Assembly (NCBI RefSeq): GCF_003633715.1 | Contig: NZ_RBIE01000001.1 | Span: 124,001-188,000, forward strand | DNA: 64,000 nt | From: Thermovibrio guaymasensis | Lineage (GTDB): Bacteria > Aquificota > Aquificia > Desulfurobacteriales > Desulfurobacteriaceae | Direction of reading: 5' to 3' | In this document: positions 1 through 64,000 of the stretch, piece by piece | How positions within the stretch are numbered: the first letter of the stretch is position 1 | Layout: every line of letters starts with the position of its first letter | The notes under the pieces: generated by a model | What the model saw: the letters and a program-made list of their open reading frames with translations, nothing else | What the model was told of the DNA's origin: nothing | Databases searched by the model: none | Position numbers and translations under genes: made by a program

Positions 1-13
1 GAAGTAAGGTTTA

Positions 14-29
14 AGGGGGATTTCCCCCT
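14..29. terminator. bidirectional hairpin terminator
   Basis: AGGGGG and CCCCCT arms close over a short A/T loop just past the lepB stop. The plus-strand side is followed by a T-rich run (CTTTTAATTT), so it may also serve a convergent gene ending left of the window. Confidence 0.6.
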
Positions 30-37
30 CTTTTAAT

Positions 38-694
38 TTAATTTATTATTTTGAATAACCTGTTAAACCTTGGTAAGTGTTTCTGGCCGTCCCAGGAAAA
101 GAATATAATCCTAGCAATTCCTACTATCTTATCTCTGTCAACAAATCCCCAGTACCTGCTGTCGTAGCTGTTGTTCCTGTTATCTCCCATCATAAAGTAC
201 TTTCCTTTGGGAACTACAAACACTTCTGTGTTGTCTCCCTGAATTCCAGTCTTTAAGATTAGGTGCTTTTTCACACCTCCTTCCCTTTTGGGTAGGAACT
301 CGTAGTAGAGGTTTCCCTTGTAGAAGTTTCCTTTTTCCTCGTAGGAGTAGTTGCCTACGAATTGATACTTACAGGGTTTATCGTTAATGTAAAGTTTTCC
401 GTTCTTAACCTGAACCTTGTCGCCGGGAACTCCAACAATTCTCTTTACGTAGTAGACATCTTCGTTTAGGGGGAAGTGAAATACGACTACGTCTCCCCTT
501 TCAGGTTCTCTAAAGTGGTAGGTAACTTTGTCAACTAAGATGAAGTCTCCCACAAGGAGGGTCGGAATCATTGAACCTGAAGGAATGTGGAAAGACTGGA
601 CTATGAAAGTTCTGATAATGAGGGCCAATATTAGGGCAATTGCAAAAGATTTAAGGTTTTCATAGATTTTCTTACCCAAGTAAGAGACCTCCAT
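38..694 (-). CDS. lepB: signal peptidase I
   Basis: Membrane-bound serine protease that removes signal peptides from exported proteins on the outer face of the inner membrane. One N-terminal hydrophobic helix lies at about residues 16-33. It is followed by the nucleophile box HIPSGSMIPT (Ser41), the general-base Lys84 in YYVKRIVGVPGD, and the C-terminal signature GDNRNNSYDSR near residues 170-180. At 218 aa it is typical of the short bacterial class. It is divergent from the outer-membrane barrel gene. No Shine-Dalgarno is visible before the ATG, so translation may start from a very short leader. Confidence 0.95.
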   Translation of the reverse strand: MEVSYLGKKIYENLKSFAIALILALIIRTFIVQSFHIPSGSMIPTLLVGDFILVDKVTYHFREPERGDVVVFHFPLNEDVYYVKRIVGVPGDKVQVKNGKLYINDKPCKYQFVGNYSYEEKGNFYKGNLYYEFLPKREGGVKKHLILKTGIQGDNTEVFVVPKGKYFMMGDNRNNSYDSRYWGFVDRDKIVGIARIIFFSWDGQKHLPRFNRLFKIIN

Positions 695-706
695 GAAGTT
701 TGCAAA

Positions 707-712
707 ATTATA
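707..712 (-). promoter_or_regulatory. -10 box candidate for lepB
   Basis: A perfect TATAAT lies on the minus strand 12 bases upstream of the lepB ATG. This predicts a 5' leader of only a few bases, which fits the missing Shine-Dalgarno. No convincing -35 was seen. Confidence 0.45.
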
Positions 713-748
713 CCCTTATGTTTCTAAGAGAGTGAAAGGAGTTTTCCC

Positions 749-1438
749 ATGAAGAAAACTATTTTGTTCCTTTGTCTCTTTACTCTCTTTCCTAAAGTTT
801 CTTTAGGTTCGGGGGAATTTACACTGTCTTTTACGCAGACCTCGGGAAACAGCGGCACCAATACTCTGGCAGTTTCTTATCAGCTAAATAGGGAGCTATC
901 CAGGTGGAAGTTTTCCTCAAGGGGAGATTACCTATACAAAGAAGATGACGGAGAAGAGACGTCTAACAAGCTGAACTTAGAAGGAACGGTTGGGAGGAAA
1001 TTTAAAGACAAATTCTTTTTGGAGTTCTACGGGTTTATCTTCAGAGACCCTTTTTCAGGGTACGACTTTAGAGGCGGTTTAGGACCTGGTCTATCCTGGA
1101 GAATAAGTGAGAATTTAACGGTTTCTGGAAGTTTCACTTATACCTACAATAACTACTCGGCAGGAGAGAGCTCTACCTACTCTCAGGCTGAACTAAAAGG
1201 AAATTACTTTAAGAAGTTAACTTCTAGTCTTCTATTTGAGCAGAGTCTATCGTACCAGGTTTCCTTTAAGGATAAGGATGACTACTTCCTCCACTCAAGG
1301 ACAACTTTTAAAGTGCCTTTTGGTTCAAACCTATCCTTGAACCTATCCTACAGAGTAGATTACCAAAACCTCCTTCCAGACGATGCTGAGTATCATACCG
1401 ATAGGACTTTCCTGCTTGGAGTAAGCTATAGTTTTTAA
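749..1438 (+). CDS. DUF481-type outer-membrane beta-barrel protein
   Basis: Predicted outer-membrane protein of the DUF481 (YdiY-like) type with unknown substrate. The first 20 residues form a Sec signal peptide (Lys-Lys, hydrophobic core, VSLGS cleavage region). The rest is built of alternating polar/hydrophobic beta strands rich in Tyr, Ser and Asn. The chain ends in Phe (GVSYSF), the usual C-terminal signal for insertion by the BAM complex. A GAAAGGAG ribosome site precedes the ATG. The family name rests on strand pattern and GTVGRKF/GLGPGLSW-like segments and is less certain than the barrel call. Confidence 0.75.
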   Translation: MKKTILFLCLFTLFPKVSLGSGEFTLSFTQTSGNSGTNTLAVSYQLNRELSRWKFSSRGDYLYKEDDGEETSNKLNLEGTVGRKFKDKFFLEFYGFIFRDPFSGYDFRGGLGPGLSWRISENLTVSGSFTYTYNNYSAGESSTYSQAELKGNYFKKLTSSLLFEQSLSYQVSFKDKDDYFLHSRTTFKVPFGSNLSLNLSYRVDYQNLLPDDAEYHTDRTFLLGVSYSF

Positions 1439-1462
1439 AATAAAAAATATTTGGAGTGATTG

Positions 1463-1981
1463 ATGGGAATTTTCCTGTTTCTGATAGTATTCCTCCTATT
1501 AATTCTCTTCTTTACTCTCGTAAAGGGAAAAGAGGTGGAAAGTAATGAAAAGCTTGAACTTAGGGGGCTTGACGGTTCAAGCCTTATTTTCACTCAAAGT
1601 GGTGTAACTTACGCCGGAAAGGACGGGGTAAAGTTTTTCTCCTCTTCTGCCATTAAAAGGTTTTCCATAGAGAGGGACGGAGAGAACTTTGTCATAGTAG
1701 TCTCTGACGGAACTCAGGAAGTTAGAGTTCCTGTTTCTTCCGATGAAGTGAGAAAGCTCTTTAGGGAGAAAAGCCCTTCAAGTCACGTTCTTGAACCACT
1801 TTTCCCTTACCTTCCAGTTTTAAGCGGGTTTACCGCTGGCCTATTGTTGGGAACTCTACTTGAACGCCCGCCTGTGATAGTTGAGGAAGGTAGTGATAGT
1901 AAAGGTTCGGAGAGGGATTTAAATTCACCTGATAGCGATTACTTTGATACTGAAGAGTGGTTTGATGACGATGAGTTTTAG
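1463..1981 (+). CDS. membrane-anchored protein of unknown function
   Basis: I do not recognise a family. An N-terminal hydrophobic helix (about residues 3-19) anchors the protein. A soluble beta-rich middle (about 30-105) follows, then a second hydrophobic stretch near 118-133 and a very acidic tail ending in WFDDDEF. The ATG at 1463 is preferred over the TTG at 1460 because GGAG ends six bases upstream of it. The 3' end overlaps the following radical-SAM gene, suggesting co-translation. Confidence 0.7.
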   Translation: MGIFLFLIVFLLLILFFTLVKGKEVESNEKLELRGLDGSSLIFTQSGVTYAGKDGVKFFSSSAIKRFSIERDGENFVIVVSDGTQEVRVPVSSDEVRKLFREKSPSSHVLEPLFPYLPVLSGFTAGLLLGTLLERPPVIVEEGSDSKGSERDLNSPDSDYFDTEEWFDDDEF

Positions 1982-4406
1982 CTTTAAGGATAGGATACTA
2001 GAGAGTTTAACGGACCTTTACAGAGTAAAGAAACCTGCTTCCTACCTCCCTTTGGAGCTTAATTTGAGAGCTCCCAGATTTGAGGAGAGGGAAGTTCGTT
2101 TTGTTATCTCTTATCCGGACCTCTATGAGGTAGGTTCTTCACACATCGGAGGGAAAATCCTCTACCACCTTGTAAACTCAACCGATTTTGCCCTTATGCA
2201 CAGGGCTTACCTACCAAGGCCCGATATGCAGGCCTTTATGAAGGAAAGGGGAATTTCCCTTTATACTCTGGAAGAGCTTAGGCCGGTTAGGGACTACAAC
2301 CTTTGGGGCTTTTCCTTTTCATCAGAGCTTACTTACACGAACGCTTTAAAGCTCCTTGAGCTTGCAGGAGTTCCCATTTACTCTGAAGAGAGGGAAGGTT
2401 GGAACTTTCCGGTTGTCTTTGCAGGAGGACCCTGCGTCTACAACCCAGTTCCCCTTTCTCCCTTCTTTGACCTCTTCTCCATTGGTGACGGTGAGGAAAC
2501 GCTAGTTGAACTGGGAAGACTCTACAGGGATATAAAGAGAAGTGGAGGGAGTAGGGAGGATTTCCTGAGGGAGGCAAGGAAGGTAAGGGGAGTTTGGGTT
2601 CCAAAGTTTGGAAGGCATCCAGTTAAGAAGGCTGTTTTCGCTAAAGTTCCAGAAGGTTTTTACCATACTTCTCCCCCCGTTCCTACGGTTGAAACGACCC
2701 AAGATAGGATTGCAGTTGAGGCAGCAAGGGGCTGTTTGAGAGGGTGTAGGTTCTGTCAGGCCGGATACGTGTACAGGCCCTACAGGGAGAGAGATGAAAA
2801 GCTTGTAAAGAGATTGATTGAGGAGACTTTCAGGAATACAGGTTATGAAGAGGCTTCACTGTCTGCCCTTTCAATTTCCGACCACAGCCGCTTTAACACC
2901 CTCGTTCCTGAAGTTATGGAGGTTTGCTACAGAGAGATGATTTCCCTCTCCCTTCCTTCAATGAGGGTTAAGGGCTTTAACCCTGATCTGGCCTCTCAGA
3001 TAATGCAGGTTAAGAAAACGGGCTTTACACTTGCTCCAGAGGTCGGTTCAGACCGGCTTAGGAGGATAATAAATAAGGATTTAACCAACGAGGATCTCTT
3101 TAGGGCAGTTGAGGGACTCTTTAGCCGAGGTTGGAACAGAATCAAGCTCTACTTTATGATTGGCCTTCCCTTTGAGGAGTGGGAGGATATTGAGGCCCTC
3201 GTTGATATGCTGTGGCAGGTTCATAAGATCGGAAGGAGGTACAGAGGGAGAAAACACCTTGCAGCTGGAATTTCAATTTTTGTTCCAAAACCCTTTACTC
3301 CTTTCCAGTGGGAACCTTTTTCCCTTGAAGAGGAGGTAACTGAGAAAATCTCCTTTATAAAGAGGAAGGCTCCTAAGAGCTTTACCTTAAGGTTTCACGA
3401 TTACAGACAGTCAACTGTAGAGGCCCTACTAACAAGGGGTGGAGAGGGGGTATCAAGGCTTATTTTTGAAGCTTACAGGTTAGGGTGCCAGCTTGACGGT
3501 TGGGATGAGTACTTTAACTGGGAGAGCTGGACAGGGGCTTTTGATAGGAGCGGAATTGACCTAAACAGGGAGCTTGGAAGGAGGAGTTTAGAAGAGGAGC
3601 TCCCCTGGGACTTTATTGAAGGAGTGGTAAAGAAAGAGTTTTTAATAAGGGAGCTTGATAGGGCAAGGAGGGAGCTCTGGACTCCAGACTGCCGTATTGT
3701 TGGATGCCACGCCTGCGGAGCCTGTACTCCGGAGGAGATAAGGAAACTAAAGGACTACCCTATACCTGAGAAAATAGAGTTCAAAGTTCCTCCAAGGCCG
3801 AAAAGGGAGTTCCCTCTTAAGAGAAAAGTTGCACTGATTTTTGAAAAGAGGGGATTTTCCAGGTTCCTATCCCTCCTTGACCTTACAAGGGCATTTACGA
3901 GGACCTTTAGGAAGTTTAAAGTTCCTCTAAGGTACTCTCAAGGTTTTAACCCTCACCCGAAAATTAACATCCTCCTCGGCCTTCCCGTTGGTGTTGAAGG
4001 TCTAGGGGAAATTGTTGAGTTAGAGCTTACAGAGGAGAGCTTTGACTTTGACGGTTTAATAGAGGAATCTGTTAAGTTCCTCCCTGAGGGGTTAAAGTTT
4101 AAGTCTTTTGTTGACTTAGACTTAAAGGAGACTCTCCTAAAGAGAATAGAGAGAGTAACTTATTTAATTGAACCTAAGGGAGATTTTAACCTTGACCCTC
4201 TAAGGGCAGAAAGGGGAGTTACGAGGAAGGGTAAAGAGGTAGTACTTAAAGACTGGATTTTAGACTTGGACAGGGAAGACGGAAGGTTAAGGATTGATGT
4301 TAAAGTTTTAAATGGAAATACTTTAAACGTTCAGGATATACTAAACTTAATTGGGCTTGACTTGGGAAGCGCAGATGTTGTTAGGAAAGAACTCTACCCC
4401 GTCTAA
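1965..4406 (+). CDS. radical SAM protein fused to DUF2344 (YgiQ-like/TIGR03960 + TIGR03936)
   Basis: Two modules in one chain. The first two-thirds is a B12-binding-type radical SAM protein with the cluster motif CLRGCRFC (CxxxCxxC) around residue 250. The last quarter is a DUF2344 domain beginning near RKVALIFEKRG and containing LRYSQGFNPHPKI. A Cys cluster (GCHACGACTP) joins the two. This fusion is usual in many bacteria, and its reaction is not established. The next gene is an RNase E/G-family enzyme, a frequent neighbour, which hints at a role in RNA modification. The start is uncertain: ATG 1965 or 1971, both inside the upstream gene. Confidence 0.88.
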   Translation: MTMSFSFKDRILESLTDLYRVKKPASYLPLELNLRAPRFEEREVRFVISYPDLYEVGSSHIGGKILYHLVNSTDFALMHRAYLPRPDMQAFMKERGISLYTLEELRPVRDYNLWGFSFSSELTYTNALKLLELAGVPIYSEEREGWNFPVVFAGGPCVYNPVPLSPFFDLFSIGDGEETLVELGRLYRDIKRSGGSREDFLREARKVRGVWVPKFGRHPVKKAVFAKVPEGFYHTSPPVPTVETTQDRIAVEAARGCLRGCRFCQAGYVYRPYRERDEKLVKRLIEETFRNTGYEEASLSALSISDHSRFNTLVPEVMEVCYREMISLSLPSMRVKGFNPDLASQIMQVKKTGFTLAPEVGSDRLRRIINKDLTNEDLFRAVEGLFSRGWNRIKLYFMIGLPFEEWEDIEALVDMLWQVHKIGRRYRGRKHLAAGISIFVPKPFTPFQWEPFSLEEEVTEKISFIKRKAPKSFTLRFHDYRQSTVEALLTRGGEGVSRLIFEAYRLGCQLDGWDEYFNWESWTGAFDRSGIDLNRELGRRSLEEELPWDFIEGVVKKEFLIRELDRARRELWTPDCRIVGCHACGACTPEEIRKLKDYPIPEKIEFKVPPRPKREFPLKRKVALIFEKRGFSRFLSLLDLTRAFTRTFRKFKVPLRYSQGFNPHPKINILLGLPVGVEGLGEIVELELTEESFDFDGLIEESVKFLPEGLKFKSFVDLDLKETLLKRIERVTYLIEPKGDFNLDPLRAERGVTRKGKEVVLKDWILDLDREDGRLRIDVKVLNGNTLNVQDILNLIGLDLGSADVVRKELYPV

Positions 4407-5880
4407 ACAGATTCTCATAAATGCCCTTACAAAGGAAGTGAGGATTGCCCTCCTTGAAGAGGGACAGTTAACGGAGTTTTACGTTGAAAGGAAGGAAAAG
4501 AGGGGAATAGTCGGGAACATCTATAAGGGTAAGGTCTCAAAAATTGTTCCCGCCGTTCAGGCTGGCTTTGTTGATATAGGCCTTTCAAAGAAAGCCTTTT
4601 TGTACGTTAAGGAGGCTATAAGCTTTCAGTTTGAGGATGAAGAGTTTGACGTTGAAGGGGAGGAGTTGGAGCTCCCACCTGTTGAGGAAGTCCTCTCTGA
4701 AGGTCAGGAGCTTTTAGTTCAGGTCATAAAGGAGCCAATAGGTACCAAAGGGCCGAGAGTTACAACTAACATAACTATTCCAGGTCACTACCTCGTTCTA
4801 CTTCCAACTATAAATAAGGTCGGCCTTTCAAGGAGAATTACTAACGAGGAAGAGAGGGAAAGGTTAAGGAAAATTGCACACGGGATAAAGCCTCCTGAGT
4901 ATGGAATCATAGTTAGAACTGCGGCTGAAGGAGCTACAGAGGAAGAGCTTAAGAGGGATTTAAACTACCTCCTTAAAGTTTGGGAAGGATTAAGGGAGAA
5001 GGCAGAGAAGAGGCCTCCTCCTTCCCTCCTCTATCAAGACCTTGAAATCGTTCCTAAAACCTTAAGGGACCTTTTAACTGAGGACGTTAGTGAGGTGATA
5101 ATAGACTCTCCAGCTGAGTACGAAAGGGCCCTTTCCTTTGCTAAGGCCTTTATCCCTAAACTTGCCGGCAGAATAAAGCTCTACAAGGGGGAAATTCCCC
5201 TTTTTGAGAAGTTTCACGTTGAGGATGCGATAGAGAAAGCTCTTTCCCGAAAAGTTTACCTTCCAGGGGGCGGTTACATAGTAATAGATGAGACTGAAGC
5301 CCTAGTTTCAATAGACGTAAACAGTGGAAAGTTTAAAAAGAGTAACTCCATTGAGGAGACAGCCCTTGAGATAAACCTTAAAGCTGCAAAAGAGATAGCC
5401 AGGCAGCTCCGTTTGAGGGATATAGGAGGGATAATAGTTATAGACTTTATAGACCTTAAAAAACCTGAAAATAAGGAGCTCCTCCTTGAGACCTTAGCAA
5501 GGGAGCTCAGTAAAGACAGGGCGAGGACGAAGATAGTAAGCATGTCTGACCTTGGACTTGTTGAGATGACCAGGAAGAGGGTTAAAAAGAGCCTGGGTAA
5601 AACCTTAACTATGACCTGTCCTTATTGTGAGGGAAGGGGAAGGGTTAAGTCCCTTGAGACTGTTGCCTTTGAGGTTGAAAGGGAAATCCTAAGAGTCTTA
5701 AAGACTAGCTTTAAGAACACTCGTACTATTAGGGTTTACGTAAACCCTATGGTCCACGATAAGCTCAAGAATGAAGAGCAGGAGGTTCTCGGTAGAATCT
5801 CAGAGCTCTACGGTATAGAGATAAAGGTTGTTCCCGTTGAACACTATCACATAGAGAAGTATCAGATATCAAGGAGTTAG
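4375..5880 (+). CDS. rng: ribonuclease G (RNase E/G family)
   Basis: Endoribonuclease for rRNA maturation and mRNA turnover. An S1-like RNA-binding segment lies near the N-terminus (GNIYKGKVSKIVPAVQAGFV). The catalytic DNase I-like region carries the metal-binding aspartates in VSIDVNSGKF and IIVIDFIDL. The Zn-link CPYCEGRGRV follows. About 500 aa is RNase G length, without the degradosome scaffold tail of RNase E. The ATG at 4375 is preferred to the upstream TTG because of GGGAAG before it. The gene overlaps the radical-SAM gene by about 30 bases. Confidence 0.93.
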   Translation: MLLGKNSTPSKQILINALTKEVRIALLEEGQLTEFYVERKEKRGIVGNIYKGKVSKIVPAVQAGFVDIGLSKKAFLYVKEAISFQFEDEEFDVEGEELELPPVEEVLSEGQELLVQVIKEPIGTKGPRVTTNITIPGHYLVLLPTINKVGLSRRITNEEERERLRKIAHGIKPPEYGIIVRTAAEGATEEELKRDLNYLLKVWEGLREKAEKRPPPSLLYQDLEIVPKTLRDLLTEDVSEVIIDSPAEYERALSFAKAFIPKLAGRIKLYKGEIPLFEKFHVEDAIEKALSRKVYLPGGGYIVIDETEALVSIDVNSGKFKKSNSIEETALEINLKAAKEIARQLRLRDIGGIIVIDFIDLKKPENKELLLETLARELSKDRARTKIVSMSDLGLVEMTRKRVKKSLGKTLTMTCPYCEGRGRVKSLETVAFEVEREILRVLKTSFKNTRTIRVYVNPMVHDKLKNEEQEVLGRISELYGIEIKVVPVEHYHIEKYQISRS

Positions 5881-5929
5881 CTGTGCTATATTAATGGCTG
5901 TGCTATGAATAAGCTTAGAGAGGAGTTTA

Positions 5930-6880
5930 ATGAGGAAGTTTATTTTAGGAATTTCTGTTTTACTTGCCCTTGCTTCCTGTGAGAGGATTCCCCAAACGGC
6001 ACAGGAGCAGTACAGGAAGGGAATAGAGGCTGCTTCAAAGGAGGACTGGGGAAAGGCTAAGTTCCTCCTTGAGAAGGCCTTAAGTGGGGAGCTCTCTCCT
6101 AAGGAGCAGGAGATTGCAAAGATAGCCCTTGCAGATTCTTACTTTAACGATGGAGACTACGAAAACGCAGCCCTTAATTATGAAGAATTTCTGGAGCTCT
6201 ACCCGGCGTCACCAAGGGCTAAGGATGCCCTCTTTAGGTTGGGAGTGTGTTATTTAAACTTAACAAAAGGGCCTGAGTGGGACGTTACATTTGCGAAGAA
6301 GGCTTACAACATCTTCAGTGACTTTATTGAGCGCTACCCTTCAGACCTCAGGGTTGATAAGGCTAAGGAGTATCGGAAAATTGCAAGGAAAATACTTGCT
6401 GAGCATCAAATTTACATAGCCGGAACCTACGACATGCTGAGGAAATTTACTGCCTCCATTCAGCGTTACCAGAAGGTAAAGAGAGAGTACTGGGACGTTG
6501 AGAGTCCCGACAGGATGGGCTATCTCATTGGAAGGGCTTACTATTACACTCCTCTTCAGGCAAAAGAGGAGATTGACAGGTTAAAAGATCACCTTAAGTC
6601 CGAAAAGGAGAGATTAAAGTCTGACGACCCTGATGAAAGGAGGGTAGCAAAGAATAGAATAGATTTAATAGAGAAGGATATAAAGAGGTGGAAAGAGATT
6701 GCAAAGCTTAACAGGGAGAAGGGTAGAGAGATTCTCTCTCAAGTTGCTAAGAAGTATCCTAACTCTCCCTACGGGGTAAAAGCCCTTGAGATACTTAACG
6801 GGAAGGAACACCTTGAAGTAGAGCCTGTAATTAACCCAATTAAGCGTTCAATTTGGTGGAAGATAAAGGAAACCATTTAG
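5930..6880 (+). CDS. bamD: outer-membrane assembly lipoprotein BamD-like
   Basis: Lipoprotein subunit of the beta-barrel assembly machinery. The signal peptide ends in the lipobox LALASC with the acylated Cys at residue 17. It is followed by tetratricopeptide-like helical repeats, for example ALADSYFNDGDYENAALNYEEFLELYP and DFIERYPSD. The C-terminal third has a charged helical insert rich in Lys/Glu that is longer than in enterobacterial BamD. AGAGGAG precedes the ATG. Confidence 0.85.
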   Translation: MRKFILGISVLLALASCERIPQTAQEQYRKGIEAASKEDWGKAKFLLEKALSGELSPKEQEIAKIALADSYFNDGDYENAALNYEEFLELYPASPRAKDALFRLGVCYLNLTKGPEWDVTFAKKAYNIFSDFIERYPSDLRVDKAKEYRKIARKILAEHQIYIAGTYDMLRKFTASIQRYQKVKREYWDVESPDRMGYLIGRAYYYTPLQAKEEIDRLKDHLKSEKERLKSDDPDERRVAKNRIDLIEKDIKRWKEIAKLNREKGREILSQVAKKYPNSPYGVKALEILNGKEHLEVEPVINPIKRSIWWKIKETI

Positions 6881-6896
6881 AGGAGGAGGTAAAAGG

Positions 6897-7271
6897 TTGG
6901 ACAGTCTTGAGAAAGTAAAGCTTGCCCTAAAGACGGCCCTTGATAAGAAGGCTGAAAACCCTGTTGTTATAGACCTTAGAGGTTTAAGCTCTCTGGCAGA
7001 TTTCTTCGTTATCCTTACGGCTTCCTCCGACGTTCACGGAAGGACCATTGCCGATGAGATTAGGAAGAAGTTTAAAGAGAAAGGAATTCTTCCGGTAAGC
7101 TTTGAGGGTTACGAAAACGCTAACTGGATTTTGATGGACTTTGGAGACGTAATAGTTCACATATTTAAGCCTGAGTTCAGGGAGCTCTACAACCTTGAGA
7201 GTCTATGGCTTGACGCTCCAAAGTTGGAGGTTGCTCAACTACTGCCTGAAGAAGTAAAGGATGAAGCTTAA
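6897..7271 (+). CDS. rsfS: ribosomal silencing factor RsfS
   Basis: Binds large-subunit protein L14 and blocks subunit joining when nutrients are short. The family core is visible: DLRGLSSLADFFVILTASS, then HGRTIADEIRKK, then WILMDFGDVIVHIF. At 124 aa it has the usual length. It starts at TTG, supported by a strong AGGAGGAGGT seven bases upstream. It overlaps rlmH by 11 bases, the common rsfS-rlmH pairing. Confidence 0.95.
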   Translation: MDSLEKVKLALKTALDKKAENPVVIDLRGLSSLADFFVILTASSDVHGRTIADEIRKKFKEKGILPVSFEGYENANWILMDFGDVIVHIFKPEFRELYNLESLWLDAPKLEVAQLLPEEVKDEA

Positions 7272-7695
7272 GGTTGTAGCCGTTGGAAAGATAGCTCCTC
7301 ACTTTAAGGAAGCTCAGGAGCTTTACCTTAGGAAGGTTCGTAACTTAGAGGTTGTTGAGGTAAGGAAGGGGAAGAGTAAGGAGGAGGAGGGGGAAAGGTT
7401 ACTCTCAAAGGCAAAGGGTTTTGTAGTTGCCCTTGATGAGAGGGGGAAGGAGTTAAATTCAAGGGAATTTGCCCAATTGGTCAGTGCCCATTCAAACCTA
7501 TCTTTCTTGATTGGCGGTGCAGACGGCCTTTCTGAAGAAGTAAAGAGAAGGGCAAATTTCCTCCTCTCCCTTTCAAGACTGACTCTTCAGCACGACGTTG
7601 CCCGTATAGTTCTACTTGAACAGCTCTTTAGAGCTCAGGAGATAAACAGGGGAAGCCCCTACCACAGAGATTGGGGAAAAGGGGATGGGGCTTAA
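7261..7695 (+). CDS. rlmH: 23S rRNA (pseudouridine1915-N3)-methyltransferase RlmH
   Basis: SPOUT-class methyltransferase acting on pseudouridine 1915 of 23S rRNA in assembled 70S ribosomes. The SAM-binding knot residues appear in SFLIGGADGLSEEV. The C-terminal signature (LTLQHDVARIVLLEQLFRA, then SPYHRD) is present. Length 144 aa is close to the usual 155. It is the last gene of the plus-strand run. Confidence 0.93.
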   Translation: MKLKVVAVGKIAPHFKEAQELYLRKVRNLEVVEVRKGKSKEEEGERLLSKAKGFVVALDERGKELNSREFAQLVSAHSNLSFLIGGADGLSEEVKRRANFLLSLSRLTLQHDVARIVLLEQLFRAQEINRGSPYHRDWGKGDGA

Positions 7696-8101
7696 GAAAA
7701 GTACTGTGATAAAATCGTAGTTGGTTCTTTGAAAGATGAATATGGAAAGGGGTGTTTTTCAATAAGTATTAGGTTATTCTAAAATTACGATAGATAAAGC
7801 CTTGGTTTTTAATGCTTTGAAGGGTATTTGGCAAAAAGTATTTCTCCGTAAGGAACTTTAGATAATTATGAAAAACTGTCTGATTTGAAACGCAAGAAAG
7901 ACAACGTATAACAAAAAGTGCTGTTGAAATGCCCTAAAAAGTGGAAGGGATTGCGACTGTTCTTGATATTGAACCCTTACTGGTACAGTAATAGTAATGT
8001 TGAAAAGCCCTAAAAAGTGAAAGGGATTGCGACTTGGATATTCTTTGCTTTACTCTCTTAAAGGTTTTTGCGATTTTGGTATTGTTGGTTTTTTTTGTAA
8101 A
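7696..8101. other. gene-free A/T-rich stretch
   Basis: No reading frame of coding character on either strand. It holds the two-copy CRISPR-like repeat at 7922-8034 and a poly-T run at 8090-8097 next to the mtnP terminator. The rest shows no structure I can assign. Confidence 0.7.
7922..8034 (+). CRISPR. minimal CRISPR-like array: two repeats, one spacer
   Basis: Two direct repeats of 36-37 bases (7922-7958 and 7998-8034) match at all but two positions. Each begins TGTTGAAA, has the core CCCTAAAAAGTG, and ends AGGGATTGCGACT. Between them lies a unique 39-base segment. Inside each repeat CCCT can pair with AGGG as a weak stem. Repeat and spacer lengths fit CRISPR, and plus-strand orientation is guessed from the GATTGCGAC end. 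No cas gene and no third copy is in the window, so it may be an orphan or decayed array. Confidence 0.55.
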
Positions 8102-8118
8102 GGGGGCAAAAAGCCCCC
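8102..8118 (-). terminator. hairpin terminator after mtnP
   Basis: GGGGGC and GCCCCC arms with a five-base loop lie directly past the mtnP stop. On the minus strand the 3' side continues TTTA and then an A-run, so its U-tract is short. Confidence 0.6.
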
Positions 8119-8123
8119 CAGTT

Positions 8124-8978
8124 TTAAATCCTGTCTTTTAGAAGGAGCCAAAGCCTTTTCTTTACTTCCTCGCTTATGAACTCCGGCTTTGTTTGTATTG
8201 CTCCAACTAGAGCAGTTTTGGCAGGTGAGTTTTCAATGTCTTCCGGTTTGATTGTCTCAATTACCCTCTTGAGCATCTTCTTAGCATTTTCAATGTTCCT
8301 TGCCATTGTTTGTAGAACCTTTTCTACGTTAACTTCCTCTCCCTCTTTCCATACGTCGTAGTCGGTTGCAAGGGCAACTGCGGAGTAAGGAATTTCTGCT
8401 TCCCTTGCTAGTTTAGCCTCAGGAATGTTCGTCATTCCGATAACGTCAACTCCCCAGCTCCTGTAGATCTTTGATTCGGCCTTTGTTGAGAATTGGGGAC
8501 CTTCAATGCATATGTAAGTTCCCTCTCTGTGAACGGGAATACCTTCAGCGATGCAGGCTTCGTGGACTACTTTATTTAGGTATGGACATGTTGGAGTGTC
8601 AAAGGGTATGTGGGCAACTATTCCGTTTCCAAAGAAGGTAGAAGGTCTATTCTTAGTTCTGTCAAAGTACTGGGTAACAATTACGAAGTCTCCAGGTTTA
8701 ATTTCTTCCCTCATTGAACCTACGGCACTTACAGAAATTATGCAGTCAACTCCAAGCATCTTAAAACCGTAGATATTTGCCCTGTACGGAACTTCCGATG
8801 GTAGGTAAACGTGCCCCCTTCCGTGGCGTGGAAGGAAGTAAACTTCCTTATCTCCGAGTTTTCCGTAAATGTAGGCATCGGAGGGTTCTCCAAATGGAGT
8901 TTCAAGCCTTATTTCCTTTACCTCTTTTAAACCTTCAATGTTGTAAAGGCCACTTCCGCCTATTACTCCAATCTTCAT
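8124..8978 (-). CDS. mtnP: S-methyl-5'-thioadenosine phosphorylase
   Basis: Phosphorolysis of 5'-methylthioadenosine to adenine and methylthioribose-1-phosphate in methionine salvage. The phosphate-binding start IGVIGGSGLY is present. It is followed by PRHGRGHVYLPSEVPYRAN, the FSTKAES segment and the GMTNIPEAKLAREAEI stretch of the type-2 purine nucleoside phosphorylase family. Length 284 aa is typical. A GGAGG site lies before the ATG. The 89-aa ORF upstream is probably cotranscribed. Confidence 0.93.
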   Translation of the reverse strand: MKIGVIGGSGLYNIEGLKEVKEIRLETPFGEPSDAYIYGKLGDKEVYFLPRHGRGHVYLPSEVPYRANIYGFKMLGVDCIISVSAVGSMREEIKPGDFVIVTQYFDRTKNRPSTFFGNGIVAHIPFDTPTCPYLNKVVHEACIAEGIPVHREGTYICIEGPQFSTKAESKIYRSWGVDVIGMTNIPEAKLAREAEIPYSAVALATDYDVWKEGEEVNVEKVLQTMARNIENAKKMLKRVIETIKPEDIENSPAKTALVGAIQTKPEFISEEVKKRLWLLLKDRI

Positions 8979-8987
8979 TTTCCCTCC

Positions 8988-9257
8988 TTATTTAAGTTTT
9001 ACAATTGTTCCCATTCCCCAAACGTTTATCACTTTGTCTCCGTCTTTGTCCGTTCCTTCTAGAATCTTGATAGTTATGTTCTTCACTCCGTCTGCTTGAA
9101 GTTGCCTCGCCTGCTCTTCAAGCATTGAGACTACTCTCATAACGGGGTCTATCGGGAGCTCCCCGTTAAACCAAGTTTTCTGTTTCTGCTGGGCAAAAGC
9201 GTAGGCAATGTTTACAATCTCGTGGGGCTCGTTTATTTCCCCAAATGATAGAACCAT
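8988..9257 (-). CDS. small protein of unknown function
   Basis: I do not recognise this 89-aa protein. It has no signal peptide or membrane segment. The first half is helical (IVNIAYAFAQQKQKTWF, then MRVVSMLEEQARQLQADG). The second is a beta-like strand pair (NITIKILEGTD, VINVWGMGTIVKL). AGGAGG precedes the ATG. It sits ten bases before mtnP on the same strand. Confidence 0.65.
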   Translation of the reverse strand: MVLSFGEINEPHEIVNIAYAFAQQKQKTWFNGELPIDPVMRVVSMLEEQARQLQADGVKNITIKILEGTDKDGDKVINVWGMGTIVKLK

Positions 9258-9328
9258 ACCATCCTCCTTTATAAAGTTTTGATTTCAAGGATTTTAACAG
9301 AAAGGTTATTTTGATATTAGTTAAGAGA

Positions 9329-9997
9329 CTATAGGTTAAAACTCATTCTGTTTCTTTTTAGTATCTCAATTACCTCCTCATCGCTTGTTTGTGAAAAGTC
9401 GTAGTAGAACTGGCCAACGGCACTGAATTCAACTGGAGCGTAGAGGACAACCAAATCGTCAACTAACTCTTTAAATTCACCCACCTTTTCAGCAGGCATT
9501 ACTGGGACTGCAAGTATTATTCTCCTTGGTTTTTCCTTCCTTAAAGAGGCTATTGCTGCTTTAACGGTGAGTCCTGTTGCTATTCCATCGTCAACTAAGA
9601 TTACGTCCCTACCTTCTTTTGGAACTCTTCCAAAGCCCGAAAGGTACTTTTTCCTTCTCCTCTCTATTTCGGCAATCTCTTCGGCTGCCTTCCTCCTTAT
9701 GTATTCTTCCGTTATTCCGAGCCTTGCTGCAAATTCAGGGGTTATTGTCGGGTTAATTAGGACTGTTCCGTCTTCAGTTACAGCTCCTATCGCAAACTCC
9801 TCGTTAAAGGGAGCTCCTATCTTCCTCGGAATTACAAGATCTATCGGTGCTCCTAACTTTTCTGCAATAGGTTCTGCTACTACGACCCCTCCCCTTGGTA
9901 TTGCAACAACTATAGGGTCAACGAGTTCTCCGTCAAACCTTTTTAAAATTGCCTGAGCAAGGAGCTCCCCGGCCTCCTTTCTGTCCCTGAAAATCAT
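9329..9997 (-). CDS. phosphoribosyltransferase-family protein
   Basis: Type I PRTase fold. The PRPP-binding loop VILVDDGIATGLT is clear at about residues 133-145. The N-terminal half carries VVAIPRGGVVVAEPIA, as in stand-alone proteins annotated as putative phosphoribosyltransferases of unknown substrate. It is the last gene of a four-gene overlapping operon and its ATG overlaps the preceding stop by four bases (ATGA). The partners are unknown, so a role outside nucleotide salvage is possible. Confidence 0.85.
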   Translation of the reverse strand: MIFRDRKEAGELLAQAILKRFDGELVDPIVVAIPRGGVVVAEPIAEKLGAPIDLVIPRKIGAPFNEEFAIGAVTEDGTVLINPTITPEFAARLGITEEYIRRKAAEEIAEIERRRKKYLSGFGRVPKEGRDVILVDDGIATGLTVKAAIASLRKEKPRRIILAVPVMPAEKVGEFKELVDDLVVLYAPVEFSAVGQFYYDFSQTSDEEVIEILKRNRMSFNL

Positions 9998-10689
9998 CTC
10001 AACCTCTCTAAGAACTTTTTAAATATTTCCTCCCTTCCTACCACTACTATATTTTTATACCCGTAGAACTTAAAAACCAACCTTATGTACTCCGTTCCAA
10101 TTTGACCGTCTAGTCCGCTGCAACAGGGGATTACTTCCTTCTCCCCTCTGCACTCTTTAGGGAGTGAATTTAAAAAGTGGAGTTTTTTCCCTTTTTTACT
10201 CTTCTTTGTTAAAGGGTCTCTCCACTGCCTTACCATGTTGGCCTTACACTCGTGGAGTTCCAGAGTTCCTTTTCCGGAGAATGAAACGTCGATTTCCTTG
10301 TCTGATAACTTCTTATTTCCTTTAAAGACTTTACACTGATTGACTCTCCTGTACTTTCCTTTGAACGTAAAGGGTCCCAATTTTGATATTAAAATCTCAA
10401 GGAAGTTTCCCCTCTGTTTATCGCTCCTTTTAACGAAGAACTCATTTAAGATATGGAGTAACTTTCCCGCTTTACTGTAGCTTAGTAAACCCAGTTCAAG
10501 GATATCCTTAACTGCCAAGAAAACCCTTTCTGCCTTTACCCTTTCTGAGTCTGTGGGCCTGAAGCTGTTTACTACCTCTAGAATTAGCCTGAACGCCTCT
10601 GGGTTTTCCTTTAAGAACTTTAAGAGTAGCTCAATTTCCCTACTCTCTAGTGAAGAGAGTTTCTTTCCTTTTCTACAGCTACAGCTCAA
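9994..10689 (-). CDS. unknown protein with a PD-(D/E)XK-like nuclease motif
   Basis: No family is recognised. After a helical N-terminal half, the C-terminal half has the pattern KEIDVSF, six residues, LELHECKAN. This is an Asp at the start of one strand and E-C-K on the next, the arrangement of PD-(D/E)XK nucleases. Cys pairs occur at the N-terminus (SCSCRKGK) and near the C-terminus (IPCCSG). It starts at TTG with GGAAGG upstream, overlaps the upstream ORF by 11 bases, and is coupled to the PRTase gene. Nuclease activity is inferred only from motif spacing. Confidence 0.6.
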   Translation of the reverse strand: MSCSCRKGKKLSSLESREIELLLKFLKENPEAFRLILEVVNSFRPTDSERVKAERVFLAVKDILELGLLSYSKAGKLLHILNEFFVKRSDKQRGNFLEILISKLGPFTFKGKYRRVNQCKVFKGNKKLSDKEIDVSFSGKGTLELHECKANMVRQWRDPLTKKSKKGKKLHFLNSLPKECRGEKEVIPCCSGLDGQIGTEYIRLVFKFYGYKNIVVVGREEIFKKFLERLR

Positions 10690-11029
10690 CTTCTACCTTC
10701 CTTAAGGTGATTCCGGCCCTCAGGAGGTAAACTGGAAGGAATGTTAAGAGTTCCTGCTTCCTCCTCTCCTCCACCTTCTTAACTGCACTTTTCTTTCTCC
10801 TTAAAGGGGCTTTTACTTGGCTGACGTTAACAAACCTGAAGTTTGCTAGTTGAAACTTTTCCTCAATTACTGAGCCTGAAAACTCAACCACAACTTCAAT
10901 TAAACCTTCTCCTTTCTTCTCAACTTCACTTGCAACCTTTAAGAAGAGTTCTCCATCCTTAACTTCTTTACAGGCAGAAGGGTCGGTAAATATTTCCTGA
11001 AGTATCCACCTTGAGGAGAGTTCAACCAT
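10679..11029 (-). CDS. unknown small protein, operon member
   Basis: 116 aa without a signal peptide or membrane helix. The middle is beta-like (GLIEVVVEFSGSVIEEKF, ANFRFVNVSQV). It is followed by a basic helix (RRKKSAVKKVEERRKQE), a possible nucleic-acid contact. ATG is preceded by GAGG, and the gene overlaps the ORF upstream by 8 bases and the nuclease-like ORF downstream by 11. No function assigned. Confidence 0.6.
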   Translation of the reverse strand: MVELSSRWILQEIFTDPSACKEVKDGELFLKVASEVEKKGEGLIEVVVEFSGSVIEEKFQLANFRFVNVSQVKAPLRRKKSAVKKVEERRKQELLTFLPVYLLRAGITLRKVEVEL

Positions 11030-11408
11030 AGTTATCCTCTAGGATTTTTATTACTTTGTTTAAGTAGTCAATTGAAGAAGTAATCCAAACTTTAATTTCA
11101 ATCTCCCTTTCACTTCCAGAGTTTAAAGCCCAGTCAAGCCTTTGAAATATCCTATAGAATACGTTGTATATCACTTTCCTTGCTTCAAGGGGGTAGCTAT
11201 CAAATTTCTTGAACTTTTTCTCTATTTTCTTTAACTCTTTCCATCCTTTCCTCTTCATGACCTCTTTTAGAGCTCTGTTTGTGGTCCTCTTTTGAAGAAG
11301 TGAATTAACAGTCTCTTTTAACTTCTCCTCAAAGAGGGAGAACTGCTGGGAAGGCTTAAGGGTGTAGAGGGGCGGAAAACTCCTTCTCTCCTGCTTTACC
11401 TTTACCAT
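11022..11408 (-). CDS. unknown basic helical protein, first gene of operon
   Basis: 128 aa, strongly basic, predicted helical throughout (TVNSLLQKRTTNRALKEVMK, KKIEKKFKKF). It opens the overlapping operon that ends with the PRTase. The ATG has no Shine-Dalgarno and lies 17 bases from the divergent pgeF start, so the transcript may be leaderless. No family recognised. Confidence 0.6.
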   Translation of the reverse strand: MVKVKQERRSFPPLYTLKPSQQFSLFEEKLKETVNSLLQKRTTNRALKEVMKRKGWKELKKIEKKFKKFDSYPLEARKVIYNVFYRIFQRLDWALNSGSEREIEIKVWITSSIDYLNKVIKILEDNYG

Positions 11409-11425
11409 GTTAAAATTCTACCATT
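11409..11425. promoter_or_regulatory. 17-base divergent promoter region
   Basis: The whole gap between two divergent ATGs is 17 bases. The plus strand reads TAAAAT ending about ten bases before the pgeF ATG. The minus strand reads TAGAAT about six bases before the other ATG. Neither ATG has a ribosome site, which points to overlapping -10 boxes and leaderless transcripts. Confidence 0.35.
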
Positions 11426-12028
11426 ATGAACTACGAACTGTTTATTTCAAAGAAGCCAATTGACGGAAGGGACGTTAAAGAGATTAAAGGGTTCCCCGTA
11501 ATTACTCCGGTTCAGGTTCACGGAGCGGAGGTAGTTTTTGTAGGGAAAAGGACGACTAAAGTCCCCCGGGCAGACGCTCTAATAACGGACAATAGGGAAA
11601 TCTGGATAGGGGTTCTCACCGCCGATTGCCTCCCGATTTTCCTCATAGGTGACGGAGCCGTTGGAGTGGTCCATGCAGGATGGAGGGGAACTTTAAAAGG
11701 TATAGCTTTTAATGCCGTTTCTTACATGGAGAGGTTCACAAGAGTAAGGAAAGCAATACTTGGGGTTGGCATTTGCGATAGGTGTTACGAAGTAGGTTCT
11801 GACGTGAAGAAGCTCTTTAACAAAGAGTATGAGGCCTGTTTTAGGGATATAGGAGGAGGGAAGTACCTCTTTAATTTGAGGTTGGCTAACGAGATTCAGC
11901 TTAAGGCTGCAGGTGTTGAAGTTATTGAAGACCTTGAGATATGCCCTTACTGTCAAAACGACCTTTACTACTCTTACAGAAAGGAAAAGACGGATAAACG
12001 AACACTTTCTGCAGTAAGGCTTCTGTAG
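11426..12028 (+). CDS. pgeF: peptidoglycan editing factor PgeF / laccase-domain protein
   Basis: YfiH/LACC1-family copper- or zinc-binding protein, described as purine nucleoside phosphorylase, polyphenol oxidase or peptidoglycan-editing enzyme. The metal ligands are visible: His in PVQVHGAEV, Cys in TADCLPIFL and His in VGVVHAGWRGT. The closing CPYCQNDLYYSYRKEKTDKR is typical. At 200 aa it is slightly short for the family (about 240). Its stop overlaps the dprA start by one base (TAGTG). Confidence 0.9.
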   Translation: MNYELFISKKPIDGRDVKEIKGFPVITPVQVHGAEVVFVGKRTTKVPRADALITDNREIWIGVLTADCLPIFLIGDGAVGVVHAGWRGTLKGIAFNAVSYMERFTRVRKAILGVGICDRCYEVGSDVKKLFNKEYEACFRDIGGGKYLFNLRLANEIQLKAAGVEVIEDLEICPYCQNDLYYSYRKEKTDKRTLSAVRLL

Positions 12029-13023
12029 TGGAAAGGATTTTAGCTTTAGTCCTTCATTTAAAGAAAGGTTACGGCTTTAAAAAGTTTCAGAAACTAAAAG
12101 AGAATTACGGTTCCCTTGAGGAAGCTGTAAGGGAAGGAGCTCTAAACCTTGACCTTTCTACTGCTGAAAGGGAGATTGAGGAGGCAAGTAAGAAGGGCTT
12201 TAGGATAGTAACTATAGTTGGTGAGGATTATCCCCAGTCCTTTTTCATGGCTCCTCAACCTCCCCTTGCCTTTTACCTGTGGGGAAATTTTCTCCCCTTT
12301 CCAAAAGTTGCCGTTATAGGTTCAAGGAGGTGTTCAGACTACGGAAGGAGAACTGCCTTTAGACTCGGTAAGTTCCTGTCGGAGCGTGAAATTTCAGTTG
12401 TTAGCGGTCTTGCCCTTGGGATAGATTCGGCCGCCCACAGGGGAGCTCTTAAAGGTAAGGGTAAGACGATTGCAGTTTTGGGAAGTTCTCTTGACTGTCT
12501 CTACCCTTCTTCAAACAGGAGGCTTGCTGAGGAGATTGTTGAGAGTGGAGGAGGAATAATTTCAGAGTTTCCTCTAGGTACTAGGGCAAAGAGGGAGTTT
12601 TTCCCAAGGAGAAACAGACTTATTGCTGCCCTATCTGAAGCTGTCGTTGTGGTTGAGGCAAGGGAGAGGAGCGGAACTTTTATAACGGTAAACTACGCCC
12701 TTGAAATGGGAAAGGAGATTTTTGCTGTTCCGGGAAACATTGATTCCCCTTTTAGCAGGGGAGCAAACAGGCTTATTATGGAGGGAGCAACTCCCTTGGT
12801 AGATTTTGAGGAGTTCTTATCGTTCCTTCCTTTAAAAGAGGTTAAAAAGAGCGGGCCAAGAGAATTTGAACAAATTTACTCCCTTTTAAAGGAAGCTCCT
12901 CTAACGGCAGACGAGATTGCCTACATGATTAGTGAGGATATTGGCTTTGTTTCAAGGGCCCTTTCACAATTGGAGATTTCAGGGTACGTTAAGAGAGAGG
13001 GAGCAAAGTGGGTAGCCCTTTAG
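12028..13023 (+). CDS. dprA: DNA-processing protein DprA
   Basis: Loads RecA on incoming single-stranded DNA during natural transformation. The Rossmann-like DprA core has GSRRCSDYGRRTA, SGLALGIDSAAHRGAL, LGSSLDCLYP and FPRRNRLIAALSEAVVVVEA. The C-terminal 60 residues form a winged-helix domain (APLTADEIAYMI, VSRALSQLEISGYV). It begins at GTG overlapping the pgeF stop and overlaps the methyltransferase gene by 16 bases, so the three are cotranslated. Confidence 0.95.
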   Translation: MERILALVLHLKKGYGFKKFQKLKENYGSLEEAVREGALNLDLSTAEREIEEASKKGFRIVTIVGEDYPQSFFMAPQPPLAFYLWGNFLPFPKVAVIGSRRCSDYGRRTAFRLGKFLSEREISVVSGLALGIDSAAHRGALKGKGKTIAVLGSSLDCLYPSSNRRLAEEIVESGGGIISEFPLGTRAKREFFPRRNRLIAALSEAVVVVEARERSGTFITVNYALEMGKEIFAVPGNIDSPFSRGANRLIMEGATPLVDFEEFLSFLPLKEVKKSGPREFEQIYSLLKEAPLTADEIAYMISEDIGFVSRALSQLEISGYVKREGAKWVAL

Positions 13024-13958
13024 AGTTTATCCTTTCTGAGGTAAAGGAGAAAGGAGGAATTCCCTTTGATAGGTTTGTAGAGATTTGCCTCTACCACAAA
13101 GAGTTTGGATACTACACCTCAAAGAGGTTATCCAATCTGCCGGGAGAGGACTTCTTCACGGCCCCGGAGCTCTCTCCCCTCTTTGGGAAAGTAGTTGCTG
13201 AGTTCTTAAAGAGGAAGGTTGAAGAGTTCTCCCTTCCCCCAGTCATAGTTGAGATAGGAGGAGGTAAAGGCTTTTTAGCAAAGGATTTAATTGGGGAAAT
13301 AGAGCCTGAAGAGTACTTCTTCGTTGAAAGGAGAGAGCCTCCAATCTGGCTTAAGGGGAAAGTAAAGTGGTTCAGTGAGGTAAGCCAGCTTCCCGAATTT
13401 GAAGGTGTAGTTGTTTCTAACGAGCTCTTTGATTCCTTTCCCTTTAAGAGGGTAATTAAAAAAGAAGGGGAGCTCTTTGAAATTTTCATATTAGAAAAGG
13501 GCGGAAGTTTAGTTGAAGAGTACCGCCCGTTTAGAGGTTCCCTTCCCTGCGAACCTAAGGAAAACTGTGAGTATCCCCTCTTTATAGGCTGGGAGGAGTT
13601 TTTAAAAGATATTTCAGGAAAGCTAAAAAGGGGACTCTTTCTAACCTTTGACTATGGAGGAGAGTGTAGAGAGATTTCCTCAAAGAGGAGTTTTAGAGCT
13701 TATAAAGATGGGAAACTCTGGGAAGATTACTTATCAGAGCCAGGAAGCGTTGATTTAACTGCTGATGTTGACTTTACGAGGCTGAAGGAACTTTTAAAGA
13801 GAGAAGGTTTTGAAGAGATGCTCTATCAGCCCCAGAGCTCCTTTTTACTTGAAAACGGCATAGAGAAGTTCGCAACTCCTTCCCAGATTCCCCAGATTTT
13901 AACTTTGCTCGTTGAAATGGGCAGACGCTTCAAGGTTTTGGGATGCTTTAAACCCTAA
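13008..13958 (+). CDS. SAM-dependent methyltransferase, MidA/NDUFAF7 family
   Basis: COG1565-type protein arginine methyltransferase relative (NDUFAF7 methylates a complex I subunit; the bacterial substrate is unknown). It has the family opener GGIPFDRFVEICLYH, then GYYT, then TAPELSPLFG. The SAM loop is VIVEIGGGKGFLAKDL, followed by VVSNELFDSFPF and LTFDYGG. GTG start inside the dprA end. 316 aa is slightly shorter than the usual 350-390. Confidence 0.85.
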   Translation: MGSPLEFILSEVKEKGGIPFDRFVEICLYHKEFGYYTSKRLSNLPGEDFFTAPELSPLFGKVVAEFLKRKVEEFSLPPVIVEIGGGKGFLAKDLIGEIEPEEYFFVERREPPIWLKGKVKWFSEVSQLPEFEGVVVSNELFDSFPFKRVIKKEGELFEIFILEKGGSLVEEYRPFRGSLPCEPKENCEYPLFIGWEEFLKDISGKLKRGLFLTFDYGGECREISSKRSFRAYKDGKLWEDYLSEPGSVDLTADVDFTRLKELLKREGFEEMLYQPQSSFLLENGIEKFATPSQIPQILTLLVEMGRRFKVLGCFKP

Positions 13959-14000
13959 AAGGAAAGGTAAAAACAATTTTTAGGCCAAGAAGGGGGTAAC

Positions 14001-14106
14001 AGTCACACATCTTAATTAAGAACTTTATGAAATTCCAATGTAGATGGCTTAGAAATAAGAAATACAAGCTTTTGAAAGGTGCGATTAAGAAATTTGATGT
14101 GTGACT
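14001..14106. repeat. 106-base element bounded by 11-base inverted repeats
   Basis: AGTCACACATC (14001-14011) and its exact reverse complement GATGTGTGACT (14096-14106) bracket an A/T-rich non-coding segment that also contains the palindrome CTTAATTAAG (14011-14020). It fills the gap between two convergent genes. It may be a MITE-like insertion or a long terminator-like hairpin. No flanking target duplication is seen. Confidence 0.5.
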
Positions 14107-14116
14107 AGCTGAAATT

Positions 14117-15148
14117 TCACTTGTTTAAATTTGAAATTACGAAAGTGCCGTTTTCGGTTATTAAGCAGTCATCCTCTATCCTCACTCCTCCAATTTCGGG
14201 AATGTAAACACCAGGCTCAACTGTTACAACGTTTCCTTCTTTTAGAATTTCTGTAGAGCGTTTTGAGAGTGTCGGGGCTTCGTGAACTTCTACTCCTATT
14301 CCGTGGCCTAAGGAGTGGGTAAAGAACTCACCGTAGCCTTTGTTTTCTAAAAACTTCCTTATTTTTAAATCAACTTCTGCACAGCTTTTTCCGGCTCTAA
14401 GCTCTTCTATCCCGAGTTTTTGAGCTTCCAAAACTGCATCGTAAATCTTCCTCGCCTCTGAGCTTACGTTTCCGATTAAGAAAGTCCTCGTTATGTCTGA
14501 AACGTAGCCGCTATAGACTGTTCCAAAGTCAACTATAACTATGTCTCCGTCCTTTATTTCTCTGTTGCCTGTTTCCCAGTGGGGAACTGCAGAGTTCCTT
14601 CCCGAGGCGACAATCGTCGGGAAGGCCTCTCCATTTCCTCCAAACTTGAAGAAAGCATCAATGAGGGCTCTCCTAAACTCTATTTCTGTTGTTCCCGGCT
14701 TTAGTAGGTGAAGGACGCTCTTTAAAGAGAGCTCTGCAATCTGAACGGCCCTCGTTATGAGGGAAATTTCCCTATCATCCTTTACAGCCCTAAACTCATC
14801 TAGGAAACCTTCACAGTCAATAAGGTTAAACCTTTTCTCAAGCTCTTTGTAAGTCTTTGCCTTTAACCTTGATGGGTCAACGATGAGTTTTTCGGCCTTA
14901 ATTCCTTTCAGGAATTCTAGTAGTTCCTCCCAGCCTTTCCAGAGGATTACTTTAAAGTCTTTAAGCTCCTTAGCCCTTTCAATGTACCTTCCATCCGTTA
15001 TTAAGAAGTTCCCCTTCTGGCCAACTAGAGTAATTCCAAAAGTTGACGAAAAGCTTGATAGGTAAAACCTCTCTGCTGCGTCAAAGGTGATGTAAAAATC
15101 TCCACCTAGGCTTTCTACTTTCTCTGAAATTTTCTCTAGCTTTCCCAA
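14117..15148 (-). CDS. pepQ: Xaa-Pro aminopeptidase (M24B)
   Basis: Dinuclear-metal peptidase that cleaves X-Pro bonds. It has an N-terminal creatinase-like domain to about residue 120, then the pita-bread catalytic domain. Metal ligands are visible in IVDFGTVYSGYVSDITRTF (two Asp), HSLGHGIGVEVHEAP (His), TVEPGVYIPEIGGVRIEDD (two Glu). Starts at TTG with AAGGAG six bases upstream. Last gene of the hslV-hslU-pepQ run. The symbol is approximate; pepP-like naming is equally possible. Confidence 0.92.
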   Translation of the reverse strand: MGKLEKISEKVESLGGDFYITFDAAERFYLSSFSSTFGITLVGQKGNFLITDGRYIERAKELKDFKVILWKGWEELLEFLKGIKAEKLIVDPSRLKAKTYKELEKRFNLIDCEGFLDEFRAVKDDREISLITRAVQIAELSLKSVLHLLKPGTTEIEFRRALIDAFFKFGGNGEAFPTIVASGRNSAVPHWETGNREIKDGDIVIVDFGTVYSGYVSDITRTFLIGNVSSEARKIYDAVLEAQKLGIEELRAGKSCAEVDLKIRKFLENKGYGEFFTHSLGHGIGVEVHEAPTLSKRSTEILKEGNVVTVEPGVYIPEIGGVRIEDDCLITENGTFVISNLNK

Positions 15149-15158
15149 GGGAAACTCC

Positions 15159-16583
15159 TTAAAGGATGTATTTGGTTAAATCTTCATCCTCAATTACTCT
15201 GCTAAGTTTTTCCCTTACGTATTCCCTGTCTATTACAACCTTTTGACCTTTCATCTCAGGGGCGTTGAAAGAAATCTCTTCAAGGAGCTTCTCCATTACT
15301 GTATGGAGTCTCCTTGCCCCTATGTTTTCGGCCTTTGTGTTTGCCTCTTCTGCAATCCTTGCGATTTCCTCTATTCCGTCAGGAGTAAACTCTATCTCAA
15401 CTCCTTCGGTTTCAAGGAGGGCTTTGTATTGCTTTGTTAAAGCGTTCTTAGGCTCTGTAAGTATCCTTACAAAGTCCTCTTTAGTTAAAGGTTTAAGTTC
15501 AACCCTTATTGGGAATCTACCTTGGAGCTCTGGAAGTAAGTCTGAGGGTTTTGCTATGTGGAAGGCCCCTGCGGCTATAAAGAGGATGTGGTCGGTTCTT
15601 ACAAGTCCGTACTTTGTTGAAACTTTACTTCCCTCAACTATTGGAAGGAGGTCTCTCTGAACACCTTCCCTTGAAACGTCCGGTCCTCTTCCTCCGCTCC
15701 TTGCAGCTACCTTGTCAATCTCGTCAATAAAGACTATCCCCTGATTTTCAACTCTATCAATTGCTTCCCTTATTACTTCATCCATATCTATAAGCTTTTG
15801 AGCTTCCTCTTGAGTCAAGTACTTCAGGGCTTCTTTAACTTTCATCTTCCTTGGCTTTTTAGGTTTTGGAAGAATTGATGAGAGCATCTCCTGAATGTTC
15901 TCAACTCCCGGCCCAAGGCCTATTACGTTTATACCCGGCTTTTCAACGGTTACGGCTATCTCAACTATTTCATCGTCAAGTTCTCCCTCTTTTAGAAGTT
16001 TCTTAATTCTGTTCCTTTCGTCTTTTACTCTGGAGAGTTCCCTTTCAGTACTAGGTTCGGCCTTTGGAGAGGGGAGGAAAACGTCAAATAGGTTCTGGAT
16101 TGACTGCTGGGGAGTTTGTGGTTCAGGAACCATTATCTCTGCTAGTCTATCGTAAGCTAGCTCCCTAGCCCTCTCCTCAACTTCCTTTATCTTTTCCTCT
16201 TTAACCATATTTACTGCTATCTCTACAAGGTCCCTTATTATTGATTCAACGTCCCTTCCGACGTACCCGACCTCTGTAAACTTCGTTGCCTCTACTTTTA
16301 TGAAGGGAGCTCTAACTAACTTTGCAAGCCTTCTTGCTATTTCAGTCTTTCCTACTCCGGTAGGTCCAATCATTATTATGTTCTTTGGAGCGACTTCATC
16401 CCTCATATCCTCTGGGAGCCTCTGTCTCCTCCACCTGTTCCTGAGGGCAACTGCAACTGCCTTTTTAGCCTCTTTTTGGCCGACTATGTATTTATCAAGT
16501 TCGGAAACTATCTCTTTCGGGGTAAGGAATTTCTCCTCCTTACGTTCTTCCGGCTGTGAACTTCCGAAGAGTTTTTTAAACAT
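15159..16583 (-). CDS. hslU: HslU ATPase of the HslUV protease
   Basis: AAA+ unfoldase that feeds substrates to HslV. It begins with [21 protein letters not shown]. Walker A is GPTGVGKTE, the pore motif is [15 protein letters not shown], Walker B is [11 protein letters not shown], and sensor/arginine residues are in [12 protein letters not shown] and [15 protein letters not shown]. The intermediate domain spans about residues 110-240. It ends in the hydrophobic tail YIL, which docks in HslV pockets. 474 aa, typical. Confidence 0.97.
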
Positions 16584-16591
16584 CCAACCTC

Positions 16592-17125
16592 CTACTCAAG
16601 GACTTCAACAGTTATGTTTGTGTTTGTGTAGATGCAGATTGTTCCGGCAATCTCTAGGGCTTTCCTTGCTATCTCCTCTGCCGGTAGTTGGGTGTTCTCG
16701 TAGAGAGCTCTAGCTGCTGCTTGGGCGTAAGCTCCGCCTGAACCTATTGCCATAACCGGAATGTCTGGCTCTATCACGTCTCCGTTTCCGGAAATTAAGA
16801 GAATCTTTGTCTTATCTGCAACTAAGAGCATAGCTTCAAGGCGCCTTAAAACCCTGTCTGTTCTCCAGTCTTTTGCAAGTTCAACTGCCGACTTTAAGAG
16901 GTTTCCTCCAAAGGTCTGGAGTTTGTCCTCAAACCTCTCTAAGAGAGCAAAGGCGTCTGCAACAGAGCCTGCAAAACCGGCTAAAACCTTTCCTCCGTAT
17001 ATCTTTCTAACTTTTCTCGCTCCGTTTTTAAAAACGGTATTTCCCAAAGTTACCTGTCCATCTCCAGCCATTGCAACTTTGCCGTCCCTCAAAACGGCAC
17101 ATATCGTAGTTCCGTGGAAATCCAT
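16592..17125 (-). CDS. hslV: HslV peptidase subunit
   Basis: Threonine peptidase of the HslUV complex. The reading frame is open further upstream, but the ATG at 17125 gives [11 protein letters not shown], in which Thr6 after the short propeptide is the expected N-terminal nucleophile. [32 protein letters not shown] and the [17 protein letters not shown] segment match the family. 177 aa. The start overlaps the upstream membrane-protein stop by one base (TAATG). Confidence 0.96.
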
Positions 17126-17376
17126 TATTCCTCCATAACTGCTTGAGCTCTTCTTAGCCTTGCTCCAATGAACTGACCGAGAACTGCTACAAGGATTAAT
17201 AGCGGAGCAAACTTCCACTCAATTCCAAGTCCTATTCTCATTGCAATAATAAATGGTATTGGAAAGTGAACGTATAAAAACCATAAAGGTGAAAACTTCC
17301 TTACACCTTCCCTTAACCAGCCAAAAGGGATGTTCATTAGAAGAGTTACTAAAATAACGAACAAAAGTTTCTCCAT
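17125..17376 (-). CDS. small membrane protein of unknown function
   Basis: 83 aa with about three hydrophobic segments (residues 4-18, 30-46, 56-70) and a basic C-terminal patch (RLRRAQ). A GGAGG site precedes the ATG. It is translationally coupled to hslV, so it likely shares the protease operon promoter. No family recognised. Confidence 0.75.
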
Positions 17377-17438
17377 AAAGGACCTCCTGGAGGGGGTTGA
17401 TAGATAATTTAGTGATTCCTAACTGGAGGTGCAAAGGA

Positions 17439-17525
17439 TGGTGCCCGGGGCGGGAATCGAACCCGCACGGCCTTGCGGCCCCGGGATTTTAAGTCCCGTG
17501 CGTCTGCCAATTCCGCCACCCGGGC
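17439..17525 (-). tRNA. tRNA-Leu (anticodon TAA)
   Basis: 87 bases including encoded CCA. The acceptor GCCCGGG pairs with CCCGGGC, the anticodon arm is CGGGACTTAAAATCCCG, the T arm contains GGTTCGATTCC, and there is a long class II variable arm (GGCCGCAAGGCC). Confidence 0.97.
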
Positions 17526-17559
17526 TTCTGGGGAAATTTAAGGGAGGGGAATAAAAAAA

Positions 17560-17636
<77 letters not shown>

Positions 17637-17658
17637 CTGCACTGGGAAATATAGGGAA

Positions 17659-17688
17659 GGAAGGGGGACTTGTCAACTTCCCCCTTCC
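17659..17688 (-). terminator. hairpin after the MscS-type gene
   Basis: GGAAGGGGGA (17659-17668) pairs perfectly with TCCCCCTTCC (17679-17688) around a ten-base loop, six bases past the stop of the MscS-type gene. The U-tract is weak. It separates that gene from the tRNA pair. Confidence 0.6.
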
Positions 17689-17693
17689 AGAAA

Positions 17694-18809
17694 TTAGCCG
17701 TTTTTGTGGGAGTTTGTTAGTTTCTTGAGGAGCTCTGCAGCTACCTCCTTACCTCCAAGGCCGAATGCAAGGGCAAAGGCCAAACCTACTCCAAGTGAGA
17801 GTGAGAGGACGACGATTTCAATTACCTGAGGTGAAACTCCGACAAATGGTAATGCTATAAATACTGAAGCTGTGATGAAGGCGTATTTAATTACTTTTCC
17901 TATTGTTTCATTTTCAGTTCTTTTCTCTATTAAGTTTCCAAGGTAAGCTCCGGCAAAGAGAATTGCTGATGCAACAACAAGCTTAAACGCAATTACCGTG
18001 AACTGGTTGGTTAGTTGATATAGAGCTTCTGCCTCAAGGTAGTGAAATGCCTGGTCAAGTCCAAGGAGAACTGCAAAAGTTAAGATTAGATACCTTACCA
18101 GCTCCTTAAACTTCACTTTGTCTGAAGAAATTCCTACTTCCTTTGCAATTTCATCAATGTTGAGCTCGTCAACTACCTTTGCAGTAATTCCAGCTACTAC
18201 TTTTCCCACGTAGAAGATTATTCCAAATACAACAGCGGCGGCCACAATTCTCGGTATTGCATTAAGAATCATAGTTAACATTGATGTGGCCGGTTCAGTT
18301 ATAGCCTCAATTTGTAGGGCATTAAGGGCCGCAATTACCACGAACAGCAGGATGAAGAGGTAAACGATGTTACCTACCGCTCCTCCTAAGTCTTCAATTC
18401 CGTACTTCTTGAAGTAGTTTTCAATCTGGAGGGTTTCAAGGAGTGAGTTTGTAAATTCCCTTGCTACTTTAGCAAAGAAGATCCCGACTACCAGTATTAC
18501 CGTAGCTCCAATGAGGTTGGGCAGGTATTCTGCAACTTTGTTAATTAAGTCAATAAAGGGCTGTGTAACGTACTTGAGGCCGATGACTTCAAGGACTGCT
18601 ATTGTCGTAACCAGAATAACGAAGTAGTAGGTTAGTTTTCCTGCACTTTCCGGAAGCCCCTCCTGTTTTTTCAGTACTTCTATACTTCCGGTGATTCTCT
18701 CAACGACTTTCTTGCTTGCCAGGGCAATCAGCCAACCAACTACTGCTATTATTACTGCCTTAAGGGCGGTTGCCCCGTACTGAATCAGTACAGCGGTTGG
18801 AAGTTCCAT
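17694..18809 (-). CDS. MscS-type transmembrane-helix-repeat protein
   Basis: Integral membrane protein with roughly eight hydrophobic helices and the conserved TM-helix repeat found in proteins annotated as mechanosensitive-channel-like. Two repeated units, YLPNLIGATVILVVGIFFAK and AIPRIVAAAVVFGIIFYVGK, are recognisable. The usual MscS beta domain is absent, so gating cannot be assumed. The ATG at 18809 is chosen over 18824 because GGAGGAAAAG precedes it. Function is inferred from fold only. Confidence 0.8.
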   Translation of the reverse strand: MELPTAVLIQYGATALKAVIIAVVGWLIALASKKVVERITGSIEVLKKQEGLPESAGKLTYYFVILVTTIAVLEVIGLKYVTQPFIDLINKVAEYLPNLIGATVILVVGIFFAKVAREFTNSLLETLQIENYFKKYGIEDLGGAVGNIVYLFILLFVVIAALNALQIEAITEPATSMLTMILNAIPRIVAAAVVFGIIFYVGKVVAGITAKVVDELNIDEIAKEVGISSDKVKFKELVRYLILTFAVLLGLDQAFHYLEAEALYQLTNQFTVIAFKLVVASAILFAGAYLGNLIEKRTENETIGKVIKYAFITASVFIALPFVGVSPQVIEIVVLSLSLGVGLAFALAFGLGGKEVAAELLKKLTNSHKNG

Positions 18810-18839
18810 CTTTTCCTCCTCCATAATTATTCTCTTTTG

Positions 18840-18855
18840 GTCATAAATTTATGAC
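18840..18855. promoter_or_regulatory. 16-base perfect palindrome, operator candidate
   Basis: GTCATAAATTTATGAC is fully self-complementary and sits directly upstream of the topA -35 and 30 bases upstream of the divergent MscS-type gene. Position and symmetry suit a dimeric regulator. No regulator is identified. Confidence 0.4.
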
Positions 18856-18856
18856 T

Positions 18857-18885
18857 TTGACTTGAAAAAGCACTTCAACTAGATT
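18857..18885 (+). promoter_or_regulatory. sigma70-type promoter for topA
   Basis: TTGACT, a 17-base spacer and TAGATT. The predicted start is near 18892, about 24 bases before the topA ATG. Confidence 0.55.
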
Positions 18886-18915
18886 GTTAAGGGTAATTTA
18901 AAGAGAGAGGTTGGT

Positions 18916-21003
18916 ATGGGAAAGAAGCTCCTGATAGTGGAGTCTCCTGCAAAGGCAAAGACTATTCAGAAGTATTTAGGTAAGGATTTTGTAGTAAAGG
19001 CCTCAATGGGCCACGTGATTGACCTTCCGGAAAAGGAGTTTGGAGTTGATATAGAGAAAGATTTTAAACCTAAGTACGTAACTATTAAAGGAAAGGCTAA
19101 AGTTTTAAAGGAAATTAAAGAAGCGGCTAAGAAGAGCGATGAAGTTTACCTTGCAACCGACCCCGACAGGGAAGGAGAGGCAATAAGCTGGCACATAGCA
19201 AATGCCCTAAAGAGGATAAAAAAAGATAAGGTCTATAGAGTAAGGTTTAACGAGATTACCAAAAGAGCAATAGCTGAAGCGGTTAAGAATCCAGATAAGA
19301 TTGATGAGAATAAAGTTTACGCCCAGCAGGCAAGGAGAATCCTAGATAGGATTGTCGGGTATACGATTTCTCCTTTGCTTTCAAAGAGGTTTAAGAGAGC
19401 TCTCTCCGCCGGAAGGGTTCAGTCTGTAGCTCTAAGGTTAATCTGTGACAGGGAAGAGGAAATTAAGAACTTCGTTAAGAAGGAGTACTGGACTGTTGAG
19501 GCTCTCCTTAGGAAGGGAGATAAGGAGTTTGGAGCCAAGGCAGTTGCCGTTGACGGCAAGAAACTGGGTAAGTTTGATATTCCAAATAGAGAAAAGGCTA
19601 ATGAAATAGTAAGTAGAACCATCGGAAAACCCTTTAAAGTTGTAAAGGTAGAGAGGAAGGAGAGAAGGAGGAAACCTCCTGCTCCGTTTATAACTTCAAC
19701 CCTCCAGCAGGAGGCCTCCAAGAGGTTTGGCTTTCCTGCTAAGTTAACGATGCAGATAGCTCAGCAGCTGTACGAAGGTATAGACTTAGGTAATGAGAGA
19801 GTCGGTCTTATTACCTATATGAGGACAGACTCAACCAGGGTTTCTGAAGAGGCCGTTAAGGAGGTCAGGAAGTTTATCTCTGAAGAACTTGGGAAGGAGT
19901 ACCTTCCTTCAAAGGCTAGAAATTATGAGGGTAAAACTCCAAAGAGCGCTCAGGATGCTCACGAAGCAATAAGGCCTACTTCCGTTTTTAGGACTCCAGA
20001 GAGCGTTAAGAAGTACCTTACTCCGGAGCAGTATAAGCTCTACGACCTGATATGGAGAAGGTTTGTCGCTTCCCAGATGAGGGATGCCGTCTTTAACACC
20101 GTATCCGCCGATATAGATGCCGGGGGGGTTACCTTCAGGGCAACAGGTTCAACTCTAAAGGAAGAGGGTTTCTTGAAGGTCTACCCCGTTGAAGTTGAGG
20201 AGAAGTTACTTCCCGACTTGAAGGAAGGGGAAGAAGTTGAAGTAAAGGAGGTAAAAGGAGTTCAGCACTTTACAGAGCCTCCTCCCCGCTATACTGAGGG
20301 AACTCTAGTTAAGGCCCTTGAGGAGGAAGGAGTTGGAAGGCCTTCAACCTACGCAACTATCATCTCAAACATAATTCAGAGGGGTTACGTAGAGAAGGAA
20401 AAACAGAGGTTAAAACCTACTGAACTTGGCCAGTTTATAAACTCCCTCTTGAAGAAGCTCTTTCCCAAAATAGTTGACGTTAAGTTTACAGCTTCCGTGG
20501 AGGAAGAGCTTGATAAGATTGAGGAGGGGAAGAAAGACTGGAAGGAGCTCTTAAAGGAGTTCTACTTCGGGGAGTTTAAAGGTCTCCTTGAAAATGCAGA
20601 GAGAGAGCTTAAGGGAATGAGGGGTGAGGAAGTTGGCAGGGAGTGCCCAGAGTGTGGAGCTCCCCTTCTGAAGGTTCACGGCCGCTACGGAACTTTTATA
20701 GCCTGCTCAAACTACCCGAAGTGTAAATACAAGGAGAGTTTAAAGGAAGATGAGAAAGTCGGTAGGGAGTGTCCAGAGTGTGGAGGGGAGCTTGTTATAA
20801 AGAGGGGTAAGTTTGGCAGATTCATCGCCTGTTCAAACTATCCGAAGTGTAAGTATACAGAGCCTTTAACCTTTGGAAAGTGTCCAAAGTGTGGAGAAGG
20901 TGATATAGTTGAAAGGAAGAGTAAGAAGGGGAAGGTTTTTTACGGGTGCAGTCGCTATCCCGATTGTGATTTCGTTTCAAGTAAACCTCCTAAAGGAGTT
21001 TAG
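18916..21003 (+). CDS. topA: DNA topoisomerase I
   Basis: Type IA topoisomerase that relaxes negative supercoils. Toprim begins at KLLIVESPAKAKTI, with DPDREGEAISWHIA for Mg binding. The active-site Tyr301 is in GLITYMRTDSTRVS. The DAHEAIRPTS segment follows. Three C-terminal zinc fingers lie from about residue 577 to the end: two nearly identical CPECG...CSNYPKCKY copies and a third CPKCG...CSRYPDCDF. Length 695 aa is usual. Confidence 0.97.
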   Translation: MGKKLLIVESPAKAKTIQKYLGKDFVVKASMGHVIDLPEKEFGVDIEKDFKPKYVTIKGKAKVLKEIKEAAKKSDEVYLATDPDREGEAISWHIANALKRIKKDKVYRVRFNEITKRAIAEAVKNPDKIDENKVYAQQARRILDRIVGYTISPLLSKRFKRALSAGRVQSVALRLICDREEEIKNFVKKEYWTVEALLRKGDKEFGAKAVAVDGKKLGKFDIPNREKANEIVSRTIGKPFKVVKVERKERRRKPPAPFITSTLQQEASKRFGFPAKLTMQIAQQLYEGIDLGNERVGLITYMRTDSTRVSEEAVKEVRKFISEELGKEYLPSKARNYEGKTPKSAQDAHEAIRPTSVFRTPESVKKYLTPEQYKLYDLIWRRFVASQMRDAVFNTVSADIDAGGVTFRATGSTLKEEGFLKVYPVEVEEKLLPDLKEGEEVEVKEVKGVQHFTEPPPRYTEGTLVKALEEEGVGRPSTYATIISNIIQRGYVEKEKQRLKPTELGQFINSLLKKLFPKIVDVKFTASVEEELDKIEEGKKDWKELLKEFYFGEFKGLLENAERELKGMRGEEVGRECPECGAPLLKVHGRYGTFIACSNYPKCKYKESLKEDEKVGRECPECGGELVIKRGKFGRFIACSNYPKCKYTEPLTFGKCPKCGEGDIVERKSKKGKVFYGCSRYPDCDFVSSKPPKGV

Positions 21004-21005
21004 AT

Positions 21006-21488
21006 GTGAGAGTAGCGGTCGTTTCAGACAGTCACGATAACCTTTTAAAAGTTAAGGAGTTCATCAGCTGGGTTAACTCCAACAGCGTAGACTTGGTCAT
21101 TCACTGTGGAGATTTTGTTTCTCCCTTTACGGTTAAGCTTTTGACTTCAGATCTAAAGTGCGATTTTATTGGGGTTTTCGGGAATAACGACGGGGAGATT
21201 ACCGGCCTTCTTACCGTTTCTGGTGGTGTTATTGAAAAACCACCGGTTGCCAAAGTTATTGATGGGCAAAGAGTTGCTATAATGCACGAACCTTTGTTCG
21301 TTGAGAGCTTGGCAAAGTCCGGAGACTTTGACTTTGTCCTTTACGGCCACACCCATCAGGTTGATATGAGAGTCGTAAACGGGTGTCAAGTTTTAAATCC
21401 GGGGGAGCTCTGCGGCTACCTAACGGGGAAGAGCTCTTTTGCTATACTGGACACTGCTGAACTTACAGTGGAGATAGTATGGCTATGA
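21006..21488 (+). CDS. YfcE/MJ0936-type metallophosphodiesterase
   Basis: Small calcineurin-like phosphoesterase. Metal-binding motifs are visible: VSDSHDN, VIHCGDF, GVFGNND, IMHE and LYGHTHQ. The family hydrolyses phosphodiesters in vitro, with cellular substrate unknown. GTG start three bases after the topA stop. The end overlaps the next ORF by ten bases. Confidence 0.9.
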   Translation: MRVAVVSDSHDNLLKVKEFISWVNSNSVDLVIHCGDFVSPFTVKLLTSDLKCDFIGVFGNNDGEITGLLTVSGGVIEKPPVAKVIDGQRVAIMHEPLFVESLAKSGDFDFVLYGHTHQVDMRVVNGCQVLNPGELCGYLTGKSSFAILDTAELTVEIVWL

Positions 21489-22123
21489 ATCCGGTTAAGG
21501 TTATTGAGAAGTTCTTACTAAAGGAGTGTGTTAGTAAAGAAGAGAGTAGCAGTTACGATTCCTGCATAGTCTGTTCTTCAAGTGTAGTGTGGAGAATCTC
21601 CTCCCTCTTTCCCGAAAGTTACATAGTTTCAAACGGGGCAGCCCAGGTCTTTCCGAACCTATCAACCGTTTACTACGCAGTTAAGGACCTTAAAGTTCCT
21701 CTTATAGCTATAGTCGGCTCAACCTCAACTCCGCTGGAGAGGTTCGTTGAGATAAACCTTCAGAGCGCAGAGTTTGAGTTTAAACTTCTAAAGAAAACTT
21801 ACGAGGAGAATGCAGAAATTCTCCTTACGATGTATGAGGATAAAAGGCTCTTTAATGCAGCCCTCATGGAGCTCAATATTGATGCACAGATAGGAAAACT
21901 CCTCTCTCTATCTGATATTTCAGAACTAGTTGAGAGGGGAGAGCTTGCAGTTTGCGGTTTAATCTTTGACGAACTCCTTATTTACGGTGATAGACCCAAC
22001 TTCTACCTAATAAACTTTAACGGCGTAAGGGATCCTGATGAGATAAGGAACCACGACCTCCTTTTAGAGATTCCAGAGTCAGTTAGGAAGACAAAGGTTA
22101 AAAGGGTTCACGTTCAGTTTTAA
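21479..22123 (+). CDS. beta-carbonic-anhydrase-like protein lacking zinc ligands
   Basis: Unrecognised by motif at first sight, but its order of elements recalls beta-carbonic anhydrases. CIVCSSSVVWR stands where the CxDxR motif would be. IVSNGAAQVFPNLSTVYYAVKDLKVPLIAIVGST stands for the NAGN...SL.YAV.LGV..I.V.GH region (cited only as IVSNGAAQVF and YYAVKDLKVPLIAIVGST). ERGELAVCGLIFDELLIYG resembles the C-terminal strand pair. The His-x2-Cys zinc pair is replaced by GSTSTP. Catalysis is therefore unlikely. A GGAG site precedes ATG. It overlaps the dsbC-like gene convergently by 26 bases. Confidence 0.55.
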   Translation: MAMNPVKVIEKFLLKECVSKEESSSYDSCIVCSSSVVWRISSLFPESYIVSNGAAQVFPNLSTVYYAVKDLKVPLIAIVGSTSTPLERFVEINLQSAEFEFKLLKKTYEENAEILLTMYEDKRLFNAALMELNIDAQIGKLLSLSDISELVERGELAVCGLIFDELLIYGDRPNFYLINFNGVRDPDEIRNHDLLLEIPESVRKTKVKRVHVQF

Positions 22124-22772
22124 CCTCTTCCATAAGTTCCTTTACTCCGACGATAACTCTTCCGTCTGGGAGAATGAAAGTTGGAGTTGCAGTTATCCCG
22201 TACTTTTTAAGAATTCCTTGAACAGTCCAGACCTTTAGCTTTCCCCTATCGCAGACTTTTATCCCTCTCTCTTCCTTAAAGAAGTCCTTTAAGTTCTTAT
22301 TTCTGCAGTAAGCGTCAACTGCAGCTTCAAACTCCTCTTTTTCAAAGCCTACCGGGACAAATAGTAGTGTGAATCTCCTTGCCAGTTTCCTTATCTTATC
22401 CTTGTTCTCTGTGCAGGCCCTACATTTTGGGTTTGTTAGGACTATTAAAGGCTCTCCTTTACCTATTTTGAAGAGAGCTCTCTCCATTAACTTCCTTCTA
22501 TCCTTTTCCTTCATTACTAGCTGGGGTACTTTAATGAGGATTCCCTCTATTATCCACTTTCCGTCATCAGATAGGAAAAAGGTATCTCCACTTTCAGTTT
22601 TAACTTGGCAGGCTTTAAACTGGGGAAGGGGAGTTACCTGGGTAACTACAGTTATTGTTTGGGTTACCCGGCTCAAAATTAGTGATGCCTCCTGGGGGGA
22701 AGGGCATTTCCCGTAGGCAGTTGAAAGGAAGAGTGAAGGGAGTATTATTCCCAGTAAATCTTTTTTTCTCAT
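22098..22772 (-). CDS. periplasmic DsbC-like thiol:disulfide protein
   Basis: Exported thioredoxin-fold protein, probably a disulfide isomerase or reductase. A signal peptide covers residues 1-20 (ends AYGKC). An N-terminal dimerisation-like region follows. The redox motif CRAC is in VLTNPKCRACTENKDKI, and the cis-proline segment is TATPTFILPDGR. Two additional Cys (AYCRNK, IKVCDRG) lie between, as in DsbC/DsbG. About 224 aa is normal for this group. Confidence 0.82.
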   Translation of the reverse strand: MRKKDLLGIILPSLFLSTAYGKCPSPQEASLILSRVTQTITVVTQVTPLPQFKACQVKTESGDTFFLSDDGKWIIEGILIKVPQLVMKEKDRRKLMERALFKIGKGEPLIVLTNPKCRACTENKDKIRKLARRFTLLFVPVGFEKEEFEAAVDAYCRNKNLKDFFKEERGIKVCDRGKLKVWTVQGILKKYGITATPTFILPDGRVIVGVKELMEEVKTEREPF

Positions 22773-22800
22773 AGTTTTAATTTTACCAGTTGGAGGAAGT

Positions 22801-23283
22801 TTGGATAAAGAGAGGATTGAAGAAATTGAGAAGGAGCTCCAGGCACTCCAGGAGTCGGTAGTTCAGATTAGGGAGGACTTAAAGGGAAAGAGGGAGGGCT
22901 TTCGCTTTAGCGACTTTATTCAGGAGGTTATGGGAGCGACCCTCCTTGCCTTCCCCTTTGCTGCAAACGCCGATATATGGGAGCTCTCTAAAAAGATCTC
23001 CTTCCTCCACGTGGTTTTAATTTTAATTCTCATAACGGCTGGTCTTTTCTTTGCAATCAAGTACTCTAACTTGGGAAACTTCAAGGTTCAGCAGGTGGCC
23101 GGTTTCCTACCTCTGAGGCTCATTACGATTCTTTCAATATCCCTTTTTGTTTCAGCCCTTTCCCTCCTAGTTCTCGGTGTTTACCCTTCAATAGTTGATA
23201 ACTTAGGTTGGTTCTTTAAGGCGACCGTCTTGATAACCCTCTTTTCGGTCATGGGAAGTTTCGGCCTTGATGCTGCAAAGTGA
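22801..23283 (+). CDS. DUF2391-type integral membrane protein
   Basis: 160 aa, with a coiled-coil-like N-terminus (IEEIEKELQALQESVVQIRE) and then the segment FIQEVMGATLLAFPFAA. Four hydrophobic helices follow. This matches the family described as TIGR02587/DUF2391, of unknown function. TTG start with GGAGGAAG upstream. It ends in TGA just before fabG. Confidence 0.75.
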   Translation: MDKERIEEIEKELQALQESVVQIREDLKGKREGFRFSDFIQEVMGATLLAFPFAANADIWELSKKISFLHVVLILILITAGLFFAIKYSNLGNFKVQQVAGFLPLRLITILSISLFVSALSLLVLGVYPSIVDNLGWFFKATVLITLFSVMGSFGLDAAK

Positions 23284-23312
23284 TAAACTTATTTAAAAAA
23301 GGAGGTTCTTTG

Positions 23313-24041
23313 ATGTTTGAGGAGCTAAAGGGAGCGGTTGTTTTAGTAACCGGAGGAACGAGGGGAATAGGGAAAGCAATTGCCCAGAGGTTCAGCGAAG
23401 TTGGGGCTACGGTTTACATAACCGGAACGAATCAGGAGAGAACCCTTCAGGTTGCATCTGAACTTGGTGTGAATGGCTTTAAAATGGACGTTACCGATAG
23501 GGAAGAAGTTAAAAAGGTCGTTTTTGAAATCCTTGAGAAGGAAGGGAAGATAGACATTCTCGTTAACAACGCAGGGATTACGAGGGATACCCTTTTTATA
23601 AGAATGAAGGATGAGGACTGGGACAAGGTTATTGATACAAACCTGAACGGAGTCTACAACGTAACTAGGGCTGTTGTCCCTTACATGGTTAAGAAGAGGA
23701 AAGGGGTTATTATAAATATCTCTTCCGTTGTTGGCTTTACGGGAAACGTCGGGCAGGTCAACTACTCTGCCACAAAGTCAGCCCTTATTGGTTTTACGAA
23801 GTCCTTGGCTAAAGAGCTTGGAGGAAGGGGTATTAGGGTAAACGCTGTAGCTCCCGGTTACATAACTACTGATATGACGAAGGCTATTCCTGAAAAGGTT
23901 AAGTCTGAGCTCCTTAAGTCAATTCCTTTGAGGAGGGAAGGAGAGCCTAGGGAAGTTGCAGATGTAGTCCTCTTTCTATCCTCAAATATGGCTTCTTATA
24001 TTACCGGTACAACGCTCCACGTTAACGGTGGACTTTTTTAA
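23313..24041 (+). CDS. fabG: 3-oxoacyl-ACP reductase FabG
   Basis: NADPH-dependent reduction of 3-oxoacyl-ACP in fatty-acid elongation. Nucleotide-binding TGGTRGIG, the NNAG motif (LVNNAGITRD), catalytic Ser in INISSVVG and the YSATK motif (Tyr-x3-Lys) are all present. The C-terminus HVNGGLF is typical. The ATG at 23313 is chosen over an upstream in-frame start because AAGGAGG lies eight bases before it. 242 aa. acpP follows. Confidence 0.96.
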   Translation: MFEELKGAVVLVTGGTRGIGKAIAQRFSEVGATVYITGTNQERTLQVASELGVNGFKMDVTDREEVKKVVFEILEKEGKIDILVNNAGITRDTLFIRMKDEDWDKVIDTNLNGVYNVTRAVVPYMVKKRKGVIINISSVVGFTGNVGQVNYSATKSALIGFTKSLAKELGGRGIRVNAVAPGYITTDMTKAIPEKVKSELLKSIPLRREGEPREVADVVLFLSSNMASYITGTTLHVNGGLF

Positions 24042-24056
24042 CTCTTTTCTTATAAT
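24029..24056 (+). promoter_or_regulatory. promoter candidate for acpP
   Basis: TGGACT, a 16-base spacer and a perfect TATAAT, overlapping the fabG 3' end. It would give acpP its own strong transcript, as expected for an abundant protein. Confidence 0.45.
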
Positions 24057-24088
24057 TCCAGACTGATAAAATCTTAGGGAGGTTAAGG

Positions 24089-24322
24089 ATGGAAAACATT
24101 GAACAGAAAGTAAAGGAGATTGTAGCAGATAGACTCGGCGTTGACCCTGACGAAGTTACACCTGAGGCTTCATTTATTGAGGACCTTGGAGCCGATTCCC
24201 TTGATACAGTTGAGCTAGTTATGGCTCTTGAGGAAGAGTTTGGAATTGAGATTCCAGATGAGGATGCCGAGAAGATACAGACGGTAGGAGATGCGATAGA
24301 GTACATCCAGAAGCACCTCTAA
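24089..24322 (+). CDS. acpP: acyl carrier protein
   Basis: Carries growing acyl chains on 4'-phosphopantetheine attached to Ser37 in [19 protein letters not shown]. 77 aa and strongly acidic, as usual. The modifying enzyme AcpS is encoded about 0.5 kb downstream on the other strand. A strong terminator follows. Confidence 0.98.
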
Positions 24323-24346
24323 ACCGATAATATCCCTTTGCTTTTA

Positions 24347-24373
24347 AAAGCCCCCTTTAAAGGGGGCTTTTTT
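24347..24373 (+). terminator. rho-independent terminator of acpP
   Basis: AAAGCCCCCTTT/AAAGGGGGCTTT is a perfect inverted repeat followed by a T-run (TTTTTTA). It is symmetrical, but the downstream T-run marks the plus strand. Confidence 0.9.
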
Positions 24374-24446
24374 ATTTGACTTTTGTCACTTTCTTTTTTT
24401 TTATTTTCCTATATCTTGAGCTATAGATAATTCTTTTGGAGGAGTA

Positions 24447-24869
24447 ATGGCTTTAATTGAGAAGAGAGTTTTGCCTTTAGTTGACTATCCGGGTATGAAC
24501 CGGGTACACAAGAGGGAACTTGACTACTTGAATAACCTTTACGATGCAATCGTTTCTGGAGAAGACGATAGAAAGGTTGATGAGCTGCTTGATGAGTTTT
24601 TAAGTGATGTGAAGAATCACTTTTCATACGAAGAAGACCTGATGAGGAAGAGCCACTTTTTCGCCTACCCTTGCCATTCAGGGGAACACGAGAGGGTTTT
24701 AAGGGAGCTTAAGGATGTTAAGAGGCGCTGGAGAGAGAGTAGGGATAGGGAGTTCCTGAAGAAGTACTTTGAGGAGACTTTTAAAGACTGGATTGTAGAG
24801 CACATACAAACTATGGATACTGTAACTGCCCAGTGGTTAAACAGGGTAATGTCTGGTTTCCTCTACTAA
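24447..24869 (+). CDS. hemerythrin-domain protein
   Basis: Four-helix di-iron protein that binds O2 or senses redox state. Candidate iron ligands in order are His in NRVHKREL, His and Glu in KNHFSYEEDLM, the two His of HSGEHERVL, and His/Asp in VEHIQTMD. This is the full bacteriohemerythrin set. 140 aa, single domain. GGAGGAG precedes the ATG. In an anaerobe an oxygen-scavenging or sensing role is plausible. It overlaps acpS convergently by 33 bases. Confidence 0.88.
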   Translation: MALIEKRVLPLVDYPGMNRVHKRELDYLNNLYDAIVSGEDDRKVDELLDEFLSDVKNHFSYEEDLMRKSHFFAYPCHSGEHERVLRELKDVKRRWRESRDREFLKKYFEETFKDWIVEHIQTMDTVTAQWLNRVMSGFLY

Positions 24870-25214
24870 ATTGACAACGGCAACTGCGTAATCTCTCTCG
24901 TGGGATATGGAGAAAAGGAGCTTCAGCCCCCTGCCTTTTAAACCTTCTACCTCAACCTTAAGCTCCTTTCCTCCCCCAAGAACTTTTACTCTTGAAATTG
25001 AGGTTCTTAATCCGGCTTGAGATAGGGCTTTAACTGTTGCTTCTTTAAGTGCAAACCTAGCTGCTAAGCACCCTTGGAGCTCCCCCCTCCTCTTCTTAAA
25101 GCAGTAATCAACCCCTTCGGGAAAGACCTTCTTTATTAGTCTTTCTCCGTACTTTCTGTGGAGCTCCTCAAACCTCTTAACGGAAACTATGTCAACTCCT
25201 ACTGCAAGTAGCAT
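24837..25214 (-). CDS. acpS: holo-ACP synthase
   Basis: Transfers 4'-phosphopantetheine from CoA to the ACP serine. It begins GVDIVSVKRFEEL with the Mg-binding Asp, has CLAARFALKEATVKAL, and ends ISHERDYAVAVVNLV. At 125 aa it is a typical trimeric AcpS subunit. Two bases separate it from pdxJ, the usual pdxJ-acpS pair. Confidence 0.95.
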   Translation of the reverse strand: MLLAVGVDIVSVKRFEELHRKYGERLIKKVFPEGVDYCFKKRRGELQGCLAARFALKEATVKALSQAGLRTSISRVKVLGGGKELKVEVEGLKGRGLKLLFSISHERDYAVAVVNLVEETRHYPV

Positions 25215-25216
25215 CT

Positions 25217-25951
25217 TTACCCGTTGATTAGCTTTATCATCTTCTCAACTGCCTCTTTAAGTCCGAGGAGGATGGCGTTTGCAACTATTGAGTGGCCTAT
25301 GTTCAGCTCCTCTATTTCTGGAATTTCTGCGACTTTCCTCACGTTCTTGTAGGTCAATCCGTGGCCTGCGTAAACTTTTAACCCAACCTCTTTTGCCACC
25401 TTTGCGGCTCTTTTCAGTCTGTTGAGCTCCTTTTCAATTGCCTCTTCATCGTTCCTTGCAAAGGCCTCTGCGTATGCTCCCGTATGGAGCTCCACTGCAT
25501 CGGCTCCAACTTCCTTAGCGGCTCTAATTTGCTGGGGTTCGGGGTCTATAAAGATATTTACAGTTATTCCTGCTTCTTTCAGCTCCTTTACTGCCTGTTC
25601 AACTCTCTCTTTCTGGTTTACTACGTCAAGTCCCCCCTCAGTTGTAATTTCCTGCCTCTTCTCTGGTACTAGAGTTACCTGGTGAGGTTTGACCTCCTTT
25701 GCGATTTTTACCATCTCCTCTGTAACTGCCATTTCAAGGTTTACCCTGCTGTGTATTACTTCCTTTATCATCTTTAAGTCCCTTTCGTTTACGTGACGCC
25801 TGTCTTCCCTTACGTGGAGAGTTATCTGGTCGGCTCCGGCAAGGTCTGCTATCACTGCAGCGTGAACGGGGTCTGGTTCAAAAGTTCTTCTTGCGTTCCT
25901 GACGGTTGCAACGTGGTCTATGTTTACTCCTAGTCTGATTTTCCTCTTCAT
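25217..25951 (-). CDS. pdxJ: pyridoxine 5'-phosphate synthase
   Basis: Condenses 1-deoxyxylulose-5-phosphate with 3-amino-2-oxopropyl phosphate in the DXP-dependent vitamin B6 route. The N-terminal [17 protein letters not shown], the HVREDRRH segment, [19 protein letters not shown] and [11 protein letters not shown] are family signatures. 244 aa. GGAGG precedes the ATG. Presence of PdxJ implies the proteobacterial/Aquificota-type B6 route rather than PdxST. Confidence 0.97.
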
Positions 25952-25989
25952 CTAAGCCTCCTTTGAGGATATTAGTATAAAATTATCTC

Positions 25990-26319
25990 ATGATCCGTTC
26001 AGGTTTTACTCTAATTGAGGTTCTAGTTGCTGTTGCCGTTTTAGGTTTTTCCTTCGGAGCGTTTCTCGTTCTCTCCGGTAGAACCGTTCAATCAACGGAT
26101 GAACTTTTAAAAACTACTCTCTCAACGGTTGCAGCCCACAACTGTTTAAATGAAGCAGTTTACGGAGGGAAGAACTTTAACGGTAAGAGTGTGGAGCTCT
26201 ATAACTATAAAATCTCTATCTCTCAGGACTTTGAAGAACTAATGGGTTATAGAGTTGTAAAGCTGGGAGCAGGAACGGAAGATAGGGGAGTCCTCGTTGA
26301 GCTCTATGAGGTTAGGTAG
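25990..26319 (+). CDS. type II secretion/type IV pilus-like minor pseudopilin (GspI-like)
   Basis: Prepilin-type N-terminus: a short basic leader, then GFTLIEVLVAVAVLGFSFGA, cleaved before Phe by a prepilin peptidase and with Glu at +5. The remaining 80 residues are a small globular head. Size and order before a GspJ-like gene suggest GspI, but a type IV pilus minor pilin is equally possible. No secretion ATPase or secretin is in the window. Confidence 0.82.
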   Translation: MIRSGFTLIEVLVAVAVLGFSFGAFLVLSGRTVQSTDELLKTTLSTVAAHNCLNEAVYGGKNFNGKSVELYNYKISISQDFEELMGYRVVKLGAGTEDRGVLVELYEVR

Positions 26320-26854
26320 AAGAGGTTTTACCTTAGTTGAGCTGCTTATTGCTGTGGCTCTCTCTGCCTTTATCTTAGTCGTTTCCTACAACTTTTTTAA
26401 CGTTGTTGAGAGCTCCGGGAAGTTTGCCGTTGAGAACAGTAAACTCCAGAGCTCTATACCTCCCTATTTCTACTCTCTCTTAAAGGACTTTGAGTCTGTA
26501 AACCAGAGGTACGGGGGCTTTACAGTTAGCAGGGACGTTGACGGCAACCTGAAGTCGGTGGAGTTCTTTACCGAAGACTGCTACTACTTTAAGGGAATCT
26601 GCAAGGTAAAGTACTGGCTCTACGAGAGCCCCTCAGGGAAGAAGTTCCTGATAAGGAGTGAATTAAGGATTAATTCAAATTCCCCAAAGGGAATTGAAGT
26701 TCCTGTCTCCTTTAACATTAACTCTTTTGAAGTTTACAAGCTGTCTGGAGGTAGCTGGGTCAAGATGAACACAGGTAGGGCGGACCTAATTAAGCTGGTT
26801 TTGGGTTTTAAGGGGGGAGGAGAGCTCCCCCTCGTATTTAAAGTTAGAACTTAA
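26306..26854 (+). CDS. minor pseudopilin (GspJ-like)
   Basis: Prepilin N-terminus RGFTLVELLIAVALSAFIL, with Glu at +5 after the processing Phe. It is followed by a beta-rich head of about 150 residues with one Cys pair (EDCYYFKGICK). ATG at 26306 is preferred over the upstream TTG. It overlaps the GspI-like gene by 14 bases, so the two are coupled. It converges on prs with an 11-base overlap. Confidence 0.8.
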   Translation: MRLGRRGFTLVELLIAVALSAFILVVSYNFFNVVESSGKFAVENSKLQSSIPPYFYSLLKDFESVNQRYGGFTVSRDVDGNLKSVEFFTEDCYYFKGICKVKYWLYESPSGKKFLIRSELRINSNSPKGIEVPVSFNINSFEVYKLSGGSWVKMNTGRADLIKLVLGFKGGGELPLVFKVRT

Positions 26855-27794
26855 ACATCTGGCTTATAGATTCACCGTAGTGAATCCTCCTAATTGCCTC
26901 AGATATCATCCCTGCAACTGTTAAAACTTTAACTCCTTCAAACTCCTGAGAAAGAGGAATTGTGTCGGTTACTACTATTTCTTTAATGAACCCTTCCTTA
27001 ACGGCGTTGCTTAACCTCTCAACTGCCGGTCCGGAAAATACTGGATGGGTACATGCGGCATAAACCTCAGTTGCTCCCATCTCCTTAATAACCTTTGCAG
27101 CGTTAACTATAGTTCCGGCTGTATCAATTATGTCATCAATTATTACAGCTCTCTTCCCTTTAACTTCACCTATAACGTTCATAACCTCACTTACGTTTGG
27201 CCTTGGCCTTCTCTTATCAATTATCGCAATTGGAGAGCTAAGTACTTTTGCAAAGTTCCTTGCCCTTGCAACTCCTCCAATATCGGGAGAGACGACGACT
27301 GTATCTTCTCCTCCCATGCCAAGTGAGAGGAAGTAGTCAGTAAGGACAGGCCTTGCTTCAAGGTGGTCAACTGGAATGTCAAAGAACCCTTCAACCTGTT
27401 TAGCGTGGAGGTCTATTACTACAACGTGGTTTACTCCAGAGGTCATTATTATGTCGGCAAGGAGCTTTGCGCTTATAGGGTCTCTTGGGTTAACCTTTCT
27501 ATCCTGTCTTCCGTACGCGTAGTAGGGCAGTACTGCTGTAATCCTTCCTGCTGAAGCCCTTTTAAGGGCATCAGCCAGCAGTAAGAGTTCCATTATGTTG
27601 TCGTTTGCAGGTCTGCAGAGTGACTGGATAATGAAGACGTCACAGTCCCTGACGCTTTCATTTATAACTACCTGAGTCTCTCCGTCACTGAACCTACCGA
27701 CTGTAACGTCGGCAAGGGGAATCCCAAGGTTTGCTGAAACTTTCCTGGCAAGCTCAGGGTTTGCGTTTCCTGTAATGAGCTTTACCTGTTTCAT
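26844..27794 (-). CDS. prs: ribose-phosphate pyrophosphokinase
   Basis: Makes PRPP from ribose-5-phosphate and ATP, feeding the purine genes in this window. Signatures: GRFSDGETQV, YGRQDRKVNPRDPISAK (ATP flexible loop), DLHAKQVEGFF, VVSPDIGGVARARNFA and the PRPP loop IIDDIIDTAGTI. The ATG at 27794 with GGAG eight bases upstream is preferred to the GTG at 27803. Coupled to rpe, two genes of pentose-phosphate metabolism. Confidence 0.96.
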   Translation of the reverse strand: MKQVKLITGNANPELARKVSANLGIPLADVTVGRFSDGETQVVINESVRDCDVFIIQSLCRPANDNIMELLLLADALKRASAGRITAVLPYYAYGRQDRKVNPRDPISAKLLADIIMTSGVNHVVVIDLHAKQVEGFFDIPVDHLEARPVLTDYFLSLGMGGEDTVVVSPDIGGVARARNFAKVLSSPIAIIDKRRPRPNVSEVMNVIGEVKGKRAVIIDDIIDTAGTIVNAAKVIKEMGATEVYAACTHPVFSGPAVERLSNAVKEGFIKEIVVTDTIPLSQEFEGVKVLTVAGMISEAIRRIHYGESISQMFKF

Positions 27795-27805
27795 CTCTTC
27801 CACTC

Positions 27806-28468
27806 CTATTCAAACTGGTTTAGTTTTTTAAGGAAGTCCTTAACGTTCCTTTCTGGGTCTCCTTTAAATACTGCCGATCCTGCAACTACTATCCTTGCTC
27901 CTGCTTTTAGGATCTTCTCTACGTTTTCAACCTTTATTCCGCCGTCAACCTCAATTATTAGTTTTGGGTTTAACTCTAGAGAGAGCTCCCTCAACTTCTC
28001 AATCTTCCTTATAGAGCTCTCAATAAATTTCTGGCCGCCGAATCCCGGGTTAACAGACATTACAAGGACAAAGTCAAGGTAAGGAATAATCTCTTCAAGG
28101 GAGGAGATAGGAGTTGAGGGGTTTATAGCTATCCCTGCTTTTGCTCCGAGTTCCTTTATTTGGGAGACTATCCTGTGGTGGTGAACTGCTGCCTCAAAGT
28201 GGAAAGAGATCCAGTTTGCTCCAGCCTCAATGAATCGGGGAATGTACTTTTCAGGTTCTACTATCATAAGGTGAACGTCAAGAGGAAGTCGGGTTTTCCC
28301 TCTAATGGATTCAACGACTGGGATTCCAACAGTTATATTTGGAACGAATCTACCGTCCATAACGTCAACGTGAAGGAGATGGGCTCCAGCTTCTTCAACC
28401 TTCCTAATTTCAGATTCAAGGTTTCCAAAGTCTGCAGAGAGGATAGAAGGAGCAAGGAGAGGTTTCAT
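27806..28468 (-). CDS. rpe: ribulose-phosphate 3-epimerase
   Basis: Interconverts ribulose- and xylulose-5-phosphate. TIM-barrel motifs: SILSADFGNLESEI, HVDVMDGRFVPNITVG, DVHLMIVEPE, VLVMSVNPGFGGQKF and EVDGGI. 220 aa. GGAGGAATT precedes the ATG. It lies just upstream of prs. Confidence 0.96.
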   Translation of the reverse strand: MKPLLAPSILSADFGNLESEIRKVEEAGAHLLHVDVMDGRFVPNITVGIPVVESIRGKTRLPLDVHLMIVEPEKYIPRFIEAGANWISFHFEAAVHHHRIVSQIKELGAKAGIAINPSTPISSLEEIIPYLDFVLVMSVNPGFGGQKFIESSIRKIEKLRELSLELNPKLIIEVDGGIKVENVEKILKAGARIVVAGSAVFKGDPERNVKDFLKKLNQFE

Positions 28469-28525
28469 CCAAATTCCTCCAAAGTGGCTTGGCTAATTGT
28501 ATCAGAGGATTTAGAGGAAATAAAA

Positions 28526-28550
28526 AAGGAGGGGGAAGGTCCCCCTCCTT
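28526..28550 (-). terminator. terminator of the octaheme cytochrome gene
   Basis: AAGGAGGGGG and CCCCCTCCTT pair perfectly over a five-base loop. Read on the minus strand they are followed by TTTTTTATTT. Confidence 0.85.
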
Positions 28551-28573
28551 ACGGTTAATTTGCTCGGTGAATA

Positions 28574-31033
28574 CTAAGACCTTTTTCTCCTCAAGAGTGC
28601 TAAAGGAGAGACGGCTATGAGGAACGATAGTAGGCCGGCACTTCCTCCAGATGCAGCCATTGAGCATCCGCCGCCACCACCTCCTCCTGAAGTTTCAGAG
28701 GTGGTTCCCTCCTGGGAAGTTGTTTGGCCCGTTTCTGTTGTTGTTGTTGTTTCACTTTCAGGTGATGGGTATCCGGCTTTAACCAACTCTTCCTGAACGA
28801 GGTTTGCGTACTCAAGTTCTGTTGGAGCTCTATCAACTTTCTTATCAAAGTAGGGTTGACCTTCAATTTCAGACAGGTCAAAGTAGAGTGGGGTTTTCTG
28901 TGTAAAGATTGGACCTGTTAGAACACCGTCCCTGCTGCCTCCGTGACAGTCTGCGCAGTCTAAGGCTTCAGATGCGTACTTGATGTTGTGACTCATTCCG
29001 AAAGCATCGGCAGTAGCTACGACCTTTACTTCAACGTCACTCTTTCCTGTTGCACTTGAAATGATCTTCTTCAGCGTGTTGATTGCAGCCTCAACTTCTA
29101 CTTTCGTGTTGATTTCGGGGTCACCGTCAGGAGATCCAGAAAGTCCTGTATCGTCGGTAATCTGAACGTCCACTCCTTCATCGTACTGGCCGTTAAGGTT
29201 AACGTCAATGTAGTTAGGTACGGCTCTCCACAGTACCCATTTCCCACTAATGATGTCTGAATCGTTAGCTATAATTCCCCCTTTAACTGCTTTCATACTA
29301 AGAATCTTGATAGGTTTTCCTGTTTGTGGATCAATTGCACCATTGATTCTTCTTGGTTTTCCAGTGCTTGGGTCAAGTTCAACTTTAAGGTATTTGGTTG
29401 GTAAGTTCCAATCAAGCTTAAAGGCCTTTTTAAGGTAGCGTGCAAAAACAGGTTTAAACTCTCCTGAGGAATTGTCTTCAAAAAGTAGAACACCCATAGC
29501 GTTTGCAGGCTTATACTTCCATTTAACTTCTCCAGTTTTGAAGTCCCTTTCTGGGAATAGTGCAATATCTATGGATTTGCCGTTAGCTGGGTCTCCGTAA
29601 AGGTATCCGTGCTTATCAAGGTCTACAACTTTATTATTTGTAGTTCCATCGAAAACGAATAGGGGAAGTGTCCAGTCAACGAGTTTTACCCTGTAAAAGT
29701 ACTTTTTAGCAATGTGGCACGTTGTGCAGGCAACCTTTTCGAGGTGTACGTCTGTATAGCTTGAAGGCCCAAAGACTCCCTCGTGAATTGTCTTAGCATT
29801 GTGGCACTTTGTACAGGTTAAACTACCTGCAAGCTGACTCCACATTACTCCAAAGGCCGGACCAGCATTTCCCTTTGCAAAGTCGTGGGAAGGTGTAAGG
29901 GTGTTTGATGAAGGGAAGTAGCCACTTCCAATGTACTCGTGAGGAACTGAGGAGTGACAGTCTACACACCCTACTCCGTTCAATTTGTGAACGTCGTAGT
30001 TCTTACTTCCTTCACTAAACTGCCAGACAAGGGCTTCTTTCATTCCGTCGGGATGCTTGAACTTATATTGATCTTTTGCTGCTTTGACGAAGTCAAGGGG
30101 AGTAATCTTTCCATCATTATCAAAGTCTTCAAACTGAAATACGCCATGACAGTGACCGCAGGCATTGTCACTCTTGCCTACGATGTTAGAACCTATAAAG
30201 TTATTGTCCGAATCAAAAAGTGAAAGATCGTATTCTATTTCTCCAGTTTCTTTGTTAATGCTTCCAAGTAAACCACCTGCTGTGTCAATTGCTGCGAAAT
30301 ATTTTTTATTAAATAGTTTACCTTTTAAGGTTTTTCTGTACATGTAAGTTCCGGTTGCTGCAGTATCTATCCCATTTTCAAGAGCTTTCCTAGAGTGGCA
30401 ATAAAAACAGGTAGGTGGTGCTGTATTGTTAATTTTTCGCTTATTTATTTCTAAAGTCCATTCAAAAGGAACGAACTTTCCGGTTGATTTATCAAGAACA
30501 GCGTAGTCCCCTAAGATTTTGCCTGCGTCAAACTCAGACTGAAGTTCAAATAGGCTTTTTTCGTACAGGAAGTTATCCTGCCTATCCTTTTCCATAGGGC
30601 CGCCACCTGGATGGCATATACCGCACTTTCCGGCGTACTCTGGTGTTGTAAGGTCAACGAGTCCGGGGTTTGTTTCTACCTCTGGCGCCAACTGGCGGTA
30701 TGCAGGTGGTCAGAGCTTTCCGTACATACCTTTGTCAAGGTTTGTTAACTCCTCAGGAAGGCCGTTTGTAAACTGCTGGTCTCCGTATTTTTCGTAGTAC
30801 TTTTTGTAGACCTCTTTAGAGAGGATTGCCAGTCTTCCCTGTTGGAAGTGGTAGGCTGTGGCTATAAAGTCTACATCGTGGCATCCGCTACAGCTCTTCC
30901 TTACGTCTACCGGTAGTTTGCTTTCAGTTACCGGGTTTCCAAACTGGTCTTTTAAGGTTATGTCTGGGTGACCAAAGGCATTTAAGGACGTTAGTAGTAT
31001 AAAGCCGAGGGCCACCTTCAGGTAGCTTCTCAT
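28574..31033 (-). CDS. exported octaheme cytochrome c, interrupted by one in-frame TGA
   Basis: One reading frame of about 819 codons is broken only by TGA at 30710-30712. The first 107 codons hold a signal peptide (MRSYLKVALGFILL, cut after NAFG) and heme motif CSGCH. After the TGA the same frame continues with PPAYRQLAPEVE and seven more CxxCH motifs: CGICH, CFYCH, CGHCH, CVDCH, CTKCH, CTTCH, CADCH. An EF-hand-like loop DFDNDGKITPLD lies in between. The C-terminus has a Thr/Ser-rich linker, a Gly run, Cys-Ser-Met, a hydrophobic helix and RRKR, a sorting-signal layout. The C-terminal part alone lacks a signal peptide and ribosome site and could only begin at TTG 30691. Either the TGA is recoded (selenocysteine) or the gene has just been inactivated. 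The octaheme count recalls tetrathionate-reductase-like cytochromes, but the substrate is unknown. Confidence 0.8.
30678..30712 (-). other. in-frame TGA followed by a SECIS-like hairpin
   Basis: Just 3' of the TGA, on the minus strand, CGCC-AGTT-GGCG forms an apical stem-loop with the loop G at +18. ACCT (+3 to +6) can pair with AGGT (+29 to +32) below it. Bacterial SECIS elements have a short stem-loop with a loop G at roughly this distance. The fold is drawn by eye, and a dinucleotide-shuffled control is not available to me. Confidence 0.4.
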
Positions 31034-31212
31034 CTTCCCCTCCTTACGCTTGAGATTTTATTTCAGTTTATCAAAAATTTACAAATCAATCAATATAGGA
31101 TTTTATAAGATTATATTTGCGAATAAGGAAATTTTTATTCAGTCACTGTGCATCAAATAAGAATACTCTTAAATTGTTAAAATTCTTAAATCACATTGCT
31201 TTGGAGGTGGGG

Positions 31213-31728
31213 ATGGTTAAGGCTTTTAAGAACCTAGAGCCTAAGGTCGGAGAGAGGGTCTTTATAGCTGAGAACGCTACCGTAATTGGTGACGTTGAAA
31301 TAGGAGACGATAGCTCAATCTGGTTTGGAGCTATTTTGAGGGGAGACGTTAACTACATAAAGGTGGGAAAGTGTACTTCCATTCAGGATGGAAGCGTTGT
31401 TCACGTTACCCGAAATACCCACCCAACAGTTATCGGTTCTTACGTTACCGTTGGCCATTCTGTTAAGCTCCACGGGTGTACAGTTAAGGATAACTGTTTA
31501 ATAGGGATTGGAGCGATTATTCTTGATGGTGCCGTTATAAATGAGAACTCAATAGTTGCGGCTGGGACTTTGGTTCCTCCAGGTAAGGAGTTTCCTCCTG
31601 GGTCCCTCATTATGGGCTTTCCAGCGGTGGTTAAGAGGGAGTTAACTCCTGAGGAAATTGAAGGTCTAAAGGAACATGCTTTAAGGTACGTTAAGTATAA
31701 GGACGAGTACCTATCACTTGGATTTTAA
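31213..31728 (+). CDS. gamma-carbonic-anhydrase-like hexapeptide protein
   Basis: Left-handed beta-helix protein of the YrdA/PaaY/CaiE group. Hexapeptide repeats run through the chain (ENATVIGDVEIGDDSSIWFGAI in part). Metal-binding His are present in VVHVTRNTHPTVIG and VTVGHSVKLHGC, so carbonic anhydrase activity is possible. The ATG at 31213 with GGAGGTGGGG upstream is preferred over a longer in-frame extension. 171 aa. Confidence 0.9.
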   Translation: MVKAFKNLEPKVGERVFIAENATVIGDVEIGDDSSIWFGAILRGDVNYIKVGKCTSIQDGSVVHVTRNTHPTVIGSYVTVGHSVKLHGCTVKDNCLIGIGAIILDGAVINENSIVAAGTLVPPGKEFPPGSLIMGFPAVVKRELTPEEIEGLKEHALRYVKYKDEYLSLGF

Positions 31729-31771
31729 ACTCTATATTTAATGGTGAAAACCTTATTTGTTAATTTTAGAG

Positions 31772-32809
31772 ATGGGAGAAGTTTTGAAGGAGAAGTTATC
31801 AGAGAGGGAAAGGGATATACTGCTGAAAATTACTGAGCTTTACATAAAGGAAGGAGAGCCTGTTGGTTCAAGAACTCTTCAAAAGACTTACGGTCTGCCC
31901 TTTAGTCCAGCAACTATTCGGAACGTTATGGCAGACCTAGAGGATAAAGGTTACCTCTATCAGCCCCACACTTCAGCAGGTAGAGTTCCCACTGATGAAG
32001 GGTTAAAGGTTTACATAAACAGTCTTTTCTTTGCCCTTGGAAGTAGGGACGAAACTTTGGTTGGTAGGCTTATTGATTACTTACAGAGTGAAAGAGTTCT
32101 TGATAGGGATGAAATTCTTTCAAGGGTCCTTGACTTCCTTCAGTCCCTTACCGGCTACGTTGGTTTTGGAATTAACTTGGTTGAGAACTTAACAGTTGAG
32201 TCAATTACGCTGGTTAAAGTTTCTTCAGATAGGGTATTAATGGTTATCAACTTTAAGCCTGATTACGTTCTTCACAAAGTGATAAGGGCTTCAATTCCTG
32301 AGGGAGAACTTCAACGTTTAAGTCGGACCCTAACTCAGAAGTTTAGAGGTAAAAGCTTAAACGAGGTAAAGAAGGAGTTGGTTGAGGAGATTGATACCTT
32401 AAGGAGAGAGATTACGGAGATTTCATTTAAACTTAACACTGAGATCTTAAAGAGCTTAAATGAAGTTAATCACCTTGAGATCCATGGAACGGCAAACCTA
32501 GTTGATATAGTTTCAGATGACGTAAAGAAGATGAAAGAGATATTGGAGATCCTTGAGGAGAAAACCCTCTTCCTTGAGATTCTAAAGAAGTTTTTAGGTG
32601 AAAGAAGGGACATTTCTGTAATTCTTGGCTCTGAGACGAACATTGAGCCTTTTTCCACTTTTAGCTTCGTTTTAGGTAAGTACAGGGTGGGGTTTAGAAA
32701 CAGCGGAGTTGTGGGGATAATAGGTCCTAAGAGGATGGACTACTCTCAGGTTATTCCTATAGTTGAGAACGTTGCAAGGGCTCTTTCAATAATCCTTGAA
32801 AAAAGGTAA
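31772..32809 (+). CDS. hrcA: heat-inducible transcription repressor HrcA
   Basis: Winged-helix repressor that binds CIRCE operators of chaperone genes. It begins LSERERDILLKITELYIKEGEPVGSRTLQ, then SPATIRNVMADLEDKGYLYQPHTSAGRVPTD, and ends with a GAF-like domain (GPKRMDYSQVIPIVENVA). No groE/dnaK operon and no CIRCE repeat is seen in the window. The start is uncertain: the ATG at 31772 lacks a clear ribosome site. The stop adjoins the end of the SRP RNA gene. Confidence 0.95.
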   Translation: MGEVLKEKLSERERDILLKITELYIKEGEPVGSRTLQKTYGLPFSPATIRNVMADLEDKGYLYQPHTSAGRVPTDEGLKVYINSLFFALGSRDETLVGRLIDYLQSERVLDRDEILSRVLDFLQSLTGYVGFGINLVENLTVESITLVKVSSDRVLMVINFKPDYVLHKVIRASIPEGELQRLSRTLTQKFRGKSLNEVKKELVEEIDTLRREITEISFKLNTEILKSLNEVNHLEIHGTANLVDIVSDDVKKMKEILEILEEKTLFLEILKKFLGERRDISVILGSETNIEPFSTFSFVLGKYRVGFRNSGVVGIIGPKRMDYSQVIPIVENVARALSIILEKR

Positions 32810-32810
32810 A

Positions 32811-32903
32811 GCCGGAGCCTTACTGCACACGCCCTTCAGGCTTACCGTTGCTCCCTTCCGGGCCTGGCGGGGTTCACCCTCCGGGCGTTGCAGAGACCCC
32901 GGC
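32811..32903 (-). ncRNA. ffs: signal recognition particle RNA (4.5S type)
   Basis: Small bacterial SRP RNA. The minus strand contains the conserved Ffh-binding core CCAGGCCCGGAAGGGAGCAA with its GGAA tetraloop and asymmetric bulge, flanked by long pairing arms. The ends GCCGGGG and CTCCGGC pair. About 93 bases, no Alu domain. A T-run (TTTACCTTTTTT) follows the terminal stem and can end transcription. Confidence 0.96.
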
Positions 32904-32910
32904 GTATATA

Positions 32911-32938
32911 AATTTACGCCTCTACTGGGATTGTGCAA
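32911..32938 (-). promoter_or_regulatory. promoter of the SRP RNA
   Basis: Minus strand TTGCAC, a 16-base spacer and TAAATT, seven bases before the first G of the SRP RNA at 32903. The inverted repeat GGCGTA/TACGCC (32901-32920) overlaps the -10 and start site. Confidence 0.55.
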
Positions 32939-32939
32939 C

Positions 32940-33503
32940 TTATAGGTTAACTTTTTCTTGAGTTTCTATTGCCCTTTTAAGCTCTTCTTTAAGTCTATTA
33001 ACGTCTATACCGAAAACGGCTTCACTGTAGCTATCCAAAAGCTGAAGAGCGTTTTCAAGGAGGAGTTGGAATCCCCTAAAGTTGAAGTTTTCAAGGTGGT
33101 AGTATGCAACTCCTATCTGTATAAGGGCCTGAAGGAAATCCCTGTACTTTCCAAACTCCCCCATCCAGATTTCTTCTAAAATCTCGTGAACTTCAAAGTA
33201 GAAGCCTTCTTCAAAGAGCAGTTTTGCAGTTTCTACTGTTTTCCTAATGTCCTCTTGGGTTGGCTCAACGTTTTCTGGTAATCTTTCGAGGAACTTCTTG
33301 TAGGAGAGGACTTTTCGCTTTATGTACTCTTTAGTAAAGGAGTCTTCCTCTTTTAGGTTAACGTTAATGTTGGGAATCAAAGAGGAGCCGGAGAGGACGG
33401 AGTTTATGACCTCTTCCAGCTCCTTTAAACTAGCTTCATCCTTTTCCCTTAAGTAGTCGCAGAGCTTGTGTGCAAACCAGTTCCTGATTTCAAATATGTC
33501 CAT
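32940..33503 (-). CDS. DUF309-domain protein
   Basis: All-helical protein of unknown function. The signature lies at about residues 90-150: LFEEGFYFEVHEILEEIWMG (shortened to the His/Glu core), then ALIQIGVAYYHLENFNFRG, as in DUF309/TTHA0068-like proteins. The first 70 residues are an extra helical region. Its ATG overlaps the leuC stop by one base, so it is cotranscribed with leuC. Confidence 0.82.
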   Translation of the reverse strand: MDIFEIRNWFAHKLCDYLREKDEASLKELEEVINSVLSGSSLIPNINVNLKEEDSFTKEYIKRKVLSYKKFLERLPENVEPTQEDIRKTVETAKLLFEEGFYFEVHEILEEIWMGEFGKYRDFLQALIQIGVAYYHLENFNFRGFQLLLENALQLLDSYSEAVFGIDVNRLKEELKRAIETQEKVNL

Positions 33504-34777
33504 TAATTTCCTTCTCCAACAACTTCATCAGGATGGGCAATCCTTCCAAGTACCGCTGAGGCTGCTGCAACTGCCGGTGAGGCAAGGTATACTTCGCTTT
33601 CTGGGTGTCCCATCCTTCCTACAAAGTTCCTGTTTGTAGTTGCTACTGCTCTTTCTCCCTTTGCGAGGATTCCCATGTGGCCCCCAAGGCACGGTCCACA
33701 GGTTGGTGTTGAAACTACGCACTCAGCTTCAAGGAATATGTCAATCAATCCTTCCTTAAGAGCCTGTCTGTAGATTTCCTGTGTTGCAGGAATTACTATA
33801 CACCTTACATTCGGGTTGACCTTTTTACCCTTAAGGATTTGAGCTGCAATCCTTAGGTCGCTAATCCTACCGTTTGTACAGGAACCGATCACAACCTGAT
33901 CAATGGTTACGTGGGTTGCTTCAGTTACAGGCCTTGTGTTTGATGGAAGGAATGGGAATGCAACCTGAGGTTCAATTTTTGAGACGTCTATCTCGTAAAC
34001 CTCTGAGTACTCTGCATCTGGATCGGATTTGTAGAGTTTGTAAGGTCTCTTAGCTCTTCCTTTAACGTACTCAAGAGTTTTTTCGTCCGGTTCAATTATT
34101 CCGTTCTTTGCTCCGGCTTCAATTGCCATGTTGCAGATTGTGAAGCGGTCGTCCATTGGGAGCTCCCTTATAGCTTCACCTGTGTGTTCCATAGTTTTGT
34201 AGAGAGCTCCATCAACTCCTATCATTCCAATTACGTAGAGGATGATATCCTTTCCGCCTACCCACCTCTGACGCTTTCCGTAGTAGATGAACTTCATCTG
34301 CTCGGGAACTTTAAACCAAACTTCTCCCGTTAGCCATGCGTAGGCCATATCTGTTGAACCAACTCCTGTTGAAAATGCTCCGAGAGCTCCGTAGGTGCAC
34401 GTGTGGGAGTCGGCTCCGATTACAACGTCTCCGGGAACTACAACTCCCTGTTCAGGTAGGAGGGCGTGTTCAATACCTACCCTTCCCTCAGGCCAGAAGT
34501 GTTTAATTTTGTACTCTTTGGCAAACTCCCTCATCATTTTAACTTGCTCTGCGGCCTTTATGTCCTTGGCAGGTACAAAGTGGTCTGGAACGAGGGCTAT
34601 TCTCTCCCTATCCCAAACGTCCTTAACTCCGAGTTCCTTAACCCTTTTAATTGCGATTGGAGCTGTAACGTCGTTTGCAAGAGCGATGTCTACCTTACAC
34701 ATAATTAACTCGCCGGGGTAAACCTCTTCCTTTCCTGCGTGCTCAGCTAGTATCTTCTGAGTTATCGTCATTCCCAT
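33503..34777 (-). CDS. leuC: 3-isopropylmalate dehydratase large subunit / homoaconitase-type
   Basis: Fe-S hydro-lyase of leucine synthesis. [20 protein letters not shown] and the three cluster cysteines (GSCTNGR, then [10 protein letters not shown]) are visible. At 424 aa it belongs to the short archaeal-type LeuC class, which also includes homoaconitases, so substrate is not certain. The small subunit gene is not adjacent. AAGGAG precedes the ATG. DUF309 follows directly. Confidence 0.92.
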
Positions 34778-34815
34778 CTCTTACTCCTTGATACTAAGTT
34801 GGTTTTAGGGCTGAA

Positions 34816-34842
34816 ATTATAGCAACGGCTAGGTAGTTTCAA
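34816..34842 (-). promoter_or_regulatory. promoter candidate for leuC
   Basis: Minus strand TTGAAA, a 15-base spacer and a perfect TATAAT, about 39 bases before the leuC ATG. The spacer is shorter than ideal. No leader peptide rich in Leu was seen. Confidence 0.45.
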
Positions 34843-34871
34843 ATAAAATTGGATCAGTCAAGGAGGAAGGT

Positions 34872-35498
34872 TTGAGAGCTCTCTTTGGAGGAAGTTTCAA
34901 TCCGGTTCACGTGGGCCACCTAATCTTGGCAAGGGACGTCCTTGAGGACTTTAAGCTTGATGAGGTCATCTTTGTTCCGGCCAACCTACAGCCTTTAAAG
35001 GGGGAACTCTCAATCCCTCCCGAAGTCCGCCTTGAAGCTTTAAAGGCTGCTGTCTCTTTAGAGCCCAGGTTTAGGGTTTGGGATTACGAGATTAGGAAGG
35101 GAGGAGTTTCATACACGTATCAAACCCTTCAGGCTTTCTGGGAACTTTACGGCGAAAAGCCCTTCTTCGTAATGGGAGTAGATTCCTTTAACACTCTTCC
35201 CCTCTGGAAAGAGCCCTTAAGGATCCTTGAGCTTGCCGATTTAATAGTTCTATCCCGTCCCGGGTTTACTCCGGAGGTTGAAAGGGTAAAGGAGGAACTT
35301 GGAGTTAACTTTACGGTAGGCCGTTTTAAAAGGGGTAAGGTAAAAGGGGAGCTCCCACAGGTTTCAATTTACGAGGGAAGGCTAATTGAGGTAAGTTCAA
35401 CTGAGGTTAGGAAAAGGTTAAAATCGGGCTTACCAATTTCCTACTTAGTTCCTGAAAGGGTTAATGAAATACTCAGGAGGTGGAGAGATGCCACTTAA
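34872..35498 (+). CDS. nadD: nicotinate-nucleotide adenylyltransferase
   Basis: Adenylates nicotinate mononucleotide in NAD synthesis. Nucleotidyltransferase start ALFGGSFNPVHVGHLILARD carries the HxGH motif. VSSTEVRKRLKSGLP near the C-terminus is the ISSTxIR-type signature. Starts at TTG with AAGGAGGAAGG upstream. 208 aa. The end overlaps pgk by 11 bases. Confidence 0.94.
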   Translation: MRALFGGSFNPVHVGHLILARDVLEDFKLDEVIFVPANLQPLKGELSIPPEVRLEALKAAVSLEPRFRVWDYEIRKGGVSYTYQTLQAFWELYGEKPFFVMGVDSFNTLPLWKEPLRILELADLIVLSRPGFTPEVERVKEELGVNFTVGRFKRGKVKGELPQVSIYEGRLIEVSSTEVRKRLKSGLPISYLVPERVNEILRRWRDAT

Positions 35499-36708
35499 AA
35501 AGATGTTTAACAAAATGACTTTAAGGGATATTCCTCCTTCCGACCTTAAGGGCAAAAGAGTTTTTGTTAGAGTTGACTTTAACGTTCCAATTGAGAACGG
35601 AGTGATTTTAAACGATAAGAGGATAAGGGAGGCCCTTCCAACTGTTAACTACTTGATGGATCACGGGGCAAGGGTGGTTTTATGTTCACACCTTGATAGG
35701 CCGAAGGGTTGGGATCCAAAGTTATCTTTAAAACCTGTTGCCGAGAGGCTGTCCCGCCTTCTTGAGAAAGAAGTGAAGTTCATTCCGGACTGTGTCGGCG
35801 AGGAAGTTGAGTGGGAGGTCAATAACCTTAAAGAAGGTGAGGTTGCCCTCCTTGAGAACGTAAGGTTTTACCCTGAGGAGACAAAGAATGATCCGGAGTT
35901 TGCTGAGAAGTTGGCAAGGCTTGCAGATATATACGTAAACGATGCCTTTGGAACTGCCCACAGGAAGCACGCTTCAACTTACGGAATCGCAAAGTTCGTT
36001 AAAGTTGCCGTTGCCGGTTTTCTCCTTGAGAAGGAGATTAAGTACCTCCAAAAGGCCCTTGACAACCCTGAAAGGCCTTTAGTCCTGATAATAGGAGGTT
36101 CAAAAGTTTCTGGTAAGTTGGAGGTGATAGAGAACCTCCTGAAGATAGTTGACAAGATGTTAATCGGCGGTGGGATGGCCTACACCTTTTTGAAGGCTGC
36201 CGGTTATAGCGTTGGAAAGTCTTTGGTTGAGGATGAGCTTTTGGATACTGCTAGGAGGATTATGGAGGAGGCTGATAGGAAAGGAGTTAAGTTCTACGTT
36301 CCCGTTGATAGTAATAACGCAGATGAGTTCTCTCCAACTGCCCATACAAAACTCACGACCTATAAGGAAATTCCAGAGGATATGATGGGCCTTGATATTG
36401 GACCTGCTACCGTGGAGCTCTTTAAGGAGGCAATGGCCGATGCTAAAACGATTCTCTGGAACGGCCCTATGGGAGTTTATGAATTTGAGAAGTTTAGGGT
36501 TGGAACTCTTGAAGTTGCAAAGGCTATTGCCGATAAAACAGATGCTTTAAGGATAGTTGGCGGTGGAGATAGCGTTGCTGCAATTGAGGAACTCGGCCTT
36601 GAGCATAAGTTTGACCACGTCTCAACTGGCGGTGGTGCATTTTTACAGTTCCTCGCAGGTAAGGAACTGCCGGGAGTAATGGCCCTTAACGATAAGCCCT
36701 CCCAGTAA
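35488..36708 (+). CDS. pgk: phosphoglycerate kinase
   Basis: Interconverts 1,3-bisphosphoglycerate and 3-phosphoglycerate. RVFVRVDFNVPIENG, the substrate stretch CSHLDRPKG, VNDAFGTAHRKHAST, GGSKVSGK and the C-terminal GGGDSVAAIEELG are all present. The ATG at 35488 (GPGK-type extended N-terminus MPLKKMFNKM) with AGGAGGTGG upstream is preferred over a further upstream in-frame ATG. 406 aa. Stop codon lies in a terminator loop. Confidence 0.97.
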   Translation: MPLKKMFNKMTLRDIPPSDLKGKRVFVRVDFNVPIENGVILNDKRIREALPTVNYLMDHGARVVLCSHLDRPKGWDPKLSLKPVAERLSRLLEKEVKFIPDCVGEEVEWEVNNLKEGEVALLENVRFYPEETKNDPEFAEKLARLADIYVNDAFGTAHRKHASTYGIAKFVKVAVAGFLLEKEIKYLQKALDNPERPLVLIIGGSKVSGKLEVIENLLKIVDKMLIGGGMAYTFLKAAGYSVGKSLVEDELLDTARRIMEEADRKGVKFYVPVDSNNADEFSPTAHTKLTTYKEIPEDMMGLDIGPATVELFKEAMADAKTILWNGPMGVYEFEKFRVGTLEVAKAIADKTDALRIVGGGDSVAAIEELGLEHKFDHVSTGGGAFLQFLAGKELPGVMALNDKPSQ

Positions 36709-36715
36709 GGGAGGG
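36697..36715. terminator. bidirectional terminator with the pgk stop in its loop
   Basis: CCCTCCC and GGGAGGG enclose AGTAA, which contains the pgk TAA. TTTAATAG follows on the plus strand. The convergent LysM gene ends two bases beyond. Confidence 0.75.
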
Positions 36716-36716
36716 T

Positions 36717-37922
36717 TTAATAGACTATAACGTTGACTCCCCTTGAAACCAGGTAAGGTATTTCTTCAGGTTTATCTACCGAGTCTATTAAGAACCAGTC
36801 TTCCTTAGGAGTTGAGACTAAAAGACCCTCTATTCTAAAGGTTGACCTTTTCCCCTTTGATAGTGGAGGTTCGTAGAGGATAAGGTTTAGTTCTTTGTTT
36901 GCAAAGGGAACTAGCGTTAAGATGTTCTGAATATCTTGGAGAAAGTTCCCGCTTAGAACTACAACCTTGTTTCCTTGGAGCTCCAACTTTACCTTTTCCT
37001 CAGGGTCTATAAAGTCGTAGACTACGTAGAGGTTTAAACCGGGAAAGAAGAGACCTTCTTCCTTTTCAATTCCCCTTTTTCCAGTTAAGATCTTCATTAC
37101 GGCGTTTATTTTCTCTATTCCCTTTCCCTTTACAATCTTTAGCTTTCCGTTCCCCTCATCTGTGTCAAGCTTCCTGTAGGGAGGTTGTATTACGGCTATT
37201 CCGTAGGCATTTAGGATTTTTTCTAAGGCCGGAGGGGTGTCGGCTTCCCTGTTTATAACGGTTCTCTGTCCGGTAAACTTGTTGTAGCCCATAAAGTCGT
37301 ACTTGTAGATCAGTATATCTTTCTCTCCCAGGATTAGTTCTCCGTTTTTTGTTATGGACGAGAAGTTTTCAGAGAGGACTTTATCTATAAGTTTTTCAAG
37401 TTCTTTCCTCCCTACAACTGTGAAACCTGCAGATTCAAGGCTTCTTTTCATTTTACTGCCGATTTGTCCTGATAGGTCAACAATAAACCTCTTTCCGTTA
37501 GTCTCAATGATAGGAGTTTTCCTCAAATTTACCTTTCCGTAGTCTGTAAATAGGATTCCGTTATCCTTTACTACCGTTCCAATAGTCTTGAGGAACTTAA
37601 AGTCCTTCTCTGATGGGTGAACTTTCCTTGTTTTCTCTTTCTTTTTGAGCTCCCCTTCAGCAGGGAGTTTTAACTTCTGACCGACGTATATCAGGTTAGG
37701 GCTTTTTAGCTTGTTAACCTTTACTATCTCGTATAGAAAGCCCCTAGGAATTTTAAACTTTTTCATAATCTTGAGGAGGGTATCACCTCTTTTTACTTTG
37801 TAAACGAAGAAACGGGGCTTCTCTAGTTTAAGTTCCCTCTCTTTAACTACGTCTATTTGGTAGACTGCACCGTAGGATGGAAGGGTAAACAGAAGAAAGC
37901 TTATGAGAGCCCTTTTAACCAT
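36717..37922 (-). CDS. exported LysM-domain protein
   Basis: Signal peptide ([19 protein letters not shown]). One LysM peptidoglycan-binding domain spans about residues 41-87 ([30 protein letters not shown]). A charged linker follows, then about 280 residues of unrecognised beta-rich domain with repeated lysine-rich strands. Probably periplasmic and cell-wall associated. It overlaps the end of trmFO by 22 bases. Confidence 0.8.
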
Positions 37923-39211
37923 TTCTCCATATCCCTCAACGCTCTTTCAGATAAATACTTTCTCCTGTTAAGTTTACCTTTAATTCTCCTCTCCGGTGGA
38001 GGTAGGAGACCGAAGTTTGCGTTCATAGGTTGGAAGTGTTTTGGATCGGCGCTCGTTATGTACTTAAGGAGAGCTCCAACCATTGTAGTTTCAGGAGGGT
38101 ATACCGGTTCTTTTCCCTCTAAAAGCCTTGATGCGTTTAGCCCTGCAATTATACCCGTTGCGGCTGATTCAGGGTATCCCTCAACTCCCGTTATCTGACC
38201 TGCAAAGAGGACCCTTGGGTTTTTCTTTAACTGAAGGGTCCTCTTTAGGAGAACCGGAGACTTTATAAAGGTATTCCTGTGAATGCTTCCGTACCTTGCA
38301 AACTCTGCATTTTCAAGTCCGGGAATTAACCTGAAAACCCTCTTCTGCTCCGGGTACTTTAGTTTTGTTTGAAAACCTACCAGGTTTAGGAGAGTTCCTT
38401 CTCTATTCTCTTTCCTCAGCTGGACGACTGCGTAGGGCTGTTTCCCTGTTCTTGGGTCAATTAGTCCAACAGGCCTTAAAGGGCCAAAGAGGAGGGTTTC
38501 CTTTCCCCTCTCTGCCATCTCCTCTATAGGCATACACCCTTCAAAGTAGCATGCCTTTTCAAAGTCTTTCAGGGGAACTTTTTCGGCTTCCATCAGTGCT
38601 CTGTAGAACCTATCGTACTCTTCCTCTGTCATGGGACAGTTAAGGTAATCATCTCCTCCTTTACCCCACCTTGAGCCCCAGAAGCACTTTGAGTAGTCTA
38701 TGGTATCTGCGTAGACTATCGGAGAGATTGCGTCGTAGAAGGAGAGTTCCTCCTGACCTAAGTACTCCCTTAGGTATTTTGAGAATTCATTGGAGGTTAG
38801 AGGTCCTGTAGCTACCACTGTTATTCCTTCCTCTGGAATCTCTTTAACCTCTTCCCTTATTACCTCAATGTTAGGGTGGTTCTCTATTTTCTCGGTTATG
38901 TAGTCTGCAAACTTTTCCCTATCAACTGCTAGAGCTCCTCCTGCAGGAACGCTGGTTCTCTTAGCTGCATCAATAATGAGGGATCCTAGGAGCTCCATCT
39001 CCTTCTTAAGGAGTCCCCTTGGAGTTGTTATATCAATTCCTCCGAGGGTGTTGGAACAGACTAGCTCTGCCAGTTTATCTGTTTTATGTGCAGGGGTGTT
39101 CTTTTTAGGCCTCATTTCAAAGAGTCTAACTTTGTGGCCTCTCTCCGCTGCCTTCCACGCCGCTTCAACTCCCGCAAGTCCTCCGCCTATTACGTTAATA
39201 ACTTCTGCCAT
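37901..39211 (-). CDS. trmFO: methylenetetrahydrofolate-tRNA (uracil-5)-methyltransferase TrmFO
   Basis: FAD- and folate-dependent enzyme that makes m5U54 in the tRNA T loop. N-terminal dinucleotide-binding [59 protein letters not shown]; and [10 protein letters not shown] are characteristic. 436 aa. GAGAGGAAA precedes the ATG. Confidence 0.96.
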
Positions 39212-39266
39212 TTTCCTCTCCGTAAAATAAATTCTCTAAACAAATCTTATTCCCGTGGAGGGTGAT

Positions 39267-39761
39267 TTGGTTAGGGTTTTAAGAAATTTAGACCAGCTTA
39301 AAGGCCTTGTTGAGGAGCTCCGCTTAAAGGGTAAGAAGATAGTCTTTACAAACGGCTGTTTTGACGTACTTCACGCAGGCCATGCAGACTACCTTGAAAG
39401 GGCTAAGAGTTTTGGTGATTTCCTTATAGTTGGTATGAACAGCGATAGCTCAATCAGGAAAATTAAGGGGGAAAAGAGGCCTATAGTTCCTGAAGATATG
39501 AGGGCAAAGCTTCTATCATCCTTAAAGCCTGTTGACCTTGTCTTCATATTTGAAGAGGAAACCCCCATTGAAGTTATAAAGGCTGTAAGACCTGACGTTT
39601 TGGTTAAGGGAGCCGACTGGCCTATTGAGAAGATCGTAGGCAGGGAGTTTGCAGGGAGAGTTGAGAGGATTCCCTTTAACTACCAGATATCAACTACTAA
39701 GATAGTTGAAAGGATAGTTGAGCTTTACTGTTCCAAAACTTCCGGAGGAACGACTGCATAG
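39267..39761 (+). CDS. heptose-1-phosphate adenylyltransferase (RfaE2 domain)
   Basis: Cytidylyltransferase-fold enzyme activating a heptose phosphate for lipopolysaccharide core synthesis. FTNGCFDVLHAGHADYLE contains HxGH; KGEKRPIVPEDMRAKLL and VKGADWPIEKIVG match the RfaE C-terminal domain. No kinase domain is fused. TTG at 39267 is preferred because GGAGGG lies a few bases upstream. Overlaps the HD gene convergently by 37 bases. Confidence 0.88.
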   Translation: MVRVLRNLDQLKGLVEELRLKGKKIVFTNGCFDVLHAGHADYLERAKSFGDFLIVGMNSDSSIRKIKGEKRPIVPEDMRAKLLSSLKPVDLVFIFEEETPIEVIKAVRPDVLVKGADWPIEKIVGREFAGRVERIPFNYQISTTKIVERIVELYCSKTSGGTTA

Positions 39762-40921
39762 GTCTTTGAAACTTTCCTTGAAAGGGCCTTTACTGCATCT
39801 GTTGGGGCAACCGATGAGAGCTCCTCAATTCTCCCCTCAACCTTTACCTTTATAACGTCCTTTCCGTCGGGTGAGTAGTAGGAGTAGGCTACCTTTGAAG
39901 GTTCAACGACCTCAAAGTAGTACTCAGGGTTAAATCCCAGCTTCTCTACTCTTTCTCTAAGCTCAATTAAAAGCGTAGGACTAACTTCAACTGTCCTAAA
40001 TAGTTTCCTCTTTACGAACCTCCAACAGAGGTCTTTCAGTATAGGGTCTTTCCAGTCCTTTAGCTCATAAATTGCACATATGAGGTGGCCATCTGTTAGG
40101 TTGAAGAAGTCCTCTTTACTTCCCTCCTTGAGGGTCCTCTTAAGGTGACCGTTTACTGGAAGTTCTTCCCCGTTTAGAAGGAGCTCCTTTACCCTCTTTA
40201 CTACCTTCTGAAGGAGGACCTGGGCTGAGAGGTTTCCCTTGTGGAAGTAAACAGCCCAGTACATCTGATATCTTGACATTACGTAAGCTTCAAGGGCGTT
40301 AAAGCCCTTTATGCTCCAAACTAGTTCTCCATTTTCAAGGAGTCCTGAGATTAAGATCCTGTTGTAGTCAATTCTCCCAAAGGCTGCACCTGTGTAGAAA
40401 CTGTCCCTCCTGAGGTAGTCAAGCCTGTCACAGTCAAGCTGGCTTGATACCAGCTGGTAGGTAAAGGGAAGGGAGTGTTCTTTCTTTAGAATTTTTACCA
40501 CCTCTTCAACAACTTCTTTCTCTAAGTTTTCCTCTTCTTTGAGGGTTTTAATACCGTAAACTGTTAGCTCTTCATGATTTTGTGGGAGAATGAACCCTTC
40601 AAGGGCGTGGGAAAAGGGGGAGTGACCTACGTCGTGAAGAAGGGCTGAAAGCCTAACTGCTTCTTTTACTTCACTCTCTACCTTAAAACCGTTAAGTTCA
40701 AGGTAGTAAAGGGCTTTATCTACAAGCCACGTAACCCCTAGAGAGTGCTGAAACCTTGTGTGTTCAGCTCCCGGGTAAACTAAGTAGCAGGGCCCAAGCT
40801 GCCTTATATACCTGAGCCTTTGAAGGAACCTACTTGATATTACCCTGTCAAGGAGAGATCCCCTCTTAATGGGGATAAACTCCTCGTAGACTGGGTCCAT
40901 AAAGAGTCTATGTCCCTTCAA
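39725..40921 (-). CDS. HD-domain phosphohydrolase (dGTPase-like)
   Basis: Metal-dependent HD-superfamily hydrolase. His in HTRFQHSLGVTWLV, HD in LLHDVGHSPFSHALEG and a later Asp in SSQLDCDRLDYLRRDS are the expected ligands. This architecture is shared with SAMHD1/dNTPase-like proteins; the substrate is unproven. The frame opens at a TTG (40921); the internal ATG at 40900 (MDPVYEEFIPI) is an equally good start. It overlaps the fur-family gene end. Confidence 0.85.
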   Translation of the reverse strand: MKGHRLFMDPVYEEFIPIKRGSLLDRVISSRFLQRLRYIRQLGPCYLVYPGAEHTRFQHSLGVTWLVDKALYYLELNGFKVESEVKEAVRLSALLHDVGHSPFSHALEGFILPQNHEELTVYGIKTLKEEENLEKEVVEEVVKILKKEHSLPFTYQLVSSQLDCDRLDYLRRDSFYTGAAFGRIDYNRILISGLLENGELVWSIKGFNALEAYVMSRYQMYWAVYFHKGNLSAQVLLQKVVKRVKELLLNGEELPVNGHLKRTLKEGSKEDFFNLTDGHLICAIYELKDWKDPILKDLCWRFVKRKLFRTVEVSPTLLIELRERVEKLGFNPEYYFEVVEPSKVAYSYYSPDGKDVIKVKVEGRIEELSSVAPTDAVKALSRKVSKTYAVVPPEVLEQ

Positions 40922-41333
40922 CTTTACACTCTCTACATATGCCGTAGCACATTAATGTACAGTTTAGGGGTTCTCCCACCACTTCAATTTTACTCCTGTC
41001 AACTTCAGGGACTATTTCAAGGTCAAATATCCTTCCACACTTAACGCATATAAAGTGACTGTGGGGTTCAACTTTTGCGTCGTACCTTACCTTATCCTTT
41101 AAGGTTGGAACTCTCTGGACGAGGCCTGCCTTTTCAAGGCTTGCAAGGGTTCTGTATACCGTAGTGAGTGATATTCCCTCTATTTTCTCCTTTAAGTTCT
41201 CGTAGAGCTCCTCGGCGCTTGGGTGGTCGTGCCTTGAAACGATTTCCCTGTATACTGCCAACCTCTGAGGAGTAACCTTTAATCCGGTTTCCCTGGCCTT
41301 CCTCTTAAACTCCTCAATTCTATCCTTAACCAT
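40908..41333 (-). CDS. Fur/PerR-family metalloregulator
   Basis: Zinc-containing repressor with an N-terminal winged helix (TPQRLAVYREIVSRHDHPSAEEL, cited in part; ISLTTVYRTLASLEKAGLV). The C-terminal dimerisation domain has CxxC pairs (FICVKCGRIFD, GICRECK). Regulatory His/Asp near HSHFICVKC are present. PerR-like in size (141 aa), but the ligand (Fe, Mn, Zn) cannot be decided. ATG 41333 with AAGGAG six bases upstream is preferred. No Fur box was found beside it. Confidence 0.88.
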   Translation of the reverse strand: MVKDRIEEFKRKARETGLKVTPQRLAVYREIVSRHDHPSAEELYENLKEKIEGISLTTVYRTLASLEKAGLVQRVPTLKDKVRYDAKVEPHSHFICVKCGRIFDLEIVPEVDRSKIEVVGEPLNCTLMCYGICRECKVEGT

Positions 41334-41380
41334 TCGTTTCTCCTTCAGTAAAATAATTTGCAACTTTAAATATAAAGCTA

Positions 41381-42313
41381 TTACTGAAAAATATCTCCTG
41401 ATTTAACCCTGTAGCCCCTTATAAATTCCTCTCCGCTGATCTCCTTTCTTCCTTCTGGTTTTATCCTTAAAATCTCCAGAGCTCCCTTTCCCGTTGCAAC
41501 TACGAGCCTCCTTTTGGCCTCAATTACCTCTCCAGGCCTTCCCTCTCCTTCAACAGGTAGAACTTTTGAGAGCTTTACCATTTTCCCTTTGTAGTGACTG
41601 AAGGCTCCTGGCCACGGAGTAAAGGCCCTTACCATGTTGAATATCTCCTCAGCCGGCTTTCCCCAGTCAATTTTCCCCATCTCCTTTGTTATCTTAGGGC
41701 AGTAGGTTGCCTTTGAGTTGTCCTGAGGGACCGGTTTAACTTCTCCACTTATGAACTTCGGTATTGTTTCAACAAGGAGCTCTGCTCCGAGCCTTGAGAG
41801 TTTATCGTGGAGGGTTTGGGCGTTATCTTCCTCTGTAATTTCAACTTTCCTCTGTGAGATTACGTCTCCGGCGTCAAGCTCTGGAATAACCTTCATTATC
41901 GTTACGCCTGTCTCCTTCTCGCCATTTAAGAGGGCTGCCTGAATAGGAGATGCTCCCCTATACTTTGGAAGGAGTGAAGCGTGGACGTTAATTACTCCGT
42001 ACTTTGGAACTTCTAAAAGCCACTTTGGAAGTATCTTCCCATAGGCTGCAACGACTATTAAGTCTGGAGAAATTTCCTTTAGGAGCTCCATAAGCTCCCT
42101 GTTATCCTTAATTTTTTCAGGTTGGTAGACCTTTAGTCCTAACTTCTCAGCTTCAACTTTAACCGGCGGGGGTTTTAACTTCTTTCCCCTTCCTGCAGGT
42201 TTATCCGGCTGAGTTACAACTAAAGGTACTTCGTACCCAGCTTCTTTTAGGGCTTTAAGTGAAGGAACCGCAAAGTCCGGAGTTCCCATAAAGACAACTT
42301 TTAGGTTATCCAT
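41381..42313 (-). CDS. fmt: methionyl-tRNA formyltransferase
   Basis: Formylates initiator Met-tRNA. VVFMGTPDFAVPSL, VTQPDKPAGRGKKLKPPPVK, the catalytic stretch GVINVHASLLPKYRGASPIQ and the C-terminal domain (RAFTPWPGAFSHYKG) are present. 310 aa. Overlaps tsaC by 8 bases. Confidence 0.96.
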   Translation of the reverse strand: MDNLKVVFMGTPDFAVPSLKALKEAGYEVPLVVTQPDKPAGRGKKLKPPPVKVEAEKLGLKVYQPEKIKDNRELMELLKEISPDLIVVAAYGKILPKWLLEVPKYGVINVHASLLPKYRGASPIQAALLNGEKETGVTIMKVIPELDAGDVISQRKVEITEEDNAQTLHDKLSRLGAELLVETIPKFISGEVKPVPQDNSKATYCPKITKEMGKIDWGKPAEEIFNMVRAFTPWPGAFSHYKGKMVKLSKVLPVEGEGRPGEVIEAKRRLVVATGKGALEILRIKPEGRKEISGEEFIRGYRVKSGDIFQ

Positions 42314-42914
42314 TAAGTACCTCCAGGAGTTTTTCCTTGGGGAAACTTCCCTCTCTTAAGACTTTTAGCTCTTTTCCGACTAGTGAAACTAGGGTTGACG
42401 GCTTCCCTGAAGCCTTCCCCTCTACACAGAGGGGTATCCGACCTTCAAAGTAAATTCTGCACTCTTTACAGTTCTCGGCAGGTTCCTTCCCGGAAGGGTT
42501 TGCACTTGGGGCAAAGAGGGGAGTTGAGAGCTCTATAACCTTTAACAGGAAGTCGTCTTTTGGAATCCTTATTCCGAGGTTGTCCCTTTTAAACACCTTC
42601 CTAAAGGGGGAGTCCTCCTTGAGGGGAAGGATAACCGTTAAAGGTGCAGGGTATACTCTTTCCAGTTTCTCCCTTAAATTATCATCAATTAAAACTCCAA
42701 GCTCCTGAGCCTGGTTTAGATCCTTAAAGAGGACGATTAAGGGTTTTTCCCTCTCCCTTCCCTTTATACTGTAGACTTTCTCAACTGCTTTTTCGTTTGT
42801 AGCGCTCCCGAGAAGTCCGTAAAGTGTGTCCGTTGGGCAACAGACTATTTCCCCTTCCATTATCAGCCGGGAAACGACGGGAGCGTTTTCAAGGCTCTTC
42901 TTAACTACCTTCAT
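42306..42914 (-). CDS. tsaC: threonylcarbamoyl-AMP synthase
   Basis: YrdC/Sua5-family enzyme making threonylcarbamoyl-AMP for t6A37 of ANN-reading tRNAs. CCPTDTLYGLLGSA, KGREREKPLIVLF, LGIRIPKDDF and FAPSANPSGKEPA are diagnostic. ATG 42914 with AAGGAAGGG upstream is preferred over an earlier in-frame start. Short form without the Sua5 domain. Overlaps the DUF89 gene by 14 bases. Confidence 0.94.
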   Translation of the reverse strand: MKVVKKSLENAPVVSRLIMEGEIVCCPTDTLYGLLGSATNEKAVEKVYSIKGREREKPLIVLFKDLNQAQELGVLIDDNLREKLERVYPAPLTVILPLKEDSPFRKVFKRDNLGIRIPKDDFLLKVIELSTPLFAPSANPSGKEPAENCKECRIYFEGRIPLCVEGKASGKPSTLVSLVGKELKVLREGSFPKEKLLEVLNG

Positions 42915-43800
42915 TCCCTTCCTTAAGGTCAAGGAGGTGTTTGTTGTATAGGAATATGAGCTCTCCCCTTTTACACCTTAGCTCCTTTGCCACCGGATCA
43001 CACTTTGCCTTTAGGATGAAGAAGATGTCCTTGTCGTAGATCCCATCTAAGGTTTCAAAGTTGGCCTGACCTTTAGAGATAATAAAGTAGGCTTTCTTCC
43101 AGTGTTCTTTGAACTTCTCCGGAGCCCTTTCAAGGTCAATTCCTATGACGTCGCTTCCGCTGTCAATAACCTCATCAACCAGCTCTGCAATCTTTGTCTT
43201 TATAGCGTCCTCAACGGTTGCATCGTTTAGGACCGGAGCTCCCCTAACTGCTAGAACGACCTTTAATCCCTTCTCTTTAAGTTCCCTAACTAGGAACTTA
43301 TCAAATACTATCTCTCCAGCGTTATCCGCAAGGTAGAGGACGGTTTTTCCGGGAACTAAGAACCTTTCAAATATTGCCTCATCGTAGTAGGCAAAGGGAG
43401 TTTTAAAGAAGTTCTTTATCTCCTCTTCAAGGTCAAATAGGGTTGGAACTCCAAAGTCTATAACGTTTCCAAGTGCAGCGAGCCTTACTGCAACTTCAAC
43501 TCTGTTCTTTATCTTTAAGTAGTACTCCTCGTAGAGGATAGGTTCAAGTTTTAAGGCTAAAGAGTTGTACTTCTCCTTTAGGGCTTTAAAAGGGTCTTCT
43601 ATTTTCGTCTTTTCCTTAAATATCCTGTGGATAAAAGTTGCATTGTAGCCCGGTGACTTTTCCGGCTGAAGGTTCTTGTAGAGGAACTTTGCAACTTCCC
43701 TTTCTACCTCTATTGTCTTACTCTCTTCAAGGCCGCAAGCCTTTGAAGTTTTAACTATTTGGTTTAAAAAACACGGAAGGCACTCAGGGTAAACTTTCAT
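42901..43800 (-). CDS. DUF89-family metal-dependent phosphatase (ARMT1-like)
   Basis: Damage-control phosphatase family that dephosphorylates reactive sugar or cofactor phosphates. The N-terminal Cys pair PECLPCF, the metal/active-site segment LYLADNAGEIVFDKFLVREL (in part), GAPVLNDATVEDA, and FIISKGQANFETLDG are family features. 299 aa. Located between tsaC and purE in an overlapping operon. Substrate unknown. Confidence 0.87.
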   Translation of the reverse strand: MKVYPECLPCFLNQIVKTSKACGLEESKTIEVEREVAKFLYKNLQPEKSPGYNATFIHRIFKEKTKIEDPFKALKEKYNSLALKLEPILYEEYYLKIKNRVEVAVRLAALGNVIDFGVPTLFDLEEEIKNFFKTPFAYYDEAIFERFLVPGKTVLYLADNAGEIVFDKFLVRELKEKGLKVVLAVRGAPVLNDATVEDAIKTKIAELVDEVIDSGSDVIGIDLERAPEKFKEHWKKAYFIISKGQANFETLDGIYDKDIFFILKAKCDPVAKELRCKRGELIFLYNKHLLDLKEGNEGS

Positions 43801-43802
43801 AT

Positions 43803-44270
43803 CTATCCCTCTAAGACTCTTTTCTTCATCTCTTCTCTGTAGGCCTTTAGCTTCTCTTTGAGCTCTGGGTACTTAATGGCCATTATCTCTACTGCTAAGA
43901 CTGCTGCGTTCTTTGCTCCTGCCTTCCCTATAGTTACCGTGGCTACAGGAATTCCTCCTGGCATCTGAACTATTGATAGGAGGGAATCAATTCCCTTTAA
44001 AGGTGATGCATCAAGGGGAACTCCAATTACCGGTAGAACCGTCTTTGCAGCAATTACTCCCCCAAGGTGGGCTGCGTAACCTGCAGCGGCAATTATTACG
44101 TCGTACTCCTCCTCCGCCCTCTCGCAGAAGGCTATAACCTCATCAATTGTCCTGTGGGCTGAGAGGACCTTAACGTCGTAAGGAACTCCAAACTCCTCAA
44201 GTGTCTTTGTGCAGGCTTCCATTACCGGCAGGTCTGACTTACTTCCCATTACTACCGCTACCTTCTTCAT
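43803..44270 (-). CDS. purE: N5-carboxyaminoimidazole ribonucleotide mutase
   Basis: Converts N5-CAIR to CAIR in purine synthesis. VVMGSKSDLPVMEA, VLSAHRTIDEV, AAAGYAAHLGGVIAA, GVPLDASPLKGIDSLLSIVQMPGG (cited only as LSIVQMPGG) mark class I PurE. ATG 44270 with GGAGG six bases upstream is preferred to the adjacent TTG. Overlaps the lipoprotein gene by 32 bases. purK is not in the window. Confidence 0.96.
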   Translation of the reverse strand: MKKVAVVMGSKSDLPVMEACTKTLEEFGVPYDVKVLSAHRTIDEVIAFCERAEEEYDVIIAAAGYAAHLGGVIAAKTVLPVIGVPLDASPLKGIDSLLSIVQMPGGIPVATVTIGKAGAKNAAVLAVEIMAIKYPELKEKLKAYREEMKKRVLEG

Positions 44271-45153
44271 CAATTACCTCCGGCTTAACTGGTCTTGATA
44301 AATTTCCGGCTTTGTCAACTGCAAAGAGTTCTACCTCTTTTGGGCACTCTGTAAGTGTAAAGTATATTCCAGACGTTTTGAATTTTCTTTTATCTGTTTC
44401 TATCAAGTAGGCTACCGTGTCTTTAGAAGGTGAAGGTTCCCAGACTAAGAGGCACTTTTCTCCCTTTATTAATAGGGGATTTCCAGGCGGTTCTGGAGGA
44501 AGGGTATCCTTTGGAGTTAGTGTAATAGGTTCTGCAAACCTTCCCTTTAATTTTCCTTTGGAGAACCTGAGTAGGTAAGTATAGCTTTTACCGTTTTCTA
44601 CTTCTTTATCTATGAACTCTGTAGATCCTTCATCTAAAATCCTGTAAGGTTTTACGTATGGCTCCTTTTGGTTTTTAAAGACTTCAACCTTAAAATTTTT
44701 GTGGGGAGCTATTTCTATTTTAATTAATCCGTCTCCTTCTAGAGTTTTTATGACTCTCGGCACTTCTTCTATAGGCTCCCTTCCAACTATGCAGAGGGGC
44801 TCGCTTTTTTTACTTTTGTTTTTCCCGTAGACTGCTACGATGGAATAGCACCTTTTCTCTTTAGGTTCTATCGGTTTATCCTTAAAGTAGTTCTCTTCCG
44901 TTTCTACTTCCCTTTTTCCAAAGTCTATAATTACTCTGTACTTAATTTTTTCGGTTTGAGGGATTTTCCTTCTGTCTTCAAAGGTTTCTACCCTTTCCCA
45001 CCAGATTAGGGGAGATTTAAATTCCTGAACTGGAGGGTGCACTTCTGGAACGGAAGGGTTATAGGTGAGAGGAGGTTTGGGAGCTCCCCTATGGCCGCAC
45101 ATGGTAAATGAAGTCAACAGGGGAAAGAGTGATAGGATTATGAGCTTTTTCAA
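44239..45153 (-). CDS. lipoprotein with fibronectin-III-like domains
   Basis: Signal peptide with a lipobox-like end (TSFTMCG, acylated Cys19), then GHRGAPKPP, a Pro-rich start also seen in small envelope lipoproteins. Two beta-sandwich-like segments follow (about 50-115 and 120-290; SYTYLLRFSKGKL and AYLIETDKRKF resemble FN3 strands). Envelope function unknown. Divergent from efp. Confidence 0.7.
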   Translation of the reverse strand: MKKLIILSLFPLLTSFTMCGHRGAPKPPLTYNPSVPEVHPPVQEFKSPLIWWERVETFEDRRKIPQTEKIKYRVIIDFGKREVETEENYFKDKPIEPKEKRCYSIVAVYGKNKSKKSEPLCIVGREPIEEVPRVIKTLEGDGLIKIEIAPHKNFKVEVFKNQKEPYVKPYRILDEGSTEFIDKEVENGKSYTYLLRFSKGKLKGRFAEPITLTPKDTLPPEPPGNPLLIKGEKCLLVWEPSPSKDTVAYLIETDKRKFKTSGIYFTLTECPKEVELFAVDKAGNLSRPVKPEVIDEEGSGSNGK

Positions 45154-45181
45154 AATATAAAAACCTCCTAAAATTTGTTGC

Positions 45182-45187
45182 TATAAT
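45182..45187 (+). promoter_or_regulatory. -10 box of the efp-accBC operon
   Basis: A perfect TATAAT lies 37 bases before the efp GTG. The -35 is not clear. Confidence 0.5.
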
Positions 45188-45224
45188 TTTCTCAAAATTC
45201 AAACTTCTTAAAGGAGGTTCCGTC

Positions 45225-45797
45225 GTGCCTTCAATAGATGTAAACCAGATTGCAAAGGGAATGAAGCTTGAAATTGAAGGAGCTCCATACGAAATAATTG
45301 ATTATCAACACGTTAAACCTGGTAAAGGTCAGGCTTTCGCTAGGATAAAGCTTAAAAACTTAAAAACCGGTAACGTTGTTGAGAAGACGTACAAAGTCGG
45401 TGAAAAACTTGAACTTGCCGATTTTGAAGAGAGGGAAATGGAGTACATCTACAACGATGGTCAGTTTTACTACTTTATGGACTCCAAAACCTACGAGCAG
45501 GTAGGGGTTCCGGCTGCTTCTCTAGGCGATAAAGCAAAGTTCCTTAAAGAGAACACAACAGTGATGGTTCAGTTTTACAAAGGAGAAGCTATCTCCGTTA
45601 AACTTCCAAAGAGTATAGTCCTTCAGGTTGTTGATACAGAGCCGGGCTTTAAGGGAGACACTGTAAGTAACGTTACAAAACCGGCAACCCTTGAGACTGG
45701 GGCTGTAATTCAAGTTCCTATGTTCATTAACCCCGGTGATATGGTTAGGGTTAATCCCGAGACAGGAGAGTACATAGAGAGGGTTAACGTTAAGTAG
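45225..45797 (+). CDS. efp: elongation factor P
   Basis: Relieves ribosome stalling at polyproline. KOW-like domain I with loop HVKPGKGQAF: Lys34 is the tip residue that is modified in some bacteria. GDTVSNVTKPATLETGA is the family signature. 190 aa. GTG start with AAAGGAGG. Heads the conserved efp-accB-accC cluster. No modification enzyme gene in the window. Confidence 0.97.
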   Translation: MPSIDVNQIAKGMKLEIEGAPYEIIDYQHVKPGKGQAFARIKLKNLKTGNVVEKTYKVGEKLELADFEEREMEYIYNDGQFYYFMDSKTYEQVGVPAASLGDKAKFLKENTTVMVQFYKGEAISVKLPKSIVLQVVDTEPGFKGDTVSNVTKPATLETGAVIQVPMFINPGDMVRVNPETGEYIERVNVK

Positions 45798-45806
45798 GAG
45801 GGTATT

Positions 45807-46235
45807 TTGATTGAGAAAATAAAAGAGCTCCTTAAAAGCCTTGAAAATACTTCTTTGGAAGAGATAGAGCTTGAAGCTGAGGGCTTTAAGTTAAAAGCTA
45901 AGTTTAAAAGGGAAGGTTTTTCGGTTTCTCCTTCCCAGATTCCTCCTTCCCAACCTTCAACTTCTGAGGAGGAAGTTAAAGAGCCTGAGGAAGAGTATTT
46001 CGTTGTTGAGTCTCCCATGGTGGGTACTTTCTATAGAGCTCCTGCTCCCGGAGCTGAGCCTTTCGTTAAAGAGGGAGATTACGTTGAGAAGGGACAGACT
46101 CTTTGCATAATTGAGGCCCTGAAGGTTATGAACGAGATTGAGTCTGAAGTTTCCGGAGTTGTTAAGAAAATCCTGGTTGAAAACGGTCAGCCTGTAGAGT
46201 ACGGCCAGCCCCTTTTCTACATTGAACCGAGGTAG
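45807..46235 (+). CDS. accB: biotin carboxyl carrier protein of acetyl-CoA carboxylase
   Basis: Carries biotin on Lys106 in [13 protein letters not shown] within the C-terminal hammerhead domain ([20 protein letters not shown] upstream). A Pro/Ser linker joins it to an N-terminal helical region. TTG start after GGAGGG. Three bases separate it from accC. Confidence 0.96.
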
Positions 46236-46238
46236 TGG

Positions 46239-47582
46239 ATGTTTAAGAAAGTTCTCATAGCAAACAGGGGAGAAATAGCTGTAAGGATAATAAGAACATG
46301 CAGAGAGCTTGGAATAAAGACAGTTGCCGTTTACTCCAAGGCAGATAAAGACTCTCTTCACGTCTACCTTGCAGATGAGGCAATTTGCATAGGCGGTCCT
46401 CTACCTCAGGAGAGTTACTTAAACATTCCTGCAATAATTGCTGCTGCGGAGCTAACGGGTGCAGATGCGATTCACCCCGGTTACGGTTTCCTATCTGAAA
46501 ATCCAGGGTTTGCAGAAATCTGCAGTGCCTGCGGTATAAAGTTCATTGGCCCTTCACCTGAAACTATGGTATTGATGGGAGATAAGGCTAAAGCAAGGGA
46601 CGTTGCCCTTAAGGCTGGAATTCCGGTAGTTCCGGGAAGCGGAATAGTAAAGAACGTTCAGGAGGGACTTGCCTTCCTTAAAGAGATAGGCTTTCCGGCT
46701 CTAGTTAAAGCTGCCCACGGTGGCGGGGGCAGGGGAATGAGGTTGATAGAGGGGGAAGAGGAGGCTGAGAACCTCATAGTTACTGCTATGGCTGAAGCTG
46801 AAGCGGCCTTTGGAAGTGGGGAGGTCTATATTGAGAAGTACATTGAAGAGCCTAGACATATTGAGGTTCAGATTATTGCAGATTCCTACGGAAATGTAGT
46901 AACATTTGGAGAGCGTGAGTGCTCCCTTCAAAGGAGACATCAGAAGGTTTTAGAGGAGTCGCCTTCTCCCTTTGTTAGTGAAAGTTTAAGGCAGGAGCTC
47001 TCTAAAGCTGCAGTTAAACTTGCCGAGTATATAAACTATGAAGGGGCAGGAACGGTAGAGTTTCTCGTTGATAAGAACGGAAATTTCTACTTCATTGAGA
47101 TGAACACTAGAATTCAAGTAGAACATCCAGTTACAGAAATGGTTTCTGGAAAAGACTTAATTGCTCTTCAAATTTCTGCTGCAGCAGGGGAGAAACTTGA
47201 TTTAAATCAAGTTAATTTGAACGGCCATGCAATAGAATTTAGAATAAACTGTGAGGACTACGAAAAAGAATTTAGGCCTACTCCAGGTAAGATTGAAAAA
47301 CTCCTAATCCCTGGAGGTTTCGGAGTTAGGGTAGATACTTACGTTTATGAAGGATACTCAGTTCCCATTTACTACGACTCCCTTTTGGGAAAACTGATAG
47401 TTTGGGGAGAAACTAGGGAAGAGGCCATAAAGAGGGGAAGGAGGGCCCTATCGGAGTTTGTTATAGGTGGAAACTTAAAGACAATTATTCCCCTTCACCA
47501 GAAAATTTTGGAGAGTGAACCTTTCTTAAAAGGGACTTATAACACTAAAACTTTAGAGCGGGAAATTCTTAAGTCTTCTTAA
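46239..47582 (+). CDS. accC: biotin carboxylase subunit AccC
   Basis: ATP-dependent carboxylation of biotin. ATP-grasp protein: [44 protein letters not shown] (Gly-rich loop), [14 protein letters not shown] and [17 protein letters not shown]. 447 aa. A pyruvate carboxylase subunit would share these motifs, but the adjacent accB makes acetyl-CoA carboxylase the better call. Confidence 0.96.
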
Positions 47583-47616
47583 AGTATGTTTTTAACCGGT
47601 TATCGGAGGAAATAGT

Positions 47617-48120
47617 ATGGCTCAGACAAAATCGGATAAGGTTAAAACCTGGTTAAAGGAGTATATCTCTGAGTTTGGAGAATATAGTGGAACTATAGAG
47701 GAGCTCTCTCAACTAGCAGGGGCCTCTCCCTACCTTATAAAGAAGGTACTCGGCGAGCTTGAGGAGGAAGGTTTCCTTAAGTCTGAAACTAGAAGAGGCA
47801 AGGGATTACTCATAACTCTTGCCCAAAGACAGGAACAGGAGGAGAAGGAAGAAGTAGAGGAGTCTCCAAAGGAGGAGCCGGTGAGCGAGGAGAAAGTTGA
47901 GGAGAAAAAGAGTGAGAAGAAGGAAAAGGAAAAGAAGAAGTCCCTTCAGGATCAGGTACTCTCTTCCCTCCTTGGAAAACCGGTTACAGTTTTCCTCATA
48001 AGCGGAACAAGGCTTGAAGGAGTTCTCCTTGATTACGATAACTTTACCCTTGCGATGACGGCTCCTAAAGGTAAGTCTCTCGTTTATAAACACGCTATTG
48101 CAACAATTCTCTTTGAGTAG
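47617..48120 (+). CDS. winged-helix–Hfq fusion protein 1
   Basis: Residues 1-70 are a winged-helix domain (TIEELSQLAGASPYLIKKVL as recognition region, LEEEGFLKSETRRGKGLLI as wing). Residues 71-107 are an extreme Glu/Lys linker. Residues 108-167 are a complete Hfq-type Sm domain: LQDQVLSSLLGKPVTVFLIS with the Gln-Asp of the proximal face, NFTLAM, and the Sm2 signature VYKHAIATI. Standard Hfq has no N-terminal DNA-binding-like domain. GGAGG before the ATG. The next gene is a divergent paralog, nine bases on. Confidence 0.82.
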   Translation: MAQTKSDKVKTWLKEYISEFGEYSGTIEELSQLAGASPYLIKKVLGELEEEGFLKSETRRGKGLLITLAQRQEQEEKEEVEESPKEEPVSEEKVEEKKSEKKEKEKKKSLQDQVLSSLLGKPVTVFLISGTRLEGVLLDYDNFTLAMTAPKGKSLVYKHAIATILFE

Positions 48121-48128
48121 GTTTTGAA

Positions 48129-48623
48129 ATGAAAAGGTATAAGACCTTAGAGGAAGCACAAATAGAACTGATAGAGCTCCTTGAGGAAAAGGGAGAGTTT
48201 CGGGGAACCCTGGATGAACTTGCTGAAGTTCTATCCGTTCGCCCTGAGAACGTAAGGCCTCTCCTTCAGCTTTTAAAGTCTTCTGGGGATATAATTTACG
48301 AGGAAGTAGATGATGAGCTTATAGTTAGACCGGCAATGATGATTCCTGCACTTCCTCCCCTCCTTACCCCTTCCCAGCAGAAGGAAGTAGAAGAGAAGTT
48401 AAAGGAAGGCTACAAGGTGGTTGCCTGTTCAACTATGGGGGGAGTTCAAAGTAGGGAACTCAGGAGCATGTTAGGTAAAAGGATTATTGTTTACTTTAGG
48501 AACGGAAGTAAGGTTGAAGCTAAGCTTAAAGGCTTTGATAGGTTCTGTTTGAAGTTAAAGAACTACATGGGGAACATACTAGCCTATAAGCATGCCATAT
48601 CAACTATAGTTTATAAGCCTTAG
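48129..48623 (+). CDS. winged-helix–Hfq fusion protein 2 (paralog)
   Basis: Same architecture as its upstream neighbour. It has a winged-helix domain at residues 8-66 (TLDELAEVLSVRPENVRPLL), a Pro-rich linker (PALPPLLTPSQQ) and a C-terminal Sm domain from about residue 105. LRSMLGKRIIVYFRNGSKVE, RFCLKL and AYKHAISTIVYK show the Hfq fold with an intact Sm2 motif. The Gln-Asp of the Hfq N-terminus is replaced (SRELRS), so sRNA 3'-end binding may differ. Tandem duplication followed by divergence is the simplest origin. Confidence 0.78.
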   Translation: MKRYKTLEEAQIELIELLEEKGEFRGTLDELAEVLSVRPENVRPLLQLLKSSGDIIYEEVDDELIVRPAMMIPALPPLLTPSQQKEVEEKLKEGYKVVACSTMGGVQSRELRSMLGKRIIVYFRNGSKVEAKLKGFDRFCLKLKNYMGNILAYKHAISTIVYKP

Positions 48624-48703
48624 ACAAGAGCCTTACTTCCTTAGAAAAACTTCCCTTAAGTTCACTCTTTTAAGCCTTTTCTCTGTTCCATTTTCAGCGT
48701 GAG

Positions 48704-48709
48704 TATAAT
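48704..48709 (+). promoter_or_regulatory. -10 box candidate for uvrD
   Basis: TATAAT lies 26 bases before the uvrD GTG in a 112-base gap that otherwise holds no gene. No clear -35. Confidence 0.4.
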
Positions 48710-48735
48710 TCTCTCCCTAATCTTAGGAGGAAAAG

Positions 48736-50835
48736 GTGGAAAAACTCCTGAAAGATTTAAATCCGCAGCAGAAGGAGGCGGTTTTATACTTTGATTCTCC
48801 CCTCCTCATCCTTGCCGGTGCCGGTTCCGGAAAGACGAGAGTTATTACTTATAAGATTGCCTATATGGTTAAGGTATTGAACTTTAGGCCTGAGAGGATA
48901 CTTGCCATTACTTTTACGAACAAGGCAGCTAAGGAGATGAAGGAGAGGGTTGAAGCCTTACTAGGCTCCTCAGCTCCCGTTTTTGTTTCAACTTTTCACT
49001 CCTTTTGTGTAAGGATTTTAAGGAGTTACGGAGAAGAGGTAGGGATAGACAGGAACTTTATAATAGTTGATACTGATGACAAAAAGAGGGTTTTGAAAGA
49101 GGTAATTAAGGATTTAAACCTTGACAGTGAACTCTACTTTCCAAATACCGTTTCTTCTCTGATTAGTAACGTAAAGAATGGCCTTTACTCAGCTGAATCT
49201 ATGATTTCTCACTATCCTAAACTCTCTGAGATTTACAACCTTTACAACGAAAGGTTGAATAAGTTAAGTGCCCTTGACTTTGATGACCTTCTCTTAAAGG
49301 GAAAGGAGCTCCTTGCCGTTTCCAAAGTAAAGGAGAGGCTTTCAGACTATTTCCAGTACGTTTTAATAGACGAGTATCAGGATACAAACAAGGTTCAGTA
49401 TGAAATAGCTAAAGCTTTAACTTACGAAAAGGGTAACATCTGTGCTGTAGGTGATGAAGACCAGTGTATCTACACCTGGAGGGGAGCCAACATAGATAAC
49501 ATACTCTCCTTTGAGAAGGACTTTAAAAGTGCAAAGGTCATAAAGCTTGAGAAGAACTATAGGTGCACAAAGACAATTTTGGAGGCTGCAAATTCGGTAA
49601 TTTCAAACAATAGACTCAGGAAAGGGAAAGAGCTCTACACCGATAACCCTGAAGGTGAAATGATTCGCCTTTATAGAGGGGAGAACGAGGTAGATGAGGC
49701 CATCTTTATAGCCCAAACGATAAAACTTCTCCTTAAAAAAGGAGTTTCTCCAAAGGATATTGCAGTTTTTTATCGGACTAACTCCCTTTCAAGGGTTATA
49801 GAGGATGTTTTAAGGAAGGAGGGAATAGCCTATCAGATTGTAGGGGGGCTAAAGTTCTACGAAAGGAAGGAAGTCAAAGATGTTTTGGCTTACCTGAGGC
49901 TTTTAATCTTTGATAGGGACGAAATATCCTTGATGAGGATTTTAAACGTTCCAAAGAGAGGGCTGGGAGCCAAAACTCAGGAGCTCTTAAAAGGGCTCCT
50001 TGATAGAGGGCTGGGAACCCTTGAGGCTTTAAGGGAGCTCCAGGAACTTTTAAAGCAGGAGAAGCAAAAGAAGGCTGTGAAGGAACTCCTTGAGAACCTT
50101 GAGTTTTTGAGGGAAAAGCTTGAGGAACTTCCTTCCTACGACTTTCTATCACTTCTCGTTAAAAGTGTGGGCTATGAGGAGTTCCTGAGGAACGAATTTC
50201 CGGAAGACTGGGAGAGTAGGCTGGAGAACGTTAGGGAACTTGGAAACACGCTTCAGGAACTCTTAGAGAAGGATGGTTTAAAGGGAAGGGAGCTCTACAC
50301 AGAGTTTCTATCAACGGTTGCCCTATCAAGTGATCAGGACTCTATGAAAGAGGAGGAAAAAGTAGTCCTTATGACAGTTCACGCCTCAAAGGGGCTTGAG
50401 TTTCCGGTTGTCTTTGTTGCTGGCCTGGAGGAGGGAATCTTTCCCCACGCCCGTTCAACGGATACCAGCAGTGAGGTTGAGGAAGAGAGAAGGCTCTTTT
50501 ACGTTGCAGTTACTAGAGCGAAGAGACTTTTAACCCTCTCTTACGCAAGAGAGAGGAGACTCTTTGGTTCAAGGCGCCTTTCTCGGCCTTCCCGCTTCAT
50601 ATCCGAAATCCCTTCCCACTTGATTAAAGAGGTTAAGAAGAGAACAAGACTTCAAAGTGAAAAAGGGACTCAACCTCAAACCCTTGAACCTAAGGAGAAA
50701 AGACCTAGGCTGGTTTACCACCAGAAGTTCGGTAAGGGTGTAGTAAAGAGAGTTGAAGGAGATAAAATTACCGCGTTCTTTGCAAATTACGGCCAGAAAA
50801 CGATTTTGAGGAAGTTTTTAAAAATCCTTTCTTAG
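48736..50835 (+). CDS. uvrD: ATP-dependent DNA helicase UvrD/PcrA
   Basis: SF1A 3'-5' helicase for repair and replication. LNPQQKEAV Q-motif, Walker A GAGSGKT, FTNKAAKEMKERV, Walker B YVLIDEYQDTN, GDEDQCIYTWRGA, YRTNSLSRVIE, VVLMTVHASKGLEFPVVFV, and YVAVTRAKRLL. The tail (HQKFGKGVVKRVEGDKI) is the PcrA/UvrD Tudor-like domain. 699 aa. GTG start with AGGAGG. Confidence 0.96.
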   Translation: MEKLLKDLNPQQKEAVLYFDSPLLILAGAGSGKTRVITYKIAYMVKVLNFRPERILAITFTNKAAKEMKERVEALLGSSAPVFVSTFHSFCVRILRSYGEEVGIDRNFIIVDTDDKKRVLKEVIKDLNLDSELYFPNTVSSLISNVKNGLYSAESMISHYPKLSEIYNLYNERLNKLSALDFDDLLLKGKELLAVSKVKERLSDYFQYVLIDEYQDTNKVQYEIAKALTYEKGNICAVGDEDQCIYTWRGANIDNILSFEKDFKSAKVIKLEKNYRCTKTILEAANSVISNNRLRKGKELYTDNPEGEMIRLYRGENEVDEAIFIAQTIKLLLKKGVSPKDIAVFYRTNSLSRVIEDVLRKEGIAYQIVGGLKFYERKEVKDVLAYLRLLIFDRDEISLMRILNVPKRGLGAKTQELLKGLLDRGLGTLEALRELQELLKQEKQKKAVKELLENLEFLREKLEELPSYDFLSLLVKSVGYEEFLRNEFPEDWESRLENVRELGNTLQELLEKDGLKGRELYTEFLSTVALSSDQDSMKEEEKVVLMTVHASKGLEFPVVFVAGLEEGIFPHARSTDTSSEVEEERRLFYVAVTRAKRLLTLSYARERRLFGSRRLSRPSRFISEIPSHLIKEVKKRTRLQSEKGTQPQTLEPKEKRPRLVYHQKFGKGVVKRVEGDKITAFFANYGQKTILRKFLKILS

Positions 50836-50844
50836 GAGGAAGCG

Positions 50845-51996
50845 TTGAAGCCGATAAAGAAGAGGTTGTTAACTCCGGGGCCGACGATGGTTCCAGAAAG
50901 GGTTCTTGAAGCCCTCTCAAGGCCTACACTTTACCATCGCTCTCCAGAATTTAAGGAGGTTTTCCTTGAGACGAGGCAACTGCTAAAGAGAGTTTTAAGA
51001 ACAGAAGGGGAAGTTCTAATCCTTACCAGCTCCGGAACTGGAGCAATGGAAGCTGCAGTTTCAAACCTCTTTAATCCCGGAGATAGCGCTGTTGTTATAG
51101 TTGGGGGGAAGTTTGGCCAGAGGTGGCAGGAGCTCTGCCAAACTTACGGAGTAAATCCCGTTGTAGTTGAAGTTGAGTGGGGTAAATCAGTTAAAGTTGA
51201 GGAAGTTAAGAGGGCTATTGAGGAGAACCCGGGCGTTAAAGGAGTTTTAGTTCAGATTTGTGAAACTTCAACGGGAACAGTCCACGACGTTAGGGCTATA
51301 GGGGAGCTTCTTAAAGGTTACGATGACGTTCTCTTGATTGCAGATGGAATTACTGCTTATGGCGTTTACGATATCCCTACAGATCAGTGGGGGATTGACG
51401 TTGCGATAACCGGTTCACAGAAGGCCTTGATGACCCCACCCGGTCTTGCCGTTATATCCTTAAACGGAAAAGCTCAGGAGAGGTTGGAGAAGGTAAGGGA
51501 TAGGTCCTACTACTTTAACCTCCGTAAAGAGATAAAACAGCAAAGGAAAGGTCAAACTGCATACACAACGGCTACAAACCTTGTTGTGGCCCTTAACGAA
51601 GCCTTAAAGATGATTGATGAAGAAGGTCTTGAGAACGTTGCCAAAAGGCACCAAATCTTGGCCGAGGCAACTAGGGAAGGGGTGAAGGCCCTCGGGCTTG
51701 AGTTACTATCTGAGAACCCCGCAAATGGAGTTACGGCAGTAAAGGTTCCTGCTGGAATGGATGGTCAGGAGATTGTTAGGGTTGCAAGGGAAGAGTTTGG
51801 CATAACTATAGCAGGAGGACAGGAACACCTAAAGGGGAAGATTTTCAGGCTTTCCCATATGGGATACGTTGACATGTTTGACGTCTTGACAGGTCTTGAA
51901 GTTACAGAGTTTGCCCTTAAGAAGCTTGGATACACCTCTTTTGACTTCGGTTCCTCTGTAAGGGCAGCGATGGAACTTTTCTCAAAAAAAGGGTAA
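50845..51996 (+). CDS. class V aminotransferase (alanine/serine-glyoxylate type)
   Basis: PLP enzyme related to alanine–glyoxylate and serine–pyruvate aminotransferases. LLTPGPTMVPERVLEA opens the chain, VLILTSSGTGAMEAAVSN binds PLP phosphate, LIADGITAYGVYDIPTDQWGID leads to the Schiff-base lysine in AITGSQKALMTPPGL. 383 aa. TTG start after AGGAGGAAG. Aquificota use related enzymes for serine/glycine; the exact donor is unclear. Confidence 0.9.
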   Translation: MKPIKKRLLTPGPTMVPERVLEALSRPTLYHRSPEFKEVFLETRQLLKRVLRTEGEVLILTSSGTGAMEAAVSNLFNPGDSAVVIVGGKFGQRWQELCQTYGVNPVVVEVEWGKSVKVEEVKRAIEENPGVKGVLVQICETSTGTVHDVRAIGELLKGYDDVLLIADGITAYGVYDIPTDQWGIDVAITGSQKALMTPPGLAVISLNGKAQERLEKVRDRSYYFNLRKEIKQQRKGQTAYTTATNLVVALNEALKMIDEEGLENVAKRHQILAEATREGVKALGLELLSENPANGVTAVKVPAGMDGQEIVRVAREEFGITIAGGQEHLKGKIFRLSHMGYVDMFDVLTGLEVTEFALKKLGYTSFDFGSSVRAAMELFSKKG

Positions 51997-52028
51997 GATG
52001 GGGCTAAATAATTTTTAAGGAGTTTTCT

Positions 52029-52448
52029 ATGGAAAAGTACCGCTACACAGTTGAGTACACCCTCACAGACCCTTCCGGAAACGTTATTGACTCTACCCAA
52101 GGAAGGGAACCCTTTACTTTCACAACAGGTCAAAGCGAAGTGATTCCCGGCTTTGAAAGGGAAGTTGCAGAGATGGAAGAAGGTCAGGAAAAGACCTTTA
52201 CCCTTCAACCTTCTGAAGCTTACGGTGAGAGAAGGGAAGAACTGGTAGAAAAGGTTCCAAGACAGGCCCTTCAAGGGTTAGAACTCTATGAAGGACAAGT
52301 TCTTCAAGGAACAACTCCAGATGGCAGGGCATTTCTGGTAAGGGTTGTCTCTTTTAACGAAAGTGAAGTTGTCCTTGACCACAACCATCCCCTTGCGGGA
52401 GTTCCTCTTACTTTCAAGGTGAAGGTTTTAAGGAAAGAGGAGGTTTAA
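52029..52448 (+). CDS. SlyD-like FKBP-type peptidyl-prolyl isomerase
   Basis: Chaperone-isomerase with an FKBP domain split by an insert-in-flap domain. FTTGQSEVIPGFEREVAEME and the EAYGERREELVEKV flap are present, with DHNHPLAGVPLTFKVKV at the end, as in SlyD/FkpA-short proteins. The His/Cys-rich metal-binding tail of E. coli SlyD is missing. 139 aa. Confidence 0.92.
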   Translation: MEKYRYTVEYTLTDPSGNVIDSTQGREPFTFTTGQSEVIPGFEREVAEMEEGQEKTFTLQPSEAYGERREELVEKVPRQALQGLELYEGQVLQGTTPDGRAFLVRVVSFNESEVVLDHNHPLAGVPLTFKVKVLRKEEV

Positions 52449-52449
52449 G

Positions 52450-53034
52450 TTGAAGTCTGCGAGGGCTTTTGAGCTCCCCCAGCAGACCTTAAGTAAACTT
52501 ATCTTTAACCTTGTTGTCCCAAGGCCTATTGCCTGGATTTCCACGGTTTCAATAGAGGGGGCCGTTAACTTGGCTCCCTTTTCCTTTTACAACGCAATAA
52601 CAACAAAGCCGCCCCTTTTAATGGTCTCTATAGGGAAAAGGAAGGACGGCAGTTTAAAGGATACTTCAAAGAACATAAAGGAAACTGGAGAGTTTGTTGT
52701 TAACGTTGTAACTAGGAATCTCCTTGAGAAAATGCACCTTACCGGTAGAGACTATCCTCCTCAAGCTAATGAGGCAGAGGAGCTTCAAGTTGAACTTGAA
52801 CCTTCCATTTGCGTTAAACCTCCCAGAGTAAAGGAATCTCCGGCCTCTTTAGAGTGTGTGGTTAAGGAGATTGTTCCTCTAGGTTCAACCCCTATGGACG
52901 TTGTGATTGGGGAAGTTGTTGCCTTGAAGTGGAAAGAGGAGCTCTTAGATACTTCTAAAGGAGTTGTTGGGAGGCTGGGAGGAAAGCGTTACTGCTGTGT
53001 TGCTGAGGAGATTGACCTATCCCACTTAAAGTAG
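52450..53034 (+). CDS. flavin reductase-like FMN-binding protein
   Basis: Split-barrel flavoprotein (DIM6/NTAB family). VPRPIAWISTVS, NLAPFSFYNAITTKPPLLMV (in part), DTSKNIKETGEFVVNVV and GEVVAL are family features. Electron partner unknown. TTG start with GAGGAGG six bases upstream, one base after the isomerase stop, so the pair is coupled. Terminator follows. Confidence 0.88.
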   Translation: MKSARAFELPQQTLSKLIFNLVVPRPIAWISTVSIEGAVNLAPFSFYNAITTKPPLLMVSIGKRKDGSLKDTSKNIKETGEFVVNVVTRNLLEKMHLTGRDYPPQANEAEELQVELEPSICVKPPRVKESPASLECVVKEIVPLGSTPMDVVIGEVVALKWKEELLDTSKGVVGRLGGKRYCCVAEEIDLSHLK

Positions 53035-53043
53035 ATAAAGAGG

Positions 53044-53066
53044 GGCGGGCAATCGCCCGCCTTTTT
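53044..53066 (+). terminator. rho-independent terminator
   Basis: GGCGGGC, loop AATC, GCCCGCC, then TTTTT. Ends the uvrD-to-flavin-reductase run. Confidence 0.9.
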
Positions 53067-53137
53067 AGAATAAGAGCAATATTATTGTTATTAACCAGTT
53101 ATAGATTAATATAACTTGCAACTCCTCTTGTCAACCT

Positions 53138-54622
53138 TTAATATCCCCAGCTCCAAGGGTTAGGTTTCTTTATAGGACTTGGCAGTCCAAGCTCATCCCA
53201 AATTTGATCAACTTTCCTCTTGATTCTTTCGTCCATTTCAATATCTGGTGGCCAGTCCCTAGTGAACCCTTCGCTCTTCCACTTTCTAGTTGCGTCAACT
53301 CCCATCTTACTTCCGTAGAAGGGAAGTGGAGACGTGTGGTCAAGGGCATCAACAGGTCCTTCGCTGAAGATAATGTCCCTCTTTGGATCAACGTTGTTTC
53401 CCCACCTCCAAATAACCTCTCCAATGTCGTGAACGTTTGTATCCTTATCAAAGATAACTATGTTCTTAGTAAAACTCATCTGTCCCATTCCCCAGAGGGC
53501 TGAAATGACCTTCCTTGCGTGTCCTGGATACCTTTTGTCAATGGAGATAAAAGCAAAGTTGTGAAAAACCCCTTCAATAGGAAGGTTCATATCAACGATT
53601 TCTGGAAGTTGAGTTTTTAAAAGGGGAAGGAAAATCCTCTCTGTAGCCTTTCCTATGTAGCAGTCTTCCATTGGAGGTTTTCCAACTATTGTTGCTGGGT
53701 ATATGGGGTTTTTCCTCCTCGTTATACATGTAACGTGGAAGACGGGGTAGAAGTCAGGTAGTGAATAGTAGCCTGTATGGTCTCCAAAGGGGCCTTCAAA
53801 CCTAAACTCTTCAGTATCAACGTAACCTTCGAGGACAATTTCTGCATTTGCGGGAACTTCAAGGTCAACGGTTTCACACTTTACCATTTCAACAGGTTTT
53901 CCCCTTAAAAAGCCTGCAAATACCATCTCATCAACGTCTTCAGGCAGGGGAGCTGTTGCCGAGTAGATAACGGCTGGGTCTGAGCCTATTGCAACTGCAA
54001 CGGGGAACTTCTTTATTCCCATTTTTTTAGCTTTCCAAAAGTGCTTTGCTCCTACTTTGTGCCAGTGCCAGTGCATTCCCGTTGTATTCTTTGAGTAGAC
54101 GTGAAGCCTGTACATTCCACAGTTTCGTTCTCCAGTTTCCGGGTCTTTGGTAAAGACTAGAGGCAAGGTTATAAACCTTCCTCCATCCTTAGGCCAGCAA
54201 AAGAGTATGGGGAATTTAGATAGGTCTGGTTCTTCTACTACCTCTTTACAGGGGGCTTTACTTTTTGAGATCTCTTTAGGAAAGATGTCTGCTATCTTCT
54301 TGAGTTCCACTAACTTCTTTATCTTGTCTATAAAACCTGAAGGTTTTTCAGGTTTTAGTAGTTTTGCCGCCCTATTACCGATGTTATCCGGGTCATCCTC
54401 AAGGGCCATTTTTAGCCTTTTGTAGCTTGCAAATAGGTTAATTGCGACGGGTATCTCTTTTCCATCAACGTTTTTAAATAGAAGGGCTGGACCGCCAGCT
54501 TTAACGGCTCTATCTGCTATCTCCGTTATCTCAAGATAAGAGCTAACGGGGTATTCTATTTCAACAAGCTCCCCTTCCTCTTTAAGTTTTCTAATGAAGT
54601 CCCTTAAATCTTTGTAGGCCAT
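53138..54622 (-). CDS. ubiD: UbiD-family decarboxylase
   Basis: Prenylated-FMN-dependent decarboxylase. AYKDLRDFIRKLKEEGELV opens; substrate/prFMN regions include GMYRLHVYSKNTTGMHWHWH, VAIGSDPAVIYSA, EFRFEGPFGDHTGYYS and the catalytic E-R-E-like area DLEVPANAEIVLEGYVD. About 494 aa from the ATG at 54622, where the frame could be extended upstream. Role probably in quinone (menaquinone-type) synthesis; the prenyltransferase UbiX is not in the window. Confidence 0.92.
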   Translation of the reverse strand: MAYKDLRDFIRKLKEEGELVEIEYPVSSYLEITEIADRAVKAGGPALLFKNVDGKEIPVAINLFASYKRLKMALEDDPDNIGNRAAKLLKPEKPSGFIDKIKKLVELKKIADIFPKEISKSKAPCKEVVEEPDLSKFPILFCWPKDGGRFITLPLVFTKDPETGERNCGMYRLHVYSKNTTGMHWHWHKVGAKHFWKAKKMGIKKFPVAVAIGSDPAVIYSATAPLPEDVDEMVFAGFLRGKPVEMVKCETVDLEVPANAEIVLEGYVDTEEFRFEGPFGDHTGYYSLPDFYPVFHVTCITRRKNPIYPATIVGKPPMEDCYIGKATERIFLPLLKTQLPEIVDMNLPIEGVFHNFAFISIDKRYPGHARKVISALWGMGQMSFTKNIVIFDKDTNVHDIGEVIWRWGNNVDPKRDIIFSEGPVDALDHTSPLPFYGSKMGVDATRKWKSEGFTRDWPPDIEMDERIKRKVDQIWDELGLPSPIKKPNPWSWGY

Positions 54623-54674
54623 AGTTTCTCCCGCTGAATTTTTGTAGAATTCTACCACTTAACGGAGGAGATAG

Positions 54675-55454
54675 ATGGTTAAGCTTAAGGAAATAAAGGA
54701 TTTTTTAGAGTCTCTCGTTCCCCTTTCAGCTCAGGATACTTGGGATAACTCTGGCCTTCAGGTAGGCTGGGAAGAGGCTGAGGTTAAGACTGTGGGCTTT
54801 GCCCTTACTGTGTCAAGGTCTGTTATAGAGGAAGCTGTAAGTAAAGGAGTTGATTTAATAATTACCCATCACCCTTTAACGATTTCAGGAGTAAAATCTT
54901 TTGTGCCTGATGTTTACCCTTCTCTCCTTTATCTGGAACTTATTAAGAGAGGAATTTCAGTCTACTCCCTCCATACAAACCTTGACGTTTCTCCTTACGG
55001 TCCAACAAGGTTCATAGCCGATGAGATTGGTCTTAAAGGGGAACCTATCGTTGAGAGACCTCCTTACGGAGTTCTTGGCCTTTTAAGGGAACCTTTAACT
55101 CAGAAGGAACTTCTAGAGAAATTAGTTTCATTCTTACCCACGGACGTTTTTAGGACTGTTAACTATAAACCTACTGAAAAGGTAGAGAAAGTTGCGGTCT
55201 GTTCTGGAAGTGGTGCATCTTTTATAGACTTAGTCTACAAAAGAGTTCAGGTTTACATAACAGGGGATGTAAAGTACCACGATGCTATGAAGGCTCTTGA
55301 TCTTGGACTTACTATTTTTGATATGGGACATTTTGGAACGGAGAGACTATTTTTTGTGTCGCTGAAAAAAGTCTTGCTAGAGGCTTTTCCTTCGCTTGAC
55401 TATTTAATTCTTAACGAAAAATCTCCCTTTGAGGTGGTTAGAGATGTTGAATGA
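54675..55454 (+). CDS. Nif3-like dinuclear metal centre protein
   Basis: Hexameric GTP cyclohydrolase I type 2/NIF3 family, function uncertain. AQDTWDNSGLQVGW, LIITHHPL, SLHTNLDVS, AVCSGSGASFI, YITGDVKYHDA and DMGHFGTER supply the metal-binding His/Asp/Glu. 259 aa without the PII-like insertion. Overlaps the zinc-ribbon coiled-coil gene, its usual partner. Confidence 0.93.
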   Translation: MVKLKEIKDFLESLVPLSAQDTWDNSGLQVGWEEAEVKTVGFALTVSRSVIEEAVSKGVDLIITHHPLTISGVKSFVPDVYPSLLYLELIKRGISVYSLHTNLDVSPYGPTRFIADEIGLKGEPIVERPPYGVLGLLREPLTQKELLEKLVSFLPTDVFRTVNYKPTEKVEKVAVCSGSGASFIDLVYKRVQVYITGDVKYHDAMKALDLGLTIFDMGHFGTERLFFVSLKKVLLEAFPSLDYLILNEKSPFEVVRDVE

Positions 55455-56160
55455 AAAACTTCTTAAGGTTCAAAACCTTGAAATAGAGTCTATAAGGCTC
55501 GGTACTAAGATAAATGATCTTGAGAAGGAGAAGAGAGAGCTCCTTTCTAAACTCGCTGAAGTTGAAAGGAAGATTGAATCTGCAGCGGATAAGTTAAGAG
55601 AAAAAGAGAAAGAGCTTTCAGAGCTTAAGAACTTTATTGAGTATAAGAAGCTCAGGATAGAAGAGCTTGAAAAGCAGAAGGAAAGCGCAAAGAGCAGAGA
55701 AGAGTTTAAGAAGGTCTTAAGAGCTATTGCAAAGAACGAAGACGAGGTGATAAAGGCAAAACAGAAGTTGACCATGGTAGAGGCTGAAGTAGAAGCTCTG
55801 AAGGATGCTTATAGGAAAGTTAAAGAACAGTTTTCACCTGAGATTCAGAAGTTAAAAGAGGAGATTGAGGAGATCTCTTCAGAAGTGGAAATCTTAAAGA
55901 GGAAAAAGGAAAAACTTCTAAAAGAGATTGAGGACCTTAAGTCTTCCATGGAGCCTTCTGAAATAGAAAAGTTTGAGCAGCTTAAGAGTAAATTTAACGG
56001 TCTAGTCTTTTCAGATATCTCTTCTGGTGCTTGTGAAGGGTGTGGTATGACTTACTCTCCGGCAGAATATAGGGAATTGATTAAAAACTTAACTCCGGGC
56101 AAGAGTAAGTGTCCTTACTGTGGAAGGTTTATTTACTCAAAAAAGTTGGTTAAAGCGTAG
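55444..56160 (+). CDS. coiled-coil zinc-ribbon protein (COG1579 type)
   Basis: About 170 residues of heptad-rich coiled coil (LEKEKRELLSKLAEVERKIE), then a zinc ribbon CEGCGMTYSP...CPYCGRFIY near the C-terminus. Proteins of this shape next to Nif3 are common in Gram-negatives, and their role is unresolved (nucleic-acid-binding suggested). ATG 55444 preferred over an upstream TTG. Confidence 0.88.
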   Translation: MLNEKLLKVQNLEIESIRLGTKINDLEKEKRELLSKLAEVERKIESAADKLREKEKELSELKNFIEYKKLRIEELEKQKESAKSREEFKKVLRAIAKNEDEVIKAKQKLTMVEAEVEALKDAYRKVKEQFSPEIQKLKEEIEEISSEVEILKRKKEKLLKEIEDLKSSMEPSEIEKFEQLKSKFNGLVFSDISSGACEGCGMTYSPAEYRELIKNLTPGKSKCPYCGRFIYSKKLVKA

Positions 56161-56348
56161 GATCTAATGTTAAAAAATTGATTGATAGTTAATTTGATAT
56201 TGAATTATTGATTTTGAAAAAAAAGTGGAACACTCAAAAAGAGGTTTTCGGAACTTAAGGGGAAATTTAGGGACTTTGCAGGACAAAGAGATTTAGAAAA
56301 TAATAAATTATGATGTTCCACGAAAATTCAAAATTGTGTTCTGCCTGG
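56161..56348. other. non-coding segment with a 97-base inverted-repeat element
   Basis: A/T-rich with no open frame. GTGGAACA (56225-56232) and TGTTCCAC (56314-56321) are exact inverted repeats. Inside, CTTTG/CAAAG can form a second small hairpin. Could be a transposon end pair or a structured RNA. It borders the IS256 remnant. Confidence 0.4.
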
Positions 56349-57095
56349 TTGTGTCAATAATTTTGTCTAAGCCATTAGGAGTACCTCCTGGAGAACATTT
56401 CCTGAATCTCTTCTCTGGTTTCTAAAAAACCGTTTACTACTCTACTAGATCATCTGTCATTAAGCACTGCTACCCTAAGATAAGCAAACTTCTCAATAGC
56501 ATTAATCGACGGTAAAGCTCCTAGTACCTCAACCTTCTTCCTTATTTCCTTTATCGTCTTCTCTATTTCGTTGTATATATCATTCTCTAGATAGGCCCAG
56601 GATACTTGAGAAAGGTAAGGAGCTTGTAAGGCCCCTGCTCCCCAGACTTTACCTCGGATATTTTGTCTCCCATTTCTCCTTGAATTTCCTAAAACCTTTA
56701 AGAGTCTCTTCCTTAGTAAAGCTTGTTACATCTTCTTTAAGTCCTTCGCCACTCTCTTTCTGTCCTTAGCTCTTACTTTATTCAAGGTGTTCCTTATTTT
56801 ATGAACAACGCACGGTAGAAAGTCAGCTTTTGGAAAGTATTCTTTTATCCTCTCTTCAAAGCTGGAGATTCTATCCGCTTGTAAGGTTCTATCAATTTGG
56901 TTCTGAACTTTCCTTTTCTGTCTCTCGAAATTTTCAGGTTTTCAGCTTTCTAAGGATGATATCAAGATCTCTGGCGTAGAAACCGTTCTTCGTTCCTCCG
57001 TGCTCTTTGATAAACACTTCTCTTTCAGCCACCATGACGGATTCCAATGTTTGTTTTACTACTTCTTTGATGAGGTCTGGTAAAATTCTTTGTAG
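56349..57095 (-). mobile_element. decayed IS256 (Mutator)-family insertion sequence
   Basis: The right end resembles an IS256-family inverted repeat: TGTGTCAATAATTTTGTCTAA lies just past the transposase stop (first twenty bases at 56350-56369). The left inverted repeat is missing. Internal sequence is the broken transposase described next. The element is truncated on the left and internally deleted. Confidence 0.7.
56375..57095 (-). pseudogene. IS256-family transposase remnant
   Basis: Conceptual translation with frame changes gives the family order. N-terminal: ILPDLIKEVVKQTLESVMVA, TKNGFYARDLDI and RKGKFRTKLIEPYKR. C-terminal: FEERIKEYFPKADFLPCVVH, KIRNTLNKVRAKDRKRVA, INAIEKFAYLRVAVLNDR and RVVNGFLETREEIQEMFSR with stop at 56375. 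About 130 codons between the halves, which include catalytic aspartates, are absent, and several frameshifts and stops occur. Not functional. Confidence 0.8.
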
Positions 57096-57328
57096 CTAGG
57101 GATTGGGAGTATTTTGTGGTTGTTCCCTAGGAGGTTACTCTATTTTCTAGGCTTGCACAAAATATCGTACACTACTCAGAGAAAGATATTGTAGTTATTG
57201 CTAAGAAGAGTTACCCTGCAACTTTAGTAAAAGCTATGAATTTAAACGGAGCTAATGGTCTTCTCAAAGTCCTTGAATCTATGGTCTTAAAAATTGATAA
57301 GTTCTCAAGGGAGTGGGCTTACTGTTAA
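57080..57328 (+). pseudogene. C-terminal fragment of an unrecognised gene
   Basis: An open frame lacking a start codon reads VKFFVARDWEYFVVVP, then one TAG (57128-57130 region), then EVTLFSRLAQNIVHYSEKD, then AKKSYPATLVKAM and KIDKFSREWAYC with stop at 57326-57328. The composition is protein-like. It begins exactly where the IS remnant ends, suggesting that insertion broke it. It overlaps the PHP gene by 24 bases. No family recognised. Confidence 0.5.
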
Positions 57329-58156
57329 GGGGAAGTTTACATCCTTTCTAGTGGCGTTTAGAAAACCTAGCTTTATGCAGGGTTTGTTTTCACCGTGGAA
57401 GTCGGAACCGGCTGTGTAGTAGAGCTTTAGTTCCTGGCAGATCTGCCTTATTTCCCTTGCGTAAGGAGGGGAGTGGCGGTAGTGGAGGTATTCAAGTCCC
57501 TCCAGTCCCTCCTCCTTTGCCCTTTTAATGAAGCAGTAGAGCTCCTTTTTAGGAAGTTTTAAGGTTATAGGGTGGGCAATTACTGGAATTCCTCCGGCCT
57601 CTTTGATCAGCTTAAATACTTCCCGGTAGTCCATCTTCTCCCTTTTAACTCCCAAAGAGGAGAGGAAGTCTATTGCTTCCTCCCTATCTGTAAAGTAGCC
57701 AAGTTCAATTAACCTCTTTGCAACGTTTGGCTTTCCGAAGTTCTCACCGTACCTTTTAACCATTTCCTCATAGGTTATGGGGTAACCGAGCTCTTCAAGG
57801 CGGGCTAGGAGCTCTTTGTTCCTCTTTACCCTTGAACTTTGAAAGAATTCGGTTAGTTCCTTCATTGAAGCCGATTCGGGATTAAAGTGGTATCCAAGTA
57901 TGTGAAACTGTCTCTTCCCTTCTCCGAGGAAGGACGTATCGGCAGTTACTTCAATTCCGTTGATAAAGTTAATTCCCAATTTCTTGGCTTCACTCCTTGC
58001 CTCTTGGAGGCCCTCTACCGTGTCGTGGTCGGTTAGGGAGAGGTGTTTTACCCTGTTTCTGTAGGCGAGTCTAACGAGCTCTTTAGGGGTAAGACTTCCG
58101 TCTGAGGCCGTTGAGTGGCAGTGGAGGTCTACTTTGTAAAGAGAAAGCCCTTCCAT
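57305..58156 (-). CDS. PHP-domain phosphoesterase (TrpH/RNase AM-like)
   Basis: Tri-metal PHP hydrolase; relatives act on 3',5'-nucleoside bisphosphates or RNA 5' ends. Ligand motifs: VDLHCHSTASDGS, SLTDHDTVEG, NGIEVTAD, PVIAHPIT and AGSDFHGENK. 283 aa. Overlaps prmA by 28 bases; operon with prmA and alr. Its last codons overlap the broken plus-strand gene, so the original C-terminus may have been different. Confidence 0.92.
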   Translation of the reverse strand: MEGLSLYKVDLHCHSTASDGSLTPKELVRLAYRNRVKHLSLTDHDTVEGLQEARSEAKKLGINFINGIEVTADTSFLGEGKRQFHILGYHFNPESASMKELTEFFQSSRVKRNKELLARLEELGYPITYEEMVKRYGENFGKPNVAKRLIELGYFTDREEAIDFLSSLGVKREKMDYREVFKLIKEAGGIPVIAHPITLKLPKKELYCFIKRAKEEGLEGLEYLHYRHSPPYAREIRQICQELKLYYTAGSDFHGENKPCIKLGFLNATRKDVNFPLTVSPLP

Positions 58157-58935
58157 TGTCCTTCCTCAACCTCTTTAACTAGTTTTAAACCGAGTTTTTT
58201 GCATTTCCTAACAAAGTCTTCCCTCTGCTCCTTCAAAATCCCCGATAGTATTACCCTATCCTTTGCCCTTTCAACGATGTGAGGTAGTATAGGTTCAAGT
58301 AGGTGTTTTTCAATGTTTGCAGCTACAACGTCAAACGTCCCTCTTACTCTATCTGCACTTCCCCTAACAAATTCAATTCCTGAAACTCCGCTCAATGAAG
58401 AGTTTTTCACCAACTCTTCCTCTACTCCCTCCTGGATATCGCAGGCTACAACCTTTCCGGCTCCTAGCTTCTTGGCAAGTATTGAGAGAATTCCGCTTCC
58501 CGTTCCAACGTCAAGGAAAGATTCCCCTTCCTTTAGAGATTCCTCAATTAACCTCATAGATAGCTTTGTAGTCTCGTGGGTTCCTGTTCCGAATCCCCTT
58601 CCAGGGTAGATGTAAATAACTAATGAACCTTCAGGTTCTTTGAACTTACCCTTAAACCACGAAGGGGCTACCCAGATTTTCTCTGACACTTTAACCGGTT
58701 GGTAGTACTTCTTCCACTCTTCGTTCCAATCCCTCTCCGGAAGGTTAATTGAGCTCGTTGCGTACTCTTTTACGTTTTCCGGAAGATTTACTTCGCCTTT
58801 GAAGTAGGCTTTGAACTCGACTTCCTCTCCCTCTTTTACAACCTCCGTTCCAAGGGAGCCGAGGGAGAAGAGTTCTGAAAGTAGGTAGTCAAACTTCTCC
58901 TTTGGAACCTTAAAAGTGATTTCCCTATACTCCAC
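58129..58935 (-). CDS. prmA: ribosomal protein L11 methyltransferase
   Basis: Methylates L11. N-terminal L11-binding domain (EYREITFKVPKEKF), then FGTGTHETTKLSMRL, LDVGTGSGILSILAKKLGA as SAM loop and ANIEKHLLEPILPHI with the N-x-x motif (VVAANIEK). 268 aa. GTG start with AGAGGG. Overlaps alr by 11 bases. Confidence 0.95.
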   Translation of the reverse strand: MEYREITFKVPKEKFDYLLSELFSLGSLGTEVVKEGEEVEFKAYFKGEVNLPENVKEYATSSINLPERDWNEEWKKYYQPVKVSEKIWVAPSWFKGKFKEPEGSLVIYIYPGRGFGTGTHETTKLSMRLIEESLKEGESFLDVGTGSGILSILAKKLGAGKVVACDIQEGVEEELVKNSSLSGVSGIEFVRGSADRVRGTFDVVAANIEKHLLEPILPHIVERAKDRVILSGILKEQREDFVRKCKKLGLKLVKEVEEGQWKGFLFTK

Positions 58936-59983
58936 GATAAACCCTCTCTACTCTCTGACTTATCCTGCACATAAGTTCGTAGGGTATGGTTCTACACTCT
59001 CTTGCTACCTCCTCAAAAGTTAGGCCTTTTCCAAACAGAGTTGCAACTGAACCTTTCTTAACCTCTTCTGGAACAGAGGTTATAAGCATATCCATACATA
59101 CCCTGCCCCTTACGGGGCACTCTTTTCCCTCTATCAGAACTTTCCCCCTGTTTGAGAGCTCCCTAGGGTACCCATCAGCGTAACCGAAGGCTATAACTGC
59201 AATTCTCTCCCTTCCTTTCGTTGTATAAGTAGCAGAGTAGGATATAGAGTATCCCGGTGGAAGTTCCTTAACTGTTAAAACTTTTGCCTTTACTTCCATT
59301 ACCTGCTCAAGTTCTGCCGGGTAGGAGGGAGTTGGCCTTGAACCGTAGAGGGCAAGTCCAACCCGGCAGTGGGTTAAAACCGAATTCAGTTTTAAGGAAA
59401 GGGCTGCACTGTTTTCAGCATGAACTACTAAGGGTTCAGGCACTAACTTCTGGAGTTCCCTTACAAAGGACTTAAACTCATCAAGCTGTTTTTCTGTGAT
59501 TTCCCTTCTCTCCTCTGCACAGCAGAAGTGGGTCATTACCCCTTTAACCTTAGAACCTTTAAGCTGGGAAAGGAGCTCTCCCCACTCCTCTTTTAAAAAT
59601 CCCAACCTTCCCATTCCGGTATCAACTTTAACGTGAAAAGGGACATTTAACTCTTTAACTAAGGAGAGCTCTTTAAAGTCATAAACTACCGGAATTAAAC
59701 TGGGTTCCTTTAAGAAATCCTTTCCCTCTTCAACTGTAGAGGACATAACGAGGATTGGCCTTTCTATTCCGGCTAAAAGGAGCTCTGCCCCTTCCCCGTA
59801 GGTTGCAACTGCAAATCCGGATACGTTAGTTCTTGATTGAAGGAATCTTGCCACCTCTACGCTTCCGTGACCGTAGGCGTTTGCCTTTACTACTGCAAAG
59901 ATTCCCTTTCCCTTTGAGAGCTTTTCAACTTCCCTGTAGTTCTTAAAGAGCCTATCAAGGTTTACTTCAGCCCACCTGAGCAT
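58925..59983 (-). CDS. alr: alanine racemase
   Basis: PLP enzyme that makes D-Ala for peptidoglycan. RWAEVNLDRLFKNY; Schiff-base Lys33 in AVVKANAYGHG; GRVCMDMLI near the second active-site Tyr region (YSISYSATY), and VDTGMGRLGF. About 352 aa from the ATG at 59983. Overlaps nfeD-like ORF by 17 bases. Confidence 0.96.
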   Translation of the reverse strand: MLRWAEVNLDRLFKNYREVEKLSKGKGIFAVVKANAYGHGSVEVARFLQSRTNVSGFAVATYGEGAELLLAGIERPILVMSSTVEEGKDFLKEPSLIPVVYDFKELSLVKELNVPFHVKVDTGMGRLGFLKEEWGELLSQLKGSKVKGVMTHFCCAEERREITEKQLDEFKSFVRELQKLVPEPLVVHAENSAALSLKLNSVLTHCRVGLALYGSRPTPSYPAELEQVMEVKAKVLTVKELPPGYSISYSATYTTKGRERIAVIAFGYADGYPRELSNRGKVLIEGKECPVRGRVCMDMLITSVPEEVKKGSVATLFGKGLTFEEVARECRTIPYELMCRISQRVERVYRGV

Positions 59984-60413
59984 TATCAACTTTCTCCACT
60001 ACCAGCTTATTTCCCTTAATTCCGACTACTTTAACTCTATCTCCGTAAGAGAGTTCCTTTTCGCTGTAAGCGTTCCAGACCTCCTCTCCGGCGGCTCCAA
60101 GAGGAAAGCGAACTTCGTAAGTAAACTGATCAACCTTTCCAACGACAATTCCAGTCTGCTTTTTAAGTTCGCTGAGGACGTCCTTTAGTCCTTTAATCCT
60201 CTTAACGTACTTTAGTGATACGTAGTAGCCTGCCGACGTTAAGAGGAAGAACAGGAGTAAAGATAGGAGAAAGTTTCCAGTAAAGTAATAGGTGAGACCG
60301 GATACTATAAACCCTAGGCCTACAGGGAAGAGGTAGAGTGTGGGGGAGAACGTTTCAAAGAGAACTATTAAAATCCCTAGTAGGAAGAAGATAATTCCCA
60401 GGTTAACTTTCAT
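59967..60413 (-). CDS. NfeD-like membrane protein, short form
   Basis: Two to three N-terminal hydrophobic helices (IIFFLLGILIVLFETF, FIVSGLTYYF, LLSLLLFFLLTS), then a cytosolic OB-fold (TGIVVGKVDQFTYEVRFPLG, GDRVKVVGIKGNKLVVEK). Short NfeD proteins partner the stomatin encoded directly upstream, overlapping by 11 bases. Role in membrane microdomain/quality control is inferred. Confidence 0.88.
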   Translation of the reverse strand: MKVNLGIIFFLLGILIVLFETFSPTLYLFPVGLGFIVSGLTYYFTGNFLLSLLLFFLLTSAGYYVSLKYVKRIKGLKDVLSELKKQTGIVVGKVDQFTYEVRFPLGAAGEEVWNAYSEKELSYGDRVKVVGIKGNKLVVEKVDNAQVG

Positions 60414-61260
60414 TTTTCTTCCTTAGAATTTCAGTTAGAGATTCAACGGAAGGGGGAAGTAGGACGATTTTAGAGTTGGGAGAGTTTGATAACTTCTCAA
60501 GGGACTTAATGAAACTATCCCCCAGGATTAACTTCCCTGCAGTTTCCCCGTCTCCTACGGCACTCTTTACGCTATTTATTGCGTGTGCCTGTGCCTGACC
60601 GATTCTCTCAATCGCTTCTGCCTCCTGCCACTTCGCAAGCTTATAACCTTCAGCTTCTAGAACTTGAGCTCTCTTTTTACCTTCTGCCTCTGTAATCATA
60701 GCTTTCTTCTTCCTATCTGCCTCAATGAGCATGCTCATTGCTTGAACTATGTTTGCAGGAGGTTCAATCTCCTTGACTTCAACCCTGTTGATAAGAATTC
60801 CCCAGCTTGAGGCGGCTCCCTGAAGGACCTCCTTAATTTTTGCGTTTATCTTCTCCCTTGAGGAGAGAATTTCGTCAAGCTCCATTCCTCCGATTATGTC
60901 CCTTAGGTTGGTCTGGATTGTCTGAATTATGGCGTATTCAAGATTCTCAATGTTATAAACGGCGTCCTCAGGCTTTATAACTGTAAAGTAGCACACTGCG
61001 TCAATTTTAACTACGACGTTGTCTTTTGTAATCACTTCCTGTTTTGGAATGTCAAGGACTTGCTCCTTAAGGCTCACCTTTGCCCTTATTGTGTCTATGA
61101 GGGGAATTATAAGGTGGAGGCCTGCGTGGAGTGTTCTGTGGTACTTCCCTAACCTCTCAACTATCCAGGCCTGCTTCTGGGGAACGATTTTGACCGACTG
61201 AAGTATGAGTATTACTGCAACTATAAAGAGAATTAAGGTAAAAGGGAAGAAGCTTTCCAT
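60403..61260 (-). CDS. SPFH-domain stomatin-like protein
   Basis: One N-terminal helix, then an SPFH/band-7 domain (IVERLGKYHRTLHAGLHLIIP, DNVVVKIDAVCYFTV, NLRDIIGGMELDEILSSRE in part) and a coiled-coil tail (AEGKKRAQVLEAEGYKLAK). Paired with NfeD, the usual p-stomatin operon. The ATG at 61260 with GGAGG is preferred over the earlier frame opening. 285 aa. Confidence 0.94.
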   Translation of the reverse strand: MESFFPFTLILFIVAVILILQSVKIVPQKQAWIVERLGKYHRTLHAGLHLIIPLIDTIRAKVSLKEQVLDIPKQEVITKDNVVVKIDAVCYFTVIKPEDAVYNIENLEYAIIQTIQTNLRDIIGGMELDEILSSREKINAKIKEVLQGAASSWGILINRVEVKEIEPPANIVQAMSMLIEADRKKKAMITEAEGKKRAQVLEAEGYKLAKWQEAEAIERIGQAQAHAINSVKSAVGDGETAGKLILGDSFIKSLEKLSNSPNSKIVLLPPSVESLTEILRKKNES

Positions 61261-61330
61261 GGGGCCTCCAGATTTAATTTCCTCCAATTATAGTTAAAAT
61301 TGGGCTTGCAAACTTTAAAAGGAGGAAGTT

Positions 61331-62926
61331 ATGAGGCCGAGGAGAGCTCTGATCTCAGTTTCCGATAAAAGGGGAGTTGTTGAGTTTGCTAAGGCTTTGA
61401 GCGATATGGGGGTTGAAATTGTTTCAACCGGTGGAACTGCAAAGCTTTTAAGGGAAAGCGGAATTCCGGTTAAGGAGATTTCAGAGCTAACGGGATTCCC
61501 AGAGATTATGGAAGGGAGAGTAAAGACTCTACATCCAAAGGTTCACGGAGGAATCCTTGCAGATAGGAGTAAGAACGAGCACATTAGTGCTATGGAGGAG
61601 TTCCAGATTGAACCGATAGATATGGTTGTTGTTAACCTCTATCCCTTCAAGGAGACTGTTAAAAGGGGAGCTGATTTAGATGAGATTATAGAGAACATAG
61701 ATATCGGTGGCCCTACAATGGTGAGGGCTGCTGCAAAGAACTTTAAGCACGTTGCCATAGTTACAGATCCTGCCGACTACGATAAGGTAGTTAAGGAGCT
61801 AAAAGAGAAGGGAGAGATATCCCTCAAAACGAGGTTTTACCTTGCAAGGAAGGCCTTTAATCTTACTGCCCACTACGACGCTTTAATCTCAGAGTTCCTC
61901 TACTCAATTGATGAGACTGGAAAGAAGGTGGAGTGTAGGGAGCTCCCCAACCCGTTAACGATAACTTTTGAGAAGGTTCAAGACCTAAGGTACGGTGAAA
62001 ACCCCCACCAAAGGGGAGCTTTCTACAGGGAAGTTTTCGTTGATGAGCCCTGCGTTTCTCTATCTGAGAAAGTTCACGGGGAGAAAGAGCTCTCCTTTAA
62101 CAACATCTACGACCTTGATGGAGCTTTCAACCTCGTCCTTGAGTTTGACCCTAAAAGTGATGGTGTTGCATGTGCAATCATAAAGCACGCTAACCCCTGT
62201 GGCGTAGCCCTTGGGAGTACTCCTCAGGAGGCCTACGAGAAGGCCTTAAAGGTTGATCCACTTTCAGCCTTTGGAGGAATTATTGCCTTTAACTCAAAAG
62301 TTACAAAGGAGGCAGCCGAGCTTATTATCCAGAGGTTCTTTGAGTGTATTATTGCTCCTGAATACCAAGAGGAGGCCCTTGAGGTTTTAAAAACTAAAAA
62401 GAACTTAAGAGTTTTAACTACAAAAGGTTTAAAGGGACTGGAAAGGAGGGGAGAGACTTCACCGTTTGACTATAGGAGGGTAGTTGGAGGGTTGCTCGTT
62501 CAGGATAGAGACCTTATAACGGTTCTCCCTGAGAAGTTAAAGGTCGTTACAGATAGGGAGCCTACACAGAAGGAGTGGGAAGACCTCCTCTTTGCCTTTA
62601 AAGTGGTTAAGTGGGTTAAATCAAACTCTGTAGTTTACGCCAAGGATAAGGTTGCAGTCGGTATTGGTGTAGGGCAGACTTCAAGGGTTGATTCAGCCCG
62701 TTGTGCAATTGAAAAGGCCCAGATGGTTGGAATAGACCTATCGGGTGCAGTTATGGCCTCTGAAGCCTTCTTCCCCTTTAGAGACAGTGTTGATGAAGCT
62801 GCAAAGGTTGGAATTACTGCGATAATTCAGCCTGGAGGCTCAATAAGGGATAAGGAAGTTATTGAGGCAGCTAACGAGCACAACATGGCTATGGTATTTA
62901 CGGGGGTAAGACACTTTAGACATTAA
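61331..62926 (+). CDS. purH: bifunctional AICAR transformylase/IMP cyclohydrolase
   Basis: Last two steps of IMP synthesis. The N-terminal MGS-like domain (ALISVSDKRGVVEFAK, STGGTAKLL, GRVKTLHPKVHGGIL) is the cyclohydrolase. The C-terminal AICARFT domain has LRYGENPHQRGAFY, CAIIKHANPCG and SNSVVYAKD. Ends FTGVRHFRH as usual. 531 aa. AAAGGAGGAAG before ATG. Confidence 0.97.
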   Translation: MRPRRALISVSDKRGVVEFAKALSDMGVEIVSTGGTAKLLRESGIPVKEISELTGFPEIMEGRVKTLHPKVHGGILADRSKNEHISAMEEFQIEPIDMVVVNLYPFKETVKRGADLDEIIENIDIGGPTMVRAAAKNFKHVAIVTDPADYDKVVKELKEKGEISLKTRFYLARKAFNLTAHYDALISEFLYSIDETGKKVECRELPNPLTITFEKVQDLRYGENPHQRGAFYREVFVDEPCVSLSEKVHGEKELSFNNIYDLDGAFNLVLEFDPKSDGVACAIIKHANPCGVALGSTPQEAYEKALKVDPLSAFGGIIAFNSKVTKEAAELIIQRFFECIIAPEYQEEALEVLKTKKNLRVLTTKGLKGLERRGETSPFDYRRVVGGLLVQDRDLITVLPEKLKVVTDREPTQKEWEDLLFAFKVVKWVKSNSVVYAKDKVAVGIGVGQTSRVDSARCAIEKAQMVGIDLSGAVMASEAFFPFRDSVDEAAKVGITAIIQPGGSIRDKEVIEAANEHNMAMVFTGVRHFRH

Positions 62927-62930
62927 GTTC

Positions 62931-62953
62931 AAAGGGGCGCTTTTGTGCCCCTT
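62931..62953. terminator. hairpin between purH and minE
   Basis: AAAGGGGC and GCCCCTTT enclose an eight-base loop between convergent purH and minE. T-rich sequence follows on the plus strand; A-rich on the minus is weak, so it primarily ends purH. Confidence 0.7.
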
Positions 62954-63207
62954 TAGTTGTTCTTTACCGGTACTTCAATTTCAATTTTACCGTCTACGTC
63001 ACTCTCTGGAATGTGAATGTTGACACCTTCAACGTCAACGAAGGGAAATTCCTTTAAGGCATTAAGGATTGCTTCCTTTACCGCATCTATTGCGTTTGGT
63101 GGTAGACCTGCTCTATCGTATTTTAAGATTAGCTGTAGTCTCTTCTTTGCTACTTCCTTTGCTGGAGGTTTTCCGAAAGCTCCCCTTATTTTATCCATAA
63201 ATCCCAT
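62953..63207 (-). CDS. minE: cell division topological specificity factor MinE
   Basis: Releases MinD from the membrane and sets pole-to-pole oscillation. KKRLQLILKYDRAGLPPNA is the MinD-interacting part, and FPFVDVEGVNIHIPESDVDGKIEIEVPV (cited ends FPFVDVEG, KIEIEVPV) the dimerisation sheet. 84 aa. Two bases downstream of minD. Confidence 0.94.
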   Translation of the reverse strand: MGFMDKIRGAFGKPPAKEVAKKRLQLILKYDRAGLPPNAIDAVKEAILNALKEFPFVDVEGVNIHIPESDVDGKIEIEVPVKNN

Positions 63208-63209
63208 CT

Positions 63210-64000
63210 TTAATCACTCCCGAAAAGTTTTTTTAACTTATCTAGGAAACTTTCCTGGACCTTCAGTTCCATAAACGGGATTTCTTTTCCTAAGAGCCTT
63301 TCTGCTACATTTCTGAGGGCCCTACCTGCTATTGATTCTGGAAAGAGGACTGCAGGTTCTCCCCTGTTTATGTAGGCCACCATGTTCTTATCCTCTGGGA
63401 CTACTCCTAGCAGGTCAAGGCTTAAGATTTGAGTAACGTCATCAACATCAAGCATGTCTCCCCTTGCCACCTTTGCAGGGTCTATCTTGTTTATAACGAG
63501 TTTTGGTTCTGGTTTCTGCATTGCCTCACAGAGTCCTACAACCCTGTCTGCGTCCCTGATGGAAGCCATTTCAGGGTTTGCAATTACGATAATCGTATCT
63601 GCAGGAGCAACGGCGGTTTTAAATCCCTCCTCAATTCCCGCAGGTGAATCGATAAAGATAAAGTCAAATTTGTCCCTAAGTTCTTCAACAACCCTTATTA
63701 AGTCTTCAGGCTTTACTGCGCTTTTATCCTTAGTCTGGGCAGCCGGTAGTAGGTATAGGTTCTTTGTCCTTTTATCCTTTACGAGAGCCTTTTCTGCAGG
63801 GACTACTCCTTCAACAACGTGGACTAAATCGTAGACTATTCTATTTTCTAACCCTAAAACAAGGTCAAGGTTCCTTAGTCCTATATCAGCATCAATTGCT
63901 GCAACTTTATACCCCTTCATTGCAAGGGCAGTTGCAACGTTTGCAGTTACTGTACTCTTTCCTACTCCACCCTTTCCTGAAGTTATACAGATTACTTTAT
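63210..64000 (-). CDS. minD: septum site-determining ATPase MinD, 5' end outside the window
   Basis: ParA-like ATPase that recruits MinC. The frame continues past an internal Met to the window edge: VICITSGKGGVGKSTVTANV holds the deviant Walker A. AAIDADIGLRNLDLVLGLEN, FIFIDSPAGIEEGFKTA, and RGDMLDVDDVTQILSLDLLG in part follow. The C-terminal amphipathic helix FLDKLKKLFG is present. Only the first few residues are cut off at 64000. Confidence 0.96.
   Translation of the reverse strand, partial: KVICITSGKGGVGKSTVTANVATALAMKGYKVAAIDADIGLRNLDLVLGLENRIVYDLVHVVEGVVPAEKALVKDKRTKNLYLLPAAQTKDKSAVKPEDLIRVVEELRDKFDFIFIDSPAGIEEGFKTAVAPADTIIVIANPEMASIRDADRVVGLCEAMQKPEPKLVINKIDPAKVARGDMLDVDDVTQILSLDLLGVVPEDKNMVAYINRGEPAVLFPESIAGRALRNVAERLLGKEIPFMELKVQESFLDKLKKLFGSD

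Follow-up and report, generated by a model that had tools for sequence, protein, structure and literature searches.

The window, that is, the whole 64,000-nucleotide stretch of Thermovibrio guaymasensis DNA that was analysed, contained two adjacent genes on the forward strand, here called A and B, which were separated by a gap of 8 bases. The two genes, their domains and the genes in front of them were located as follows.

45225-47582, forward strand: efp-accB-accC, immediately 5' of A-B (NCBIfam efp, BCCP and accC)
47617-48120, forward strand: gene A, 167 aa; winged-helix domain approximately 4-68, linker approximately 69-107, Hfq domain 108-167
47617-47820, forward strand: winged-helix domain of A; AlphaFold2 elements H5-20, E22-25, H27-34, H38-51, E54-59 and E63-68
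47938-48117, forward strand: Hfq/Sm domain of A; Q8, D9, F42, Y55, K56 and H57 kept (E. coli numbering), without rim R16/R17/R19
48129-48623, forward strand: gene B, 164 aa; winged-helix domain 1-68, linker 69-106, Hfq domain 107-164
48129-48332, forward strand: winged-helix domain of B; acidic, with a family mean net charge of -7.3
48447-48620, forward strand: Hfq/Sm domain of B; mean net charge approximately +10.6; Q8 kept; D9 to S, N13 to R, V27 to R and Q41 to R invariant in the family

The first-pass annotation had described this pair as tandem genes fusing a winged helix to an Hfq domain. Both open reading frames were found as it had placed them, and Pfam, AlphaFold2 and Foldseek concurred on the architecture. 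The AlphaFold2 models, built from 22-23 orthologs, showed for each protein the H-E-H-H-E-E elements of a winged helix and, after them, the helix and five strands of an Sm fold, and the top Foldseek matches of both models were Hfq chains. The monomer pTM was low (0.38 and 0.50), so that the models do not fix the arrangement of the domains. The linker of A was charged and K/E-rich, varied from 25 to 49 aa among orthologs and was modelled at low confidence, with residues 72-105 predicted as unstructured. The linker of B was partly structured in the model, with one helix and one strand, and it ended in a conserved GGVQSR. The block around this motif, in front of the Sm domain (48405-48464, B residues 93-112) was nearly invariant in the family.

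The C-terminal domains matched the Pfam Hfq profile PF17209 with 54.2 bits over residues 110-165 for A and 40.9 bits over residues 118-161 for B, both above the curated cut-off of 27 bits, and the assignment to Hfq by HMM was thus upheld. PDB sequence matches of both proteins were also Hfq structures. Scores against the NCBIfam Hfq equivalog TIGR02383 (56.0 for A and 38.3 for B) were below its cut-off of 61.7, which makes both proteins outliers among Hfqs. Within the family of the window, the residues Q8, D9, F42, Y55, K56 and H57 (E. coli Hfq numbering) were kept in 21 of 21 A proteins and F39 in 20, in agreement with the claim that the first paralog retains the proximal Gln-Asp. In B, Q8, K56 and H57 were present in 20/20 sequences and Y55 in 19/20 (one F), position 42 was F or Y, and D9 was replaced by S and each of N13, V27 and Q41 by R in all 20. 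The claim that the second paralog had lost Gln-Asp therefore held for Asp9 but not for Gln8, which is invariant and becomes visible once a 2-residue deletion common to A and B is aligned.

The basic rim patch R16/R17/R19 was deleted or replaced in both proteins. The net charge of the Sm core was approximately 0 in A and about +10.6 in B. For comparison, the core of E. coli Hfq has +3, and among the stand-alone Hfqs of Aquificota the longer ones carry +5.7 and the shorter ones -1. Overall, the proposed divergence of the two paralogs was supported. The Hfq domain was the most conserved part of A within the family, with a mean pairwise identity of 0.88 against 0.72 for its winged helix; the value for canonical Hfq was 0.83 (six sequences). 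From the conserved residues we infer that the proximal pocket of A binds RNA.

Matches of the N-terminal domains to winged-helix families were individually weak, so that this assignment rests on the models together with many weak matches. The best on the A side was GntR at 1.9e-6 (one A ortholog), and the B domain matched HVO_A0114 (7.6e-5), TFIIE-alpha and PafC weakly. Positions 42 and 43 in the recognition helix and 59, 60 and 62 in the wing of A were K or R in 90% or more of all 23 orthologs, among them those of the sister family. The net charge of the A winged helix was approximately 0, so that nucleic-acid binding by A is not certain, and that of B averaged -7.3 with an acidic wing as well. 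Judged from these residues, contact of the A winged helix with DNA or structured RNA is plausible, whereas nucleic-acid binding by that of B is unlikely. The earlier suggestion that both proteins may bind DNA can thus be kept for A and not for B.

Of the 22 genomes in the window's family (7 genera), 20 carried the tandem. The two remaining genomes were incomplete: one carried A at a contig end and the other, 62% complete, had neither gene. In the sister family of the same order, the tandem was found in both genomes (n=2), where it was recognisable by the A winged helix. The Sm-like domains of this family were strongly diverged and scored below the Hfq cut-offs, with the Y-K-H signature changed to D-K-N in A and to Y-K-D or Y-K-N in B. 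Most Hfq RNA-binding residues were lost there and the pair was still kept, so that RNA binding of the Hfq type may not be the essential function of the pair. No other or canonical Hfq was detected in the two sister-family genomes (G113, G114; one 95% complete) with the Pfam profile or the Hfq of the window genome as query.

The first-pass annotation had also raised the questions of whether a separate hfq exists and how far the architecture extends across Aquificota. A stand-alone canonical hfq was identified behind miaA in the same genome as A-B (99 bits; 95.5 bits against TIGR02383), and A and B are therefore additions and not replacements. Among the genomes sampled, the architecture was seen in the window's family and its sister family only, with no full-length homolog of A or B in other Aquificota families. 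Likewise, none was found in about 255 genomes outside Aquificota or in further, partly overlapping sets (several hundred in all), nor was any such homolog found on plasmids (query A), in phages (query B) or in IMG/VR; these searches are samples with limited sensitivity, and absence elsewhere is not thereby proven. A scan of genome contigs gave a close relative, a Desulfurobacteriaceae MAG, as the sole match. Three genomes of other phyla had long open frames around Hfq, which were considered as signs of a wider spread; they proved to be ordinary Hfqs, either with a lengthy C-terminal tail or extended upstream by chance.

A and B were homologous from end to end (hhalign probability 99.5%, E 3.6e-22), and their winged helices alone aligned at 93.9%. 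The full-length homology and the common 2-residue deletion, which takes out the rim arginine stretch, support an origin by one winged-helix-Hfq fusion followed by tandem duplication. The Hfq domains of A and B from the window's family formed one clade apart from the stand-alone Hfqs. Each of the two families has A as well as B, which supports a duplication older than their divergence. Which stand-alone Aquificota Hfq was the source of the fused domain was not settled by the tree, which had 67 columns and placed the long branches of the sister family inconsistently. Where computable, dN/dS was 0.02-0.09 in A and in B, values that indicate purifying selection but are rough because some dS were near or beyond saturation. 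They show that the open reading frames are not due to chance and ruled out a pair of decaying paralogs.

The spacing between A and B was -23 to +15 bases in every genome with both genes, and stop and start codons often overlapped; the open reading frames were taken from the first start, and the overlap may be overstated. Directly upstream, efp-accB-accC was found in the window and in 6/6 other family members inspected, with which A-B probably shares a transcript, and the downstream gene varied. In the sister family, A-B was located between rpe and a gene for a T4 Rnl1-type RNA ligase. A perfect 10-base palindrome, TAACCGGTTA, was present at 47593-47602, immediately in front of the A ribosome-binding site. 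It was not conserved in other genomes, and a conserved operator in front of A was rejected.

Hfq is described as a stand-alone homohexamer that varies mainly in its C-terminal tail. A and B share the Sm sequence and fold with canonical Hfq (PF17209; E. coli Hfq and Aquifex aeolicus Hfq, 5szd); A has the proximal U-binding residues, and K56 and H57 are present in both. They differ from it by the N-terminal winged helix, the tandem paralogy, the lack of a C-terminal tail to speak of, the deleted rim arginines and, in B, the extreme positive charge. A second comparison is with the double-Hfq proteins (NCBIfam NF010691 / PRK14091), also non-canonical Hfq products of similar length. That model has 176 positions and appears to hold two Hfq units, of which A matched 5-80 and B 116-159. 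A and B scored 49.2 and 23.2 bits against a cut-off of 270 and contain one Hfq domain each. To our knowledge, Bacillus anthracis Hfq1-3 and Burkholderia cenocepacia hfq2 are paralogs without a winged helix. In the accessible text of the two reports, these species are examples of several divergent Hfqs per cell (PMC5348863, PMC3474761), and no tandem winged-helix pair is described there. The word 'paralog' does not occur in the paper on the Aquifex aeolicus Hfq structure.

The nearest precedent by architecture, at the level of the fold, is PafB/PafC. These two HTH-WYL regulators are adjacent paralogs that each combine a winged helix at the N terminus with an Sm fold, and PafBC is a heterodimer (PMC6789036). 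Neither A nor B is a WYL protein: their Sm domain is Hfq by sequence, they lack a WYL match and the WCX ferredoxin-like domain, and each chain stops no more than a few residues after the Sm domain. In the open literature, which leaves most subscription journals and preprints outside its coverage, no winged-helix-Hfq family was found described or named. The statement that no precedent was known is accordingly retained for pairs with a bona fide Hfq domain and has to be qualified by the winged-helix and Sm-fold WYL pair PafB/PafC (PMC6789036).

The constant pairing of A and B strongly suggests that they are produced together and function jointly. A hetero-oligomer is plausible for proteins that appear co-translated, always paired and of opposite charge pattern. 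Our tentative preference is for a co-made, probably mixed Hfq-like ring with winged-helix arms, which would serve as a specialised chaperone of RNA while being anchored to a further nucleic acid or complex. What the analysis shows is the architecture, the duplication, the pairing, the conservation and the patterns of charge and residues; we infer the ring, its mixed composition, its ligands and its role, the ring itself by homology to Hfq. A and B would be made together, probably from one message, and their Hfq domains would assemble into the ring, most likely with each other, with the winged-helix arms leaving on the N-terminal, proximal-face side. A would supply an intact uridine-binding proximal pocket, and its winged helix, with basic helix and wing, would probably touch DNA or structured RNA. 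B would provide the positive charge of the ring, compensating for the absent rim arginines. Its acidic winged helix may fold back on the ring, where it would compete with RNA as an intrinsic part of the complex, or may bind a protein partner. The first option is suggested by analogy with the acidic tails of Hfq: it is an established mechanism that such tails mimic RNA and dock on the basic rim (PMC6561178). The whole complex would work beside canonical Hfq.

The order of conservation was reversed between the two families. The A winged helix, which varied more than the Hfq domain within the window's family, was the best-kept part across both families (48% compared with 21% for the A Sm domain). 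Either the ancestral task lay with the winged helix and Hfq chemistry is important in one family only, or the sister family changed its ligand. Because of this reversal, a regulator of the PafBC type has to be taken as a serious rival, although we consider it somewhat improbable. A and B would then form a heterodimer or small oligomer in which the A winged helix, or both winged helices, bind promoters, and the Sm domains would sense RNA or another ligand without an annealing ring. In PafBC, the Sm2 loop of such a paralogous pair was proposed as the binding site of a nucleic-acid ligand (PMC6789036), and HTH_PafC was one of the commonest Pfam matches of the B winged helix, although a weak one (10/16 members, best 0.0011). 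The acidic winged helix of B does not fit such a role, no WYL match was obtained in Pfam up to an E value of 10, no WCX domain follows the Sm domain, and the full proximal pocket in 21/21 A proteins is as expected of a real Hfq ring.

It is unlikely that A and B instead build one homohexamer each, as distinct Hfq variants whose arms bind proteins, without DNA contact or a mixed ring, and that each recruits its own partner, for example RNA polymerase, a nuclease or the ribosome. Winged helices are often used for protein-protein contacts, canonical Hfq is a homohexamer, and the acidic B and near-neutral A arms would suit such a function. However, the strict pairing of A and B wherever both are present suggests joint work, and the conserved basic helix and wing columns in A suggest nucleic-acid contact. 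Also doubtful is a stronger form of the mixed ring, in which site-specific DNA-binding arms would couple small-RNA binding to transcription at chosen promoters and make the pair an RNA-gated transcription factor of one bacterial order. Autoregulation of the pair's own efp-accB-accC operon would agree with its fixed position in the seven family members but is very improbable given the different neighbours in the sister family and the unconserved palindrome TAACCGGTTA.

A-B represents an old Hfq pair under selection, whose members bear folded arms at the N terminus and have divided their labour. Should a mixed ring form, it would represent in bacteria what the hetero-oligomeric Sm/LSm rings are in eukaryotes, and if the A arm binds DNA, RNA chaperoning would be linked to transcription. 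Thermophile proteins such as A and B usually express and crystallise well.

Most other Aquificota (L097-L106, L113) had two stand-alone Hfqs and no fusion. The short one, of approximately 62-75 aa, was usually encoded right before hflX-like genes and in two genomes was preceded by miaA, and the longer one was encoded elsewhere. A link between A-B and the RNA ligase was rejected, the two being adjacent in the sister family only, on different contigs in the window's genome, and the ligase being absent from several well-assembled family members. In the sister family, the ligase gene overlapped the end of B (L095:6296-7447, L096:84-1235). Finally, a ligase of the same family was encoded at other places in the window's family, in 13 of its 22 genomes, including G000:C3:15950.
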